Source: Gottfriedia acidiceleris (GTDB lineage: Bacteria; Bacillota; Bacilli; Bacillales; Bacillaceae_G). From it: 64,000 nucleotides of DNA. Of this stretch, positions 1-64,000 are shown one piece after another (position 1 is the stretch's first letter; the number at the start of each line of letters is the position of its first letter). The notes beneath the pieces were generated by a model. The model ran no database searches. It had not been told where the DNA came from and saw nothing but the letters and a program-made list of their open reading frames with translations. The DNA lies in assembly GCF_023115465.1 (NCBI RefSeq), contig NZ_CP096034.1, positions 3,348,001 through 3,412,000 on the forward strand, written 5' to 3'. The position numbers and the translations under genes are program-made.

Positions 1-1763
<1,763 letters not shown>

Positions 1764-1792
1764 AAAAGCTCTTCGGATGTCGAAGAGCTTTT
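1764..1792. terminator. duplicated copy of the qox terminator hairpin
   Basis: A stem of AAAAAGCTCTTCG pairing with CGAAGAGCTTTT. It differs by about one base from the hairpin at 3311-3341. The two copies bracket the cassette between them, so this one is best read as the target duplication made on insertion. It can still act as a terminator. Confidence 0.75.
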
Positions 1793-3310
1793 ACACGCTG
1801 TTGAAAAACAATCATGTCAATTAAATTACCAAATTTTCGTAGAAGGCGTAGAGTGATGTTGAATTCCACTACAGGGTGCTCGCTTTCCATTGGGCGAGAT
1901 TCTTTAGCCTTCCCGCTTATCCCATAGGAGTCGATTCCCCCTTTCGTTTCAATCAATTTAGTCAATCAAAAAAAGTCTGCAATAAATACTAGTCAAATAG
2001 CCTTTACTTTGAGTAACCTAACTGTATTATATTAATCAGCTTGTAGCTCAATTAAATATTCAACATTAATTAAACTAAACAATTGAATTTGTTTTTAAAG
2101 GCTCTGCTAAAGTGGAAGAAGAAAAATTCAAATCGTGGTTTATTGACTACTTCAATTTTGTTACAATTATTTTTGAATTATTAACAAATTAAGATAAACA
2201 GTAGAATGAGGTAATCTAGTGACAAATTTTATGTACATATTTTGCTTAATGGTATGGGGGTTAAATTTTATTGCGGTAAAAATTCAAGGAACACCCGTCA
2301 GTTTGGAATTATCATTATCATATCGTTTAGTTATGACAGCTTTTTTATTTTTAGTTCTTGTGTGCTTCCTTAAACCCAATGGGAGACCAAGTACAAAAGA
2401 TTTACCGTTTATTATAGTTTTTGGTGTATGTAACTTTGCATTAAGTTATCTGTGCCTTTATTACGCCACAATTTTGAGCTCTGCTGCCATTGTAACTTTA
2501 ATCTTTTCGTTAAAAGTGATATTGACTCCGATTGCTCTCCGTGTTTTTTTAAAAGAGAAACTATATTTTCGCGTGTTAATTGGGGGAATTCTAGGAGTAT
2601 TTGGAGTATGTGTCCTAATCTATCCAAACTTAAATGATTTTCAAGGACTTACTGATTTAAAAGGAATCATGATTGCTTTGTTAGGTACGATTCTAACAGC
2701 AGTTGGTGATGCAAGTTCTGCAAGAAATGCTAATAGAAAGATTAACCCTATCTATTCAAATGCTATTGGTTTTACAATTGCTGGTGTTTTAATGGGGGTA
2801 ATTGTACTGTTCCAAGGAAATAAAATTATACTTCCAACAACAGTTACATATTTATCTGCTTTGCTATATTTAACATTGATTGCTTCTTTTATGGCTTGGC
2901 TATTTTATTTAAAACTTGTAGAAAAAATTGGAGGGGCAAAAAGTGGGTATATGGTAGCTCTATTCCCAGTAATTGGAGGGGTTGCTTCTGTTTTAATTGG
3001 TGAATCAACTCCATCAATTTATTTGGTAATAGGATGCCTTTCTAGCTGTATTGGAGCTGCAATTGCTTTAGGGGTTAGAATTCGAAGTCAGAATAATAAT
3101 CTTCCTGTAAATACTAATTAAGAAAAAATTTCCTTATTAAGCTAACGGGTGCGTAGTTGCATACTAGTGTTATTGGAAGAATGAAATTGCTCAAACCTAT
3201 TTATATTTAAAACCATTAAAAGATCATTCAAAAAATGCTAATTTTATCTTTATTAAATGTTCACTTAAAGTCCGTTTTCCCTATTGATGACTTTATATTT
3301 CAACAATCTG
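1793..3310. mobile_element. mobile insertion cassette: IS1182-like repeat ends around a transporter gene
   Basis: The left 300 bp (1793 to about 2100) match one end of the roughly 0.5-kb repeat seen at 54441-54949, in the same orientation. The right 145 bp (about 3163-3310) match its other end. Between them, about 65 bp of the plain repeat are replaced by about 1.06 kb holding an EamA transporter gene with its own upstream region. The ends carry TGTTGAAA in inverted orientation. The qox terminator hairpin is duplicated on both sides, so the whole unit probably moved as one. There is no transposase inside, so it would need one supplied in trans. Mobile insertion cassettes (MICs) with IS231 ends are known in the Bacillus cereus group; this one has different ends. 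The IS1182 assignment rests on the ends and the palindromic target and is an inference. Confidence 0.75.
2219..3121 (+). CDS. EamA/DMT-family transporter
   Basis: A 300-residue integral membrane protein with ten predicted hydrophobic segments arranged as two EamA repeats, typical of drug/metabolite transporters that export small metabolites or amino acids. The substrate cannot be told from sequence. The GTG start at 2219 follows GAGG with seven bases of spacing; a TTGACT-like -35 lies about 75 bases upstream. The gene is intact. It lies inside a repeat element whose two halves flank it, so it is probably a passenger gene. The terminator at 3311-3341 would end its transcript. Confidence 0.88.
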   Translation: MTNFMYIFCLMVWGLNFIAVKIQGTPVSLELSLSYRLVMTAFLFLVLVCFLKPNGRPSTKDLPFIIVFGVCNFALSYLCLYYATILSSAAIVTLIFSLKVILTPIALRVFLKEKLYFRVLIGGILGVFGVCVLIYPNLNDFQGLTDLKGIMIALLGTILTAVGDASSARNANRKINPIYSNAIGFTIAGVLMGVIVLFQGNKIILPTTVTYLSALLYLTLIASFMAWLFYLKLVEKIGGAKSGYMVALFPVIGGVASVLIGESTPSIYLVIGCLSSCIGAAIALGVRIRSQNNNLPVNTN

Positions 3311-3341
3311 AAAAAGCTCTTCGAATGTCGAAGAGCTTTTT
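3311..3341. terminator. bidirectional terminator of the qox operon and the EamA gene
   Basis: A 13-base stem (AAAAAGCTCTTCG / CGAAGAGCTTTTT) with a three-base loop and T-runs on both strands, lying five bases beyond the qoxD stop codon. It is the original site of which 1764-1792 is the duplicate. Confidence 0.85.
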
Positions 3342-3345
3342 ACTA

Positions 3346-3627
3346 TTACATACCCCAAATTAATGTCCAAAGAGTACCGAAAACAATTGCTACTGCAATA
3401 AATACTGCGTAACCTAAATTGATATATAATACTCCTTTATTTTCATTTTCATTCATATGCATGAAAACAATTAACTGAAGACCGCCTTGTAATAATGCAG
3501 TTACAATTAAAATAATAAATGATACATTAAACGGTAAATTTAAATAATAGACACTTAAAGCTATGATTGTTAGAACAAGTGATTGGATGAAGCCAACCAC
3601 TTGATGCTTAGGGAATAATGCGCTCAT
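3346..3627 (-). CDS. qoxD: cytochrome aa3 quinol oxidase subunit IV
   Basis: A small 93-residue subunit of the aa3-600-type menaquinol oxidase with three membrane helices, in the COX4-like/CyoD family. It supports assembly or stability of the CuB site region in related oxidases and has no cofactor of its own. It is the last gene of qoxABCD; its start overlaps the qoxC stop by four bases, showing translational coupling. The motif FMHMNENENKG between helices is typical of the family. The operon terminator follows directly. Confidence 0.95.
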   Translation of the reverse strand: MSALFPKHQVVGFIQSLVLTIIALSVYYLNLPFNVSFIILIVTALLQGGLQLIVFMHMNENENKGVLYINLGYAVFIAVAIVFGTLWTLIWGM

Positions 3628-4214
3628 CCAATCAGTCCTTTCACGTAAACAAAACTAAAGATAAAGATCCATACTACGTCTAAGAAGTGCCAGTATAATG
3701 AATAAATAAATGTTTTGTTTGCTGTAGTTTCAGTAATCCCCTCACGAGAAACTTGAATTAAGATTGCAATCCCCCATAACATACCGAATGATACGTGGGC
3801 TCCGTGAGTACCTAATAATACAAATAATGCTGATAAAGCACCACTACTTTGGATTGTTGCACCTTCATGAACATAAGTAAAGAACTCTGTAATTTCTACT
3901 CCTAGGAAGACTGCTCCTAAAGCTAGTGTTAATACAAGGAAGCTTATAAAAGCTTTTTTGTGATTTAATTTTATTGCGTTTACGACTAAACCAATCGTAA
4001 AACTACTTGTTAATAGGGCAAATGTTTCTATCATTACACCTTTCATCTCAAATAATTCTTTTTGAGTAGGTGCTGAACCAGTGTTATTTGCTAAAGTGAA
4101 GTAAACTGCGAACAATGTTCCGAATAATGCAATCTCGGCTCCTAAAAATATCCAGAAGCCTAAAATTTTATTAGAACTCTCTTCACCTAGACTATACAGA
4201 GGCCTGCTGCTCAT
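3624..4214 (-). CDS. qoxC: cytochrome aa3 quinol oxidase subunit III
   Basis: A haem-copper oxidase subunit III of 196 residues with five membrane helices, located in the cytoplasmic membrane with QoxA, B and D. The start was set at 4214 ([12 protein letters not shown]) because GAGGTGATC lies just upstream and the family begins there. An upstream in-frame ATG at 4277 would run far into qoxB and has no ribosome binding site. The gene overlaps the end of qoxB by 23 bases. No frameshift or missing segment is visible. Confidence 0.95.
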
Positions 4215-6156
4215 AGTGATCACCTCGTAATTTTTTCTCTGTTTCGATAATTTCTTCTTTATGAATATGGAAGCCATGATCGCGTTGGAAAGAACGTGCG
4301 ATTAAGCAAAGTGCGATAGGAACTGCAAATACAATCATTGGAACCCACCATTCAAATATTAAGAAGAAACCAAATGCCATAAATGCTGCACCTAAAATGA
4401 ATGGTATACCACTATTACTTGGCATATGAATATCTGTAATCTCACCTTCAAGTAATGATTTACCTTCTTTTTTAGCTTTCCAGAATGGATCTAAAGAATC
4501 AACTTTTGGAATAACTGCGAAATTGTAAGGAGCAATTGGACTGCTTGTAGCCCACTCTAATGTTCTTGCATTCCATGGATCACCAGTTGTTTCTCTTGGT
4601 GCGTAACGTACACTGTAATAAATATTGTAAACAAGTAAACAGAATCCGATTGCTAACCCTACAGCTCCAATTGTAGCAATCATATTTAATGGTCCGAAAC
4701 CTGACTCTGCACTATAAGTATAAGTACGACGAGTCATCCCTTTTAATCCTAATAAGAATAATGGGAAGAATGTTACGTTAAAGCTAACGATAATTGTCCA
4801 GAACGTAATCTTACCAATTTTTTCATCTAATTTGAAACCAAATACTTTAGGGAACCAATAGTAGAATCCTGCGATTACCGCAAAAACAGTACCTGGAATT
4901 AATACATAATGGAAGTGAGCAACCAAGAACATCGTATTATGATATTGGTAGTCAGCACTTGCCATAGCTAGCATTACACCTGTAACCCCACCGATTGTAA
5001 AGATTGGAATAAATGCTAGTGAGTACAACATTGGAACGGTAAATTCGATTTTACCTTTTCTTAAAGTAAACAACCAGTTAAATATTTTAACACCGGTTGG
5101 TATACTAATTGCCATTGTTGTAATACTAAAGAAGCCATTTACAACAGAGCCTTGACCCATCGTATAGAAATGGTGAACCCAAACAAGGAAACTTAGAGCA
5201 GAAATGGCGATCATACTAACAACCATGCTCTTATATCCGTATAAATTCTTTCTTGAGAAAGTAGCTATAATTTCACTGTATATACCGAATGCTGGAAGAA
5301 TAACGATGTAAACTTCAGGATGTCCCCAAATCCAGAACAAGTTCGCCCAAAGCATATCATTACCATGTGCCATCGTAAAGAATTGAGTACCAAACTCACG
5401 ATCGAACATCATTAATGCTAAAGCTACAGTTAATACTGGGAATGCAAATACGATAATAACGTTTGTAATTAAAATACTCCATGTAAACATTGGCAATTTC
5501 ATTAATTTCAAGCCTGGAGCACGCATTTTTAAAATTGTAACGATAAAGTTAATACCAGTCATTAAAGTACCAAGACCAGCGATTTGAAGCGAAATTGCGT
5601 AATAGTTATTCCCAACGCCTGGGCTAAATTCCTTACTAGCTAGTGGGAAGTAAGCTGTCCAACCAGCATCAGGTGATCCACCGATAACAAAGCTTAAGTT
5701 TAAAAGCATTGCACCTGCAAAGAATAACCAGAAACTAACTGCATTTAAGTAAGGGAAAGCAACGTCACGTGCTCCGATTTGTAAAGGAATAACGATGTTC
5801 ATTAATCCAATAATGAAAGGCATCGCCATGAACAGAATCATAATTAAGCCGTGAGTTGTAAAAATTTCATTATAATGTTGTGCATCTAATATTTTTAAAT
5901 CTGGTCCTGCTAACTGTGCTCTCATTAATAACGCATCTACTCCACCACGGAATAGCATTAATAATGCACACAGAATATACATAACACCGATACGTTTATG
6001 GTCAACAGTCGTTAACCATTCTTTCCATAAGTAACCCCATTTTTTAAATTTGGTTAAACCAATTACAATAGCAAGTGATACAACAACGATACTCACCATT
6101 GCGCCATAGATCATTGGTTCACCTGTTACAAAAAAGTGATCCCATTTATAACCCAT
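4192..6156 (-). CDS. qoxB: cytochrome aa3 quinol oxidase subunit I
   Basis: The catalytic haem-copper subunit (654 residues, about 14-15 helices). It reduces oxygen to water at a haem a3-CuB centre with electrons from menaquinol and pumps protons. Visible ligands include the low-spin haem histidine (FTTHGLI, H102), the HPEVY motif with the cross-linked His-Tyr pair, the CuB histidine pair (VHHFYTMG) and the haem histidines of [11 protein letters not shown]. The start overlaps the qoxA stop as TAATG, so the two are coupled. The length and the soluble C-terminal tail match the quinol-oxidase branch rather than cytochrome c oxidases. Confidence 0.97.
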
Positions 6157-7055
6157 TATTTCATCCCCTCCATATTATCCATGTCATGGTGATCAGATGA
6201 ATCCTTCATAGAACCATGTTGATGTCCTGCATTTTTTCCTTCTGGAGCTGGTCTAAATCCTAAATGAGTCGAAGTATATGTCTTTCTACCTAAATGCTCA
6301 ATTTTTAGTAATTTATTAAACTCGTTTTCTGTTAAAGCAGGAGCTGTTTCTTTAACGTCCTTAACCCAGCCATTAAAATCCTTATCATTCATTGCTAGTA
6401 CTTCAAATTCCATTCCAGCAAAGCCTTTACCATTGAAGTTACTGTTTTTACCAATATAAGAGCCTTCATTGGAAGCAACAAAATTTAATTTAGTTACCAT
6501 GTCACTCATTGCATATTTTTGTCCACCTAATTGAGGTATCCAAAAACTTGTAATCGGACCAAATGAATAAAGTCGGAATTCAACATTTCTATTTGTTGGA
6601 ATATTTACATAGTTAACCGTTTCAATTCCTTGTTCAGGATATGAGAAATGCCATTTCCAGTTTGAAGAACTTGCATAAATAACAAGTGGTTTATCATTTT
6701 CATGACCTTTTGGTACACTTTCAACCGCATTTGTTGTTTTAACAGTTACTACTGATAAAACTGCAACAATAATAATTGGGATGACAGTCCAAATAATTTC
6801 AAGTGTTTTACTTCCCTCTTCATGAGGCGGTTCGTAATCTTTCGGAAGTTTACTAGCACGATATTTATATAGAATAACAATATAAAGAATGTAAACTACT
6901 AGTAAAACTCCTAACATCATCAACATCGAGAAGATAATCGTATCCGCTTGCGTTTTAGCAACAGGACCCTTAGGATTAAGAACTGCAATCTTGTCACAAG
7001 CACCCATTACTAATGCAACCAGCATGATCATCATGCCCATTAGAAATTTTTTCAT
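6156..7055 (-). CDS. qoxA: cytochrome aa3 quinol oxidase subunit II
   Basis: The 299-residue subunit II, a lipoprotein with a lipobox ending VMGAC (Cys20), two membrane helices and an external cupredoxin-fold domain. No cysteine is present beyond the lipobox, so the CuA site is absent, which marks a quinol oxidase. The C-terminus is rich in His, Met and Asp and may bind metal, though this is only a compositional remark. A GGAAGG site precedes the ATG. It is the first gene of qoxABCD; a candidate promoter and operator lie about 80 bases upstream. Confidence 0.96.
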
Positions 7056-7136
7056 TTCGCTCTTCCTTCCTATAACGTAAGTAAAAGTTCAAAATAGTTT
7101 TTTTGAATTATTTCTTAGATAAGTATTTTTATAAAT

Positions 7137-7152
7137 TGTCACTAAAATGACA
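7137..7152. promoter_or_regulatory. inverted repeat TGTCA-N6-TGACA in the likely qoxA promoter
   Basis: A 16-base palindrome about 82 bases upstream of the qoxA start. On the minus strand it falls between a TTGTTT (-35-like) and a TATAA-type (-10-like) element spaced 17-18 bases apart, where a repressor or activator could act. The protein that binds it is not identified. Confidence 0.4.
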
Positions 7153-7233
7153 AACAATGTCCACAGTTATAGTAAGATACTTTAATTAAAAAAACAAACA
7201 ATTAATTTCCATTTTGGAAGGAAAAAAAGAGTG

Positions 7234-7371
7234 TTCACATTTTAGACATATTTGAAAATATGGTGTTTTCTTTAAAACCTATATACATCAATGGTTTAAC
7301 ATGAATGCTCACTTATTCACAACGTTCACATTTTAGACAAATATTAGATTTTGATTAACTTTTTGTTCACA
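7234..7371 (-). promoter_or_regulatory. cluster of four TGTGAA sites upstream of qoxA (ResD-like)
   Basis: TTCACA (TGTGAA on the qox strand) occurs at 7234-7239, 7316-7321, 7325-7330 and 7366-7371. The 16-base string GTTCACATTTTAGACA occurs twice (7233-7248, 7324-7339). The copy at 7316-7321 reads TTGTGAAT, close to the TTTGTGAAT consensus for ResD of Bacillus subtilis. This supports, but does not prove, control by an oxygen-response regulator. Confidence 0.4.
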
Positions 7372-7446
7372 TCTCGAAACTTACATATTAGTAAATTAGT
7401 ATAATAATTTTTATGGAATTTAACAAAATAATCTGTATTTTCGCAC

Positions 7447-7473
7447 AAAAAAATAACGCAGAATAATCTGCGT
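7447..7473 (-). terminator. terminator of the candidate small RNA
   Basis: On the minus strand the stem ACGCAG/CTGCGT with a six-base loop is followed by TA and seven T. There is no T-run on the other strand, so it ends transcripts coming from the Fur box side. Confidence 0.7.
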
Positions 7474-7645
7474 CAAAAAAACAGGGTTATTAATTTGGTG
7501 AAGAGAAAAACTACTGTCCTAGCACGTTCTTCTCCGCTTTAGGTTTTTGGGGGTTCTAGGGTTGCATTCCACATTTTACTTTTTAATGTGTATACAAACG
7601 AAGAACTAAGAAAAACTATGGCTTATTTCTTAAACTTCTATTATT
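7447..7645 (-). ncRNA. candidate Fur-controlled small RNA (FsrA-like)
   Basis: Between a Fur box (7665-7679) and a rho-independent terminator (7447-7473) lie about 180 bases with no convincing gene, read towards qoxA. The predicted transcript has unpaired C-rich runs (AACCCTAGAACCCCC around 7549-7564), the feature by which FsrA of Bacillus subtilis pairs with ribosome binding sites. An 11-codon frame (MWNATLEPPKT) crosses the same segment but has no clear ribosome binding site. The 5' end is approximate, since the -10 element is ambiguous (TAATCT or TAAGAT). Homology to FsrA is an inference from architecture. Confidence 0.45.
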
Positions 7646-7664
7646 AATCTTAGATTACCAAAAA

Positions 7665-7679
7665 TGAAAATGATTATCA
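7665..7679. promoter_or_regulatory. Fur box
   Basis: TGAAAATGATTATCA matches the 7-1-7 Fur consensus TGATAATNATTATCA at all but one defined position. A TTGATA -35-like element on the minus strand overlaps it, so iron-loaded Fur would block transcription towards 7447. Read the other way it points only into the antisense of the hydrolase gene. Confidence 0.7.
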
Positions 7680-7733
7680 ATACCAATTATTGGTTTTTTT
7701 ATGATCTAAAGAAATAGTCTAAATACCAAATGA

Positions 7734-8420
7734 TCATAATATGTTCATTAAGAATTGTGCAAGTAAAGTTGGATTTTCAATATTAGGAATATGTCCTGCT
7801 TTCAAATTATGAATTGTCATCCCTCTTTCTTTTGCACGCTCTACAGATCGAAAAATTCCATAGTAAAATGGATTTTGTTCTTTCTCTGTACAATTAATAT
7901 AGGAGGTTTTTATATTTTTTAACTCCTTATTTTTGAGGATAAGCGGCGTTTTAAAACATTTTTGAGGATGATCAGTTAGACGATAATCATATCGATCTTC
8001 CTCTACTACTGGTACTTTCCATCCTTCACCTTTTGTATCAATCAAACCTTGAAGAAAATTTACTATTTCATCTGGAAACAAATTAACAACTGCTTCACCA
8101 TCATTTAATAACATCGCATCTAAATAGATAACTTCATCAATTAATTCTGGAATACGATCAACTACTCCTGATGCTACTACACCACCATAGCTATGACCAA
8201 TCAGAACAATATTATGTAAATTTTCATAATTAATCACATTAACAATGTCATTTATTGCAGTGTTTAAATCTACTTCTTTATTCGCTAAATGAAACCTTTC
8301 CCCACAACCAGTCATTGTAGGTGTATATACAGTATGCCCCTCTTTTTCTAATAATATTTTTACCTCTTTCCATGCCCAGCCCCCTGAACTCATTCCGTGA
8401 CAAATAACGATTGTTTTCAT
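7734..8420 (-). CDS. alpha/beta-fold hydrolase
   Basis: A 228-residue soluble hydrolase. It has an oxyanion-hole motif (CHGMSSGGWAW), a nucleophile elbow GHSYGG with Ser77, and a late histidine in AGHIPNIENP (His210). The compact form resembles the methylesterase/hydroxynitrile-lyase group of alpha/beta hydrolases, so an esterase activity is likely; the substrate is unknown. It stands alone, between the Fur-box region downstream and the DUF1904 gene in the opposite direction. Confidence 0.85.
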   Translation of the reverse strand: MKTIVICHGMSSGGWAWKEVKILLEKEGHTVYTPTMTGCGERFHLANKEVDLNTAINDIVNVINYENLHNIVLIGHSYGGVVASGVVDRIPELIDEVIYLDAMLLNDGEAVVNLFPDEIVNFLQGLIDTKGEGWKVPVVEEDRYDYRLTDHPQKCFKTPLILKNKELKNIKTSYINCTEKEQNPFYYGIFRSVERAKERGMTIHNLKAGHIPNIENPTLLAQFLMNIL

Positions 8421-8571
8421 CTATTTCACCTTTTCACATTTTATGATCTTTGTTTTTTACACACAAAGCCAAATAAATATATTCAATGTATAAATAGCAA
8501 AACCCTACTTAGAAAAAATTAAACTAATTTAATTTTTAAGTTATAATGGGAGAAAAAAAGGTGGGACATTT

Positions 8572-8901
8572 ATGCCTCAATTATTAATTAAAGGGATTTC
8601 TACTGTTGATATTTGCAAAATTAGTAAGTCTTTAATCGAAGAACTAGCAGTGGTTTGTGAATGTGGAACTGATAATTTTACAATTGATTGTCTCCATTCA
8701 ACTTCAATTTTTAATGGTGAAATTGTAGAAAGCTTTCCATTCATTGAAGTAAAGTGGTTTGAACGTGGAGGTGAAACTAGAGATCGTTTTGCTACTACAA
8801 TCGAAAAACATATTAACACTTTGAATATTCCCGAATTTGAAATTGCTTTTATTACATATCAAGAAGATTGTTATTATATAAATGGGAATAAATTTTCATA
8901 A
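8572..8901 (+). CDS. DUF1904 family protein
   Basis: A 109-residue protein matching the small DUF1904 family of tautomerase-like fold. The pattern is an N-terminal PQLLIKGI strand, a helix ending in the EELA segment, then DNFTID and a second strand-helix unit. The family is widespread in Firmicutes with no settled function. AGGTGGG precedes the ATG. It is monocistronic, with a terminator 20 bases after the stop codon. Confidence 0.8.
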   Translation: MPQLLIKGISTVDICKISKSLIEELAVVCECGTDNFTIDCLHSTSIFNGEIVESFPFIEVKWFERGGETRDRFATTIEKHINTLNIPEFEIAFITYQEDCYYINGNKFS

Positions 8902-8921
8902 TAATATTTTGAAATAATTTA

Positions 8922-8950
8922 GGTCAGCGAAGCAGCTGACCTTTTTTTTT
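8922..8950 (+). terminator. rho-independent terminator after the DUF1904 gene
   Basis: Stem GGTCAGC/GCTGACC followed by nine T. Confidence 0.9.
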
Positions 8951-9148
8951 TGAAAAATCCATAATTCCGGGACATGTGTACCTATAGGATGATGTCATTT
9001 CGGGATATTTCAACTATGTGGACAAATATACAAACTAAAAAAAATGGTCATCTGACTAAGTACATGATTTGTAAGATTGAATATTAGTATATTAATCGGA
9101 CAAGTAGGAAACAAAAAAATGCTACCGATTAGAGAAAGGTGAAGGAAA

Positions 9149-10504
9149 ATGAATTTTGAAATTGCAATGACAGCGTTTGTTTTCATTATGACAATGTCTG
9201 TCATATTCTGGAGACCAAAAGGAATTCATGAAGCATGGCCTGCTTCAATTGGAGCTATAATCATTCTAGTAACTGGAATTGTTAGTCGACACGATTTATA
9301 TGACATTATAACGAAAATCGGTGGAGCTTCAATAACAATTATAGCAACAATTGTTATGGCTGTTATTTTAGAAAGCTTCGGGTTCTTTCATTGGTCAGCA
9401 GCTCGACTAGTTACATTGGCCAAAGGTTCTAGTTATCGATTATATTGGTACATTCAATTACTATGTTTTTTAATGACGTTACTTTTTAATAATGATGGTA
9501 GCATCCTAATTACAACACCTATACTAATAATTCTTTTAAAAAATCTACGTTTAAAACCACATCAACAAATACCCTACCTATTATCTGGTGCATTAATTGC
9601 AACTGCTTCAAGTGCTCCAATTGGCGTAAGTAATATCGTAAATTTAATAGGTTTAAAAATCGTACACATGCCACTTTATATGCAACCATTAATGATGTTT
9701 GTACCTACAATGTTAGGTTTATTATTTATGTCGATTATGATGTATCTCGTACTAAAAAGTAAATTTCCAGAAGTGTTACCAGCTTCAACAAATGATATTG
9801 AAGAATCTTTTTTTATTAAAAATTTTCATCCCTTAAAAAGTAAAATTTCTGTTGAAACAAAAAGAAAAAGAACAAAGTTTATGCTTAAAATATTAACTTT
9901 TGTATTTGTAATGAGATGTTTACTGTTTGTTGCATCGTTTATTTCAATTCCAATTGAAATTGTTGCAGTACTTGGTTCCCTTATTTTGCTTATATGGAGA
10001 TGGTACCATTTAAGAACAAATCCCGTAGATATCTTAAAAAAGACACCTTGGCAAATTCTTTTATTTGCATTCTCAATGTATGTAATTATTTACGGACTTC
10101 ACAATGCTGGTCTAACTGATTTTATTGTAAAAGAAATTGAACCAATCGTAAATCAAGGGCTTTTTAATGCCACTTTGGCAATGGGGGGATTAGTAAGTGT
10201 AATGTCAAATCTTTTTAACAATCACCCTGCCCTTATGATTGGCACAATCAGCTTAACTGAAATGGGACTAGATCCAGTGACACTAAAAGCAATCTATCTA
10301 GCTAATATAGTTGGTAGTGATATAGGCTCGCTTTTGTTACCTATTGGAACATTAGCATCATTAATTTGGATGCACATTTTAAAAGAAAATAAAATTAAAG
10401 TAAAATGGAAAGATTATTTAAGCGTCACCATAATTGTGATCCCATTAACAACAATTATTTCATTAATACTACTATATTATTGGATACAATTATTTTTTGC
10501 TTAA
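9149..10504 (+). CDS. ArsB/NhaD-like permease of the ion transporter superfamily
   Basis: A 451-residue integral membrane protein with about eleven hydrophobic segments and two inverted halves. Each half carries a polar break (NNDGSILITTP and the later NNHPALMIG) that matches the ion-binding loops of the ArsB/DASS fold. Similar Bacillus proteins are annotated as arsenical pump proteins (YdfA-like). No arsR, arsC or arsA gene lies nearby, so the substrate is open and may not be arsenite. It is followed after 29 bases by the DUF2642-like gene, probably in one operon. Confidence 0.85.
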   Translation: MNFEIAMTAFVFIMTMSVIFWRPKGIHEAWPASIGAIIILVTGIVSRHDLYDIITKIGGASITIIATIVMAVILESFGFFHWSAARLVTLAKGSSYRLYWYIQLLCFLMTLLFNNDGSILITTPILIILLKNLRLKPHQQIPYLLSGALIATASSAPIGVSNIVNLIGLKIVHMPLYMQPLMMFVPTMLGLLFMSIMMYLVLKSKFPEVLPASTNDIEESFFIKNFHPLKSKISVETKRKRTKFMLKILTFVFVMRCLLFVASFISIPIEIVAVLGSLILLIWRWYHLRTNPVDILKKTPWQILLFAFSMYVIIYGLHNAGLTDFIVKEIEPIVNQGLFNATLAMGGLVSVMSNLFNNHPALMIGTISLTEMGLDPVTLKAIYLANIVGSDIGSLLLPIGTLASLIWMHILKENKIKVKWKDYLSVTIIVIPLTTIISLILLYYWIQLFFA

Positions 10505-10533
10505 TTTAAATTTCCCTTTAGGAGGAGATCTAC

Positions 10534-11199
10534 GTGAGTGATGTATCTACATTGCTTGGAGAACAAGTCTCGGTAAGATTATCTGGAGATGTCGTATTTG
10601 AAGGAATTCTTACTGATTTAGGACAAGATATTTTAGTGCTTTTTAACGGCATAAAATATTATTATATCCCTTGGATGCATATCCATATGGTATATCAAAA
10701 TAATGATTTAAAAGAAAAAATAGATAACCCTATTGAACCATCCATTACACAGGAAATGGAGTCAATTTCATATCGTAAAATTTTACTAAATGCTAAAGGA
10801 ATATTTTCAGAAATCTATGTAACTGGTAATATAACTTTTCATGGTTATATTATGAACGTATTAAATGATTATCTTGTATTTTACTCACCTGTATTTCATA
10901 CAATGTATATTTCTTTATCACATTTAAAATGGATCACACCATATAACCATAGAGTGGTGCCATATAATTTAACAAATGAGACACTAGCAGTACATCCACC
11001 TACTACTCCTTTACACAGGTCTTTAGAAATTCAGCTTAGAAAAGAAATTGGAAAACTTGTTATTTTTGATGGTGGAACAGATCCAATGAAGATTGGGCTT
11101 TTAAATAAAGTAGATAATAACCAAATAGAACTTTCCGTAGCGAGTGGACAAAATGTTTACCTAAAACTGGGACATATAAAATCTATACACTTACCTTAG
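10534..11199 (+). CDS. DUF2642-like protein with repeated Sm-like modules
   Basis: A 221-residue protein built of about three beta-rich modules (near residues 5-55, 85-135 and 160-220). Each resembles the small beta-barrel of DUF2642, for example VSVRLSGDVVFEGILTDLG in the first and IYVTGNITFHGYIMNVLND in the second. Such modules are common in spore-associated proteins of Bacillaceae, but a coat role is not shown here. The GTG start at 10534 has a perfect AGGAGGAGA site. It probably shares a transcript with the ArsB-like permease. Confidence 0.65.
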   Translation: MSDVSTLLGEQVSVRLSGDVVFEGILTDLGQDILVLFNGIKYYYIPWMHIHMVYQNNDLKEKIDNPIEPSITQEMESISYRKILLNAKGIFSEIYVTGNITFHGYIMNVLNDYLVFYSPVFHTMYISLSHLKWITPYNHRVVPYNLTNETLAVHPPTTPLHRSLEIQLRKEIGKLVIFDGGTDPMKIGLLNKVDNNQIELSVASGQNVYLKLGHIKSIHLP

Positions 11200-11207
11200 C
11201 TGGATTC

Positions 11208-11245
11208 AACCTTTGATACAAAATGTATTTAAAGGTTTTTTTTTT
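11208..11245 (+). terminator. terminator of the permease/DUF2642 operon
   Basis: AACCTTTGATAC pairs with GTATTTAAAGGTT, followed by nine or more T. Confidence 0.85.
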
Positions 11246-11322
11246 GAAAAAGCAGCGATTCATACTATACTTTGTTTTATTTTAAAAAAATACACTAAAA
11301 CTATACTGCGTCTTAAGTAATA

Positions 11323-11351
11323 AAAGCCCCATGCTATGCTTGGGGCTTTTA
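11323..11351 (-). terminator. terminator of the sigma-factor operon
   Basis: AAAAGCCCC pairs with GGGGCTTTT around a ten-base loop, 14 bases beyond the DUF4097 stop codon. T-runs lie on both strands. Confidence 0.88.
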
Positions 11352-11364
11352 ATCTTTTAATCTT

Positions 11365-12582
11365 TTAATCTTTATTTACGTAAATAGAACCATTTCTCGA
11401 TTTAACATTCAGTTGATGTTCGCCACTTCCAACCATGGCCTTATTTGTATGGTTTTCGTCATTAGTTTTGATTTTCCATCCAATATTACCACTTAAACTA
11501 CCATCATTTGTTTCCGCATTGATTGTAAGATTGTTATCCTTTAGTAGGTCGATTTGAATTTCTCCATCATCTGAAGAAATTTTACTATTACCATTTAATA
11601 ATGCTTCCTCAATATTAATTGCACCATTTTTTGTTTTTGCGTTTATTTTTCCTTTATAATCACTTAAGTTAATTTCTCCATCATAAGTGGTTACTTCACT
11701 TGTTCCATCTATATTTGCTTGCTCAATCGAAATGCTACCATCTCTTGTAGTAGAATTTAAAAAACCAGAAATATTTTTGATGTTAATTTCACCATCATTC
11801 GTTGCAATTTCACTTTCTCGATTTAATTTTGCATTCGATAAGCTGATCGAACCATTTCTAGTTTTTGCAACTAAGTTTCCAGTTACATTCTCAATATTGA
11901 TTTGACCATCATTTGAATTTATTACTGTTTTATTATCTTTATTTGATAAATTTACAGAGCCATTTTTTACGTTTATATTCGTTAAAATACTTTTAGGTAA
12001 ATCAATATTTAGTTGGGATCTGTCGTCATGATCAAAGTGGAAAATCTGATTGTCATCATTACGAATCTCGATAATCATTTTATCACCAAGTGTTTTTACT
12101 GAATAATAATCAGATATTTTTTCACTCACATCTTTTTTATCACGATCCGGAACTCTTATATTACCATTTACGTTTACCTCACTAGAATCAGTTCCATTTA
12201 CACTGATTTCACTATTATTAGCTTTAATAATAACTTCATTAATTGATGAAGTTATCGTTTTCGAATCATTTATATCAATATTTCTTGATTTGAATGTATA
12301 ACCTATTTCTTTGATAAACAGGTGACCAATACTAAATAGTAATGAAACACCCATCATCAATATAAGTAAAAAAATACTAAATCCATGAAATCGAAGTGAG
12401 TCTTCTTTTCTTACTATATTGAATAGTAATATTTCAATTCCTAATAAAATACAAGCAACTGGCCATGCATTAATAAGAAGCTTCGAATAAGGAATTGAAA
12501 TAAAATTTTGTAAAAACCAAAGTAAACCAATTGCAATTAATATAATTCCCGCTGTTATAGTGCCAACCTTCCAATTCCTCAT
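11365..12582 (-). CDS. membrane-anchored DUF4097 (adhesin-like) beta-helix protein
   Basis: A 405-residue protein. The first 90 residues hold three hydrophobic segments like the LiaI/LiaF-type membrane region. The rest is a repetitive beta-solenoid of the DUF4097 type, with a recurring unit of about 20 residues (GEINIKN, DGSISIEQA, NGAINIEEA, DGEIQIDL). The start overlaps the preceding gene by four bases (ATGA). As the last gene of an ECF sigma operon it is a plausible envelope-stress effector or sensor; this is inferred from context. The mature part is likely outside the membrane. Confidence 0.8.
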   Translation of the reverse strand: MRNWKVGTITAGIILIAIGLLWFLQNFISIPYSKLLINAWPVACILLGIEILLFNIVRKEDSLRFHGFSIFLLILMMGVSLLFSIGHLFIKEIGYTFKSRNIDINDSKTITSSINEVIIKANNSEISVNGTDSSEVNVNGNIRVPDRDKKDVSEKISDYYSVKTLGDKMIIEIRNDDNQIFHFDHDDRSQLNIDLPKSILTNINVKNGSVNLSNKDNKTVINSNDGQINIENVTGNLVAKTRNGSISLSNAKLNRESEIATNDGEINIKNISGFLNSTTRDGSISIEQANIDGTSEVTTYDGEINLSDYKGKINAKTKNGAINIEEALLNGNSKISSDDGEIQIDLLKDNNLTINAETNDGSLSGNIGWKIKTNDENHTNKAMVGSGEHQLNVKSRNGSIYVNKD

Positions 12583-13049
12583 ACTTCTTTTTTCGACTTT
12601 CCAGTTAATAATTTAATACCGAGTCCAACAAAAACAATACTGATTAGTAAATTTTGTACTAAATTATAGTCTATAAAAATATTGTAATGTCTAGAAATAT
12701 AATCAGAAGCGTTCTCTAATAAAGATAAGCAACCAAAACCGATTAATACCCAACCAACTAAAAACTTATTAAATTTAAATTGATTATTTACGATTGGCTC
12801 ATCTACTAATGCAATGTCCTCACGATATTTATTATGATATTGAAGTGCATCAAAGTAACTATAAAATACGATGACTGGTATAAAAAATCCAAAGCTTGAA
12901 ATTAAATTTGTTAAAAATACTGTACCGAAAAATAACAGCATAAACTGCAATCCTCGACTCATTAATCCTAAATAAAAATGGCCAAGACCAGGTAAGATTG
13001 ATAATAAATAAACTAATTTTTTACGTTTTTTCAAAATTTGTACCTCCAT
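12579..13049 (-). CDS. small multi-pass membrane protein in the sigma-factor operon
   Basis: A 156-residue membrane protein with five hydrophobic segments. The N-terminus (LLSILPGLGHFYLGL) has the proline-glycine-rich start typical of TM2-like or DUF5683-like membrane proteins of Firmicutes. The start overlaps the anti-sigma stop as TAATG, and the end overlaps the DUF4097 gene, so it is translated with both. The function is unknown; it may work with the DUF4097 protein in the membrane. Confidence 0.75.
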   Translation of the reverse strand: MEVQILKKRKKLVYLLSILPGLGHFYLGLMSRGLQFMLLFFGTVFLTNLISSFGFFIPVIVFYSYFDALQYHNKYREDIALVDEPIVNNQFKFNKFLVGWVLIGFGCLSLLENASDYISRHYNIFIDYNLVQNLLISIVFVGLGIKLLTGKSKKEV

Positions 13050-13510
13050 TATTTTTTATTTCCTTTCAAAATTTTTGGAATTGGAATTGATAATTTAATT
13101 TCTTCACTTTTTTCGATTAACGAAGACGTCTGATCAATCGTCTGTACAACGTGACGATTCGAATTTGTAATTCGTTCAGTTAATTGAAATTGAAAGAATA
13201 AAAATGTTGCTGCAGCAGCCAGTAGTAAATGGATTAAACGAACTTTTTTTGAATTAGTGTTAGATTTCTTTTCGTTCGTTTCTTCCGTAATCTGTATTAA
13301 TTCAGTTTGTTTCATTATTTCGTTCACTAGCGCATCTGAAAAATGGAATTCAGGTGGATTCAACCATTCAATGTCTAATTCATTTAGAAGTTCAAGTTCC
13401 GCCTGGCATGAGATACATTCATTTAAGTGCTGTTCAAGCAAAAGAGATTCTTTATTTGAAAGCTTCTTTTGTTGATACGATAATAGTTGGTCAGAAGTTA
13501 AATGTTTCAA
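13049..13510 (-). CDS. anti-sigma factor with zinc-binding ZAS-like domain
   Basis: A 153-residue single-pass membrane protein. The cytosolic N-terminus has the H-x3-C-x2-C motif (His28, Cys32, Cys35) of zinc anti-sigma factors such as RsiW. A membrane helix spans about residues 91-108 and a short outer tail follows. The TTG start at 13510 overlaps the sigma stop codon (TTGA), with GGAGGG five bases upstream inside the sigma gene, so the pair is made in step. It probably holds the ECF sigma factor inactive until a signal leads to its cleavage or release. Confidence 0.9.
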   Translation of the reverse strand: MKHLTSDQLLSYQQKKLSNKESLLLEQHLNECISCQAELELLNELDIEWLNPPEFHFSDALVNEIMKQTELIQITEETNEKKSNTNSKKVRLIHLLLAAAATFLFFQFQLTERITNSNRHVVQTIDQTSSLIEKSEEIKLSIPIPKILKGNKK

Positions 13511-14055
13511 ATGATCCCTCCTTTATGCTTGTCTTTAATTAATCGTTTGGCTCGATATAAACGTGATTCTACAGTTTTAACGGCTACATTTAATTTCAAA
13601 GCTATTTCCCCATAAGTAAGTTCTTCAAAATAATATAATTTCAATACATCACTATATGCCTGTGGCAATTCAATTAAATATGAATGAATAAGTTCTTTAT
13701 CAATCGTTTTTAGTAAAGCTTCTTCAGGTGATAAAAAATTCTCCTCTGGTAAAGTAGTAAGTAATTCACTAGTTTCATTTTCCTGTTGTTTTACTTGTTT
13801 TCTTTTAAAATCAATTGCTTTATTCATTGTAATTCGATAAATCCATGTGGCCAAGCTAGATTCCCCGTTAAAGTTTTCGAGAGAACGATACAATTGGAGA
13901 AAGACTTCTTGCGAAATATCTTCAGCATCCTTTTGATTATTTGACACTTTCAATGCTACTGCAAATACCTTTGATTGGTATCTTACTATTAATTCTTTAA
14001 ATAGTTGATGATTCCCCTTTACTATATTCCTTACTAATTGTTCATCCGACTCCAT
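13507..14055 (-). CDS. ECF-family RNA polymerase sigma factor
   Basis: A 182-residue sigma-70 family factor of the extracytoplasmic-function group. Region 2 (DAEDISQEVFLQLYRSL, then TWIYRITMNKAIDFKRK) binds core polymerase and the -10 element. Region 4 is a helix-turn-helix (LTYGEIALKLNVAVKTVESRL). Region 3 is absent, as usual. It heads a four-gene translationally coupled operon with its anti-sigma factor. A possible self-recognised promoter (TGCAGG, 17 bases, CGTCTA) lies at 14114-14086 on the minus strand; this placement is tentative. Confidence 0.93.
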   Translation of the reverse strand: MESDEQLVRNIVKGNHQLFKELIVRYQSKVFAVALKVSNNQKDAEDISQEVFLQLYRSLENFNGESSLATWIYRITMNKAIDFKRKQVKQQENETSELLTTLPEENFLSPEEALLKTIDKELIHSYLIELPQAYSDVLKLYYFEELTYGEIALKLNVAVKTVESRLYRAKRLIKDKHKGGII

Positions 14056-14085
14056 TGCATCACCTCTTTTCTTCTTCCATAACTT

Positions 14086-14114
14086 TAGACGAAGACAAGT
14101 TTAAAAACCCTGCA
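14086..14114 (-). promoter_or_regulatory. possible ECF-type promoter of the sigma operon
   Basis: TGCAGG and CGTCTA are spaced 17 bases apart upstream of the sigma gene. CGTC-type -10 elements are typical of ECF promoters, but the -35 match is poor. Confidence 0.25.
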
Positions 14115-14244
14115 AAAAAAATAAAACTTTTTAAAATAAATTTTTAAACAATCTTTCTTACTCAAATAAATGAAGAATAGTTGATTTTCCACTTTGTTAA
14201 AAAATAGTTTGTGAGTAATACTCTTATTTAATTAATAAACAATA

Positions 14245-14270
14245 AAAAAGCTTGTAAAAACAAGCTTTTA
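14245..14270. terminator. first copy of a duplicated hairpin
   Basis: AAAAGCTTG pairs with CAAGCTTTT around a five-base loop. Related copies lie at 14786-14811 and 15257-15281, one between and one after the two repeat elements, so these are best read as target duplications. Confidence 0.6.
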
Positions 14271-14785
14271 GAGTGTTGAAATATAAAGTCGTCAATAGGG
14301 AAAACGGACTTTAAATGAACATTTAATATTGATAAAATTAGCATTTTTCGAATGATCTTTTAATGGTTATAAATGTTAATATGTTTGAGCAATTTCATTA
14401 TTTCAATAACACTAGTAATGATTTTTTTAGAAGTTAAAAATATTATGGGCTATTTTTAGGAAACAAATTTTATAGTTTTGTTTAATAATTGTTCGATATT
14501 AATTGATAAACAAGCTGATTAATATACAACAGTTAGATTACTCTAAGTAAAGGCTATTTGACTAGTATTTATTACAGACTTTTTTGATTGAATAAGTTGA
14601 TTGGAACGAAAGGGGTGATCGACTCCTATGGGATTAGCGGGAAGGCTAAGACCCCGCAGGCTCGCCGAGGAGGCTAAAGAATCTCGCCCCATGGAAAGCG
14701 AGCACCATGTAGTGGAAATCAACATCACTCTACTCCTTTTACGAAAATTTGATAATTAATTGACAAGGTAGTTTTTCAACAGCAT
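14271..14785. mobile_element. IS1182-like non-autonomous repeat, copy A
   Basis: A complete copy of the roughly 0.5-kb repeat, running from GAGTGTTGAAA to TTTTTCAACAGC. It has an A/T-rich left two-thirds and a GC-rich structured core at about 14600-14730. There is no transposase gene; the short reading frames in the core recur in other copies and are not genes. The same family lies in inverted orientation at 54441-54949. Confidence 0.8.
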
Positions 14786-14811
14786 GAAAAACTTGTAAAA
14801 ACAAACTTTTA
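14786..14811. repeat. second copy of the duplicated hairpin
   Basis: GAAAAACTTGTAAAAACAAACTTTTAG is a near-copy of 14245-14270 lying between two repeat elements, as expected if each insertion duplicated its target. Confidence 0.6.
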
Positions 14812-15256
14812 GAGTGTTGAAATATATAATGATCAAGCTGATATTAATTGAATTTTATTGATAATATAATTCATTTTTTATGATCTAATAATGATTTTAA
14901 ATGTCATATGTTTGAGCGGTATTATAATAGTACTAACTCTAGTAATTGTTCACTCATGAGAATTTAAAAATTATGTTCAATCATAATTATAAACTAATTA
15001 ACAAACTGTTACGCTATTCTAAATATAGGATATTAAATTCTATTTTTAAGTAATCAGTATTTTTAAGAATCAGTTGATTGGAACAAAAGGGATGCTACTC
15101 CTATGGGATATGCGCCGAATCCTGAGACCCCGCAGGCTTCCCGAGGCGGATAAAGAATCTCGTACCATATAAAGCGATCATCCCCTAGTGGAAATCAACC
15201 TCACCCTTCTGCTTTACAAAAATTGGTAATTAATTGACAATTTTTTTTCAACAGAG
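14812..15256. mobile_element. IS1182-like non-autonomous repeat, copy B (degenerate)
   Basis: A second copy in the same orientation, immediately after copy A and starting with the same GAGTGTTGAAATAT end. It is shorter and more diverged in the core and ends at TTTTTTCAACAGAG, so it is likely older than copy A. Two elements have therefore entered one terminator site. Confidence 0.7.
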
Positions 15257-15281
15257 TGAAGCTTGTAATAACAATCTTTCA
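15257..15281 (-). terminator. third, decayed hairpin copy; original capA-like gene terminator
   Basis: GAAGCTTGTAATAACAATCTTTC is a weakened form of the hairpins at 14245 and 14786. It lies just beyond the stop codon of the minus-strand CapA-like gene and was probably its terminator. Confidence 0.5.
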
Positions 15282-15311
15282 ATGTTAAGTATGTAGCCAA
15301 CATTTTAGATT

Positions 15312-16484
15312 CTATTGAACCTCAGAAATACTTTTTAAATCCTTAATATTTGTTCGCATATGGTTCATTATTTCGTTGTATCTCAATTTGCCATTTTTTA
15401 GATTAACATTATTAATTTTTTCCAAAGACATAATTTTAAAATTACGATTATCTCGATAGTAATTATAAGTAGGGAAAAAGCTTGGATTTTTCAATTCAAT
15501 TTTCACATTTTGATTAGTTAGAGTTTTAACTACATCAATTGTACCCATGCCACCAATTAACTCATAGATTTCATCTTGAGCTGATAGGTAATTTCCTAAT
15601 GAGTAAAAGACGATTGTTTTATTCCCCGTTTTTCCAGTGATCCATGCCGGCGGTTGCAGAACGTGTGGATGATTACCAATAATAATTTGAACTCCCATAT
15701 CAGCCAATTGTTTTGCAAGATTCTTTTGGGTATTGTTCGGCATTCTTTCATATTCAATCCCCCAATGCATGGCAACTACTACTACATCTGATACTTTCTT
15801 TGCCCTTTCAACATCACTACGTATTTTCGCAAGGTCAATCAAATTTACTAAATAATCTTTTCCTTTAGGTACGGGAATCCCATTTGTACCAAATGTGTAA
15901 GCAAGAAATGAAAATCGAATATTATTTTTATTTATTACTCTAATTTGGTCATGATCTGCCTGTGATTTAAAAGCACCTGTATATGGCATATGAATAGCAT
16001 CCCAATGCGAAATTGCACTTCGTATAATTTTTTCACCTCGATCAAGTGAATGATTATTGGCCAGTGTTACAAAATCAACCCCAGCCCCTTTAATTGCATC
16101 TCCAACTTCATATGGACTATTAAACGCTGGATACGTAGATAATCCGAATTGCTTTCCACCAATCATCGTTTCTTGATTCGCTACTAAAATGTCTGGCTTT
16201 TCCATCGTTTTTCTAACTTCATCAAACATTTTATTAAAGTTATATACTCCATTTGGAAGCCTAGCATCTTCATATACTTCATTATGAATTAATAGGTCCC
16301 CTACGGCACCAACAGTCACTTTTGTAACAATCTGGTTTATTTTTTTTATAGGTTCCTTCTTCTCTTTAATCTGTTCTGTATTTTGTTTATTTTCTTTTAC
16401 TTTATGTCTCTCTTGATTATTTTTTGTACACCCGCAAAGTAAAGCAAAAAAACAGGTTACTAATATGATAATTATTTTTTTCAT
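15312..16484 (-). CDS. CapA-like lipoprotein (PGA_cap metallophosphoesterase family)
   Basis: A 390-residue lipoprotein; the signal sequence ends LLCGC (Cys19). A charged Lys/Glu linker follows, then a calcineurin-like PGA_cap domain. Domain motifs are GAVGDLLIH, NQETMIGG, LANNHSLDRG, GNHPHVLQP and FYSLGNYL. CapA acts in poly-gamma-glutamate export or anchoring. No capB or capC gene is near, so this is a family member of unknown exact task at the cell surface. The start at 16484 was chosen because GGAGAG lies just upstream and the signal peptide begins there; a longer in-frame start at 16544 adds an unneeded tail. Confidence 0.85.
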   Translation of the reverse strand: MKKIIIILVTCFFALLCGCTKNNQERHKVKENKQNTEQIKEKKEPIKKINQIVTKVTVGAVGDLLIHNEVYEDARLPNGVYNFNKMFDEVRKTMEKPDILVANQETMIGGKQFGLSTYPAFNSPYEVGDAIKGAGVDFVTLANNHSLDRGEKIIRSAISHWDAIHMPYTGAFKSQADHDQIRVINKNNIRFSFLAYTFGTNGIPVPKGKDYLVNLIDLAKIRSDVERAKKVSDVVVVAMHWGIEYERMPNNTQKNLAKQLADMGVQIIIGNHPHVLQPPAWITGKTGNKTIVFYSLGNYLSAQDEIYELIGGMGTIDVVKTLTNQNVKIELKNPSFFPTYNYYRDNRNFKIMSLEKINNVNLKNGKLRYNEIMNHMRTNIKDLKSISEVQ

Positions 16485-16852
16485 CTTTTTCTCTCCAGTT
16501 AAAGCTAGGTAAATGGAATGTATGGTATTGGTAAAGCCAAACAATACGGAACATATGTATCCATATTTTTATCCTTATCATCTTTTAACTCTTTTGATCC
16601 TTAAACATTGGCCTTTCCGACATTTCTTCTTTTTAGTTATTTCCATTTTTTAACAAAAGGGCACTATATTTTACAGTGTTTATTTTAAAATATCAACTAA
16701 TATCAATCGTTTACAATACTGGATTTTAAAAATTGAGAATTATTGGACTTTACTAATGTTTAACTATTAAAATAATAACATGTTCAACAATTTTTTGAAT
16801 TTTAAACAGATTTAATAATGCTTAAAACGTTTTAAAAGATAAGGAGAGAACA
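16485..16852. other. divergent intergenic region
   Basis: About 370 bases between the CapA-like gene and the MoxR operon. It must hold promoters in both directions. No operator, RNA or small gene could be recognised. Confidence 0.5.
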
Positions 16853-17803
16853 ATGAATAGATTAGAAAAGTTATTACAATTAAAAAAAGAGATTAGTCAC
16901 GTCATAATTGGTAAAGAGGATGTCGTTGAAATGATTTTCATCGCTCTTATTAATAATGGACATATTTTACTAGAAAGTGTCCCTGGTACTGGAAAGACAC
17001 AATTAGCTAAAAGCTTTGCCAAAACAATTAACGGTTTGTTTAAAAGAATTCAATTTACACCGGATTTATTACCTAGTGATGTAACAGGAATTCAATTTTT
17101 TCATCCAAAAGAACAAGACTTTCAGCTTCGAATTGGTCCTGTTATGACTAACATTTTATTAGCTGATGAGATTAATCGTGCTACACCTAGAACCCAAGCT
17201 AGTTTATTAGAGGTAATGGAAGAACGCCAGGTAACTATTGATGGAGAAACTATTCCGCTTCCAAATCCGTTTATCGTTATAGCAACGCAAAATCCAATTG
17301 AATCACAACAAGGTACGTTTCCATTACCTGAAGCACAAATGGATCGATTTTTTATGCAGATTCGTTTGGAATACCCTACATTTGAAGAAGAAAAAAGCAT
17401 TATGAAGTCATATCGTTCAAATACTCCATATTTGAATTTAAAAAATGTACTAACTCTAGAAGAAATTGATGAAATGAAAGAACAGGTAAAAACCGTTACA
17501 ATTTCGGAAGAAGTAGAGGATTATATTTTAAATATTATTCATTCAACGAGAAATAACGAAGATATTCAACTCGGCATTAGTCCACGTGGTACATTGGCAC
17601 TAATGAGAGCTTCACAAGGTAAAGCATATATAAACAATAGATCATTTGTCACACCACAAGATGTGAAGGATGTTGCGATTTATCTCCTTTCACACAGATT
17701 AGTCTTGACCCTTGAGGCATCCTTAAAGAAAAATGCTATACAAGTTATTGAATCCGTTTTAAATCAAGTTGAAGTTCCTGTAGAAGCTGGAGCTAGTGAA
17801 TAA
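16853..17803 (+). CDS. MoxR-family AAA+ ATPase
   Basis: A 316-residue MoxR-type ATPase, a probable chaperone that helps assemble or activate partner proteins. Walker A is VPGTGKT (Lys48, Thr49), Walker B is LLADEINRA, sensor 1 is ATQNPIE, and an arginine-rich ISPRGTLALMRASQ segment lies in the lid. It resembles YeaC of Bacillus subtilis. A GGAGAG site precedes the ATG. The next gene starts one base after its stop, so the MoxR-DUF58 pair is tightly coupled. Confidence 0.92.
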   Translation: MNRLEKLLQLKKEISHVIIGKEDVVEMIFIALINNGHILLESVPGTGKTQLAKSFAKTINGLFKRIQFTPDLLPSDVTGIQFFHPKEQDFQLRIGPVMTNILLADEINRATPRTQASLLEVMEERQVTIDGETIPLPNPFIVIATQNPIESQQGTFPLPEAQMDRFFMQIRLEYPTFEEEKSIMKSYRSNTPYLNLKNVLTLEEIDEMKEQVKTVTISEEVEDYILNIIHSTRNNEDIQLGISPRGTLALMRASQGKAYINNRSFVTPQDVKDVAIYLLSHRLVLTLEASLKKNAIQVIESVLNQVEVPVEAGASE

Positions 17804-19003
17804 ATGACTTGGAATAAAGAAATACATGGTAAAAATTCACTTGATATCCTAACTATTTTTGGGATCATATTTCTAATTATTAATTTCTATCAATCTTCCT
17901 ATTTATTAATGTTTTTAGGAGGATTTTTAATCATCATTAGTTTAATGAGTCGGTACTATTTAAAACATATTGCAGATCACCTGATTATCGAAAACGACAA
18001 GGAGCCCATTCGAGTTTCCGTCGGAGAACAATTTAATTTACCGATTAAGATAACCCAGAATCATTGGTTACCAATTATAAACGCAACAATTCGAATAAAA
18101 TTAGAACCTATAGTAGATAGTATAAATTTTAAAACTGTTAGTAGCAATTCACATTTGGAACTAATGATCCCAATTCAACTAAAAGGGAACGAAACGATTC
18201 AGATTACATTACCACTTTCAGCTACTAAACGTGGAGTTACTAGAATTAAACAAGTAGAATTAAAAATTTCAAACTTTTTCAGTTTAGGATATTTATATTT
18301 AACATATAAACCATTTTTACATAAAGAAATTATTATTTATCCAACATTAATTCCTGTACCTCAAATTGAACAAATTTTTTCAACTAACTCATATGGTAGT
18401 TTTGTAACAAATACAAGTATGTTTGAAGATTTTCTAGCTCCCATTGGAACAAGAGATTATGTATATTCTGACTCATTTCATCGAATTCACTGGAAAGCTA
18501 GTGCTAAAACTCAAGTACTTCAAACGAAAGTTTATGAACGAACTGCTGACTATTCAATTACATTTATTTTAAATTTACGAGATACTCATCATGATAATTT
18601 TAGATTAAGTATAATTGAAAACATCGAATCAATTGCTAGTAATATTGCCTATATCGTCAAATACGCTGCCATAAAAAATATTAATTATGAAATATTCTTA
18701 AACTTGAACATGGAAAGTGGGGTTCCTGTTTATCATTTACCGATTGGTGGAGGTAAATCTCAACTAAGTAAAACTTATGATATCCTTGCCCGAATTAATG
18801 GCGCAAGAATGACTCAGCCAATTGATCGATTACTTCATTACGTAGAAAAGCAACAACGAAAATCTCCTGTTGTTATTTTATGTGGCCCGTTCGGTAAGCA
18901 TGGTGATCGATATATCGCTCAAATGCGAAAACGTGGTCAAAGCATCTATTATCTACAAGATGATTTAGAAAGTCCAACACTTGTTCCATTTGGACAACAT
19001 TAA
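17804..19003 (+). CDS. DUF58 protein with vWA-like region
   Basis: A 399-residue protein with two membrane helices near residues 15-50, then a beta-rich outer or linker part. The DUF58 core is marked by GTRDYVYSDSFHRIHWKASAK (about residues 217-237). DUF58 proteins pair with MoxR ATPases across bacteria and are often linked to transglutaminase-like membrane proteins. It resembles YeaD of Bacillus subtilis. It has no ribosome binding site of its own apart from sequence in the end of the MoxR gene. Function beyond the MoxR partnership is unknown. Confidence 0.88.
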   Translation: MTWNKEIHGKNSLDILTIFGIIFLIINFYQSSYLLMFLGGFLIIISLMSRYYLKHIADHLIIENDKEPIRVSVGEQFNLPIKITQNHWLPIINATIRIKLEPIVDSINFKTVSSNSHLELMIPIQLKGNETIQITLPLSATKRGVTRIKQVELKISNFFSLGYLYLTYKPFLHKEIIIYPTLIPVPQIEQIFSTNSYGSFVTNTSMFEDFLAPIGTRDYVYSDSFHRIHWKASAKTQVLQTKVYERTADYSITFILNLRDTHHDNFRLSIIENIESIASNIAYIVKYAAIKNINYEIFLNLNMESGVPVYHLPIGGGKSQLSKTYDILARINGARMTQPIDRLLHYVEKQQRKSPVVILCGPFGKHGDRYIAQMRKRGQSIYYLQDDLESPTLVPFGQH

Positions 19004-19020
19004 GTCGAAAGGATCATGAA

Positions 19021-20208
19021 ATGATTTTACGTTTACTTTCTACATACTTTTTTTCATTAGAATATCTTTTACTCTATTTAATCATTATTTTTATATACGA
19101 ATCAAAAAATCAACTGCCACCTACTTTGGCAATCATTTGTATTTTTTTGATTGGAAATCTATTTTTACTTTACTCATTACGAAAATCTCAAGTACCACGA
19201 GTTATTCTGTTTCTAGCAGCCATTATTTCTGGGGGAATCAGTTATACTCTTGGCTTAAATTCAGTTACATCTATTTTATGTGCTTGTTTTATCTATTTAC
19301 GACTTGAAGCTTTTCTTAAGGACACTTCGTTATGGATCGAAGAACGAAATAAATTACAAATCATTTTTTATTTAACGAGTTTGATAGTCCTTTTTTTTGG
19401 CTGGACTTCACATTACTCTCATATGAACTTGATATTATGGATAATAATTATTTTTACAATTTTATTTAGTTTAGGTAGATATTTTCAGCAAGCAGTCACT
19501 ACACAAACCATTAGAAACTATCGAGGAATTATAGGAACAATTAGTATAGCAGCCCTTCTTACTAGTACCATATCGTTCATATTACCGGTCTTAAAGTGGG
19601 GGATCTTTAAATTACTGAACGTTTTATTTAGTGCAGTTGGTTTTTTAGGAACTCCTTTATTTAACTATGTAGATCGCATCACTATAAAAGAGAAAAAAAT
19701 CAAGCTAGGCCGAAATTCAAGTGCTGAAGATAAACTTCCACAAAATATACGTAATCACCATTATATATTAGAATCGACTCCTACTTGGGTATGGTTATTA
19801 TTATTAATGATCGTTTTAATCGTCATTTGGCTAGTCATCAGAAAACTTACTTATATACGTAATGAAAAACATACTGTCAAACAAGAAAATTGCATCGAAT
19901 ATAATGCAATACCAGAACACATGAGGAAAAAAAGACGCTTTTTTAAACACTCTGCCCCAACAGATCAAATCAGAAAACTAATCTTCCAACTCCAAAAATT
20001 TGCAACCAAATATAAGATGGGGCGACACCAAAATGAAACATTAAAAGAGTGGTTGGTGCGAATACAAATACCGCATGAAGATGAACTAATTGATGCATAT
20101 AACTCCATTCGCTATGGTAAAGGTGAGATAAAGGATATTGAAAAATTTGAAGAACAAGTGAATAGAATCAAAGATAAGATTAAAAGCAAGCATAAGGAAG
20201 AAGATTAA
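19021..20208 (+). CDS. TgpA-like membrane protein without a transglutaminase domain
   Basis: A 395-residue protein. About seven membrane helices occupy residues 1-215, then comes a linker, another helix near 255-275, and a cytosolic C-terminal tail resembling DUF4129 (QLQKFATKYKMGRHQNETLKEWL). In the usual third gene of MoxR-DUF58 operons (YebA/TgpA) a transglutaminase core with a Cys-His-Asp triad lies between these parts. Here that roughly 300-residue domain is missing with no frameshift. It has probably lost catalysis while keeping a membrane scaffold; this is inferred. An AAAGGATC site lies before the ATG. Confidence 0.75.
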   Translation: MILRLLSTYFFSLEYLLLYLIIIFIYESKNQLPPTLAIICIFLIGNLFLLYSLRKSQVPRVILFLAAIISGGISYTLGLNSVTSILCACFIYLRLEAFLKDTSLWIEERNKLQIIFYLTSLIVLFFGWTSHYSHMNLILWIIIIFTILFSLGRYFQQAVTTQTIRNYRGIIGTISIAALLTSTISFILPVLKWGIFKLLNVLFSAVGFLGTPLFNYVDRITIKEKKIKLGRNSSAEDKLPQNIRNHHYILESTPTWVWLLLLMIVLIVIWLVIRKLTYIRNEKHTVKQENCIEYNAIPEHMRKKRRFFKHSAPTDQIRKLIFQLQKFATKYKMGRHQNETLKEWLVRIQIPHEDELIDAYNSIRYGKGEIKDIEKFEEQVNRIKDKIKSKHKEED

Positions 20209-20216
20209 GAACGAAG

Positions 20217-20252
20217 AAAAACCCAAAACCTTGTACTTAGGTTTGGGTTTTC
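20217..20252 (+). terminator. terminator of the MoxR operon
   Basis: AAACCCAAAACCT pairs with AGGTTTGGGTTT, followed by T-rich sequence. Confidence 0.85.
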
Positions 20253-20455
20253 ATGTTGTTGAAAATGTTGAGATTACGAATAAATCTGTGTAGCTGCAAT
20301 TAAATATGCTATTTCTGCAATTAAATCTATTCATACATGTAGCCTTGGAACTATATATCGAAATTTCAACGTTTGATCAACAAAGAACACCATTTCGAGT
20401 ACTTAATAATGAGAAATGATGATCCATACTTACTCATAAGGCTCTTGAATCATAC

Positions 20456-20489
20456 GAAAAAAACACAAACCTTAAACTTAAGTTTGTGT
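20456..20489 (-). terminator. terminator of the amino-acid racemase operon
   Basis: On the minus strand ACACAAAC pairs with GTTTGTGT and a run of T follows, 20 bases beyond the racemase stop codon. The 200 bases between this and the MoxR terminator hold only two copies of CTGCAATTAAAT and no gene. Confidence 0.85.
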
Positions 20490-20508
20490 CCTCTCCATAC
20501 CCTTGTAT

Positions 20509-21624
20509 TTAATTCTTAATATAAACCTTCGTACTGATTGTATATTTTTCAATATTTTGCATGTGTGGGTCGTATCCGATACCTGGTTTGGTTGGTACGG
20601 TAATCATTCCATTTTCTACGGTTACTTCTGGTTCGATAATATCTTCTGCCCAGTATAATGCAGATGCCGCTGTGTCTCCAGGTAAAATGAAATTAGGTAA
20701 TGAAGTGATTGCAATATTATGGGCTCTTCCTATTCCTGATTCAAGCATTCCACCACACCATAATGGAATTCCATTTTCCTGGCATAGATCATGTATTTTT
20801 CTTGATTGAGTAAGTCCTCCAACTCGACCAATTTTAATATTAATAATTTTGCAACTTCCTAGTTTTATTGCTTTTCTAGCATCTTCTAGTGAGTGAATAC
20901 TCTCGTCTAAGCAGATCGGAGTTTTCATTCTTTCTTGTAAGTCTGCGTGATCGATAATATCGTTGTATGCAAGTGGTTGTTCGATCATCATTAAATTATA
21001 ATCATCTAATGCAATTAATTGGTCCATATCAGATAAAGTGTATGCTGAGTTTGCATCCGCCATTAAAGGAATAGTTGGATAAACTTTTCGTACTTTATCG
21101 ATCAGTTCAATATCCCAGCCTGGTTTGATTTTTAATTTAAATCTTTTATAGCCTTCTGCAAGTCGATTTTCGATAATTTTAATTGTTGAATCGATTGAAT
21201 CTTGAATCCCAATACTTACTCCTACTTCAATTTCCTTTTTCGTTCCACCTAACGCAGTTGAAAGTGAGATATTTTCTTGTTTAGCATAAAGATCCCAAAT
21301 TGCGCCTTCTATGGCAGCTTTGGCCATATAGTTCCCACGAATATGTGAGAAATACTTTTCGGAAATTTCGTCTGGATGATTAATTTTATTATTTAACACG
21401 ATTGGAATTAAATAATCTTCTAGAATATGCCAATTTGTTTTTAAAGTTTCTTCATTATAAAGCGGATCAAGCATAGCAACAGATTCAGCCCAACCTGATA
21501 TTCCATCTTCACTTATCGCTTCTAATAGAATAAATTCACGGTCATATTCAGTACCAAAGCTTGTTGTAAATGGATGCAATAAATCTAGCTTCATATGGCG
21601 TAATATTACTTTTTTAATTTTCAT
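20509..21624 (-). CDS. N-succinylamino acid racemase / o-succinylbenzoate synthase-like enolase
   Basis: A 371-residue enolase-superfamily enzyme. It has the paired catalytic lysines (KLK, Lys163/Lys165, and IKIGRVGG, Lys264) and metal ligands Asp190 (MADAN), Glu215 (IEQP) and Asp240 (CLDES). These fit the NSAR/OSBS subgroup rather than dipeptide epimerases. Clustering with a GNAT acyltransferase and an M20 hydrolase, and no other menaquinone genes, points to racemising N-succinyl-D-amino acids. This matches the three-step D- to L-amino-acid conversion described for Geobacillus kaustophilus. It is the last gene of the operon. Confidence 0.85.
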
Positions 21625-21651
21625 TTCCGAACTCTCCTTTATATTTCTTTT

Positions 21652-22494
21652 CTATTTGTTCATTACATAAAAATGAACTGGCATTTCCGAGTCTGAATTC
21701 TTATAAAATCCAGTAACTTTCCATCCGCTTTGAAATAATTTTTTAAAGGACTCTCTAGTAAGCATTCGCCACTGGCTTGCAATTTTAATATTCTTTTCTC
21801 TAATTGTTCGGAAATCTTTTGGTACCGCAACAAAGGCTAAATCGTTAAGCACATCAATATCGTTTTGAATCGGTATGGGTATTCCTTCATTGCTTTCTTC
21901 CCATTTAATAAGTGAATTATTAATTGCTTCATCTAATTCATAAGGTCTTAAATTCTCCTCTTCCTCTTCCCCTTTTGCAATATACCATTCAACTAGAAAA
22001 CGGTCAGATGGAATTCCGCTATTTAATAAGTCTTCCATTTCTCCATAGCAGTTTTCAATATACGTATTACAAACTCCGCCTAACTTAGAAATATTTAAAT
22101 ATCCATTTGCTGTTTCTAATGGATCATAAGTCCAAGTAATCAGTTTATAGCCCAGTTTAAGAGCTTCTTCTCGCTGGGCAATTTTAAGCAGTTTTCCAAT
22201 CCCTTTATTACGAAACGCTTGATCAATTCCAAGCATATGGGAACAAAGATAAACAGTTGAACCATCATAACCAGGAAAACTATATTGAAAACCAATTATT
22301 TTATCGTCAAAATATGCACCTAATACTAATCCGCCATTTTTTGCAGCTGTAATTGTTTGATGGGTAGGAATTGAATCCTCAAAACCCCAAATTTTAGATT
22401 CTAGTTCTCGTACCTGCCCCATTTCTTCAATGGAATGTAGTGCACGGATCTTAATTCCTGTATTAACTTCAGATTGATTCAGTTTGTTTAGCAT
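21652..22494 (-). CDS. GNAT N-acyltransferase (probable succinyl-CoA:D-amino acid N-succinyltransferase)
   Basis: A 280-residue protein with an N-terminal GNAT fold. The acyl-CoA loop is FRNKGIGKLLKIAQREEAL and is followed by ITWTYDPLETANGYLN, seen in this subfamily. The C-terminal 110 residues are less conserved. In the Geobacillus NSAR pathway such an enzyme succinylates D-amino acids. The start at 22494 was chosen over GTG at 22503 because AGAGGTGAG sits just before it. It overlaps the end of the M20 gene by 26 bases, indicating coupling. Confidence 0.8.
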   Translation of the reverse strand: MLNKLNQSEVNTGIKIRALHSIEEMGQVRELESKIWGFEDSIPTHQTITAAKNGGLVLGAYFDDKIIGFQYSFPGYDGSTVYLCSHMLGIDQAFRNKGIGKLLKIAQREEALKLGYKLITWTYDPLETANGYLNISKLGGVCNTYIENCYGEMEDLLNSGIPSDRFLVEWYIAKGEEEEENLRPYELDEAINNSLIKWEESNEGIPIPIQNDIDVLNDLAFVAVPKDFRTIREKNIKIASQWRMLTRESFKKLFQSGWKVTGFYKNSDSEMPVHFYVMNK

Positions 22495-23644
22495 TTGCCT
22501 CACCTCTTAATTGTTCTTGTTCTGATGCTAATAAAACTGTTTGAGTTAAAATTTTCGCTCCATAATGAAGTGCTTCTAAATTAAAACTCATATGAGGATG
22601 ATGTAACCCCGGAGTTAATCCACATCCTAAACCGAGCATAGTAGCCGCAATTTGAGGATATCTATTGGTATAGAAATGGAAGTCCTCCCCACCATTTGAA
22701 ATGCATTCAGGCACAACGTTTTCATGCCCGATTATTTCTACGATGGCTCTCTCAGTAATTTTTATAGCCTGCTCGTTTTGTACGGCCGCTGGAACAAACT
22801 CTTCCATAGACCACGAAATCTTAGCTTTTGTTTCAATCATCGTTTCCTCAAACACCTCTACTGTGCGGGCGTTTAATTGATTCATAATATCATTTGTTTG
22901 CGCTCTAACATCAAGCGAAAACTTTACTGTTTCTGGTATCGTATTTGATGCTTCATTTTCAGTTTGAATTTGAGTCATTTTTATTGAATGGGGGATATCT
23001 GTATTTAAATTTATTTGCTTTAATTTATTGACTATTTCAGCAGCTACTTCAATCGCATTAATACCATCTTGTGGTCTAGATGCGTGTGCCTGAATTCCTC
23101 GAATTGTACCTTTAATCGTTTCAGCAGACCCATGTATGATCACTGGAGATGCCTTTTGAAAAGGTATTTCTCTTTCTGGTCTTAAGTGTACGCCAAACAA
23201 TGAAATGACATTGTCTAATGCACCATCTTCCATCATTTGAAGGGCTCCTTCACCCTTTTCCTCGGCTGGCTGGAAGATAAATCGAATCGTATGCTTAGGC
23301 TTTATACCACTTGCAGAAATCGCCAACGCTGCATATAAAACCATCGTACTATGAGCATCATGACCACATGAGTGGTTTGCCATTACAACACCATCAACTT
23401 CTTGAACTAGTGCATCCATATCAGCTCTTAGGGCAACAACTGTATCATTTTGACCCTTAATTTCTGCAATAAATCCAAAATGATTTCTAAACGTTTTGAT
23501 CTCAACTTCTGTATCATTTAGACGTTCTCTTAAATACTTTGCTGTTTTTTCTTCATGCCAACTAGGCTCAGCTAACTTATGTAAATCCTGATAAGTTTTT
23601 AAAATAGTTTCTTTATTATGATCTAGAAAAGATTGTGGATTCAT
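22469..23644 (-). CDS. M20-family amidohydrolase (probable N-succinyl-L-amino acid desuccinylase)
   Basis: A 391-residue M20D-type metallohydrolase. Metal ligands are in HSCGHDAHST (Cys93, His95) and the general base is in PAEEKGEG, with a dimerisation domain between about residues 175 and 285. Relatives include hippurate hydrolases and N-acyl-amino acid deacylases. In this operon it would release L-amino acid and succinate from the racemase product. An AGGAGAAAT site precedes the ATG. Substrate stereochemistry is inferred from context only. Confidence 0.85.
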   Translation of the reverse strand: MNPQSFLDHNKETILKTYQDLHKLAEPSWHEEKTAKYLRERLNDTEVEIKTFRNHFGFIAEIKGQNDTVVALRADMDALVQEVDGVVMANHSCGHDAHSTMVLYAALAISASGIKPKHTIRFIFQPAEEKGEGALQMMEDGALDNVISLFGVHLRPEREIPFQKASPVIIHGSAETIKGTIRGIQAHASRPQDGINAIEVAAEIVNKLKQINLNTDIPHSIKMTQIQTENEASNTIPETVKFSLDVRAQTNDIMNQLNARTVEVFEETMIETKAKISWSMEEFVPAAVQNEQAIKITERAIVEIIGHENVVPECISNGGEDFHFYTNRYPQIAATMLGLGCGLTPGLHHPHMSFNLEALHYGAKILTQTVLLASEQEQLRGEANAKQTESI

Positions 23645-23668
23645 AAGAATTTCTCCTAACTGTTTTTT

Positions 23669-24523
23669 CTATTCTATAAACACTTCATAGGTAGAATAAA
23701 TTTTTTCCAATTTTTGTTGATATATTTGAATTCTTTTTTGGTCTTTTTCATATAATCCCGCAATCACTAAATTTAATAGACTAATAACTGATGCGATTGA
23801 GTTAGAACCACTTTCCACATTTTCTTCTGTAGTTAGAACAATATCTGCAATTCGACCAATTGGTGATAACAATCGATCAGTAACTGAAATTAAACTTACT
23901 CCATTTTCTTTCGTACATTCTGCAATTGTTAATGTTTCCTTTGCATACCTTGGAAAAGAAAATGCAATAACAACTGATTTTTCTGTTAAATTACAAAACT
24001 TTTCATAAAAGTCACCTGCTGGAGAACAATACAATACGTTACCTCTAATTGAGCTTAACGTATTCGAAAACCAGTACGCAGCTATATGGGATACTCGATG
24101 ACCAACTATTAACACTTGATCAGCACAGGTAATGGCTTCAACAGCTTTTGAAATTTCCTTAATATTGGAAGGTTGTAATAAGTTTCTTAAAATATTTACT
24201 TCATTTTCGATAATTTGTGTAAAAGTATTTTGTCCTTCTGCATTTTTTATCTCTTCTTTTTCTTTTATATAATCGGCTTTATTTAAATGAAGAAACTCAT
24301 TTTGAACACATAACTGCATATCACTGAAGCCTTCAAATTCGAGTGCGTATGAAAGACGAATGACCGTTGTTTCACTTACTTCAGCTTTTTTTCCAATTTG
24401 GTAAGCAGTTTTAAAAGCACACTCCTCAAGATTTTCAATCATATAAGTCGCTACTTTTTTTTGCCCTGGTGATAATTGTAAAAATTTTTCCTTAACTAAC
24501 AATCTAAAATTAGGTCGCTCCAT
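23669..24523 (-). CDS. MurR/RpiR-family transcriptional regulator
   Basis: A 284-residue regulator with an N-terminal RpiR helix-turn-helix (about residues 1-77, KKAEVSETTVIRLSYALEFEGF). A SIS domain follows (about 125-260, starting VLIVGHRVSHIAAYWFSN) that normally binds phosphosugars. It is the first gene of the operon, 24 bases ahead of the M20 gene, so it probably controls its own transcript and the three enzymes. A SIS-domain regulator for amino-acid metabolism is slightly unexpected; the ligand may be a cell-wall-derived compound. Confidence 0.88.
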   Translation of the reverse strand: MERPNFRLLVKEKFLQLSPGQKKVATYMIENLEECAFKTAYQIGKKAEVSETTVIRLSYALEFEGFSDMQLCVQNEFLHLNKADYIKEKEEIKNAEGQNTFTQIIENEVNILRNLLQPSNIKEISKAVEAITCADQVLIVGHRVSHIAAYWFSNTLSSIRGNVLYCSPAGDFYEKFCNLTEKSVVIAFSFPRYAKETLTIAECTKENGVSLISVTDRLLSPIGRIADIVLTTEENVESGSNSIASVISLLNLVIAGLYEKDQKRIQIYQQKLEKIYSTYEVFIE

Positions 24524-24839
24524 TATTTTAATCCTTCCATCACTGAAGTTTTTCCTTCTTTAATTCTAAAACTTGCAGTCAATACTTCTTTTTCTTATAC
24601 ATTATCATATCCCTAAACTAGGGGCAAGGAAAAATAGAAGTAAGTTTTTCTGCTTTTAACCTAATAAATATTTGTTGTTAGTAGTTAATTGCCCTTACAA
24701 TTTACCTCAATTTGAATTAACTAAAATAGGACTACTATTCAAGATTTGAATCCGGTCAAAAGCCGAAATCGTGTATACAATTAGTTTTCAAATCGGTTTA
24801 AAAGTTATTTGTATACCCTAAAACCAAGGAGGGGAAAAT
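24524..24839. other. divergent intergenic region
   Basis: About 315 bases between the RpiR regulator and a glycosyltransferase reading away from it. GTATAC occurs twice (near 24773 and 24812), flanking an A/T-rich stretch where the plus-strand promoter should be. No gene or RNA was recognised. Confidence 0.4.
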
Positions 24840-25949
24840 TTGAAAGTCTTAATAATCTGGCGTCTCTTAACAGTTGGTGGAGTAAATGCTGGCTGGAGGA
24901 ATCGTTCAATTTATTTTAAAAAGTTTGGCATTGATACTGAGTTTTTATACACAACAGATCATGGTGGATTACACATAATGGAAGATGTTGCACCGGTCTA
25001 TTTAACGAAAAACGAAAACGAAATTATTGATATTATTAAAAAGAATGCATATGACGCAATCATTGTAGTAGATACGGGATCAGCGTATAAGTGGTTACAA
25101 AAAGCTAAATATAAAGGACCTGTTATTGTAGAAGCACGTACGCCCGAGCTGATAAAACTACAACCTCATTTAAAAAAATTTAGATCAATTGAACCTGTTT
25201 CTATTATTGTTCCATCTAATTATCAAAAAAGATTGGTTTCCATCTTAACAGATAATATCCCCATTAAAGTAATCTACAATGGTGTTGACACATCATTTTT
25301 CCATCCATTAGCTCAAGATGAAATTGCATCTGAAAATAATCCAATCCTTCCAAACAATAAAAAAATTGTGTGCTGTATCGGTAGAGTTGATAAACGAAAA
25401 AACTGGCCAATGTTAATTGAAATTGCAAAATTGATAAAAAGTGAACGGTCGGATATTGAAATTTGGTTAATTGGAGGAGCTCAAAGCGTTCAGCGAGAGG
25501 ATTTTGCAGTAACTTGGAAGGAAGAAGGTCTAACCGATATCATTAAATGGTTTCCAGTTATTCCTTATCAACAAATGCCCCATGTATACGCAAAAGTGCT
25601 TCAATCTGGTGGTTGTACAATCGCAACTACAAAAGTAGAATCATTTGGGAATACCTTTATTGAGTCTATGGCATGTGGTGTTCCTGTTGTTGCTTCTAAT
25701 ATAATGCCTATTTCAGAAATCGTTCTTCAAGGCGAAACAGGGATGCTTTTTCGAGGACATGATGTTCAAGATGCTGTTAAAAAAATATATTCAATCGTTG
25801 ATAATAAGAAGTTTCATGAAAAGCTATCGCAAAATGCAATCAACCATGTTGAAAATAATTTTGCTATTCATAAAGTAGCCGATATTTATCGCGAATATCT
25901 TCTAAAATTCGGTAATGACAAAAAAAGTGATGTGATTCAAAATGATTGA
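24840..25949 (+). CDS. GT4-family glycosyltransferase (spore-envelope cluster)
   Basis: A 369-residue GT-B enzyme. The C-terminal donor-binding domain shows GRVDKRKNWPMLIEIAKL and the E-x7-E region (TTKVESFGNTFIESMACGVPVVAS), which bind a nucleotide sugar. The TTG start at 24840 has a clear AAGGAGG site. It overlaps the following kinase-like gene by eight bases, so the two are coupled. Nearby UDP-sugar and CotS genes suggest it builds a spore surface polysaccharide, as proposed for ytc genes of Bacillus subtilis. The sugar is unknown. Confidence 0.85.
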   Translation: MKVLIIWRLLTVGGVNAGWRNRSIYFKKFGIDTEFLYTTDHGGLHIMEDVAPVYLTKNENEIIDIIKKNAYDAIIVVDTGSAYKWLQKAKYKGPVIVEARTPELIKLQPHLKKFRSIEPVSIIVPSNYQKRLVSILTDNIPIKVIYNGVDTSFFHPLAQDEIASENNPILPNNKKIVCCIGRVDKRKNWPMLIEIAKLIKSERSDIEIWLIGGAQSVQREDFAVTWKEEGLTDIIKWFPVIPYQQMPHVYAKVLQSGGCTIATTKVESFGNTFIESMACGVPVVASNIMPISEIVLQGETGMLFRGHDVQDAVKKIYSIVDNKKFHEKLSQNAINHVENNFAIHKVADIYREYLLKFGNDKKSDVIQND

Positions 25950-26724
25950 ACCAGTTTCCTATCTTAAAAAACTAGAAGGTAAATCCAATGCTCATTTAAT
26001 TACATTTAGTGACGGTAGAGATTATGTTGTGAAATATTTTCGGCCTGGATATGAGAAAACATTACCAAACGAATGGGTTGCTTATTGTATTGCTAGATTT
26101 TTAGATTTGCCAGTTCCTTTTGCTCAAATCGTTTCTATTCCTGAAGAATTTTCAAAAAAAATACCAGATCTAATCATGGAAGAAGTTCAACATTCAAAGT
26201 TTCAGTTTGCTTCTTTATATGTACCTGAAACGTTAAATGGACACCAAGTTGTATCAGTACCTAGTATTTTAAATAACCATCAGCTTGCAGGCATTATATT
26301 ATTCGATTATTGGCTATGTAATGGAGACCGTACACGAAAAAACATTTTACTTCGTGAAGAAAGTTTAGATCAATTTAAACTATGGATCATTGACCATGCA
26401 GAAGCATTTGGATCCTATAGCTGGTTAACTTCAGAGTTAGAAACTTTGCCTCAAAATATTATGAAAAGTTCAACTCATCAATTCATGTCCCACTATATAA
26501 ATAGTGAAGAAGAATTTAATGAACAACTTCAAATCATCCAAAGATTCCCGGTTCTGCTATTAGAAGAAATAGTAGAAGTAATACCTGATGATTGGTTATT
26601 AACAAAGGAAGACAAAAAGGCAATTGTAGGCAGATTAGTAAATCGCAGAAAAAAAATTCTCCCATATCTTAAACATAAATTCGTCAAAACGATCTACCGT
26701 CCATTACATGATCAAAATGAATAG
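25942..26724 (+). CDS. HipA-like kinase-fold protein
   Basis: A 260-residue protein with a HipA/PI3K-like kinase fold. It has a glycine-poor N-lobe with a VVKYF lysine, a catalytic-loop-like LCNGDRTRKNILL (about residues 120-133) and a metal-site motif IIDHAEAFG (about 150-158). The catalytic Asp and Asn are present, so it may be active. It overlaps the glycosyltransferase gene by eight bases, arguing for joint function. No HipB-like antitoxin lies beside it, so it is unlikely to be a HipA toxin. The substrate is not known. Confidence 0.7.
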   Translation: MIEPVSYLKKLEGKSNAHLITFSDGRDYVVKYFRPGYEKTLPNEWVAYCIARFLDLPVPFAQIVSIPEEFSKKIPDLIMEEVQHSKFQFASLYVPETLNGHQVVSVPSILNNHQLAGIILFDYWLCNGDRTRKNILLREESLDQFKLWIIDHAEAFGSYSWLTSELETLPQNIMKSSTHQFMSHYINSEEEFNEQLQIIQRFPVLLLEEIVEVIPDDWLLTKEDKKAIVGRLVNRRKKILPYLKHKFVKTIYRPLHDQNE

Positions 26725-26730
26725 TATAAC

Positions 26731-26766
26731 AAAAACGACTTCAAATTAGTTTGAAAGTCGTTTTTT
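26731..26766. terminator. bidirectional terminator between the glycosyltransferase/kinase pair and ugd
   Basis: AAAAACGACTTCAAA pairs with TTTGAAAGTCGTTTTTT. It serves the plus-strand pair and the minus-strand ugd gene. Confidence 0.85.
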
Positions 26767-26771
26767 CATTA

Positions 26772-28082
26772 TTATTGAATTATAGACGGTTTACCAACTG
26801 GGTAATATTCTATTTTCTCACAATCTCTTACTTTTTCTTCCATCAGACAGTTTCTTCCGTCAAAAATAATTGGATTCTTCATTTTCTTTAGTATGCTAGG
26901 TAAGTCAAGCTCTCTAAATTCTCTCCACTCAGTAACGATAAAAATTGCATCTGTATCCGTTACACATTCATTTATTGAATTAGCGAACGTTATATTACTA
27001 CCTAGTATTTTTTTTGCGTTTTCAATTGCAACAGGGTCATATGCAATGACTTCTGCTCCTAATTCTGTTAAAGAATTTATGATATTAATAGAAGGTGCTT
27101 CTCTCATATCGTCTGTATCTGGTTTAAACGATAATCCTAGACATGCAATCTTTTTCCCTTTTAATATACCAAACCGTTCAATAGCTTTCTTTACGAGCAA
27201 TTCGCGTTGAAAATTATTAATTGAAATCGTTTCCTTTAGAAAACCAAATTCAATCCCATTTAACTCGGCTGTGTGCAATAATGCTTTAACATCTTTTGGG
27301 AAACAAGAGCCGCCATAACCTATTCCAGCATATAAAAATGCTTCACCGATTCGTTTATCTTTACCCATTCCTTTTGCCACATCTTCTACATTTGCACCGA
27401 GTGCTTCACAAAGATTTGCAATTTCATTTATATAACTTATTTTGCTAGCTAAAAATGCATTGGATGCGTACTTAATCATTTCTGCACTTCGAATACTAGT
27501 AATTAAGATTGGTACATTTAATGGTTTATACAGTTCTTCAACAATTCTAGCAGACTCTTGATTATCGCTACCGATAATGATTCGATCTGCTTCCATCGTA
27601 TCTTTAATTGCGGAGCCTTGTCTTAGGAACTCTGGATTGGAAACAACGTCAATTACAATATCTTTACTGCAATTTTGTTGAATAATTTCCTTTACTACTT
27701 CATTCGTTCCAACTGGAACAGTACTTTTAATAGCAATAATTACGTCTTGTTTAATATTTTTCGCGATATCAATTGCTGCACCCTCAAGATAGGATAAATT
27801 TGCTGCCCCATCTTCTCTTTGAGGGGTACCTACTGCAATGATAATAACCTTAGCATCTTCTAACCCCTTATCATATGAGGTTGTGAAAGATAATTTTCCT
27901 AACTTTATATTATTCGTTATTAACTCTTCAATTCCCGGTTCATATATTGGAGAAATACCTTCACACAAATTTTTTATTTTAAGTTCATTTATATCAATAC
28001 AAGTTACTGAGTGACCAATCTCTGCTAAACAGACTCCTGTTGTTAAACCGACATAGCCCGTACCTAATATAGAAATTTTCAA
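26772..28082 (-). CDS. ugd: UDP-glucose 6-dehydrogenase
   Basis: A 436-residue NAD-dependent enzyme oxidising UDP-glucose to UDP-glucuronate. It has the N-terminal Rossmann motif GTGYVGLTTGVCLAEIGH, a catalytic cysteine in GYGGSCFPKD, and a C-terminal UDP-binding domain with SFKPDTDDMREAPS. The length is normal. The TTG start at 28082 follows the galU stop by one base with AGGAAG upstream. The order galU-ugd matches ytdA-ytcA of the Bacillus subtilis spore-coat ytc/ytd cluster. It supplies UDP-GlcA, which the nearby epimerase could use. Confidence 0.94.
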   Translation of the reverse strand: MKISILGTGYVGLTTGVCLAEIGHSVTCIDINELKIKNLCEGISPIYEPGIEELITNNIKLGKLSFTTSYDKGLEDAKVIIIAVGTPQREDGAANLSYLEGAAIDIAKNIKQDVIIAIKSTVPVGTNEVVKEIIQQNCSKDIVIDVVSNPEFLRQGSAIKDTMEADRIIIGSDNQESARIVEELYKPLNVPILITSIRSAEMIKYASNAFLASKISYINEIANLCEALGANVEDVAKGMGKDKRIGEAFLYAGIGYGGSCFPKDVKALLHTAELNGIEFGFLKETISINNFQRELLVKKAIERFGILKGKKIACLGLSFKPDTDDMREAPSINIINSLTELGAEVIAYDPVAIENAKKILGSNITFANSINECVTDTDAIFIVTEWREFRELDLPSILKKMKNPIIFDGRNCLMEEKVRDCEKIEYYPVGKPSIIQ

Positions 28083-28083
28083 G

Positions 28084-28995
28084 TTAATCCACTTCCTGAT
28101 TCTTCATATTTAGAGCATGATCAGATATGACCTCATTTAAGAAAGCGATAACCTCATCTTTTATATCTTCTCTATTAATCGCAAAATCAATTGTAGCCAT
28201 TATAAATCCGATTTTATTTCCGATATCATATCGTTTACCTTCGAAATTATATGCTAAGACAAATTGATTTTTATTTAATTCATTAATCGCATCTGTTAAT
28301 TGTAATTCACAGCCTTGTCCCACAGAAATTGTTTCTAAAATATCAAAAATCTCTGGAGTAAGGATATAACGTCCCATAATTGCATAATTTGAGGGGGCAT
28401 CTTTCAATTTTGGTTTTTCTACTAGACACTCAACTTGAAATAGATTTGTATTTGTATCGTAAGTACTTTCTTTTTGTTTAATAACGCCATATTTACTTAC
28501 TTCTTCATCAGGAACATTCTGAACAGCAATAACCGGGGCATTATATTTCTCGTAAACATTAATAATTTGCTGTAAGCAAGGTGTTGTAGACATAACGATG
28601 TCATCCCCTAACAAAACAGCAAATGGTTCATCTCCTATAAAACTCTTAGCACATAATATTGCATCTCCTAATCCTTTTGGTTCCTTTTGTCGAACATAAA
28701 ATATTTTCACCATATTGGATATTTTCTGCATTTCTTCCAAAACAGTTAGCTTGTTTTTTCGAGATAATGATTCTTCTAATTCATATGATTTATCAAAATG
28801 ATCTTCGATTGCTCGTTTGCCCCTACCACTAATAATAATGATTTCTTCAATTCCGGAAGCTACAGCTTCTTCAACGATATATTGAATAGTTGGTTTATCA
28901 ACTATAGGTAACATTTCTTTTGGCAACGCTTTTGTTGCTGGCAAAAAACGAGTCCCGAGACCAGCAGCGGGAATAATAGCCTTGCGGATTTTCAT
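28084..28995 (-). CDS. galU: UTP-glucose-1-phosphate uridylyltransferase
   Basis: A 303-residue nucleotidyltransferase making UDP-glucose. The signature is PAAGLGTRFLPATKALPKEM at the N-terminus, with later KPKLKDAPSNYAIMGRYI and the C-terminal FEGKRYDIGNK. The start was placed at 28995, nine codons inside a longer frame, because GGAGG lies just upstream and the family starts MKIRKAIIPAAG. It is probably a dedicated sporulation copy (YtdA-like) rather than the housekeeping GtaB, judging only from its neighbours. Confidence 0.93.
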   Translation of the reverse strand: MKIRKAIIPAAGLGTRFLPATKALPKEMLPIVDKPTIQYIVEEAVASGIEEIIIISGRGKRAIEDHFDKSYELEESLSRKNKLTVLEEMQKISNMVKIFYVRQKEPKGLGDAILCAKSFIGDEPFAVLLGDDIVMSTTPCLQQIINVYEKYNAPVIAVQNVPDEEVSKYGVIKQKESTYDTNTNLFQVECLVEKPKLKDAPSNYAIMGRYILTPEIFDILETISVGQGCELQLTDAINELNKNQFVLAYNFEGKRYDIGNKIGFIMATIDFAINREDIKDEVIAFLNEVISDHALNMKNQEVD

Positions 28996-29696
28996 TTGAC
29001 TTGCCTCCAAACATTTGTTCATTATACTTTATATGTAAATGAAGGAGGTCTTGTCACCATATATACCTATTATGTTTAGAAAGTTTCTGACTTAAAAACT
29101 AGTTTTTTTTTGCCTATAGATTTAATTTTTTAAGAACACTAAACCAATCTATTACAAGGAAAAATTTGTAGGAATTCATGCACCAACATAAATATATTTG
29201 AGAGACTTTTCGTGTTACTTGAACTAGTTTTGTACTATTTGATCCATGTTTGCATCATTCTCACATTCATTATGAAATTTGAAGATTAATTGCGTTTACA
29301 TGAGCATTAATTGTGCTAATTTATACATTTTTTAATAGAGGTTTCTCCAGGATAGGCGATAAGCAAGTCGATTTAACCCTTAAATTAATCGACTTTATTG
29401 TTCATTCCATTAACAATCACCATTCTATTTTTAGCGTTAATTTAGCCATTTTTGTCTTTCCAAGAGTTGATATTCATTACACGAGTTTTGGCGTTAATTT
29501 AGCCAATTTAACTTTAAATAAGCGGTGTTCATAACTAGTTCAGTAGAGTTAACAAAGTGTGTGTTGTATAAGTTACTCTCGTCATAAAACCCATTATCAA
29601 TAAATAATTTTCAAACTAAAAAGGCTACCTCAAAAGTCTTTAAACTTATGAGACAGCCTCTTACTATTTAGACAGATTCCTCAAAAATATAATTTT
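28996..29696. other. 700-base non-coding region with short repeats and a hairpin
   Basis: GCGTTAATTTAGCCA occurs at 29434-29448 and 29491-29505, and a looser copy (GCATTAATTGTGCTA) near 29303. A hairpin AAGTCGATT/AATCGACTT lies at 29365-29395. A 73-codon frame across the repeats has no ribosome binding site or family resemblance and is rejected. The galU promoter should lie at the left edge. Confidence 0.5.
29617..29661 (-). terminator. terminator of the CotS/glycosyltransferase operon
   Basis: On the minus strand AGGCTGTCTCATAAGT pairs imperfectly with ACTTTTGAGGTAGCCT, then TTTTTAG. It lies 36 bases after the stop codon. Confidence 0.75.
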
Positions 29697-31394
29697 TTAT
29701 CGAGTTCTGTTTCTATGCATTTCAGTGACGCTAGGGAGTTTCTTTAATCTAAAAGGTTCTGAATTAACACTATTAGATAGATTGTTAGCCCTATTTTCTA
29801 CTCTACTTACTTCATTTGTAAATAGTCTTTGATTTAGGTTTGAAATTGAGTTTGCATTATTTACGTCCAGATCAGTTACTCTTCTAATTCGTTTTAATAC
29901 TCTTTGATTCGTATTAGCTGAAAATTCTTCCGCTACTTTTGCAACTACTTTTTCTTTAGGAACTGATTTTGCTTTCTCTACTAGAATTTGAAGTAATTCT
30001 TCAATCGATTTTATTTCAGACTGAGTTACTGGTTTTGGTACTTCTACTATTGATTCAGTAGCTTGCTCTATTTCAATAGTTGGTTTTATTTCTACAGTTG
30101 GTTCGATTACTTCAAGGATTTCTGTCGTTGGTTGTTCAGATACTTCAGTTACATTATTATTAGCTACATTCAACTGTGTATTTTGTACTGCAGTTCTAAA
30201 TAATGTTTGAGGTTCATATTGTTCTAATTGTTCTGAGGAAATTGATGAAGCATATTCAGTTTGGCTCCATGTAGATAGAATTTCATTTGCTACTCGACTC
30301 CATAAATACTTAGTCACTGCAAGTTCTCTACCTTTTATTCCCATATTCTTCATCAGTGTTTTGTTTGATAATATTTCTGTAATTTTGGTAGCGAATTCAT
30401 CTGGATCAACTGGATTTTCTACGATTAGTCCATTTTCACCTGGAATAATGACTTCAGGATTCCCACCTCGAGCAGTTGTAACAATTGGAAGTCCAGCTGC
30501 CATCGCTTCATAGTGAACCCTTGCGAGCGGCTCTTGCCATAATGAAGTACATACAAATAGATCCGCTACTGCAAACCAGTTGTGTATTTCAAATGGTGAT
30601 ACAAATCCTGTTGTAATAATCGGTACATCTTGTTTTTTTGCAATAGCACGAATATATGCAACATAGTCCGTAACATTATTTTGACTAAACCAATTGCTTC
30701 CTACGATAACTAAAGCTAAATCTTTGAAGGTTTTTGAAAGTGTTGGCAATGCTCTAATTAAACGGTCTACGCCTTTGTTTTCTGAAAGTCTTCCGGCAAA
30801 TAAAATAACTGTTTTATTTTCTAAACCATACTCTTTTCTAAGTGTGTTTCTCGTACTAATCATTTTAGGATCATTACCAGGTAAGAAACGGTCAGAATCA
30901 ACACCTGAGTAGATTGTTCTAATTTTATTTGCACTTTGAGGATAAAGTTCACGAATTACATTTCCTACATAATCACTTACTGTAACGATACTTGAAACTT
31001 CTTCTAATACTAAATTCGCTTCATCAACAGCAATTTTCCCAATATTAAACATGTCATTATGCATACTTAACGTAATTTTTGAATTCGGTGCTACTTTTCT
31101 AATTGGAAGGACAAGTCGTGGTCTGTTAAAAATGTGGATTAAATCAAATTGATTTCCTTTAATGTATTCAACTACACCTTCACGATATAGTTCTAATACT
31201 TTCCCTGGCACACGCACATAATTTACACCATCGATTGTTTCTTCATCTGGTAATGATGGATCATTAACGCCTAGTACTGTTATATCGTGTGCTTTACTTA
31301 AATAAGGTAAACTTCCTGCAATATAAGTCTGAATCGCACCACCTAAAACTGGAGGTACTGGTAGGTTTTCCGTACATACCATTAATATTTTCAT
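29697..31394 (-). CDS. GT4-family glycosyltransferase with a C-terminal extension (CotSA-like)
   Basis: A 565-residue protein. Residues 1-380 are a GT-B glycosyltransferase (MVCTENLPVPPVLGGAIQTY at the N-terminus, GRLSENKGVDRLIRALPTL, and EPLARVHYEAMAAGLPIV in the donor site). Residues about 385-565 form a Glu/Pro/Val-rich, then Arg-rich tail not found in ordinary GT4 enzymes. It overlaps the upstream CotS-like gene as TAATG. Bacillus subtilis has the same pairing in cotS-cotSA, so it is probably a spore-coat component with or without enzyme activity. Confidence 0.85.
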   Translation of the reverse strand: MKILMVCTENLPVPPVLGGAIQTYIAGSLPYLSKAHDITVLGVNDPSLPDEETIDGVNYVRVPGKVLELYREGVVEYIKGNQFDLIHIFNRPRLVLPIRKVAPNSKITLSMHNDMFNIGKIAVDEANLVLEEVSSIVTVSDYVGNVIRELYPQSANKIRTIYSGVDSDRFLPGNDPKMISTRNTLRKEYGLENKTVILFAGRLSENKGVDRLIRALPTLSKTFKDLALVIVGSNWFSQNNVTDYVAYIRAIAKKQDVPIITTGFVSPFEIHNWFAVADLFVCTSLWQEPLARVHYEAMAAGLPIVTTARGGNPEVIIPGENGLIVENPVDPDEFATKITEILSNKTLMKNMGIKGRELAVTKYLWSRVANEILSTWSQTEYASSISSEQLEQYEPQTLFRTAVQNTQLNVANNNVTEVSEQPTTEILEVIEPTVEIKPTIEIEQATESIVEVPKPVTQSEIKSIEELLQILVEKAKSVPKEKVVAKVAEEFSANTNQRVLKRIRRVTDLDVNNANSISNLNQRLFTNEVSRVENRANNLSNSVNSEPFRLKKLPSVTEMHRNRTR

Positions 31395-32488
31395 TATTTT
31401 CCACTCCAGTCGTTGCGAACCTCATCCAATGTTGCCCACTTTGACTGCTCTAAGTCAACGATTGATTGAATTAATTGTTTAGTAGATTCGCCTAAAAATA
31501 ATTCTGGTTCATAAAGTACTTCTTTAATGTTTTTATAAAATTCATTTGGCATTGAAAAATCTATCATTAATACTTCATATAATTCTTTAGAAATTGGATT
31601 TGCTTCGTGATATGCGTTAATCATTTCCCTTACCCATGTAGCATCCCACGCGAATAAATCAGACATTGTACCAGATATCAGTTTTCTAAGATCACGAATT
31701 GGCAAATCATATGCAACTCCATCTAGATCAATGATCCACATTCCATTTGGACCCATTTGACCATTTGACCATCCGTAATCTTGGTGAACTAAGCCCCAGC
31801 TCGCATTTCCTTCATTCACCATATTAAAGTAACCTGAATTATTTAGGTCTTCCATACCCTTTCTTGCTTGTTCTTGGAATGTATCAACTACATTTAATAA
31901 ATCCTGACTAGCAGGCATTTCTTCATAGGCCAAGGCAATTGTTTTGAACCAATTCATTTTGTTATATACTTTTTCATAGCTTTTTGGCCATTTGTGCAAT
32001 CTTGATGCAATTTCTGCTTGTATTGGTGGTTCATAGCCTTTACTTAAACGATGAAACTCACCAAGAGCAAAACATAACTGCTTAGCACCTTCTAAATCTT
32101 TAGAAACTGGTGCCAACTCTTCAATCCATTCTGCAACGAACCATAGCTTTCCACCAGCTTCTACATACTCCTTGCCATCTCTAGTTCGAACGATGCTTGG
32201 AACTCTAGCCTGTTGAACCTCAACTAGATACTTCTGAGCCCCTAAACTAAACATACTTCTAGTAGGTCTTCTGTGTAAAAGCTTAAAACTTTTTGGACCA
32301 TCGTTTGTTTCAATTTTCCAAATTGCTCCGCCTTTGTCAGCTTTCGTTGTTATTACTTGCATACTATTAACTTGAAGATCATAAAACTTAAGTACTTCAA
32401 GCCCAATTTTTTCAATATATTCAGGCACATAGAATTCATCATGAATAAGCTCATCGACAATCCATGGCTCAATTATTATATTATTCAA
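31394..32488 (-). CDS. CotS-family spore coat protein (aminoglycoside-phosphotransferase-like kinase)
   Basis: A 364-residue protein of the CotS/CotI family with a choline-kinase/APH-like fold. The N-lobe lysine lies in FKLLHRRPT, the catalytic loop is VHQDYGWSNGQ and the metal-site Asp is in WIIDLDGVAYDLPIRDLRKL, so key residues are kept. The TTG start at 32488 has a strong AGGAGGGAG site. It is transcribed with the CotSA-like glycosyltransferase. CotS proteins are deposited in the outer coat under sigma-K control in Bacillus subtilis; no sigma-K promoter could be placed with confidence here. Confidence 0.9.
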   Translation of the reverse strand: MNNIIIEPWIVDELIHDEFYVPEYIEKIGLEVLKFYDLQVNSMQVITTKADKGGAIWKIETNDGPKSFKLLHRRPTRSMFSLGAQKYLVEVQQARVPSIVRTRDGKEYVEAGGKLWFVAEWIEELAPVSKDLEGAKQLCFALGEFHRLSKGYEPPIQAEIASRLHKWPKSYEKVYNKMNWFKTIALAYEEMPASQDLLNVVDTFQEQARKGMEDLNNSGYFNMVNEGNASWGLVHQDYGWSNGQMGPNGMWIIDLDGVAYDLPIRDLRKLISGTMSDLFAWDATWVREMINAYHEANPISKELYEVLMIDFSMPNEFYKNIKEVLYEPELFLGESTKQLIQSIVDLEQSKWATLDEVRNDWSGK

Positions 32489-32781
32489 TTTCTCCCTCCT
32501 ACTTTTTAGAGCTCATAAAAAAATTCACATTTCTTTTTAATGAAATGTAATAAATAGTTGCTTATTTACTTTATCGCCCTAAGTGTATTTAGACCTAATG
32601 TAATAATATGATTTTGTCCAAGTATTGTGAGGGTATATGTGTATTCTATTAAAAAAGTATTTTCCCTAATCTAGTTATACACATATTTCTATTTGTATTC
32701 GAACTATGTCGTTTTCTCCATCATATGATATTCCAACCCTTGTTAGATAAGGAGGTTTTTAACATTAAAAAAGTTGATACT

Positions 32782-33756
32782 ATGCGCATCTTAATTACTG
32801 GATGTGCCGGATTTATTGGATTTCATCTAAGCAGGCGCTTATTAGAACAAGGTTTTCAAATCATTGGAATTGATAATCTAAATGATTACTATGACAGACG
32901 TCTAAAATTTGATAGATTGGAGCTTTTAAAGAAATTTGATCATTTTAGTTTCATAAATGGCTCAATACATGAAATGGAACTACTAGAAGAACTCTTCGTA
33001 CAATATAATTTCGATCTAGTCATTAATCTAGCAGCACAAGCTGGGGTGAGATATAGCTTAGAAAATCCAGGGTCATATATCCAATCAAACCTTGTAGGTT
33101 TTGCCAATATATTAGAGTGTTGTAAAAATCATCAAATAAAACACCTCATATACGCCTCTTCTAGTTCTGTTTATGGTAATAATAAAAAAACTCCCTCTTC
33201 AATTTATGATCGAGTTGACCAACCAATTAGCTTATATGCAGCTACAAAGAAATCAAATGAATTAATGGCATATTCCTATAGTCATACTTTTAATCTACCT
33301 ACTACTGGATTACGTTTTTTTACCGTCTATGGGCCATGGGGTAGACCAGATATGGCCCTATATAAATTTGCTAATTCAATCACTAACGGACAACCGATAG
33401 ATGTTTATAATTATGGAAATATGAAACGAGATTTTACTTATATTGATGATGTAGTTGAATCAATTGTAAGAATCATTAAAAAAGGGCCACCAAATGAATC
33501 CTCCTCGTATTATAAACTTTATAATATTGGTAACCATAGCCCAGTGAAATTAAATTACTTTATCGAAGTTTTAGAAAAGCAACTTGGAATAAAAGCGAAT
33601 GTTAGACTATTGCCGATGGTTACGGGGGAAGTACTTGAAACATATGCCGATATTGATCAACTCGTAAATGATATTCAATATAGTCCAACTACTTCAATTG
33701 AAGACGGCATTGCTAAATTCGTTGACTGGTTTAAGAAGTATAAAAAGATAGACTAA
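32782..33756 (+). CDS. NAD-dependent NDP-sugar epimerase (UDP-glucuronate 4-epimerase-like)
   Basis: A 324-residue extended short-chain dehydrogenase. It has ITGCAGFIGFHLSRRLLEQG for NAD binding, SSSSVYG and the Y-x3-K pair (YAATKKS), and FTVYGPWGRPDMALYKF, which is typical of UDP-glucuronate/UDP-galacturonate epimerases. It resembles YtcB beside YtdA and YtcA in Bacillus subtilis. The start is uncertain: the ATG at 32782 begins where the family does. The only strong AAGGAGG (32749-32755) instead points to an ATT at 32764, and an ATG at 32725 lacks a site. Confidence 0.88.
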   Translation: MRILITGCAGFIGFHLSRRLLEQGFQIIGIDNLNDYYDRRLKFDRLELLKKFDHFSFINGSIHEMELLEELFVQYNFDLVINLAAQAGVRYSLENPGSYIQSNLVGFANILECCKNHQIKHLIYASSSSVYGNNKKTPSSIYDRVDQPISLYAATKKSNELMAYSYSHTFNLPTTGLRFFTVYGPWGRPDMALYKFANSITNGQPIDVYNYGNMKRDFTYIDDVVESIVRIIKKGPPNESSSYYKLYNIGNHSPVKLNYFIEVLEKQLGIKANVRLLPMVTGEVLETYADIDQLVNDIQYSPTTSIEDGIAKFVDWFKKYKKID

Positions 33757-33788
33757 TAACTTATGTAAATAAGGTAACAAATGAAAAC

Positions 33789-33825
33789 AACCACAAGGAT
33801 TGTCATTTCCCTTGTGGTTTATTTG
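33789..33825 (+). terminator. terminator of the epimerase gene
   Basis: AACCACAAGG pairs with CCTTGTGGTT, followed by TTATTTGT. Confidence 0.8.
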
Positions 33826-33904
33826 TCTAATCTAGGTGATTTCAAGACGAAGATGCTTTTTCAATAATGTATATTTAGTTTGCATTCATCTAGCTATTCA
33901 ATTC

Positions 33905-33946
33905 AATAAAAAAGAAATCTCAAAGAATTAGTATCTTTGAGATTTC
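33905..33946 (-). terminator. terminator of the first subtilase gene
   Basis: On the minus strand GAAATCTCAAAGA pairs with TCTTTGAGATTTC, then TTTTTTATTG, 12 bases past the stop codon. Confidence 0.85.
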
Positions 33947-33957
33947 AAACTATATTA

Positions 33958-36900
33958 TTATTGGATTCCTAATGCACTCTTAACTGTTTCTAAAGTTTGA
34001 GATTTATATTTCTTTATAGGTGTTGGTACATATTTAATTGTTGGATTTTGCATTAAATAGTTTTTCTCAACAAAAGCCATATCTTTTGCATCTACCGTGC
34101 CATCAAAGTTAATATCTGCAGCACGTTTATTTGTTCCCCAATAAGTTTGGATATAAATTGCATCCATTACGTCGATTACATCGTCTTTATTTACATCCCC
34201 TGCAATCGCTGGATTTAATTTATAGTATAAATTTTGATTAACAACTTTTCCATCTTCATGGAAACCAATTGTAAAGTCTTTGTGTACTGTAAAGTGTCCA
34301 GGAAAATCTAATTCTAGCTCATATTGGTCATCAGTGAGTGGTAAATTTTGAATTTGAAAAACAGATGAAGCATCGATTTTTCCATTGTACACTGTTCCAT
34401 TAGAATTTGTTGCTTTTACTGAAACACCCAATTTTGAATAATTAATTGTTTGAGTAGCTGCTCCATTTGGATCTAAGAAAGCTTCTGCTCTATTACTACC
34501 TCGGAACATAGAGAAAGTTGGTTCTGTAAAGAAGATTGATGGATTACCACTTGAAACAGCTTTTGTTATATTATTCGTATCTGTAACAGTAACACTTGAC
34601 ATATATCCAGACCATATATCAGGTTGTGGAGTATATTCAGTGCCCATTTTAAAAGCGATATCAGCTAGCTTTAAGTCACCATTTAAAGGAGCTACACCAT
34701 CTTTTGTCGTAATTGTTACGGTCGCTTCATTTAAATTCCCACTCCATACTTTATCTTCAACTTTAACATTAACTTTATCTGTAAAATTTGGAGTTGGATT
34801 AATATTCATTGTTGCAACATCTGAGTAATGATAGAATTTATAAACAGCTTGTTTTACATCATTTGCTTTATTTAAATTCAACGTCGCATGAACGGTTTCA
34901 CCCGTTTTCGCAATACGTTTTTCAGGCTGCATATAACCGTAAGTTACATCATCACGTACGACGAAAATCTCTCTACCTTCTTTAAATGTCTTATTTGATG
35001 CTGCATCCCATGCGTAGAATGAAAGTAACATAGCTCTTGTCGGATTTGTTGGAATCGTAGCAGTAAACGTTCCATCAGGATTTACAGGTACTGCTATTGC
35101 TCTTCCGCCTAATTGATCTTGATAATATAATTTTGTACTTCCTTGATTAAAGTTCATACCAAGTTTTTGCATTTCTTCTGTTTCTTTGTCATAAACCGAA
35201 CCAGTAATCGTTACGCTAGATTGTCCGTTTTTATATTCAAGTACATCAGGACTATTCACTGTCATTTTTGGAGCTGTGTTATCAAAATAGAAATCTCCTT
35301 CTGATGTGAATTGCTTTCCTGCATCATTTGTACCAATAATTTTCAGCTTATAATAACCTGGTTTCGCTAAATCTGTGTCATATGCGATTGGTTGATCTTC
35401 ATCACCGGTGAATTTGTAGTAATAGCCATTAAAGATTTTGGAAATGCCGTAAGAAATATTTTCGTCCATTCCTAAACCGTCCATTGTACCAATAAATCCA
35501 ATATCTTTTCCTGTTTTTCCATCTTCTAGAACAACATCTAACGTACGCATATGAGATTTGATGCTCATATTTGCATTTGTATAAAGCAACTGACCAGAAT
35601 AAGCTGAATCAAACACTTGCGTGAAAGCTTGCGGGCTCATCGTTACCGGGCCCATTCCTTCTTCCACTGTTTTAATACCAAACGGAACTTGGAATGTTTC
35701 TTCAGGATTATCATGATTCGTATAAGTTACAAACCCTTCGTATATTCCTAATTTTGCTGATTTTGGAACTGAGATTGCTACAGTTGATTTCTTTTTCGAA
35801 TTAGCACCAACTTTAATTGACTTATCAGTGACAATCATAACGCCATTTGCATCTGCATCTAAAGAGCCTCGGCGATCTTTTTGGAAAGTTACAGTTACAT
35901 CGTACGTTTTTGCTTGATTACTATTGTTATAGATGTTAAGTGAGCATTGATCACTAATATTTTGACCAGCAGGTGTGAATACGCCAAATGCAACAGCACC
36001 TGTTAGATCATTAACTGTTTTTAAATTACCCTTTTTATCAGAGATGCCTTTTGTTTCATCCACAACTTCAATTCTAGTTTTTGAATGAATTGCTTCATAT
36101 GGATCAACTTGTCCAGCACCAGATTCAAACACGCTATAATCTCCGTTTAAAGGATCAGCTGTGTTCATTAACGTCTCTTTGATTTCAGCTGGCGTTAAAT
36201 TTGGATTTGCTTGTAACAATAATGCAGCTACTCCAGCTACGTTAGGGGTTGCCATTGATGTACCAGATAAATTGTCATATGCATATTGATAGTTTCCATT
36301 TTGATCAGCTCCGTGCATGTAAGATGGAACAGTTGAGAAAACAGCAACACCTGGTGCAGTTACTTCAGGTTTAATATCATAAGTGATTCGAGCTGGTCCA
36401 CGAGAACTAAATGACGCTATTTTACTACCAGCATCTGTTATTTTCCCCATTTCATCAAATGAGAACGTTGGATTCGCACCAAGTTTTGAGGTAATTGCAT
36501 TTGCTTGTTCAAATGACATTGTAAAAGTTGGAACTAAACCATAGCTTGCACCTAAGTAAGTTGGAATAAATCCTTCATTTGCAACATTATTCGTAATGAT
36601 GACTGCAACAGCACCATGATTTTTAGCAAATTTTATTTTATCTACAAGTGAAACTGTTCCACGGTTTACTAATGCAATCTTTCCATTAACATCAATTGAT
36701 TTATAGTCAGCATCTGCACCAGTATTTGGTACTTTAACAATTTGTAGATTTCTTCCTTTTAAACTGTCCACATTGTCGCCGAAGCCTTTGCCTAATAATT
36801 TTAAATCAGTAGCTACGTCTGTAGTTCCATGTAAAGTACCTTTTGACGTTGCAATCTCTGTCTTTGTATCGTTAGCACCAACTGTTATTGCTAACGCAGA

Positions 36901-38112
36901 TGCCCCAGGTGCACCTAAAGTGTACATTCGATCTCCAGCATTTCCCGCTGCTACAACTGCTGTGACACCTGAAATTACAGCATTATTTAATGCAAGACTT
37001 TCGATATTCAATGGATCATTGGAGTTACTTCCTAATGATAAGTTGATGACATCCATTCCGTCTGCTACAGACTTATCAATGCCTGCTAAAACATTTGCAG
37101 TAGTACCGGAGCCATATTGTCCTAGTACACGATAAACATATAAATCAGCGTCTGGTGCAACACCAGTTACCGCGTAATCCGTATTATTTTTTCCTCGCCC
37201 AGCGATAATTCCAGATACATGTGTCCCGTGCTCTGTGTAAAAAGTTGCTCCACTAAGACTTGTTTCTGCAAGACCAGATTTTTTCCAATCGTAATATGTT
37301 GTTTCCATTGGGTCTGCATCATTATCGACAAAGTCCCAGCCTTTTACTGAGTTCGGATTGATTGATTTTGGATCTACTCCAGTTTGTGCACGATAGCCTT
37401 TATAAGCATCTGTTAAATCTGGATGATTATAGTCAATACCAGTATCGATTACCCCTACTTTGATTCCTTTTCCAGTTAGTCCTTCATCATGAAGTTTATT
37501 AATACCTGGGAATACTTCAGTTGCTACCTTGCTTGTATCTTGTGTACCTTCTGTAGCTTTAGGCGGTTCTACTTGAATAACATTATTTGGCCACACAGCT
37601 TTAACTGCTTTCGATTTTAATAATGACTTTACTTTATTTGCAGGAAGTTCCATCGAAACTCCATTTAAAGAGCTTGTATATGTACGTTTAATTTTATAAA
37701 CGTTTTTATTCTCTTTTAAGTCATCTTTATAAATTGTTTGTAAATCATTTTTAAATGTTTCTTGAGCCGCATCTGCTTTTTGCTCCGCATCTGAAAGTGA
37801 TAAACTATTTCCGTTCGCTGCTTCTTCAATTACTGCAACTTTTGCAGGCTTGTCCTTTAATTCAACAATTACTGATAGATTTTTAGAACTCTCTAAATCT
37901 ACCGAAGAAGGTAACTGTAATCCTTCTTGACTAGTAGCCTCCAATTTGTTTAAAGCTTGGCGTTGCTCAGGTGTAAGTTTAGACAGTACTTCTTCAATAG
38001 AAGATGGCGCTGCAGCCTTTACTAAAGGTGTATGATGTTTAACTGGAAATGAGCTCAAAATAACACCAGTACTTAAAGTTAAAATTGCTGTACTCTTAAT
38101 CAAACGATTCAT
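33958..38112 (-). CDS. secreted S8 subtilase (Vpr-like) with C-terminal dockerin module
   Basis: A 1384-residue secreted serine protease. A signal peptide spans about residues 1-34 and an I9 inhibitor propeptide about 78-185. The catalytic domain has Asp223 (VIDTGIDYNHPDL), His295 (HGTHVSG) and Ser619 (GTSMATPNVAG), with a PA insert near 440-555. Beta-sandwich regions follow, then two calcium-loop repeats (DVNKDDVIDVMD and DINFDGTVDAKD) forming a type I dockerin at about 1304-1355. The layout up to the beta-sandwich region is that of minor extracellular protease Vpr; the dockerin is an addition. A close paralogue lies at 50270-54400. No cohesin gene is present in the window. Confidence 0.92.
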   Translation of the reverse strand: MNRLIKSTAILTLSTGVILSSFPVKHHTPLVKAAAPSSIEEVLSKLTPEQRQALNKLEATSQEGLQLPSSVDLESSKNLSVIVELKDKPAKVAVIEEAANGNSLSLSDAEQKADAAQETFKNDLQTIYKDDLKENKNVYKIKRTYTSSLNGVSMELPANKVKSLLKSKAVKAVWPNNVIQVEPPKATEGTQDTSKVATEVFPGINKLHDEGLTGKGIKVGVIDTGIDYNHPDLTDAYKGYRAQTGVDPKSINPNSVKGWDFVDNDADPMETTYYDWKKSGLAETSLSGATFYTEHGTHVSGIIAGRGKNNTDYAVTGVAPDADLYVYRVLGQYGSGTTANVLAGIDKSVADGMDVINLSLGSNSNDPLNIESLALNNAVISGVTAVVAAGNAGDRMYTLGAPGASALAITVGANDTKTEIATSKGTLHGTTDVATDLKLLGKGFGDNVDSLKGRNLQIVKVPNTGADADYKSIDVNGKIALVNRGTVSLVDKIKFAKNHGAVAVIITNNVANEGFIPTYLGASYGLVPTFTMSFEQANAITSKLGANPTFSFDEMGKITDAGSKIASFSSRGPARITYDIKPEVTAPGVAVFSTVPSYMHGADQNGNYQYAYDNLSGTSMATPNVAGVAALLLQANPNLTPAEIKETLMNTADPLNGDYSVFESGAGQVDPYEAIHSKTRIEVVDETKGISDKKGNLKTVNDLTGAVAFGVFTPAGQNISDQCSLNIYNNSNQAKTYDVTVTFQKDRRGSLDADANGVMIVTDKSIKVGANSKKKSTVAISVPKSAKLGIYEGFVTYTNHDNPEETFQVPFGIKTVEEGMGPVTMSPQAFTQVFDSAYSGQLLYTNANMSIKSHMRTLDVVLEDGKTGKDIGFIGTMDGLGMDENISYGISKIFNGYYYKFTGDEDQPIAYDTDLAKPGYYKLKIIGTNDAGKQFTSEGDFYFDNTAPKMTVNSPDVLEYKNGQSSVTITGSVYDKETEEMQKLGMNFNQGSTKLYYQDQLGGRAIAVPVNPDGTFTATIPTNPTRAMLLSFYAWDAASNKTFKEGREIFVVRDDVTYGYMQPEKRIAKTGETVHATLNLNKANDVKQAVYKFYHYSDVATMNINPTPNFTDKVNVKVEDKVWSGNLNEATVTITTKDGVAPLNGDLKLADIAFKMGTEYTPQPDIWSGYMSSVTVTDTNNITKAVSSGNPSIFFTEPTFSMFRGSNRAEAFLDPNGAATQTINYSKLGVSVKATNSNGTVYNGKIDASSVFQIQNLPLTDDQYELELDFPGHFTVHKDFTIGFHEDGKVVNQNLYYKLNPAIAGDVNKDDVIDVMDAIYIQTYWGTNKRAADINFDGTVDAKDMAFVEKNYLMQNPTIKYVPTPIKKYKSQTLETVKSALGIQ

Positions 38113-38230
38113 CTTGCTTTTCTCTCCCCCAACTTAATAATATTCCCTTTCTAATTGATTATAAGTCGAGTTTATGGAATTTACTTTTTTAAAAATTCTG
38201 TCAAATAAAAATATATTCTTTCGAAATTCG

Positions 38231-38258
38231 CAAAAAAAAAGAAGCCCAATTTATGGGC
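38231..38258 (-). terminator. terminator overlapping the stop codon of the HTH-TPR gene
   Basis: On the minus strand AGCCCA (last codons), TAA, AT, TGGGCT form a hairpin followed by CTTTTTTTTT, so the stop codon sits in the loop. Confidence 0.8.
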
Positions 38259-39531
38259 TCATGGCATACTTATTACTTACCTGACTTTTATCGTCACTTA
38301 ACATTTGAATATAATCCTCATTTAATTGATCTGTTAAATGATCCCTATAGTGCCAAATTGATAATAAGCAAATTTTAAATTTTTCTATTATTCCTGCATT
38401 CTTTACTTTTCTAGCTACCTTTATTAATTCATTTAACCCTTCAATATATTGCTTATTTTCACATTTTAAAAGTGCCTGTGCGTAGCAGAAATCTAAATAT
38501 AATTGTTGTTTATACAAATTTGAGCTATTTGCCATTTCATTAATTACTTTTTCATGTAGATTGATTAACGCTGAGGCATCTTCTAATCTACCTAATTTCA
38601 CAAGGGATTCTATAATTCGCGGAATTCCTACATATAGATCATCTCGATCTTTAATCCAATCATAGTATTCATCAACATAATGTAATTCGTCAAAATCAAG
38701 TAATGTAACATAACGATTACCTATTGCAGCCTCTGCAAAAAAATCATTTATCTGACCATATTTATTTATGATTTCAAGAACTTCATCTAAAGAATTACTT
38801 AACCTATTTAAAGCGAAGCCTTGGTATACTAATGCGTAGCCAAAATGTTTTTCATTTTTTGCCATTTTTTCTAATCGCTTAGCATAATGAAGGACTTTGT
38901 CCCATTGTTTTAACATATAGTAAGTAGCCGTAATCCATAATATTGTTAATTCCTGAAAATCATCCGGCATATAGCTCACATATTCAAGTACATGCACAAG
39001 CGTAGCTGGTCCTTCATCTGTTAATCTATTTAAATAATACTTTCTAAAATAACTAATAGCGACTTCTTCAGCTGTTTGATCTGGCATGTGATGAATAATG
39101 ATTTCATATAATGGCAAAGCCTCTTTTTCTTTTCCCTCAGCAAATAACTTTTCAGCAATCTCAAATAAATTTTGTAAATTTTTAGTCCGTATTGTCTTAG
39201 ATTTTTCCTCTAACATTTCTGAAATGATAAAGTTTAACTCTTTTGTAAATCCATTAATTGCACATTTATAAATAAACGCTACACTTCTTCGTTTATCTAA
39301 AAATCGATTCTGATTAAAGCATAATTGTGTATAACTCGAGTAAAAGTGTCCTTCTACCAAACCGAACGCTTCCGTAATTGCATCTAAATAATGCAAAGAA
39401 AGTGGCTTTTTATTATTAAATACTCTACTAATATCACTAATATGGATTCCAGAATATTTAGCTAAATCAGCTTTATTCCAATTTTTGTCATTCATTAATG
39501 TAAGAAAATCATATAGAAGTATCTGATTCAT
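38251..39531 (-). CDS. XRE-type HTH regulator with TPR-like helical repeats
   Basis: A 426-residue protein with an N-terminal lambda-repressor-like helix-turn-helix (WNKADLAKYSGIHISDISRVFNN, about residues 18-40). About 350 residues of helical repeats resembling tetratricopeptides follow. This is the layout of RRNPP peptide-sensing regulators, but no export-signal peptide gene was found beside it. The start at 39531 was chosen because GGAGAGG lies just before it. It is in line with and 138 bases ahead of the first subtilase gene, which it might regulate. It may equally be a spore-development regulator. Confidence 0.75.
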   Translation of the reverse strand: MNQILLYDFLTLMNDKNWNKADLAKYSGIHISDISRVFNNKKPLSLHYLDAITEAFGLVEGHFYSSYTQLCFNQNRFLDKRRSVAFIYKCAINGFTKELNFIISEMLEEKSKTIRTKNLQNLFEIAEKLFAEGKEKEALPLYEIIIHHMPDQTAEEVAISYFRKYYLNRLTDEGPATLVHVLEYVSYMPDDFQELTILWITATYYMLKQWDKVLHYAKRLEKMAKNEKHFGYALVYQGFALNRLSNSLDEVLEIINKYGQINDFFAEAAIGNRYVTLLDFDELHYVDEYYDWIKDRDDLYVGIPRIIESLVKLGRLEDASALINLHEKVINEMANSSNLYKQQLYLDFCYAQALLKCENKQYIEGLNELIKVARKVKNAGIIEKFKICLLSIWHYRDHLTDQLNEDYIQMLSDDKSQVSNKYAMSP

Positions 39532-39733
39532 AAGCTTTCCTCTCCATACTTGGTAAAAATCTTTCAATTCATCGTTTCCGCCAATTTATCTAGATAAAAA
39601 AATGGACATTTAGGTAATATTGCACGTGGTCTATTAGGTTAATTATACTATTTTGTCGTTTTTTTAAAATAGGAAATATTCAATTAGTTAATTAAATTTA
39701 ATTAATTAAATCAATACTGTTTCATTATTTATT
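39532..39733. other. promoter region of the HTH-TPR gene and repeat target site
   Basis: A/T-rich DNA. The 21-base AATACTGTTTCATTATTTATT at its end (39713-39733) recurs at 40252-40272 on the far side of repeat copy C, so it is that element's target duplication. Confidence 0.6.
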
Positions 39734-40251
39734 CAGAGTGTTGAATGAATTTTAAAATCCTCAATAGGGAAAACGGACTTTAAGTGAACATTAGATAATG
39801 ATAAGGTTAGCATTTTTGAATAATCTTTTTAATGGTTTTAAATGTTAATATGCTTGGGCAATTTCATTATTTCAATAGAAATGATTTTTTTAGAAGTTAA
39901 AAATATTATGAGCTTTTTTAGAAAACAAATTGGATTGTTTAGTTTAATAACTGTTCAATATTAATTATCTACAATCTTATTAAGATACAACAGTTAGATT
40001 ACTCTAAGGAAAGGCTATTTGATTAGGGTTTATCGCAGACATTTTTAGATGAAACAAATTGATTGGAATGGAGGGATGCTCGACTCCTATGGGATAAGCG
40101 GGAAGGCTGAGACCCCGCAGGCTTGCCGAGGAGGCTAAAGAATCTCGCCCCATGGAAAGCGAGCATCCTGTAATGGAAATCAACATCACTCTACTCCTTT
40201 TACGAAAATTTGATAATTAATTGACAAGGTAATTTTTCAACAGCATGAATA
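39734..40251. mobile_element. IS1182-like non-autonomous repeat, copy C
   Basis: A complete copy from CAGAGTGTTGAA to TTTTTCAACAGCATG with no coding capacity. A 21-base direct repeat flanks it exactly. The right copy lies within a short palindrome (AATAAAT/ATTTATT), again a foldback target. The GC-rich core (about 40059-40183) can fold: GGATGCTCG at 40074-40082 pairs with CGAGCATCC at 40160-40168, and TTGATT at 40059 pairs with AATCAA at 40178. Confidence 0.85.
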
Positions 40252-40379
40252 AATACTGTTTCATTATTTATTGTTTTTATTTCAGTTTGTATATTACTTT
40301 TACTGCCCTTCTGCATTCTTTTCCTATAATGGGAAATAATACCTTTGTATTTTATTAATCTTTTATTGGGGATGATTAA

Positions 40380-40505
40380 ATGTTCAAAAAGATTATTTTT
40401 TTTATACCTGAATATCCAATTTTCATTCAAGCTTTTGTTACTTTTATCGTTCCTGTAGGCTTATGGAAGTTTTTTAAATGGGTTCATTTTATGGAGAAAG
40501 AGTGA
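40380..40505 (+). CDS. small single-pass membrane protein at the head of a ger operon
   Basis: A 41-residue reading frame with a TTGGGGATG ribosome binding site eight bases before the ATG. One hydrophobic segment (about residues 13-32) lies between basic ends; the protein begins MFKKIIFFIPEYP and ends FMEKE. The stop is five bases ahead of the GerA-type A subunit on the same strand, so both should share a transcript. It is shorter than the known 2-helix D subunits of germinant receptors (about 55-75 residues) and resembles no family I know. Its reality rests on the ribosome binding site, hydrophobicity and position. Confidence 0.55.
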   Translation: MFKKIIFFIPEYPIFIQAFVTFIVPVGLWKFFKWVHFMEKE

Positions 40506-40510
40506 TTTAA

Positions 40511-42073
40511 ATGAAGCGGTGGAGGTCCAAAATAAATCAGGAAAATGCGGTATCTCTAAATGATGAAGCTCAAAATTGTAATGAGAATCTATCCAGTGAT
40601 CTCCAAGTTAATTTGGATCGGATGTTTAATGAAATTGGACATAATTCTGATGTGAAATTTAGAGAATTTTTATTAGGTGAAACAGACATTCAACTTGCAA
40701 TTATTTTTATTGAAGGTTTATCAGATACTGAGCTAATTCAAAGTCATATAATGAGCGAGTTAATGGCTGGACTTTCTGCAATTGCAAATGAACAAAAAAC
40801 AAATGGACTCTCTCTAAAACAAAATGAAATTAAAAAATATATTAAAGAGCAATCACTCGCAGTTTGTACAATTGAAGATGTTAATACTTATAAAAAATTA
40901 AAATCGGGAGTACTGTTTGGTTCAATTGCATTATTAATAGATGGTATATCTGAATGTTTTTTAATTGGTGAAGCATTAACAAAATCAAGAGATATTAAAG
41001 AACCAGATTCAGAAGCACTAGTACGTGGACCAAGAATTGGCTTTGTTGAAAACTTATCTGATAATACAGCCCTGCTTAGGCGTTCCGGAAAAACTCCAGA
41101 TTTATCAATTATAGGATTTGAGATTGGAGAAGTATCAAAAAAAGAATTAGTAATAGCGTACATTTCAAATCTTGCTGATTCTCAACTTGTTGAAGAAGTA
41201 AAGAAAAGAATTAAAAGAATTGAAATTGATGCAGTCCCAGATTCAGGTTATATCGAACAATTAATAGAAGATAATTACTTAAGTCCATTTCCACAAATTC
41301 AAAGTACAGAACGACCAGATCGAGTTATGAGTGCATTAATGGAAGGTCGAGTTGCCATTTTATTAGATGGGTCACCATTTGCACTGATAGCCCCTGTAAC
41401 ATTTCAAATGTTAGTGCAATCACCTGAGGATTATTATGAGAGATGGGCTGCTGCTACATTGGTACGATCATTACGCTATCTTGCTTGTTTTATTGCTTTA
41501 TTTGCTCCATCTTTATACATTGCATTTATTTCTTTTCACCAAGGCTTAATCCCGACAAAATTAGTATTTCATATTGCAGCGACTAGAGGCGGGGTACCTT
41601 TTCCTCCATTAATTGAAGCACTAATAATGGAAATCTCAATCGAAGTATTAAGGGAGGCCGGACTACGCTTACCTAAACCAATCGGGCAATCTTTAGGAAT
41701 TGTTGGAGGATTAATTATTGGTCAGGCTGCAGTTGAAGCAGGAATTGTTAGTACAATCATGGTTATTGTCGTTGCAGTAACGGCAATTTCCTCATTTACA
41801 TTGCCACAATATAATGTCGGAATTGCCCTTCGTATGCTTCGTTTTTTATCGATGCTTTTTGCGAGTGTATTTGGTTTATATGGAGTCATATTATTTTTCC
41901 TATTAGTATGTAGTCATTTAGTTAAACTCAAAAGCTTTGGTGTCCCTTATCTTAGTCCCCTTGCTCCAGTTCGATTTAGTGATTGGAAAGATTTCATCGT
42001 AAGAGCTCCACTATTTTTGATGAAAAATCGTCCAAAAAGCATTCAAGCTAAAAGAACCAGAAGGATGAAATAG
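40511..42073 (+). CDS. spore germinant receptor A subunit (GerA family)
   Basis: A 520-residue GerAA-type protein. A cytosolic N-terminal region of two domains (residues 1-300) includes the family motifs FVENLSDNTALLRR and STERPDRVMSALMEGRVAILLDGSPFAL. Five to six membrane helices follow up to a basic tail. With B and C subunits it forms the receptor in the spore inner membrane; recent work on GerA proteins describes the A subunit assembling as a nutrient-gated channel. It is followed by B after 25 bases. Sigma-G expression is expected, but no clear sigma-G promoter was placed. Confidence 0.95.
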   Translation: MKRWRSKINQENAVSLNDEAQNCNENLSSDLQVNLDRMFNEIGHNSDVKFREFLLGETDIQLAIIFIEGLSDTELIQSHIMSELMAGLSAIANEQKTNGLSLKQNEIKKYIKEQSLAVCTIEDVNTYKKLKSGVLFGSIALLIDGISECFLIGEALTKSRDIKEPDSEALVRGPRIGFVENLSDNTALLRRSGKTPDLSIIGFEIGEVSKKELVIAYISNLADSQLVEEVKKRIKRIEIDAVPDSGYIEQLIEDNYLSPFPQIQSTERPDRVMSALMEGRVAILLDGSPFALIAPVTFQMLVQSPEDYYERWAAATLVRSLRYLACFIALFAPSLYIAFISFHQGLIPTKLVFHIAATRGGVPFPPLIEALIMEISIEVLREAGLRLPKPIGQSLGIVGGLIIGQAAVEAGIVSTIMVIVVAVTAISSFTLPQYNVGIALRMLRFLSMLFASVFGLYGVILFFLLVCSHLVKLKSFGVPYLSPLAPVRFSDWKDFIVRAPLFLMKNRPKSIQAKRTRRMK

Positions 42074-42098
42074 AATTAGAAAGGAGGAGTACTAGAGT

Positions 42099-43202
42099 AT
42101 GCTTTCAAAGCCTATTGATCAAATTTCAACGAATCAAACTGTGATGCTAATCGTAAATTTTATTTTTGGTGCAGGTATTTTAATATTACCAAGAAGTGTT
42201 ACCGACAAAGTAAAAACTCCAGACGGTTGGATTTCCGTAATCATAGCCGGGTTGATCATTACCCTCTTAGTTTTTTTACTCGTTATGCTGTGTAAACAAT
42301 ATCCGAACGAAACATATTTTCAATTTAATCAAAAAATAATTGGTAAATGGTTAGGAATTTCATTAAGTATCATTATCATCATTTATTATATTTGTCTTTC
42401 CGCTTTAGAGGTTCGTGTAATGGCAGAAACGACTAGATTGTTCTTACTACAAGGTACTCCTACTTGGGCTATTTTAATTCCCTTTTTGTGGGTGGGTTTA
42501 TATGTAGTTCTAGGAGGAATTAACCCAATCGCTAGGATTTTGGAGATTATTTTTCCAATTACTGTATTATTCTTTCTATTAGTTATTTTTTTAGGAATAG
42601 GAATTATTGAAATTGATAACTTACGTCCTGTACTAGGTAATGGTATTAAGCCTGTTCTTAATGGACTCAAAACAACTTCACTTTCTTTTTCAGGGTTTGA
42701 AGTAATTTTATTTATCTTTATGTTTATGAAGGATAAAAAGAAAGTATCAAAAACCATTCTATTCGGAATCGGAATTCCATTTATTTTTTATACAATAACG
42801 GTTGTTGCAGTAGTCGGTGCTTTCTCGGTAGACGGTGTTTTATTGCAAACTTGGCCCGTACTTACTTATATTCGCAGCTACGATATACAAGGTCTATTTG
42901 TAGAAAGATTTGACTCATTACTTCTAGTTATTTGGATTATGCAAATTTTCGCTACATATATCATTGCATTTTATATTTGTGCCCTGGGAATGACTCAAAT
43001 TTTTAATAAGAAAAATATGAAACCGTTTCTCTTTGGTACATTACCATTTATTTACATCATTGCAATGATTCCTAAAGATGTAAATCAAACTTTAGCGCTG
43101 GGTGATACAATCGGAAATTCTGCTTTTTATATATTTGGGATCGTCCCTCTTCTACTTCTCGTAATTTCTTTTGTGAGGAAAAAATTTAATGGGAAAATGT
43201 AA
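42099..43202 (+). CDS. spore germinant receptor B subunit (GerB-type permease)
   Basis: A 367-residue integral membrane protein of the APC-superfamily endospore permease group. The N-terminus (TVMLIVNFIFGAGILILPRSV) carries the broken first helix that forms the ligand site in these transporters. About ten helices are predicted. In GerA-type receptors this subunit binds the germinant amino acid or sugar. A strong AAGGAGGAG site precedes the ATG. The C-subunit gene begins 14 bases before its stop. Confidence 0.95.
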   Translation: MLSKPIDQISTNQTVMLIVNFIFGAGILILPRSVTDKVKTPDGWISVIIAGLIITLLVFLLVMLCKQYPNETYFQFNQKIIGKWLGISLSIIIIIYYICLSALEVRVMAETTRLFLLQGTPTWAILIPFLWVGLYVVLGGINPIARILEIIFPITVLFFLLVIFLGIGIIEIDNLRPVLGNGIKPVLNGLKTTSLSFSGFEVILFIFMFMKDKKKVSKTILFGIGIPFIFYTITVVAVVGAFSVDGVLLQTWPVLTYIRSYDIQGLFVERFDSLLLVIWIMQIFATYIIAFYICALGMTQIFNKKNMKPFLFGTLPFIYIIAMIPKDVNQTLALGDTIGNSAFYIFGIVPLLLLVISFVRKKFNGKM

Positions 43203-44343
43203 AGTTTTTATCATTTCAATTTTCAATATAAGTCTCTTACTTTTATTATCGGGGTGCTGGAGTAGTAAACCAATCGAGGACTTAAATATTATAGTCGGAT
43301 CTTCTTTAGATAAAGATGATGATGGAAAAATAAAATCCACCCTACAATATGCCGTCCCTGAGGCAATGACTACAAAAACAGGTGGAGGAGTTCCTACAAA
43401 ACCTTATATAAATGTAATCGGAGAAGGCATTTCATTAGAACCTTCTGGATGGGAAACAACTTTAAGTAGGGAAGGGTACATTTTTGGAGCGCATCAAAAA
43501 TGTGTTGTAATTAGTGAAGAACTTGCTAGAGAAATTAACCTGCGTGAGCTTACTGATTTATATTTTCGCGATATTGATATTCGTGGGAGTACGTTAATTT
43601 TTATAGCAAAAGGCAAAGCCAACCAAGCATTAGAAACAAAAGAACAAAATATCATCCCTTCATTACGGATCGTTGAAATTGCAAATGAATCACTTACCTC
43701 AGAAATTGTCAGTAAAACACCGTTAATAAAAATAGGAGGCTTAATGAACTCTGGTTCCAGTTTCCTACTTCAATTATTAGAAACAACCGAAAAAGGTGTA
43801 AAATTTTCAGGTGGGGCAATCTTTAATGGTAAGAAAAATAAAATGATTGGCACACTTAATACTCAGGAAGTAGAAGGGATTAATTGGATTACAGCAGAGG
43901 GCAAAGGTGGTGCTGTAAAGGCATTCACTAAAAAATCTGATGGTCCTACATGGTTTCAAATTGAATCCATGAAGAGAAAGGTCACACCTCATATAAAAGG
44001 TGACAAAATCTCTTTTGACGTAAAAATTGAGTCTGAAGGTAGAATTTCAGAATATTGGAACCCTAAATTAAGACCTGCATTTGAAGAGAAAAATGTTAAT
44101 AGAATAAAAAAAGCAACTGAAGAGGAAGTTACAAAAATAGTAAAAAATGTAACAAATAAACTTCAAAATGAATATAAAACAGATGTTGCTGGATTTGGAA
44201 ACGAAGTAAGAATTCAATACCCAAAAAAATGGAAAAAAATGAAGGGAAATTGGGATGAACGATTTAGTAAAGCTAAAATAAACTATGAAGTTAATATTAC
44301 GATCAGAGACTATGGTATGATTGGAAAGAAAAAAAACAAATAA
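43189..44343 (+). CDS. spore germinant receptor C subunit (Ger(x)C lipoprotein)
   Basis: A 384-residue lipoprotein; the signal peptide ends LLSGCW, with Cys23 as the lipid-anchor site. The family three-domain outer body follows, ending in the typical NEVRIQYPKKWKKMKGNWDE region and a final basic tail. It lies on the outer face of the spore inner membrane and is needed for receptor function. It is the third gene of an A-B-C operon and overlaps B. A terminator lies directly after it. Confidence 0.95.
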   Translation: MGKCKVFIISIFNISLLLLLSGCWSSKPIEDLNIIVGSSLDKDDDGKIKSTLQYAVPEAMTTKTGGGVPTKPYINVIGEGISLEPSGWETTLSREGYIFGAHQKCVVISEELAREINLRELTDLYFRDIDIRGSTLIFIAKGKANQALETKEQNIIPSLRIVEIANESLTSEIVSKTPLIKIGGLMNSGSSFLLQLLETTEKGVKFSGGAIFNGKKNKMIGTLNTQEVEGINWITAEGKGGAVKAFTKKSDGPTWFQIESMKRKVTPHIKGDKISFDVKIESEGRISEYWNPKLRPAFEEKNVNRIKKATEEEVTKIVKNVTNKLQNEYKTDVAGFGNEVRIQYPKKWKKMKGNWDERFSKAKINYEVNITIRDYGMIGKKKNK

Positions 44344-44348
44344 CAAAT

Positions 44349-44392
44349 AAAGCTCGAATCCATAAATTAAAAGGATTTGAGCTTTATCATTT
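44349..44392. terminator. terminator of the A-B-C ger operon
   Basis: AAAGCTCGAATCC pairs with GGATTTGAGCTTT. It faces the end of the minus-strand CotS-like gene and may serve both. Confidence 0.85.
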
Positions 44393-44405
44393 TAAGATTT
44401 TCGTT

Positions 44406-45596
44406 TTATCGTCGATAAGGTTCTTCATTTGTTTGTATGAAGACGCTAGAAATGACTTTTTCCTTACTTAATTCCAATGTAATTATTTTTTTCATTTCTG
44501 AAACTAGAATAGGATCAACACCTATTACTTCCGTATTTTCGTAATGTGCCGAAAATAGGTCATAAAATAAATGAGGAAATAATAAATCAGCTTTTAGAAA
44601 CTGGTACTGCAAACATGCTAACGGATTAATTTCATGATATGCGATGATTATTTTCTTCATTAACTTTGGATTCCAATTTTTTTCTTTTTTCATTATAATA
44701 TTTAAAATTCTTCTCATATCATGAATCGGTAATTCGATTTTTAACGAACTCATATTAAAGAAATATAAATTCCCATCTTCTCCAATTATAAGATCATTTA
44801 CATCAAAATTCTGATAGCATAATGTTTTCGTTTGTGCTATCTCTTCAACTACTTCAACAATATATTTATCAACTATAGCTAAAGCTTTTTCACATTGCAT
44901 TAAAACTATATTTATATTTTTTAAAAACAGCTTATCGATTTCATTTTGAAGCTTTAACTTAGCTCTTTCTTCTTTCCATTTTGTTAATTTTAAAAATTTA
45001 TTTTGTAAATCATTTTTCCAATTTGATTGAATGGATGAAACTTGCTCAGTTGTTAATTCTATGCCTACTGAAGCTTTATGAAAAGAAGCGATTCCATTCA
45101 TCAACAGAATAAGATCATCTTCACTCTCAAAATTTGGTCTCCTCCCATTAACAGCTTCAAATAACATAAAATATTCATCTATCCTCTTTACAAAACCCTC
45201 ACCTAATTTAGTTGTTAATACCTCTGGTGTAAATACGCCATTATCTCTAAGATAGTCAATTGCATAAATCATGAATTCTATATATCTTTCATCAATTGAA
45301 ACTTTCTTTAATAATACTTCACCGATATTAGTATCAATGGGCCACTCAGCTTTTTTTTCATCAATGTATTCTAAAGACTTATGTTTTACTTCTAAAGGGT
45401 AATTTGCAATTACTTTTTTTACTAATTCACTAAAAAAAGCGTCCAAAAAAATACCTCCCAAATAATACTTATCCATTGTTAATCTATGAATATGTACATG
45501 TTTAGAGACGGCTAATCTACTAAATAAATTAGGAAGTAAATTATTTTCTGCTAATAAATTTCTTACTTTTTCAAAAAATAATTGTTTAATTTTCAA
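44406..45596 (-). CDS. CotS-like spore coat pseudokinase
   Basis: A 396-residue protein alignable with the CotS kinase at 31394-32488 over the C-lobe. Here IELPIHDMRRIL matches YDLPIRDLRKLI, and YHEINPLA matches YHEANPIS. The catalytic-loop HQDY of the kinase is replaced by YQNF and the metal-binding IIDLD by FFNMS, so phosphotransfer should be impossible. The N-terminal half is longer, charged and unlike kinases. The TTG start at 45596 has a weak ribosome binding site, so the true start may be further in. It lies between two ger operons and probably has a structural coat role. Confidence 0.7.
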   Translation of the reverse strand: MKIKQLFFEKVRNLLAENNLLPNLFSRLAVSKHVHIHRLTMDKYYLGGIFLDAFFSELVKKVIANYPLEVKHKSLEYIDEKKAEWPIDTNIGEVLLKKVSIDERYIEFMIYAIDYLRDNGVFTPEVLTTKLGEGFVKRIDEYFMLFEAVNGRRPNFESEDDLILLMNGIASFHKASVGIELTTEQVSSIQSNWKNDLQNKFLKLTKWKEERAKLKLQNEIDKLFLKNINIVLMQCEKALAIVDKYIVEVVEEIAQTKTLCYQNFDVNDLIIGEDGNLYFFNMSSLKIELPIHDMRRILNIIMKKEKNWNPKLMKKIIIAYHEINPLACLQYQFLKADLLFPHLFYDLFSAHYENTEVIGVDPILVSEMKKIITLELSKEKVISSVFIQTNEEPYRR

Positions 45597-45929
45597 AATT
45601 TATGATTTATCTTCTTTCTATATAAGCTTAGTTATAAGTTTCTAGCTTTTTCAAATAATAATTGATGATTTTTATACACTTATTAAACCTGTACAAATAA
45701 AAAAATCCTAAAGATTTTAACCCAGGATTATCACGCTGGTGAAAAATATTCTTGAGATTTATACCTAATGATCGTTAAGGGGGATTAGCGAGGTTGAACT
45801 CCACTAAAGGGAAATCAACCTCACACAACTTCTTTTACAATTAAAAATACGGAAATTAGCACATTGAATCTTTTATTGAGTAAAACAACCTCAAATTTCT
45901 CATAATATTCATTAAAAGGAGTTTTATGA
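45597..45929. repeat. remnant of the dispersed repeat
   Basis: CACGCTGGTGAAAAATA at 45732 resembles the repeat end. GGAAATCAACCTCAC at about 45810-45824 matches copy B, followed by a diverged TTCTTTTACAA. The fragment holds an inverted repeat GAGGTTGA/TCAACCTC (45790-45822). The rest of the roughly 330 bases shows no gene. Confidence 0.55.
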
Positions 45930-46139
45930 ATGAAAGAAATATTGATTTTTGTTTTGTTATCATTTTTTTGTTTCTTGTTATTTTACGGGCTTACATTATT
46001 ACAAGGTTTTGATCTGCATTATTTAATTTTAGCGATTTCTTATAATAAGGTTGGTTTTATGACTCTAGATAAAATTTTAATTATTTATTTCATTCTCTAT
46101 TTTGGATTAACAATGTTTGTGAATCTAAGAAAGAGATAA
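45930..46139 (+). CDS. small two-helix membrane protein, candidate germinant receptor D subunit
   Basis: A 69-residue protein of two membrane helices (about residues 4-26 and 46-65) joined by a short loop (DLHYLILAISYNKVGFMTLDK). An AAAGGAG site lies eight bases before this ATG; another ATG at 45926 reads a different, poorer frame. Small two-helix D proteins of this size accompany many GerA-type operons in Bacillus and modulate germination. It converges with, and overlaps by 15 bases, the GerB-type gene on the other strand, an unusual position for a D gene. Confidence 0.65.
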   Translation: MKEILIFVLLSFFCFLLFYGLTLLQGFDLHYLILAISYNKVGFMTLDKILIIYFILYFGLTMFVNLRKR

Positions 46140-47222
46140 CTTTTTTTGGATTTTTAAAGTCACAAATAGAATGAATGGCAAAATAATTTGAAACGGAACA
46201 TGAAGATATTTAGGGACTAAATCAAGTCCTATATGAACATGCTGAGCATAAGATACGGTTGTAAATATACTAAAACATATAATAATAATTCCGATTAAAA
46301 ATGTTATTAACCAGTTTTCTTTTAAATGGAAAATTTCCATCGTCCCTATAACTGCCCCAAAAAATAAAATTGATATTTTAATAAACCCCAAAATTACAAA
46401 TACGATTACTGCTAGTGACTCTAATCTAGTAAAAAAGTCTCCAATGTTTATTAATGATACGCTTGAAAGTACTGGATAGGTTGAAGCTTTAAAAATAATT
46501 TCACCTAAATTAGCAATATGTATGATTGTCGATATGATTAGAAAGAATCCAGCATAGATCATTGCTAAATAGCTCATTTTATGTGCATTTTTTGGCTGAT
46601 CATAATGTTGTAACAATAATAAAAATACGATTGACTCTCCAAATGGAAAAGTTACAGTTGTTGGAAAGACTGATTTTAAAACTGGTTTCCATCCGTATTC
46701 AAGGAAGGGTTTTAAATGGGAAAAATTTAAAAATCCAGTTAATAATTGTGAAAAAATGAGGATAAAAACCATAATACCACTTAATAAAAAACAAACCCAA
46801 ACCGTTCTAGCAAAGCTTGTAAAACCTTTCATCACAGTATAAATTAAAAGAAACATCATTAACATCGAAATTGTAAATAAACCTGTATTATCTAATGCAA
46901 CGGTTAAAATAAGCTCTGCAAAATCCCTCATAACTCTCGATGCAATATAAATACAATAAACAACATATAATACGCCAATGAAGTTGCCTATATATTTTCC
47001 CCACGCTGTTTGAAAGCACTTAATTAGTGAATTAGACGGATTATTTTTATAGATTCCCAAATATAAGCTTAATAAGATTAATCCGCAAAAAAGACTAATC
47101 AAGATTGCTAACCAAGCATCCCTTCCAGCATCTTGTGCAGGATCAACCGCTACAGCACTACCTATTAAATAAATTGCTAATAAACTAAATAATTGCTCTG
47201 AATTAAATTTCATATTTTGCAT
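46125..47222 (-). CDS. spore germinant receptor B subunit, second operon
   Basis: A 365-residue endospore permease with about ten helices. It differs much from the copy at 42099-43202 in the ligand-binding helices (FSLLAIYLIGSAVAVDPAQDAG in place of the FGAGILILP type), implying a different germinant. It is the last gene of an A-C-B operon, the order of gerK. There is no obvious terminator between it and the convergent small membrane gene. Confidence 0.94.
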   Translation of the reverse strand: MQNMKFNSEQLFSLLAIYLIGSAVAVDPAQDAGRDAWLAILISLFCGLILLSLYLGIYKNNPSNSLIKCFQTAWGKYIGNFIGVLYVVYCIYIASRVMRDFAELILTVALDNTGLFTISMLMMFLLIYTVMKGFTSFARTVWVCFLLSGIMVFILIFSQLLTGFLNFSHLKPFLEYGWKPVLKSVFPTTVTFPFGESIVFLLLLQHYDQPKNAHKMSYLAMIYAGFFLIISTIIHIANLGEIIFKASTYPVLSSVSLINIGDFFTRLESLAVIVFVILGFIKISILFFGAVIGTMEIFHLKENWLITFLIGIIIICFSIFTTVSYAQHVHIGLDLVPKYLHVPFQIILPFILFVTLKIQKKLSLS

Positions 47223-47231
47223 TACATCACC

Positions 47232-48425
47232 TTATTTCTTCTTCATAATAACAGGATCTCCTAGTAAGCCACTTCGTTTAATAATGACAGTTGTTTTCAC
47301 ATTTACTTTTGCTTTTGCGAAATCATCTGCCCAATGGCTTTTAAGTTGTTTCCATTTTTTAGGATCATTAGTATGTATCATATCTCCGAATCCGAAGACA
47401 TCACTTTTATAGTTTTGAGCAGATTTAATACTATGCTCAATCTGTTGTTTAACTACTAAACCAGCTTGTTTTTCAATTTTTATTAACTCTTGAACACTTT
47501 CAATATTTACCGAACAACCCGTTTCATCAAGTAATGTAAGGAGAGTATTATCAATATGAATAATTGGAATATCCCCTTTAACTTTCACATTCGTTTTTAT
47601 ACGTTGAGCATGTAGACGTAGTGAACTATATTTATTATTTCCACAAGGCACTGCAAAATTTGTTTGTTTAATTTTATCCAATACCATTAAGATGCCTCTT
47701 ACATCTCGTCCGGAGATCCATCCTGCTAGTTTACTATCTCGAAATAAAGCTAAGTCATCGATTTTAGTTTGGGCTGGCTGCATCGTTTGTAAATTATTTA
47801 ACGTATTTTTTTCTTTATTTCCGTTAACAATTTCAACTCCACTAATCGCAATCTCTTTCCCTGAATAGGTAAGATCTTCTCCTAATTCATATACATTTGG
47901 ATTGACGCTTTCACCTAATGAAAAATTAACATTTTGTATTTTTGAAACCATTTCTGCTGATGAAACTTTATTAATAGGTGTCATTGTATTTAATATTTGT
48001 TCAGCTGATGAATTTTTAGCTACAAGAACAGACATAAAAGCAGAGACCCTCGGTTCCCGAATAATCGCGTCTACTATTTCTTCTATACCATGCTTGGCTG
48101 CAGTCTCTCCTATTACAGTTAAACCGACATGGGTAAAGTCCTTATTCTTCGTTATTTTTTTACCTGCTTCTCGAATTGCTTCTGATAATGTTTTCCCAGT
48201 ACTTGTATAAAGAATGACTGGTGAAGAATTGCCACCACCATTTTGACCGGTAGCTAAATCAGTTGGATTAATAACTTGTAAAGTAACCTTAAAATTGGAT
48301 TTATCAGTCCAATCGACACCTAATCCTGTAATAAATGAAATTTTATTTAGCTCCATATAATTGTTACACCCTGAAAGTAGCAAACAAATAGACATGATTA
48401 ACTTTAATTTAAGATTACGATTCAT
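47232..48425 (-). CDS. spore germinant receptor C subunit, second operon
   Basis: A 397-residue Ger(x)C lipoprotein; the signal ends LLLSGC with Cys20 as the anchor. The C-terminal part carries VFGFGDMIHTNDPKKWKQLK, close to the family pattern. The start at 48425 was chosen (GGTGAAG upstream, signal peptide begins there); a longer frame up to 48482 would only duplicate the end of the A-subunit gene. It overlaps A by 11 bases and precedes B by nine bases. Confidence 0.93.
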   Translation of the reverse strand: MNRNLKLKLIMSICLLLSGCNNYMELNKISFITGLGVDWTDKSNFKVTLQVINPTDLATGQNGGGNSSPVILYTSTGKTLSEAIREAGKKITKNKDFTHVGLTVIGETAAKHGIEEIVDAIIREPRVSAFMSVLVAKNSSAEQILNTMTPINKVSSAEMVSKIQNVNFSLGESVNPNVYELGEDLTYSGKEIAISGVEIVNGNKEKNTLNNLQTMQPAQTKIDDLALFRDSKLAGWISGRDVRGILMVLDKIKQTNFAVPCGNNKYSSLRLHAQRIKTNVKVKGDIPIIHIDNTLLTLLDETGCSVNIESVQELIKIEKQAGLVVKQQIEHSIKSAQNYKSDVFGFGDMIHTNDPKKWKQLKSHWADDFAKAKVNVKTTVIIKRSGLLGDPVIMKKK

Positions 48426-49980
48426 TATCTTCACCGTTTTTAGTTTTTTGTTGTTTTCTTGTTCGTGTTGAATCTGGTACAAAGTCTTTACTTGAAGTCT
48501 TTAATTTTTTCCAAGGTAAACGGATAAAATTATCTTCATTATCTCTGATTGATAATGGAGATATTGGCATTAAGTATGGCACTCCAAATGAATCGATCGT
48601 ATTTAAATGAACTAGCCAAAATAAAAACATTAATGCAATTCCATACAATCCTGCAACTCCTGCACTTAAAATAAATAAATATCTGAGTAGTCGTGCAGAT
48701 GAAGCAACACTGTAATAAGGAAGAGTAAAACTTGAAATACCAGTAATTGAAACAAAGATAATCATTGCAGTAGATATAATTCCCGCTTGTACAACAGCTT
48801 GGCCTATTACAAGTGCTCCAACTATTGCTACAGTTGATGCAAGGACTCTTGGACTACGAATACTCGCTTCCCTAATAATTTCAAATGCAAATTCCATTAG
48901 TAATAACTCAACGATCGCAGGAAATGGTACACTTTCTCTTTGAGCTGCAAGACTAACTAATAGTGGTGTTGGGATCATTGAACGATGGTGTGTAATTAAT
49001 GCAAGATACAAAGCTGAAACTAATAATGATGTAAAAAATGCTGTAAATCTTAATAATCGTAAAAAGGTTCCAACTATATATCGTTGATTATAATCATCAG
49101 GAGATTGGAAAAACATAGGTAAAGTAGCTGGAAGTACTAACCCTATTGGACTACCATCTACGATAATTCCAATTTTACCTTCTAATAAATTTGCGGCAAT
49201 TACATCAGGTCTTTCACTGTCCAAGACAGTTGGAAATGGACTGAAGGGTTTTGATTCAATTAGATATTCAATATTTATTGATTCCAAAACTCCATTCACT
49301 TGGGAATTCTTTAGTCTTTCTTTTAAATTATGCAAAAGATCTTGATCAACCTTGTCATCAAGATAAGAAATGACTACACTCGTATTCGTAACATCGCCAA
49401 CTTTAATTATTTCCATTTTAAATTGAGCACTTCGAAGTCGATAACGAAGAAGTGACATATTCGTTGCGATTGATTCAGTGAAACTATCTTTTGGACCTCG
49501 AATAATCGTTTGCCCAGTTGATTCTGAGACGGAACGGAATTGCCCACTTTTTGTATCAATTAGCAATACCTTAAGCTGATTATCAATAAAAATTGCTGTG
49601 TCACCATTTAACACTGCCATCATTATGTTATTCCATTCATTTTCAGTTTTTACTTGTGGAACATCAAACGTATTCTCTTTCATTTCATTGAAAAAATTAA
49701 TATCGTTTAAACTATCTAAATTCGAGTTTTTCCATTTATGTAGAATTGGATCAACGATAAATTGACTAATCGCGTCACCATTTGAAATGCCTTGCAAATG
49801 TACTAGAGCCATTTTTCTTTTTTTCGATTCCCCAGCCTCAAACTCTCTAACAATTAAATCTGCACAATATTGCAGTTCACTTTTTATATTTTGTAAATTT
49901 TTTTGTAATTCGGATGATAAAACAACTGGAGTTTTAACTTCAATTGATTCTTTACTTCTCTTTGGATAACCCAATCGCAT
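48415..49980 (-). CDS. spore germinant receptor A subunit, second operon
   Basis: A 521-residue GerAA-type protein. Motifs include IIRGPKDSFTESIATNMSLLRYRLR and SERPDVIAANLLEGKIGIIVDGSPIGLVLP, then five to six membrane helices and a long basic tail (FVPDSTRTRKQQKTK). The ATG at 49980 follows TTAGGTGAT and was preferred to a GTG three codons upstream. It heads an A-C-B operon transcribed away from the second subtilase gene. The germinant cannot be named from sequence. Confidence 0.94.
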   Translation of the reverse strand: MRLGYPKRSKESIEVKTPVVLSSELQKNLQNIKSELQYCADLIVREFEAGESKKRKMALVHLQGISNGDAISQFIVDPILHKWKNSNLDSLNDINFFNEMKENTFDVPQVKTENEWNNIMMAVLNGDTAIFIDNQLKVLLIDTKSGQFRSVSESTGQTIIRGPKDSFTESIATNMSLLRYRLRSAQFKMEIIKVGDVTNTSVVISYLDDKVDQDLLHNLKERLKNSQVNGVLESINIEYLIESKPFSPFPTVLDSERPDVIAANLLEGKIGIIVDGSPIGLVLPATLPMFFQSPDDYNQRYIVGTFLRLLRFTAFFTSLLVSALYLALITHHRSMIPTPLLVSLAAQRESVPFPAIVELLLMEFAFEIIREASIRSPRVLASTVAIVGALVIGQAVVQAGIISTAMIIFVSITGISSFTLPYYSVASSARLLRYLFILSAGVAGLYGIALMFLFWLVHLNTIDSFGVPYLMPISPLSIRDNEDNFIRLPWKKLKTSSKDFVPDSTRTRKQQKTKNGEDNES

Positions 49981-50269
49981 ATCAATCACCTAAGTCATTT
50001 ATTTAATACTATTTAAAATTTGTTAAATGCAGAAAAATTATGCTATTTATTACCAATTTTTTGAACAAGCGTATAATTAACGTGAAAAATAACCTTAATT
50101 AGTTAATATTTACACAATTTTCTTAATAAATTAGCAGAATTTTATTCTTTAGTGGGAAAAACGTTGATCTTATAAGAGAAAAATAACCCAATTGACTGGT
50201 TGTTAAATATTACCAATAATTAGAATATAAGGATAATTCCTTAAACTTAATTTAAAGGGGTGTTTTTTA

Positions 50270-53200
50270 TTGAAAAGCAATTTTATAGTGCCACTCAAAG
50301 TTGTTTCTACTAGTTTTATAGCAGCTAGTTTGCTATTTTCTAGTCACACTTTTGCTTCAGTTGGTTCAATTTCACAAGGTGACATTTATAACGTAGAAGA
50401 TTATTTAAAAAATTTATCAAAAGAGGATCGTAACCGAGTACATAACAGTGTTGATTCGTCAGATAAAGAAAAATATTTATCACCTAACCTTAATACAACA
50501 AGTAATAATCCTGTAAACATCATTGTTCAATTCGCACAAGATCCTGCTAAAACGGAAGTTAAGAATAACGAAGAAAACGGAATTGAAGTCTCTTTAGACG
50601 ATGCAAAAAATAAAGTGGAAAAATCTCATCAAACTTTTAAAAATAAAATTAGACAAGAAAAAAAGGACTTGTCAGCTATTCAAATTCGTAAAGAGTACCG
50701 TCAAGCATTCAATGGTGTTGCGATGACTGTACCGGCAAATGAAGTACATACTATTCTTGCGATGGATGAAGTAAAAGCAGTGATTGAAGATAAAGTAATC
50801 AAGATTGATTCATCTCCTTCAGAGGTTCAAAAAACTGAGTCAGGTAGTCTTTCCCCTGCAGTAGATAGTACTGAAAATATCGGTGCAACAAAACTCCATG
50901 AAGAAGGTATTACTGGTAAAGGCGTAAAAGTTGCTGTAATTGATACTGGAATTGATTATAATCATCCAGATTTAAAAGATATTTATAAAGGCGGATACGA
51001 TTTTGTGAATAACGATTCCGATCCAATGGAAACAACTTACGACGATTGGAAAAAATCAGCACAACCTGAAATCAGTCCATTTGGTGGCTCAACTTACTAC
51101 ACTTTCCATGGAACTCATGTATCAGGAACGATTGCAGGACAAGGTAAGAATAAAACAGATTATGCAGTTACTGGTGTTGCACCTGGAGTTGAATTATATG
51201 CGTATAAAGTGCTTGGCCCATACGGTTCAGGCTACACTAGTAATATTATCGCTGGCATTGACAAAGCAGTAGCAGACGGAATGGATGTTATTAATCTATC
51301 ACTTGGATCTGATCATAATGACCCCCTTGATCCAAATTCGATTGCAATCAATAATGCTACATTGGCTGGTACGACAGCAGTAATTTCAGCTGGAAATTCA
51401 GGAAGTGACCTATATTCACTTGGTTCACCTGGAACTTCTCCGCTTGCTATTACAGTTGGAGCGAGTGATTTTTCAATGACAATCCCTACAGCTATTGGTA
51501 CGGTTAGTTCGAATGATACTCTTCTATCGTTAACAAATTTAAAACTACTTGCAAAGAGCTATGATGATGACATAAATACTTTTAAAAACCAATCTCTTCC
51601 AATCGTATTTGTTGGCCTAGGAAATAGTGAAAGTGATTATAGTGGCAAAGATGTTAATGGAAAAATTGCTCTAATCGAACGTGGAGTCCTTAGCTTAAAT
51701 GAAAAAGTAATACTTGCAAAGAAACACGGTGCAAAAGCAGTAATAATGTATAATAATAACCCGACAGAAGGTCAAATTCCTCATTATCTTGGAAACGGCT
51801 TTGACTTTATCCCTTCATTTTCACTTACAAATGAAGATGGACTAAAAGTTGTAAATCGAGTAAAACAAGGAAATGCTACATTTACTTTAAACTCAATTGG
51901 AGAAATGAAAACTGGTGGGGATACATTAGCTGATTTTAGTTCACGTGGTCCTTCTAACAGATTTTATGATATTAAACCAGAAGTGACTGCACCAGGAGTT
52001 GCTGTATTCTCAAGCGTACCAGCTTATGTAAACGGAGCAGAGCATTTAACTGATTATAAGAATGCATATATGAGTGCATCAGGTACATCAATGGCTTCTC
52101 CACACGTTGCTGGAGCTGCTGCCCTTCTTCTACAAGAACATCCAGAATACAAACCTGAAGATGTTAAAGCAGCTTTAATGAATACCGCGGATAAGCTGAA
52201 AAAAGATTACAGTGTATTTGAAGTCGGTGCTGGAAGAATTGATGTATATGAAGCAGCGCATTCTGACGTGCGTATTAAAGTACTAGATCATGCAATTACC
52301 ACAAAAGATGGAAAAGATATACCAATACCAGATGTTACAGGTGCATTAAGCTTTGGGCCTCAAGTAACTGCAGGTAAAGCAAAAACAGATTCACGAGTGG
52401 TTTCTATAACAAACAATAGTAACAATAAGAAAACATTTAAGCTAGAAATTAAATTTAATAAAAATGTAAAAGGTTCTAAAGATGCTTCAACTAACAATAT
52501 TTCACTAGATGTTCCTTCTACCGTTACAGTTAATGCAAACAAAACGGTAAAAATTAATCCTATGATTCATATCCCTGCATCTGCTGAATTCGGTAACTAC
52601 GAGGGATATGTTTATATTACAAACAATAGTAATCCTGATGAAGTTTATCAATTACCATTTGGCTTCAAGCATTTAGCTGAAGGTATTAATAAAATTAACG
52701 CATTTGAAGATGCATTTACAACACGACGTGATTTAAATAATAGTTTCCCATACGGAACAGGTATTGAATTTGCATTAAATAGTTCAATGGAAACAGTAGA
52801 TTTTGTATTAAAAGATGCAAAAACTGGACAAGCGCTGGGCCTTTTTGATGCATTTGAAGGACTTTTCACTGAGGACATACCTTTTGTAGTTGAATCCCCG
52901 TTTAATGGATTATATTTTCCTTTTACTGAACATAAGGATCATCCAATAGCTTATTCAAAAAAGCTTGCTCCTCCAGGAAAATATGAACTAGAACTAATCG
53001 CTACTAACAGAGAAGGTAAAACATTTAAAAAGTCTGATACATTTTTCATTGAAAATACGAACCCTGTTGTTAAAATGCAACAACCAGGTGGAGTATACGA
53101 AGTTACTGAAGATGGTATGACTGTAAAAGGAAATATTTATGATGAGCAAGTAGCCATTATGAATCAGAACGGTTTTTACTGGGATCAGTCATCTAATATG

Positions 53201-54400
53201 ATCAACCTTATTAATAAAACGAAATATTCTACTACCCCATTATCAATTGAAAAAAATGGTGACTTTCAATTTAAGACTAGTCTATTAGATGGTAAAGATG
53301 TAACAAAGTATACACTTAACGAACGTGACTATGCACAAAACGGTATGCAAGATCATCCAGATTTCTCATACACCCTTGTTAAAAAAGGACTTCCTTATAC
53401 GAAACTTGTAGCGAACAAAAATGATGTAAAATATGGTGAAAATGTAACCCTATCACTAAGTGCACATAATATTAAAGATTTAACTGGTGGGGAATTTACA
53501 TTAGCATTCCCTTCATCAACATATGACATTGCAAATATAACTTTAAATAAAGATTTTACTGATTATGCTAAGTCACATGGTTTAAATGCTGATCTTAAAC
53601 TAATTGAGCAAACTGCAAGTAAAATAACTCTTAATACTCAATTAACAGGTGAATCAATACAACCGATTCAAACTGCTATGCCATTAATCGATATTAGTTT
53701 TAAAGTGAAGGAAAAACCAAGCACCTATATAAAATGGATTCAGAATATTGATATAACAAAATCTACAGCATTTTCTTTAAATCAAGCACCTACGACAATT
53801 CAAGGTTTTGGCCAAGGTATAAATATTGTTCCAACATACTCTCAACTTGAAGGGGGTATTCTTGCAGATGGATTTTTAGATAATAATGGTATCTGGCTAG
53901 ACTACAAGAAAGATTTTTCAAAAGCTGGAATGAGTTTAAAATTGATTTCAAAAAATGGAAGGACTTATACAGGAGAATTTAACAGTAGTTCACGTTACTT
54001 TATTAAAAATATTCCAGTTTCAAATGAAGATTACGATTTAACAATTAAAATACCAGGACATTTCGATCGTCATGTATCAGTTAATGATTTATATGATCAA
54101 ATGAATGGTGATATTGTTGGTCGTTTATCTTACATTTTATATGCACCAGTTATGGGTGGAGATGTAAATAACGATGATGTAATCGATGTATTAGATGCGG
54201 ATTATATTAAAACATATTGGGGCACTAACAAGCGTGCAGCTGATATCAATTTCGATGGGATTGTTGACGCAAAGGATATGAGTTTTATTCAAAAGAATTA
54301 TTTAACGCCAAACCCTGATGTCAAAGACGTTCCAAAAGGTAAAAAGAAAATTAAAGGTGAAACTTTAGAAGATATTTTGAAGGATTTAAACATTCAATAA
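50270..54400 (+). CDS. secreted S8 subtilase (Vpr-like) with C-terminal dockerin module, paralogue
   Basis: A 1376-residue paralogue of the protease at 33958-38112. Order of parts: signal peptide (about 1-30), I9 propeptide (82-180), catalytic domain with Asp225, His280 and Ser607, PA insert, beta-sandwich regions, and a dockerin at about 1296-1347 (DVNNDDVIDVLD and DINFDGIVDAKD). The TTG start at 50270 follows AAAGGGGTG. The dockerin is almost unchanged between paralogues while the middle differs widely, suggesting that the dockerin is under constraint or gene conversion. Probably extracellular or spore-surface. Confidence 0.92.
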   Translation: MKSNFIVPLKVVSTSFIAASLLFSSHTFASVGSISQGDIYNVEDYLKNLSKEDRNRVHNSVDSSDKEKYLSPNLNTTSNNPVNIIVQFAQDPAKTEVKNNEENGIEVSLDDAKNKVEKSHQTFKNKIRQEKKDLSAIQIRKEYRQAFNGVAMTVPANEVHTILAMDEVKAVIEDKVIKIDSSPSEVQKTESGSLSPAVDSTENIGATKLHEEGITGKGVKVAVIDTGIDYNHPDLKDIYKGGYDFVNNDSDPMETTYDDWKKSAQPEISPFGGSTYYTFHGTHVSGTIAGQGKNKTDYAVTGVAPGVELYAYKVLGPYGSGYTSNIIAGIDKAVADGMDVINLSLGSDHNDPLDPNSIAINNATLAGTTAVISAGNSGSDLYSLGSPGTSPLAITVGASDFSMTIPTAIGTVSSNDTLLSLTNLKLLAKSYDDDINTFKNQSLPIVFVGLGNSESDYSGKDVNGKIALIERGVLSLNEKVILAKKHGAKAVIMYNNNPTEGQIPHYLGNGFDFIPSFSLTNEDGLKVVNRVKQGNATFTLNSIGEMKTGGDTLADFSSRGPSNRFYDIKPEVTAPGVAVFSSVPAYVNGAEHLTDYKNAYMSASGTSMASPHVAGAAALLLQEHPEYKPEDVKAALMNTADKLKKDYSVFEVGAGRIDVYEAAHSDVRIKVLDHAITTKDGKDIPIPDVTGALSFGPQVTAGKAKTDSRVVSITNNSNNKKTFKLEIKFNKNVKGSKDASTNNISLDVPSTVTVNANKTVKINPMIHIPASAEFGNYEGYVYITNNSNPDEVYQLPFGFKHLAEGINKINAFEDAFTTRRDLNNSFPYGTGIEFALNSSMETVDFVLKDAKTGQALGLFDAFEGLFTEDIPFVVESPFNGLYFPFTEHKDHPIAYSKKLAPPGKYELELIATNREGKTFKKSDTFFIENTNPVVKMQQPGGVYEVTEDGMTVKGNIYDEQVAIMNQNGFYWDQSSNMINLINKTKYSTTPLSIEKNGDFQFKTSLLDGKDVTKYTLNERDYAQNGMQDHPDFSYTLVKKGLPYTKLVANKNDVKYGENVTLSLSAHNIKDLTGGEFTLAFPSSTYDIANITLNKDFTDYAKSHGLNADLKLIEQTASKITLNTQLTGESIQPIQTAMPLIDISFKVKEKPSTYIKWIQNIDITKSTAFSLNQAPTTIQGFGQGINIVPTYSQLEGGILADGFLDNNGIWLDYKKDFSKAGMSLKLISKNGRTYTGEFNSSSRYFIKNIPVSNEDYDLTIKIPGHFDRHVSVNDLYDQMNGDIVGRLSYILYAPVMGGDVNNDDVIDVLDADYIKTYWGTNKRAADINFDGIVDAKDMSFIQKNYLTPNPDVKDVPKGKKKIKGETLEDILKDLNIQ

Positions 54401-54406
54401 AGGATA

Positions 54407-54440
54407 GAAAAAACGTCGGATTTTTATATCCGACGTTTTT
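54407..54440. terminator. terminator of the second subtilase gene (duplicated copy)
   Basis: AAAAAACGTCGGA pairs with TCCGACGTTTTT. The 34-base stretch is repeated at 54949-54982 with two mismatches, bracketing repeat copy E. Confidence 0.9.
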
Positions 54441-54949
54441 ACATGCTGTTGAAAAACTACCTTGTCAATTAATTATCAAATTTTCGTGAAAGGAGTAGAG
54501 TGATGTTGATTTCCATTACAGGATGCTCGCTTTCCATGGGGCGAGATTCTTTAGCCTCCTCGGCAAGCCTGTGGGGTCTCAGCCTTCCCGCTTATCCCAT
54601 AGGAGTCGAGCATCCCTCCATTCCAATCAACTTATTCATCTAAAAATGTCTGCGATAAACCCTAATCAAATAGCCTTTCCTTAGAGTAATCTAACTTTAA
54701 TCAGATTGTAGATCAATTAATATTGAACATTTATTAAACTAAACAATCGAATTTGTTTTCTAAAAAAAGCTTATAATATTTTTAACGTCTAAAAAAATCA
54801 ATTCTATTGTTATTGAAATAATAAAATTGCTCAAACATATTAACATTTAAAATCATTAAAAAATCATTCAAAGAATGCTAATTTTATCATTATAAATGTT
54901 CATTTAAAGTCCGTTTTCCCTATTGACGTCTTTATATTTCAACACTCTG
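54441..54949. mobile_element. IS1182-like non-autonomous repeat, copy E (inverted orientation)
   Basis: A full copy read from ACATGCTGTTGAAAAAC to TATATTTCAACACTCT, opposite in orientation to copies A-C. It is inserted beside or into the terminator between the subtilase and the alpha/beta hydrolase, with that hairpin duplicated on both sides. The core is very close to copy C, indicating recent movement or sequence homogenisation. No coding sequence. Confidence 0.85.
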
Positions 54950-54982
54950 AAAAAACGTCGGGCTTTTATATCCGACGTTTTT
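54949..54982. terminator. terminator of the alpha/beta hydrolase gene (second hairpin copy)
   Basis: AAAAAACGTCGGG pairs with TCCGACGTTTTT, 18 bases past the minus-strand hydrolase stop codon. It is the twin of 54407-54440. Confidence 0.88.
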
Positions 54983-55000
54983 ATATTTCATAATTTATTT

Positions 55001-55795
55001 TTAAAACGAACTTAAAAAATTCTTCATTTCATTAATTAACTCTTCAGGTGACTCATACATGCTCATATGTCCTGCATTGTTTAAAGTAACAGTTTTAATA
55101 TTTTCTTTTTCGACTGAAAAAGTCTTTTCAGGTGGTATAATCTGATCGTCTTTACCTGCAAGTAAAAGTACAGGTAAACTTGTATCGTTAAGGACATGAT
55201 TTCGGTCGGGTCTATTTTTCATGCTTACTAGTGCATTGACTGTGCCAACTACTGAAGTTTTATACCCTATTTGCTTTGCTTGATTTATCTCTGAACTATT
55301 AGTTTGGATATTTTTTGGAGAGAAAAGTTTAGGAATTAATCCGTCCACTACGTTTTTCACTCCTTCATTTTTCACTTTTTCACTAGTTGATACTCTACCT
55401 TTTTTTGCTTCTTCACTATCTGGATATGCAGTAGAGTGGATTAATGAAAATCCATTTATGTAATTAGAATATCTTTCAGCGAATGCAAGTGTAATATAGC
55501 CTCCTAATGAGTGGCCAAACAACGTTATTTGCTTTATGTTTAGTTGATCTAAGAAATCTTTCAACACATCTGCGTAATCTTCAATTGAATGCTCTTCTTT
55601 TATAGCTGTAGAGTCTCCATGTCCTGGTAAATCAACTGCTATCACACGATAATCCTCTGCCAACTTTGGAATTACTTTTTCCCAATATGCATGACTTCCC
55701 ATAAAGCCATGAATTAAAACGATTGGCTTCCCTTTGCCTTGATCTTTATACGCAATTGATAAATTTTCAAGTTCTACTTTACTATTAATGATCAT
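55001..55795 (-). CDS. alpha/beta-fold hydrolase
   Basis: A 264-residue hydrolase. The oxyanion segment is VLIHGFMGSHAYW, nucleophile Ser96 lies in FGHSLGGY, the acid is in LLAGKDDQIIPPE, and His243 is in NAGHMSMYESPEE. The layout fits the esterase/haloperoxidase-like group with a short lid. There is no signal peptide, so it is cytoplasmic. A GGAG site lies four bases before the ATG. It stands alone; substrate unknown. Confidence 0.88.
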   Translation of the reverse strand: MIINSKVELENLSIAYKDQGKGKPIVLIHGFMGSHAYWEKVIPKLAEDYRVIAVDLPGHGDSTAIKEEHSIEDYADVLKDFLDQLNIKQITLFGHSLGGYITLAFAERYSNYINGFSLIHSTAYPDSEEAKKGRVSTSEKVKNEGVKNVVDGLIPKLFSPKNIQTNSSEINQAKQIGYKTSVVGTVNALVSMKNRPDRNHVLNDTSLPVLLLAGKDDQIIPPEKTFSVEKENIKTVTLNNAGHMSMYESPEELINEMKNFLSSF

Positions 55796-55907
55796 TCAAC
55801 TCCATTCGAATATCTAATATCTCTTACTAACATAAATGAATCCTATGAACAAAATTCTGCACTTTAATTATTTTCTCCTCTCTTTTCTGTAAATAATCTT
55901 TAAATTA

Positions 55908-55943
55908 AAAAGGAGTGTCGCAAAAACGAGAGACACCCCTTTA
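55908..55943 (-). terminator. terminator of the kynureninase-permease operon
   Basis: AAAGGAGTGTC pairs with GACACCCCTTT around a 12-base loop, 14 bases past the permease stop codon. Confidence 0.85.
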
Positions 55944-55956
55944 TACCAGATTTATA

Positions 55957-57387
55957 CTAAAATTTATCTACTTTCTGCTTAAAAACTGCTTCGTTACGTT
56001 GAATTTTCTGACCCTTATTTTTATTTATAAAAAAGTAAGCCACAGATAATACAATTAACCAAGGTATACCGAATTGAAGCATAATCTTAAAGCCAGTAAA
56101 CCAAGAAGTAATCGTTAAACCCAACAATAAAATTGCTCCTAAAATTGTGAAGTATGGGAAACCGATCATTTTTACCGGTAATTTTCGACCGCCTGCTTTT
56201 TCCCACTTCCTTCTAAAAAATAGATGCGAAACAAAGATTGTCATCCAAGTAAACATAGCACCAAACATTGAAATACCCATCATAAATGCATATGAGGAAT
56301 CTGGTAATACTGCATTTACGATTCCAGCAACTACAATACCAATAGTTGAAACTGCAAGAGCATTTACCGGAACACCTTTTTTACTTACTTTTCCTAAAAT
56401 ATTTGGCGCATGATTAGTTTTTGAAAGTGAATATACCATACGGGTTGAAGCATATAATTGGCTATTCATCGCTGACAAAGCTGCCGTTAAAATAATAAAG
56501 TTCATAAGTCCTGATGCAAAAGGGATATTTACTATTTCCATCACCTTTACGAACGGACTTTCATCAACCCCTGCTGATTTCCATGGAACGATGATGAGCA
56601 TGATTGCAATTGTTAATACATAAAAAATTGATAAACGAAAAACTGTTGCTTTAAGAGCTTTCGGAACAGCAATATCAGGTTCTTTCGCTTCACCGGCTGT
56701 AACCGCTATCATTTCGGTTCCTAGAAAACTAAATAATGATATAAAGACGGCTACCCACATGCCCCACCAGCCAAATGGCATAAATCCTCCATCATTTGTT
56801 AAGTTCTCTACACTTATATTTCCATGGTTAGATGAACCAAACAAGACATACGATCCAAGTAGGATAAATCCAACAATCGCGCTTACTTTAATCATTGAAA
56901 ACCAATACTCAAATGTTGCAAATGTATTAACACTTGTTGCATTTATATAGATTAATACTGCAGCAAAAAAGGTGATCCAAACGATTCCAGGTACAGTTGG
57001 AAACCAAAATTTCATATAGACTGCAATTGCACTTACCTCTACTCCAACAGCAAGTACTTGTGCCACCCAATATGAGTAGCGAACAAGATATCCCGCCATA
57101 GGATGTATATATTTTTCAGCAATTGTTCCAAATGAACCGCTAGTAGGATGTGCAACAGTCATTTCAGCTAAGCACCCCATGAGCAGTAAAACGATAAATG
57201 CACCTACTGCATAACTAAGTAATACGCTTGGACCGGCAGTTTTTATTGCTAGTCCGCTTCCAAGGAATAACCCCGTCCCAATCGCACATCCCATTGCAAT
57301 CATCGTTAGTTGATTAGTTTTCAACTCCCTTTTTAAACCTTTTTCTTGCTCGTTTTCAATTTTATAATTAGTTGTGGATTTCTTCAT
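55957..57387 (-). CDS. amino-acid permease (APC superfamily, AAT group)
   Basis: A 476-residue protein with twelve predicted helices. The N-terminal motif AMGCAIGTGLFLGSGLAI is the substrate-binding unwound helix of the amino-acid transporter group (GabP/AroP/ProY type). It follows kynureninase by 39 bases on the same strand and very likely shares its promoter. The natural guess is uptake of kynurenine, tryptophan or export/uptake of anthranilate-related compounds, but this is inferred from the neighbour alone. Confidence 0.88.
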   Translation of the reverse strand: MKKSTTNYKIENEQEKGLKRELKTNQLTMIAMGCAIGTGLFLGSGLAIKTAGPSVLLSYAVGAFIVLLLMGCLAEMTVAHPTSGSFGTIAEKYIHPMAGYLVRYSYWVAQVLAVGVEVSAIAVYMKFWFPTVPGIVWITFFAAVLIYINATSVNTFATFEYWFSMIKVSAIVGFILLGSYVLFGSSNHGNISVENLTNDGGFMPFGWWGMWVAVFISLFSFLGTEMIAVTAGEAKEPDIAVPKALKATVFRLSIFYVLTIAIMLIIVPWKSAGVDESPFVKVMEIVNIPFASGLMNFIILTAALSAMNSQLYASTRMVYSLSKTNHAPNILGKVSKKGVPVNALAVSTIGIVVAGIVNAVLPDSSYAFMMGISMFGAMFTWMTIFVSHLFFRRKWEKAGGRKLPVKMIGFPYFTILGAILLLGLTITSWFTGFKIMLQFGIPWLIVLSVAYFFINKNKGQKIQRNEAVFKQKVDKF

Positions 57388-57426
57388 GATTTCATCCCCT
57401 TGTCCCCTTAAATAGCCAAATAAAAC

Positions 57427-58713
57427 TTACGCTACCACCTCACGTTCATTTTTAAATTTTTCATATTGTTTTTCAGTCATTATTTTCTTAAGTGTTTGAA
57501 CAACTTCCCAAACTTCCTCGTAAGAAGTGTAAAGTGCCACTGGAGCCAGACGAATAATATTTGGTGCCCTAAAGTCAGGAATAATACCATTTTCTTTCAA
57601 TGACTTACAAATACGTGCTGCTTCTTCATGCTCTAGACTTACATGTCCTCCTCGTCGTGCATCCTCTCTAGGAGATCCAATGAAGAATCCCATGTCTGCT
57701 AATTCTTTTTCAATACAATCCATTAAAAATTGATTTATTCGAAGTGATTTTTCTCGAATCGCATCAATTCCAGCTTCTGTAAAAATCTCCAAGGATCCGA
57801 TTAATGGTGCACAACTTAATACATGTGGAGTCCCGATTTGAAAAGCTCCAACAGTTTCCGCAGGAGTTAGCGTGTGTTCCATATCAAATTGCTTATCTTT
57901 TCTAGAACCAAACCAACCTGCAAGTCCTGGCAATGTACCAAAATGTTTACGATTAACAAATAATCCACCTACACCACCTGGTCCACCATTTAAGTGCTTA
58001 TAATTACACCAATAAGCAAAATCAACATCCCACTCACTAAAAGAATGTGGAATTGATCCAACTGAATGGCAACCATCAAAACCGATTAAAATTCCTCGTT
58101 TATGAGCTTCTTCAGTTAAGCGCTTCATATCTAAAATTTGACCACTGCGGTATAAAACTGTTGGTAAAATTATCAAGGCAATTTCTTCCGTCATTGCATT
58201 AATAATGTCTTCCTCTTCTAAATAGCGTCCATCCTTACTTTTTACGCAAATTAGATCTAGTTCAGGATCTAATCCATGAATACGTAGTTGACTTTGAAGG
58301 GCATATATATCTGATGGGAATGTAAGCTCATCAGCTAATATCTTTTTTCTATTCCCATCCGGTTGGAAAAAAGTAGCTACTAATTGATGTAAATTGACCG
58401 TCGTGGAACCGGTTACAATTACTTCCTCAGATGAAGCACCAACTAAAGGAGCTAATTTTTCTCCTAATTTTTCAGCCATGAAAAACCAAGGATGATTTCC
58501 ATTTGTCCAACCATCTATTCCATAGTTCTTCCAATCTTCCAATGATTCTAGTAATGTACGTTCAGCTCTTTTTGAAAGTAGACCTAATGAATTACCATCC
58601 ATATAGATTGATTCAGGATTTAAGTAAAACTCATCTCTATACTGTCTCAGTGAATCAAGACTGTCCATTTTTTGGGCGTATTCTAATGTTATTTCTGTAA
58701 CTTTCGTATTCAT
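57427..58713 (-). CDS. kynU: kynureninase
   Basis: A 428-residue fold-type I PLP enzyme splitting kynurenine to anthranilate and alanine. PLP-lysine is Lys239 in [12 protein letters not shown], the cofactor Asp region is [10 protein letters not shown], and [10 protein letters not shown] binds phosphate. The N-terminus has [14 protein letters not shown] as in known KynU. An AGAGGAGGAAC site precedes the ATG. The usual partners kynA (tryptophan dioxygenase) and kynB (formamidase) are absent nearby, so its kynurenine may come from outside via the permease. Confidence 0.93.
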
Positions 58714-58759
58714 AATGTTCCTCCTCTATCAATCTACTATTTAAATATATTGTGAAAAA

Positions 58760-58789
58760 ATCATATCAAAATAACTGACATCATGTCAA
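58760..58789 (-). promoter_or_regulatory. sigma-A promoter of kynU
   Basis: TTGACA at 58789-58784 and TATGAT at 58765-58760 on the minus strand, 18 bases apart. The -35 lies inside the double palindrome at 58776-58802. Confidence 0.7.
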
Positions 58790-58802
58790 TGACATAATGT
58801 CA
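58776..58802. promoter_or_regulatory. double palindromic operator TGACATNATGTCA x2
   Basis: Two perfect 13-base palindromes, TGACATCATGTCA (58776-58788) and TGACATAATGTCA (58790-58802), are separated by one base. They overlap the kynU -35 and lie upstream of the divergent tetR gene, so binding would control both. Confidence 0.75.
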
Positions 58803-58927
58803 AATATTCTGATAATAAAAAATTTTACTTATAAATAGCTGGTTTTATGTTAATCTTACTTAAGATTTCTTTCATTTTTATAAATTTACCTTTATGCTAG
58901 AAGTAACATATGTTGGAGGATCATAGT

Positions 58928-59539
58928 ATGAGTAATGACAAAGTAGAAACTAAGCGTCAATTACGTTCATTAATGACAAGACAAAAACTTCTAGAAGCTG
59001 CTAAAGAAGTATTTCTTGAAGAAGGATTTCAAAAGGCGACTATAACACAAATGATAAAAAAAGCTGATATTGGCTACGGAACAGCTTATGTACACTTTAA
59101 AGGTAAAGAAGAGATTTTAATTGTGTTAATGGAAAATGTAATGGAAAGATTTTATGAAATTGCCGAAACTCACTTTTTTCCTGAAACGAAAGAATCCGCT
59201 GAATCGATTATTTATAAACAAGCTACTTCTTTTCTAAAAATGGCAGAAGATGAGCGCAATATGATGCAAATTTTTGAACAAGCTATCGGAGTATCTGAAA
59301 TCATCTCAGACAAATGGAAAACGATTCGTGAAAAGTTTATTGATCGCATCTCGATTGATGTTAAATATGCACAAGAAACAGGTTTAGCAAGAAAAGAACT
59401 AAATCACGAACTAGTCGCGCGTGCTTGGTTTTTTACAAATGAGATGTACTTATGGGAAATCGTTCGAAAAGAACAGCATTATACCATTGAAGAAATTGCA
59501 AAAACAATCACTTCACTTTATACAACTGGTCTTTATTAA
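58928..59539 (+). CDS. TetR-family transcriptional regulator
   Basis: A 203-residue regulator. The N-terminal helix-turn-helix is GFQKATITQMIKKADIGYGTAYVHFKGKEE, and a helical ligand domain follows. The start at 58928 was chosen since TTGGAGG lies just before it; a longer frame from 58910 begins upstream of that site. It is divergent from kynU with the double palindrome between, and convergent with the acyl-CoA ligase. It probably represses the kynU-permease operon and itself. A fatty-acid-type TetR controlling the ligase is the alternative. Confidence 0.9.
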   Translation: MSNDKVETKRQLRSLMTRQKLLEAAKEVFLEEGFQKATITQMIKKADIGYGTAYVHFKGKEEILIVLMENVMERFYEIAETHFFPETKESAESIIYKQATSFLKMAEDERNMMQIFEQAIGVSEIISDKWKTIREKFIDRISIDVKYAQETGLARKELNHELVARAWFFTNEMYLWEIVRKEQHYTIEEIAKTITSLYTTGLY

Positions 59540-59550
59540 GAACCAAAATT

Positions 59551-59584
59551 AAGAGCTCAAATTTAAAGTTTGAGCTCTTTTTAA
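59551..59584. terminator. bidirectional terminator between tetR and the acyl-CoA ligase
   Basis: AAGAGCTCAAA pairs with TTTGAGCTCTT with T-runs on both strands. Confidence 0.88.
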
Positions 59585-59587
59585 TTT

Positions 59588-61120
59588 CTATTTTGAATTT
59601 GTGCTACAATACATTTCTCGTAAGATAAACTTCTGAACTTTCCCAGATGCGTTTCGAGGAAGTTGATCGATAAATTCAACAACTCTAGGAATCTTATACC
59701 CTGCCATTCTTTCACGGCAAAAAGCTTGAATCTCTTCAAGAGATGTACGATGATTTGGTTTTAATACCATAATCGCCGTTACGGCCTCCCCCCATTTAGC
59801 ATCAGGCGTACCGATCACTGCTGCTTCTAAAATAGCAGTATGCTCATATAGAACGTTTTCAATTTCAACTGAATAAATATTTTCTCCACCAGAAATTAGC
59901 ATATCCTTACTACGGTCAACTAACGTTATATATCCCTCTTCATCTACTACTGCTAAATCTCCTGTATAGAGCCAACCGTCTTTAATCGTTTCTGCTGTTT
60001 CTTTCGGTTTTTTATAATATTCCTTCATGATTGTTTCACCTTTTAAGATCAATTCACCAACTTCACCAGGTAAAACTTCTTCATTTTGCTTATTAACTAC
60101 TTTAATAATTGTATAGAGTAAAGGTGTTTTTCCTGTTTTTCCTAAATAGTGCTCATGATCTTCTGGAGAAAGATAAAACCCTGTAGGTCCCCCTTCTGTT
60201 AAACCGCATAAACTGAAAAACTGATTTGTATTAAATAATTTCATGCTTTTCATTAAGATTTCAGTGGGCATAGGCGCTGCGCCGTATGCACATCTTTTTA
60301 TTGAAGAAAGATCATATTGGTCAACACTTGGAACTTGCTGTAAATAGTTATACATTGTAGGAACACCAAAAAATAAAGTAATTTTATATTTTTCGATATC
60401 CTTTAAAACATTTAACGGATTAAAATCTCGCTGAATTATATTTGTCATACCTAAATATAAACCTGGTAATAGAAAGATTACGAGCTGAGCACAATGGAAT
60501 AATGGAGCAACATGTAAAAGCCGATCCTGACAGCTTTGTCCCATTACCGCACTCAATCCATTTATGAGCTTTTCAATTCGTTTATAATCGAAAAGCGCAC
60601 CTTTTGGTTGTCCAGTCGTACCTGAAGTATATAGCAAATGAAAATCATCGTCTCCTGAAATCTCTACTTGGGGATCTTCGTCAATTGAAGTCAACACATC
60701 ATAGAAGCTTAAACAATTCGGTGATGAAGCTAAAGGAGCAGTAATGATATTTCTTACTTTCGATGAGGACTTTGAAGCATCTAAAACGACTTTTTCTAGT
60801 TCTGAATCACAAACAACAAAAACACTATCCGACTGTTTTAAAATATATTCAACCTCTCGAGAAACAAGCCGGAAGTTAATTGGAACAACAACAGCTCCTA
60901 CTTTTACAGCAGCACAATAACTAATCACAAATAAGTCAGAGTTTGCCATCATAAGAGCTAGTTTTTCACCTTTCTTTAAACCTAGTTTCTGTAATCCCCA
61001 TGCAAAACGATTAACCATCTTATTAAATTCCTTGTATGTGTATGTACGGTCTTGATAGACTAATGCTAATTTATCTGGGTGCCTTTGTGCGTTTAACGAT
61101 AATACATTTCCAAAACTCAT
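59588..61120 (-). CDS. acyl-CoA synthetase (AMP-forming, class I adenylate-forming)
   Basis: A 510-residue enzyme activating a carboxylic acid to its CoA thioester. Motifs are the P-loop LLYTSGTTGQPKG, A5-like AYGAAPMP, YTGDLAVVDEEGYITLVDRSKDM, ISGGENIYSVEIE and the catalytic lysine region PRNASGKVQK. The length fits short- to long-chain fatty-acid or aryl-CoA ligases. A decayed CoA-transferase gene lies directly upstream on the same strand, so the two may once have worked as an operon for acid activation. The substrate is unresolved. Confidence 0.9.
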   Translation of the reverse strand: MSFGNVLSLNAQRHPDKLALVYQDRTYTYKEFNKMVNRFAWGLQKLGLKKGEKLALMMANSDLFVISYCAAVKVGAVVVPINFRLVSREVEYILKQSDSVFVVCDSELEKVVLDASKSSSKVRNIITAPLASSPNCLSFYDVLTSIDEDPQVEISGDDDFHLLYTSGTTGQPKGALFDYKRIEKLINGLSAVMGQSCQDRLLHVAPLFHCAQLVIFLLPGLYLGMTNIIQRDFNPLNVLKDIEKYKITLFFGVPTMYNYLQQVPSVDQYDLSSIKRCAYGAAPMPTEILMKSMKLFNTNQFFSLCGLTEGGPTGFYLSPEDHEHYLGKTGKTPLLYTIIKVVNKQNEEVLPGEVGELILKGETIMKEYYKKPKETAETIKDGWLYTGDLAVVDEEGYITLVDRSKDMLISGGENIYSVEIENVLYEHTAILEAAVIGTPDAKWGEAVTAIMVLKPNHRTSLEEIQAFCRERMAGYKIPRVVEFIDQLPRNASGKVQKFILREMYCSTNSK

Positions 61121-61150
61121 TTGCTTACCCCCATATTAAATAATTTAGAT

Positions 61151-61853
61151 TTAATCAGTTGACCTAATAACTCCTTTTTCAATGAATTGATTAATTGTTT
61201 GATCACCATATCCTAAATTTAATAAAACCTCTTTTGTATTCGTACCAGGTTTCACCCCAACATGTTGATAAAAAACACTGACGATTTAAAAGGTGAACCA
61301 ATTTGCAATTGATTTGTACCGTCATTTTTTTGGACGTTTACTAAAAGCCCCCTTTCTTTTACTGAGGCCACTGAAAAAGTAAATTTTGATCAAATTTTAC
61401 TTTTTACGAAAAATCAATTCCCATAAAAACCACGATTTTTATAGATAAAGTGGGGATGACACATTACGCTCGATTTCGATACGGACCTGTTTGACCATAA
61501 CCTGTAATTGAACAGTAAATTAGTTTCGAATTTATTTTCTTTAATTGCTCATAACTTAAGCCCAGCTTTTCCAGCACACTTGGTCGAAATTGTTCAATGA
61601 CAATATCGTACTCCTTTACTAGCTTGTAGTTTATTTCAGTGCCTTCTTGGCTTTTTAAATCAAGGGTAATAGAGCTTTTAGAGCGATTAATCGTTTGATG
61701 TGCGGCGGATTGGTCCCCATCTTATGGAGGTGAAGTTTATAATAAGTCGGGATGATATGGAGATTCGATTCGTAATACTTCTGCACCTAAATCCACTAGA
61801 ATCATAGTTGCATAGGGACCCGGTAAAAGACGTGTAAAATCCAGAATTTTCAA
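61151..61853 (-). pseudogene. CaiB/BaiF-family CoA-transferase remnant
   Basis: Minus-strand translation recovers the N-terminus from a TTG at 61853 ([30 protein letters not shown]). It continues with SITLDLKSQEG and VIEQFRPSVLEKLGLSYEQL through CSITGYGQTGPYR. The C-terminus (QLQIGSPFKSSV, then VGVKPGTNTKEVLLNLGY) ends at the stop at 61151. In-frame stops lie near 61738 and a frameshift in a T-run near 61265. The middle half of the roughly 390-residue protein is missing, replaced by an A/T-rich palindrome at 61373-61409. It is non-functional. Confidence 0.88.
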
Positions 61854-62429
61854 TTTATTTAACAGATAGTAAACTTACGATTCAATATAATTTCTCCCTC
61901 CATCTCACTAGTTTCTCCTTGTACATTAATTATTCTAGATTACTTGGTATCTCTCCTTTTTCAAAAAAGAATGATATAGAATATTGATTAAAATCAACCA
62001 TTTTTAACCTAATTATTTAATTGAAAAAAAGGTTCACTTATAGATTGTGGAATATTATTAACTTCAACAAAATAATAGACTTTGAACAAACCAAAAGCAA
62101 TAAGGTTTATTGAATATATGATCATTACATTTATAATCGTATCTATTATATTTCTAATAATTGCAAATTTATTTTATTACTAAAGTTTGGTGCGTCTCCT
62201 TTGCTCTAATAACCTCCCATTTTAATTAGACAAAACTTTTGACATGCCGATGCAAATGAAGGTTTTAAAAGATGACATTGCATTAGACGAATTTTTGCAA
62301 GTAGTATTGGTGAAAATTACACTATTTGAATATTTATTTAAGACTTATAATAAATATACACTATTAACTATTCTTAATAATTTATATAACTTCTACTTTG
62401 TAAATTTCGTTCAATGAAGGAGAAAAAAT
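61854..62429. other. non-coding stretch with doubtful short frames
   Basis: About 575 A/T-rich bases. A 21-codon hydrophobic frame (62118-62183) has only a distant AAGG, and a 57-codon frame (62244-62417) lacks a ribosome binding site. Neither is accepted as a gene. Confidence 0.45.
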
Positions 62430-62585
62430 ATGTACAATACAAAATCAAAGTTTAACAATCGATTAAACGATCTAACATTAAGAAACACTTATCCGAACGA
62501 TATAATAACGATCGAACCTCAAAAAAAACGTTTGAGTTCGAAGTGTATGGCGATTACAGATATAACAATTAAATGCAAAAAATGA
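62430..62585 (+). CDS. short basic protein of unknown function
   Basis: A 51-residue frame with a textbook AAGGAG site seven bases before the ATG. A terminator hairpin begins at its stop codon, so it looks like a complete single-gene unit. The product is basic and Asn/Lys/Thr-rich, begins MYNTKSKFNNRLNDL and has two cysteines near the end (SSKCMAITDI, IKCKK). No membrane segment is present and I do not recognise a family. Confidence 0.55.
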   Translation: MYNTKSKFNNRLNDLTLRNTYPNDIITIEPQKKRLSSKCMAITDITIKCKK

Positions 62586-62615
62586 ACCAATCAGAAATGG
62601 TCGGTTCACTTTTTA
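62583..62615 (+). terminator. terminator after the 51-residue gene
   Basis: TGAACC pairs with GGTTCA, then CTTTTT; the TGA stop is part of the stem. Confidence 0.7.
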
Positions 62616-62649
62616 CAAGTTTTCATTATTGTTCAAATGAATTCACTGC

Positions 62650-62676
62650 TTTTAAAAACCACTTAAAGTAGTTTTT
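62650..62676 (-). terminator. terminator after the SASP-like gene
   Basis: On the minus strand AAAAACTACTT pairs with AAGTGGTTTTT, directly after the stop codon. Confidence 0.65.
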
Positions 62677-62825
62677 TAATCACGCATTGCTCCTGCCTCA
62701 CGCGAAGTCATCGCTCCCTGTCCATGGCTAACATCACTTTGTATTTGTTGTTTTACTTTTTGTGGATTCGTTCCCGATTTCATATTAGTTCCCATATTCC
62801 CTTTTCCTTGCTGATTCTGTGGCAT
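62676..62825 (-). CDS. small Gln/Gly-rich protein, possibly a small acid-soluble spore protein
   Basis: A 49-residue protein with a GGAGGGATATT ribosome binding site before the ATG. The middle, SGTNPQKVKQQIQ, resembles the TN-x-Q-x-VKQQNAQ unit of gamma-type small acid-soluble spore proteins. The C-terminus (GAMTSREAGAMRD) is not typical of that group. There are no Cys, Trp, Tyr or Phe residues, as often in SASPs. It is monocistronic with its own terminator, consistent with a sporulation gene. The assignment is tentative. Confidence 0.6.
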   Translation of the reverse strand: MPQNQQGKGNMGTNMKSGTNPQKVKQQIQSDVSHGQGAMTSREAGAMRD

Positions 62826-62995
62826 AATATCCCTCCTAAGATTATTGTTAAACAATCATATTATTTACAAAAACCCTTGGTATATCCCACGGAATAGACT
62901 AATTTCATATAAAGAATGAGCAATTGTTACAAGGCTGTCAAAATAACCAATCCCTTTTTTTGAATAAAAAATAATCATCTTTCTACATTAATAGT

Positions 62996-63024
62996 TTGAC
63001 TATTCAGATTTAACAAACTATAAT
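62996..63024 (+). promoter_or_regulatory. sigma-A promoter of the ureohydrolase gene
   Basis: TTGACT (62996-63001) and TATAAT (63019-63024) with a 17-base spacer, a near-consensus promoter 60 bases ahead of the GTG. Confidence 0.85.
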
Positions 63025-63034
63025 CATATTAAAC

Positions 63035-63050
63035 TAACTACCGGTAGTTA
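63035..63050. promoter_or_regulatory. palindromic operator TAACTACCGGTAGTTA
   Basis: A perfect 16-base palindrome centred about 18 bases after the -10 element, at or just beyond the transcription start. This is a classic repressor position. The cognate regulator is not in the window. Confidence 0.6.
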
Positions 63051-63083
63051 ATAACCGGAATAAAAAATTAGGAGATGATTTTT

Positions 63084-64000
63084 GTGAAATATCCACTTTC
63101 CCCTGATGTAAAACCTGAGTTTTGTACAACTGGAACGTTTATGAGATTACCATCTGCAAGAGAAAATGCGAAATTAGCAATCGTTGGCATGCCTTTTGAT
63201 ACTGCTGCCTCATTTCGTGTTGGTGCACGATTTGCTCCTCAAGCAATCCGCCAAGCTTCTATGACTTTATTTCCTTATCATCCAATTCATAAGGTATATC
63301 CATTTGACGACAGCAATGCCATCGATATTGGAGATGTATCAGTTATTCCTCATAATATTCATCGAAGCTATAAACTAATGGAAGACGCAATGTTTGAATT
63401 AATGGATCGTAATATGATCCCAATTGGTTTAGGGGGTGACCACTCCATTACTTTAGCAAACCTACGAGCTGCAGCTAAAAAATATGGCCCGGTTGCGATG
63501 ATTCACTTTGATTCGCATACTGACACTTGGGATACATATTACGATGAAAAATATTGGCATGGTTCACCTTTTATCCGAGCTCACGAAGAAGGACTTCTAA
63601 TTCCAAACAAAGTCTTCCAATTAGGGATTCGAGGCACATTGAATCATCCAGGAGACATAGATGCTAGCCATGAGCTTGGGTACAATGTTATGACTACTCC
63701 GGAAATGTATGAACGTGGTTTTGAAGGTATTTTAACCGAAATGAAACAGGTAATTGGTGATACACCATGTTTCCTAACTTTTGATATTGATTTTGTCGAT
63801 CCTTCTTGTGCTCCAGGAACTGGAACTCTTGAAGTAGGTGGATACAATAGTATGGAAACTTTAAAAATGATCCGCTCATTAACTGGATTCAATTTTATTG
63901 GCTTTGACATCGTTGAAGTACTTCCATCATATGACCCAACTCAAATCACATCGCTTTTAGCTGCAACTCTTGTACATGAATTTGCAAGTTTAGCTACATT
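63084..64000 (+). CDS. agmatinase-like ureohydrolase (cut by window edge)
   Basis: An arginase/agmatinase-superfamily enzyme hydrolysing a guanidino compound to urea and an amine. 305 codons are visible and only a few residues should be missing. Manganese ligands are in GGDHSI, HFDSHTDTWD and TFDIDFVDP, a complete set. The second motif has Ser in place of the common Ala (DAHTD). This is seen in some guanidinobutyrase-type members, so substrates other than agmatine are possible. The GTG start at 63084 follows AGGAGATGA. It has its own strong promoter and operator. Confidence 0.88.
   Translation, partial: MKYPLSPDVKPEFCTTGTFMRLPSARENAKLAIVGMPFDTAASFRVGARFAPQAIRQASMTLFPYHPIHKVYPFDDSNAIDIGDVSVIPHNIHRSYKLMEDAMFELMDRNMIPIGLGGDHSITLANLRAAAKKYGPVAMIHFDSHTDTWDTYYDEKYWHGSPFIRAHEEGLLIPNKVFQLGIRGTLNHPGDIDASHELGYNVMTTPEMYERGFEGILTEMKQVIGDTPCFLTFDIDFVDPSCAPGTGTLEVGGYNSMETLKMIRSLTGFNFIGFDIVEVLPSYDPTQITSLLAATLVHEFASLAT

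Follow-up and report, generated by a model that had tools for sequence, protein, structure and literature searches.

The EamA-family transporter gene behind the qox operon of Gottfriedia acidiceleris is probably the product of two nested systems, in which a relative of the IS1182-family insertion elements inserted into the qox terminator and a foreign EamA gene cassette from integron-like arrays came to lie inside it. The arrays themselves are a more surprising result than the EamA unit. The window, meaning the whole stretch of DNA analyzed here, comprises 64,000 nucleotides (G000:C1:3348001-3412000) of the 4.69-Mb G. acidiceleris genome, which is assembled as a single contig.

In the favored explanation, an element of about 510 bp would have inserted into the terminator behind qox with duplication of the hairpin, as at its other sites; the comparison with empty sites establishes the insertion at qox, and we infer that it was a transposition. 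An EamA cassette of about 1.05 kb, belonging to an integron-like array system of the Bacillales and acquired from outside the genus, would have replaced about 36 bp of the element interior, where the junctions can be read directly and a recombination event is presumed to lie behind them. This entry may have been an illegitimate recombination, because the cassette has lost the terminator and the right arm of its downstream repeat. The cassette most likely entered an element copy that was already at qox, the order of events being the weakest step of the explanation. Cassette joining in the donor genera is probably the work of a Xer-like tyrosine recombinase acting near the point marked by the vertical bar in AACTAACGGGGCAG|NTTAGTT, as suggested by the array structure, the boundaries of some shared cassettes, and the proximity of the recombinase gene.

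Anatomy of the interrupted element

The unit is flanked by the peroxidase gene katG and the qox operon, both on the minus strand (the name qox follows the preliminary description and the open reading frames). Window positions 1794 to 3310 represent one copy of the dispersed ~510-bp element, which is interrupted by an EamA gene of 300 amino acids. The preliminary description, made from the sequence alone, had proposed two repeat halves about 1.06 kb apart around an intact transporter gene, bracketed by near-identical copies of the qox terminator hairpin, and both points are borne out. The left half (1794 to 2099, plus strand) reaches position 328 of the canonical copy, with 77.6% identity between window 1789-2099 and canonical 1-328, and the right half (3160 to 3310, plus strand) runs from canonical position 365 to the end, with 89.0% identity between window 3161-3315 and canonical 365-518. 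The halves are separated by 1,061 bp, and the canonical positions 329 to 364 (36 bp) are absent.

The passenger cassette between the halves (2107 to 3159, plus strand, edges set by eye to within a few nucleotides) carries truncated cassette-repeat arms at its edges. Its intact gene (2219 to 3121, plus strand, GTG start) encodes the EamA/DMT-family transporter (Pfam ID PF00892, E value 3.7e-29) and is followed by the left arm of a cassette repeat (CTTATTAAGCTAACGGGTGC, 3133 to 3152, plus strand), which lacks the terminator and right arm of that repeat. The left hairpin copy (1763 to 1793) and the right one (3311 to 3341, immediately after the stop codon of qoxD at 3346-3627 on the minus strand), neither assigned to a strand, are identical at 29 of 30 positions (1763-1792 versus 3311-3340), and the duplicated terminator represents the target duplication.

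Further copies of the element lie in the window, two of them without a passenger on the minus strand (14266 to 14791 and 39728 to 40247) and one on the plus strand that serves as the canonical reference (54437 to 54960). An Rfam scan at gathering thresholds gave no match in the window. Two inverted, diverged arms (37013-37497 and 50891-51324, 70 to 82%), situated about 13 to 14 kb apart, are probably paralogous genes.

Copies and target duplications of the dispersed element

The canonical copy has at least 45 matches in its own genome (40 of 190 candidates scored). The element begins with CATGCTGTTGAAAAAC... and ends with ...TTTCAACACTCTG, and with up to three mismatches these patterns occur 50 times (left) and 45 times (right) in the genome, the reversed patterns not at all. 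In the own-genome DNA examined, 43 left/right pairings have their ends within 2.6 kb of each other and correspond to 41 distinct both-ended copies. Exact flanking repeats of at least 12 nt are present at all 41 copies (range 12 to 35 nt; median 21 nt over the 43 pairings). At least 12 identical flanking nucleotides were found in 41 of the 43 pairings versus 3 of 1,806 mismatched left/right controls, and the two failing pairings share a right end already used in another pair; the flanking repeats are beyond chance. A stem of at least 6 bp lies inside the exact duplicate itself in 24 of the 41 copies, and in others the hairpin duplicates have diverged, as judged by eye.

A right end within 10 kb was found for 38 of the 50 left ends at up to three mismatches, mostly at a spacing of 235 to 475 bp. 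Larger spacings reflect a short insert (612 to 664 bp, two pairs), an IS1182 copy inside (2,152 to 2,174 bp, four pairs), a second left end sharing one right end (1,652 bp, one pair), and the EamA unit (1,469 bp, one pair). Four of the 12 left ends without a right end at this threshold were paired by BLAST. The ends are common to an IS1182-type transposase element, including the left/right asymmetry, and the ~510-bp element is a non-autonomous relative of the IS1182 family.

The gap between the peroxidase gene and qoxD can be aligned in most of the 12 congeners compared. The single-hairpin empty sites behind qoxD that the preliminary description had proposed to look for are present in six of them (G010, G003, G005, G002, G008, and G011, each with one 31-bp hairpin), and at the empty site L067 both flanks of the unit overlap in one 31-nt hairpin (L067:1463-1493). 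In three congeners (G007, G006, and G012), an oppositely oriented element copy lies between two hairpins, and in the remaining three (G001, G009, and G004) the hairpin was not recognized. An empty element in the orientation of the EamA unit was not seen at qox among the relatives, their copies being opposite. The opposite orientation at the same hairpin suggests that the terminator was probably hit at least twice.

Candidate transposases

A profile search of the G. acidiceleris genome with PF13751, whose members we take to be IS1182-family proteins, gave seven places, namely six intact transposases of 496 amino acids and one degenerate copy, and no transposase with the ends of the element. All six intact copies (G000:C1 near 181008, 1742905, 1860114, 1957752, 4086485, and 4267938) are nested in the element, always at the same internal site of a copy and in either orientation, and their ends (GAGGCCACTGAAAAA) are unlike those of the element. 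We discarded them as the mobilizer on account of these ends and their nested position; likewise, the 1.7-kb inserts do not make a full-length element with its own transposase, being present in both orientations with ends of their own. Here, one mobile element uses another as a landing pad. Three element copies carry an insert of 145 to 178 bp at the same internal site (L033:5844-6022, L035:3441-3586, and L039:3134-3312), which perhaps represents short derivatives of another IS1182-type element.

PF13751 matched in 9 of the 13 genomes of the genus, including that of G. acidiceleris. The preliminary description had expected an IS1182-type transposase with matching ends in the same genome; none was found there by PF13751, and similar ends do occur in two congeners, around an intact transposase of 492 amino acids in G011 (L175) and an interrupted one in G002 (L176). 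The L175 ends are identical to those of the ~510-bp element at 22 of 27 positions on the left and 21 of 27 on the right, and this transposase element sits between identical hairpins, the L176 copy being flanked by two different ones. The best local match between the G011 transposase and that of G. acidiceleris is 19% over 161 amino acids, a distant likeness.

The passenger and its relatives

Among the named genomes, a close relative of the passenger is located in Neobacillus pocheonensis, where L118:5888-6934 matches window 2111-3152 at 98.0% identity over 1,047 bp and the EamA protein is 98% identical. The 12.9-kb N. pocheonensis locus has no match to the ~510-bp element. Bacillus sp. ISL-34, P. 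alkalitolerans, and C. oceanisediminis show 84 to 88% identity from about window position 2155 to 3150, and in the fetched DNA of all four loci element matches are absent. Among 23 named EamA loci, an element match was found only at Gottfriedia endophytica. Close EamA orthologs were found in eight relatives (60 genomes searched, G. acidiceleris included), with identities of 77 to 79% in seven congeners and 64% in G017; all of these genes are located elsewhere, and none has both element halves in the fetched flanks. By GC content the passenger is no outlier (32.5% versus 32.6%). This distribution, with relatives in other genera that lack the element ends, points to a foreign gene cassette that would have been acquired from outside the genus.

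At both edges, the similarity to N. pocheonensis stops within the arms of a short repeat distinct from the element; the left cassette-repeat arm reads TTTAGTGGAAG in N. pocheonensis and TAAAGTGGAAG in the window, and the right-hand arm is CTTATTAAGCTAACGGGTGC. In the window, about seven further nucleotides resemble the arm before the element resumes; the terminator and right arm of the downstream repeat are gone together with 36 bp of the element. The junction is not clean, and a few nucleotides at the left edge match neither part. A relative of the EamA gene (88% identical amino acids) is encoded on plasmid pA of Peribacillus sp. R9-11 with the repeat about 150 bp upstream, which makes plasmids one possible route for the cassette.

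Two side observations concern the relatives. The P. alkalitolerans contig with the EamA cassette (L120) shows, by eye, an apparent group II intron 3' end (L120:1-100) within the repeat upstream of EamA. In G. endophytica, a degenerate element core (L046:2406-2551) starts at most 5 bp from the stop codon of the EamA ortholog.

The preliminary description took the unit for a mobile insertion cassette, for which EamA would have been captured elsewhere and the whole 1.5-kb unit transposed in trans to qox, a course of events that we consider conceivable but rather improbable. The architecture stands, with a passenger, IS-type ends, a target duplication, and no transposase; both ends and the 29/30 hairpin duplication enclose the whole unit, and the genus does have an IS1182-family transposase flanked by similar ends. 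However, entry of the cassette into a resident copy would leave the same duplication and ends, and the PF13751 search found no transposase with these ends in the same genome. A second locus did not emerge either: the genome showed no further close EamA copy, the 38 left ends (of 50) that have a partner include no other such unit, and neither the 8 close orthologs (59 relatives searched) nor the EamA genes at the 23 named loci are enclosed by both element halves. Besides the IS1182-bearing copies, the EamA unit is, by the spacings, the one gene-carrying copy among these paired ends. That transporter genes are spread by a resident transposase, as the preliminary description suggested, finds no support here, as the ends of the IS1182 copies in the genome differ and the passenger occurs in other genera without element ends.

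Cassette arrays in the donor genera

Neobacillus, Peribacillus, and Cytobacillus genomes contain arrays of co-oriented, mostly one-gene cassettes that are punctuated by the repeat. With up to two mismatches, the repeat pattern has 39, 110, 45, 41, and 49 occurrences in five donor-type genomes and none in G. acidiceleris, the reversed control giving 0 to 1 per genome. At up to one mismatch, it is present in 119 of the 397 genomes examined from the order, representing 57 of 135 genera, versus 3 of 397 genomes for the reversed pattern (read off the table), and in none of the 12 sampled Gottfriedia genomes; G. acidiceleris likewise has none.

The arrays were compared in 16 stretches, comprising 14 that were mostly picked for repeat clustering and two from the EamA search. 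Within 2.5 kb, 89 of 93 neighboring repeats share their orientation, and the median spacing is 714 bp (88 of 89 intervals, one with unread bases being excluded). An open reading frame of at least 60 amino acids is found in 67 of the 88 intervals, the longest one following the repeat direction in 57 of the 67. Ten cassette proteins were scanned against Pfam: two have no match, two match only below the cut-off (SUKH-like and polyketide-cyclase-like), and the others are two GNAT acetyltransferases, a glyoxalase-family protein, an AAA-domain protein, a RibD_C protein, and an alpha/beta hydrolase. Some cassettes recur in other arrays or genera with the homology ending near repeats; for example, P. 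alkalitolerans G062C72:27079-27632 is 88% identical to C. oceanisediminis G063C4:9760-9206 (script coordinates), with the match bounded 5 bp past one repeat point and 61 bp short of the next. At many other segments common to different arrays, no repeat was recognized at the ends.

The consensus of 139 repeats is TTTTcTTaTT.AACTAAcGGGGCAG|gTTAGTT.AA.AAG, with the left arm recognized in just 39 of them. The local stem has a median of 9 of 14 pairs versus 4 in controls, and a hairpin with a T-run was detected in 31 of the 139 repeats versus 79 of 694 random windows, about a twofold excess by a strict but crude scan. Single-strand DNA folding was dropped as a criterion, having given a stable fold for one repeat (z values of -3.2 and -3.9) and a weaker one for another (-1.9 and -1.8).

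A tyrosine recombinase of about 280 to 305 amino acids (Pfam ID PF00589) is encoded in or beside the arrays and ranks as XerA/XerD/XerC-like among NCBIfam profiles, the best being the XerA-like NF040815 with 211 and 214 bits, just below the cut-off of 220. The IntI-type integrase profile TIGR02249 gave 87 and 104 bits against a cut-off of 265. The consensus boxes of attC sites are R' GTTRRRY and R'' RYYYAAC; among the 139 array repeats, R' was found in 1 and R'' in 8, and we rejected the repeats as classical attC sites on this ground. The arrays share with integrons the co-oriented, mostly single-gene cassettes. Because attC boxes and IntI were tested with these outcomes, we do not class the arrays as integrons, although they would be integron-like in working.

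At an E value of at most 1e-60, the recombinase is found in 84 of 397 genomes and has no match in G. acidiceleris. It is present in 14 of 22 genomes with at least four repeats versus 70 of 375 others (Fisher 1e-5, ignoring kinship), so that 70 of the 84 positive genomes have fewer than four repeats; of the 10 genomes richest in repeats, 3 have no match at this threshold. Matches without the repeat include 8 of the 12 sampled Gottfriedia genomes, some of them broken or partial. At 9 of the 12 best recombinase loci, one end of the gene has a repeat arm within 130 bp, compared with 10 of 240 shuffles.

The repeats might instead be mere dispersed intergenic terminators of the REP/BOX-like kind, the shared segments being due to homologous recombination and EamA having arrived by transformation or on a plasmid. 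The enrichment of hairpins with T-runs fits this, as does the fact that repeat and recombinase are often found apart, but the common orientation at a spacing of about one gene, the cassette shared by Peribacillus and Cytobacillus arrays, and the repeat arms beside the recombinase gene make it unlikely. It is highly improbable that the unit is a composite formed by homologous recombination between two element copies once flanking a chromosomal EamA gene, as the element core next to EamA in G. endophytica could hint, since the two halves in the window complement each other as a single copy, not two, and the EamA orthologs of the seven congeners are far less similar than that of N. pocheonensis.

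For the array system itself, we see about even chances that the Bacillales have a widespread integron-like system of their own, in which a Xer-like tyrosine recombinase joins cassettes at AACTAACGGGGCAG|NTTAGTT; such a system would differ from attC/IntI and would spread genes between genera. The window would then show a cassette escaped into a terminator-duplicating IS1182-type element, the two together acting as a two-tier vehicle that could deliver genes to terminators.

Relation to known systems

Mobile insertion cassettes such as MIC231 of the Bacillus cereus group and mic-qnrD likewise have a passenger between IS-type ends, no transposase, and a target duplication, according to the pertinent passages of PMC3913671. 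The EamA unit differs from them in its IS1182-type ends, in the duplication of a whole terminator hairpin, in a passenger that would itself be a foreign cassette of another system, and in being known from one locus, its movement as a unit being conjectural.

The IS1182-family elements IS1272 and TnSha1 have ends aimed at hairpins, several of which are terminators, without a primary sequence consensus; one target was hit in both orientations, and the metabolic gene sh-fabI was moved, as stated in the parts of PMC4923244 and PMC5678879 dealing with them. The EamA unit is similar in having IS1182-type ends at a terminator hairpin and a qox target used in both orientations. In those same parts, IS1272 deletes or replaces the hairpin without target duplication, whereas here the hairpin is duplicated, and TnSha1 carries its IS, whereas the EamA unit lacks a transposase. 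Hairpin duplication appears as the drawn branch 3b-6b in the legend of the IS1272 model (PMC5678879). The IS1182-type element would thus be a natural case of whole-hairpin duplication, seen elsewhere, as far as these parts of the literature go, just as that drawn branch, and the terminator duplication suggests how genes could land between operons without breaking them.

The donor arrays resemble integrons and CALIN, as portrayed in the relevant passages of PMC9024848, in their co-oriented, mostly single-gene cassettes, recombination-like sites, distant hosts, and a nearby tyrosine recombinase; unlike these, their repeats lack the R'/R'' boxes and their recombinase is XerA/C/D-like rather than IntI. 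The same passages describe complete integrons and CALIN as extremely rare in Firmicutes, and in its matching passage PMC11089894 merely names Bacillales among the sampled orders. Among the matches listed in a search of open-licence PMC articles, without bioRxiv, there was no report of such arrays in Bacillus relatives. If actively recombined, the arrays would be an overlooked platform for gene exchange in a large group of environmental Bacillus relatives. Inside the arrays, we noticed by eye IS110-like transposase genes (G062:C72:74942-76237 and G062:C60:104840-105985, stretches that are 94% identical), which recall the IS1111 elements that sit in attC sites.
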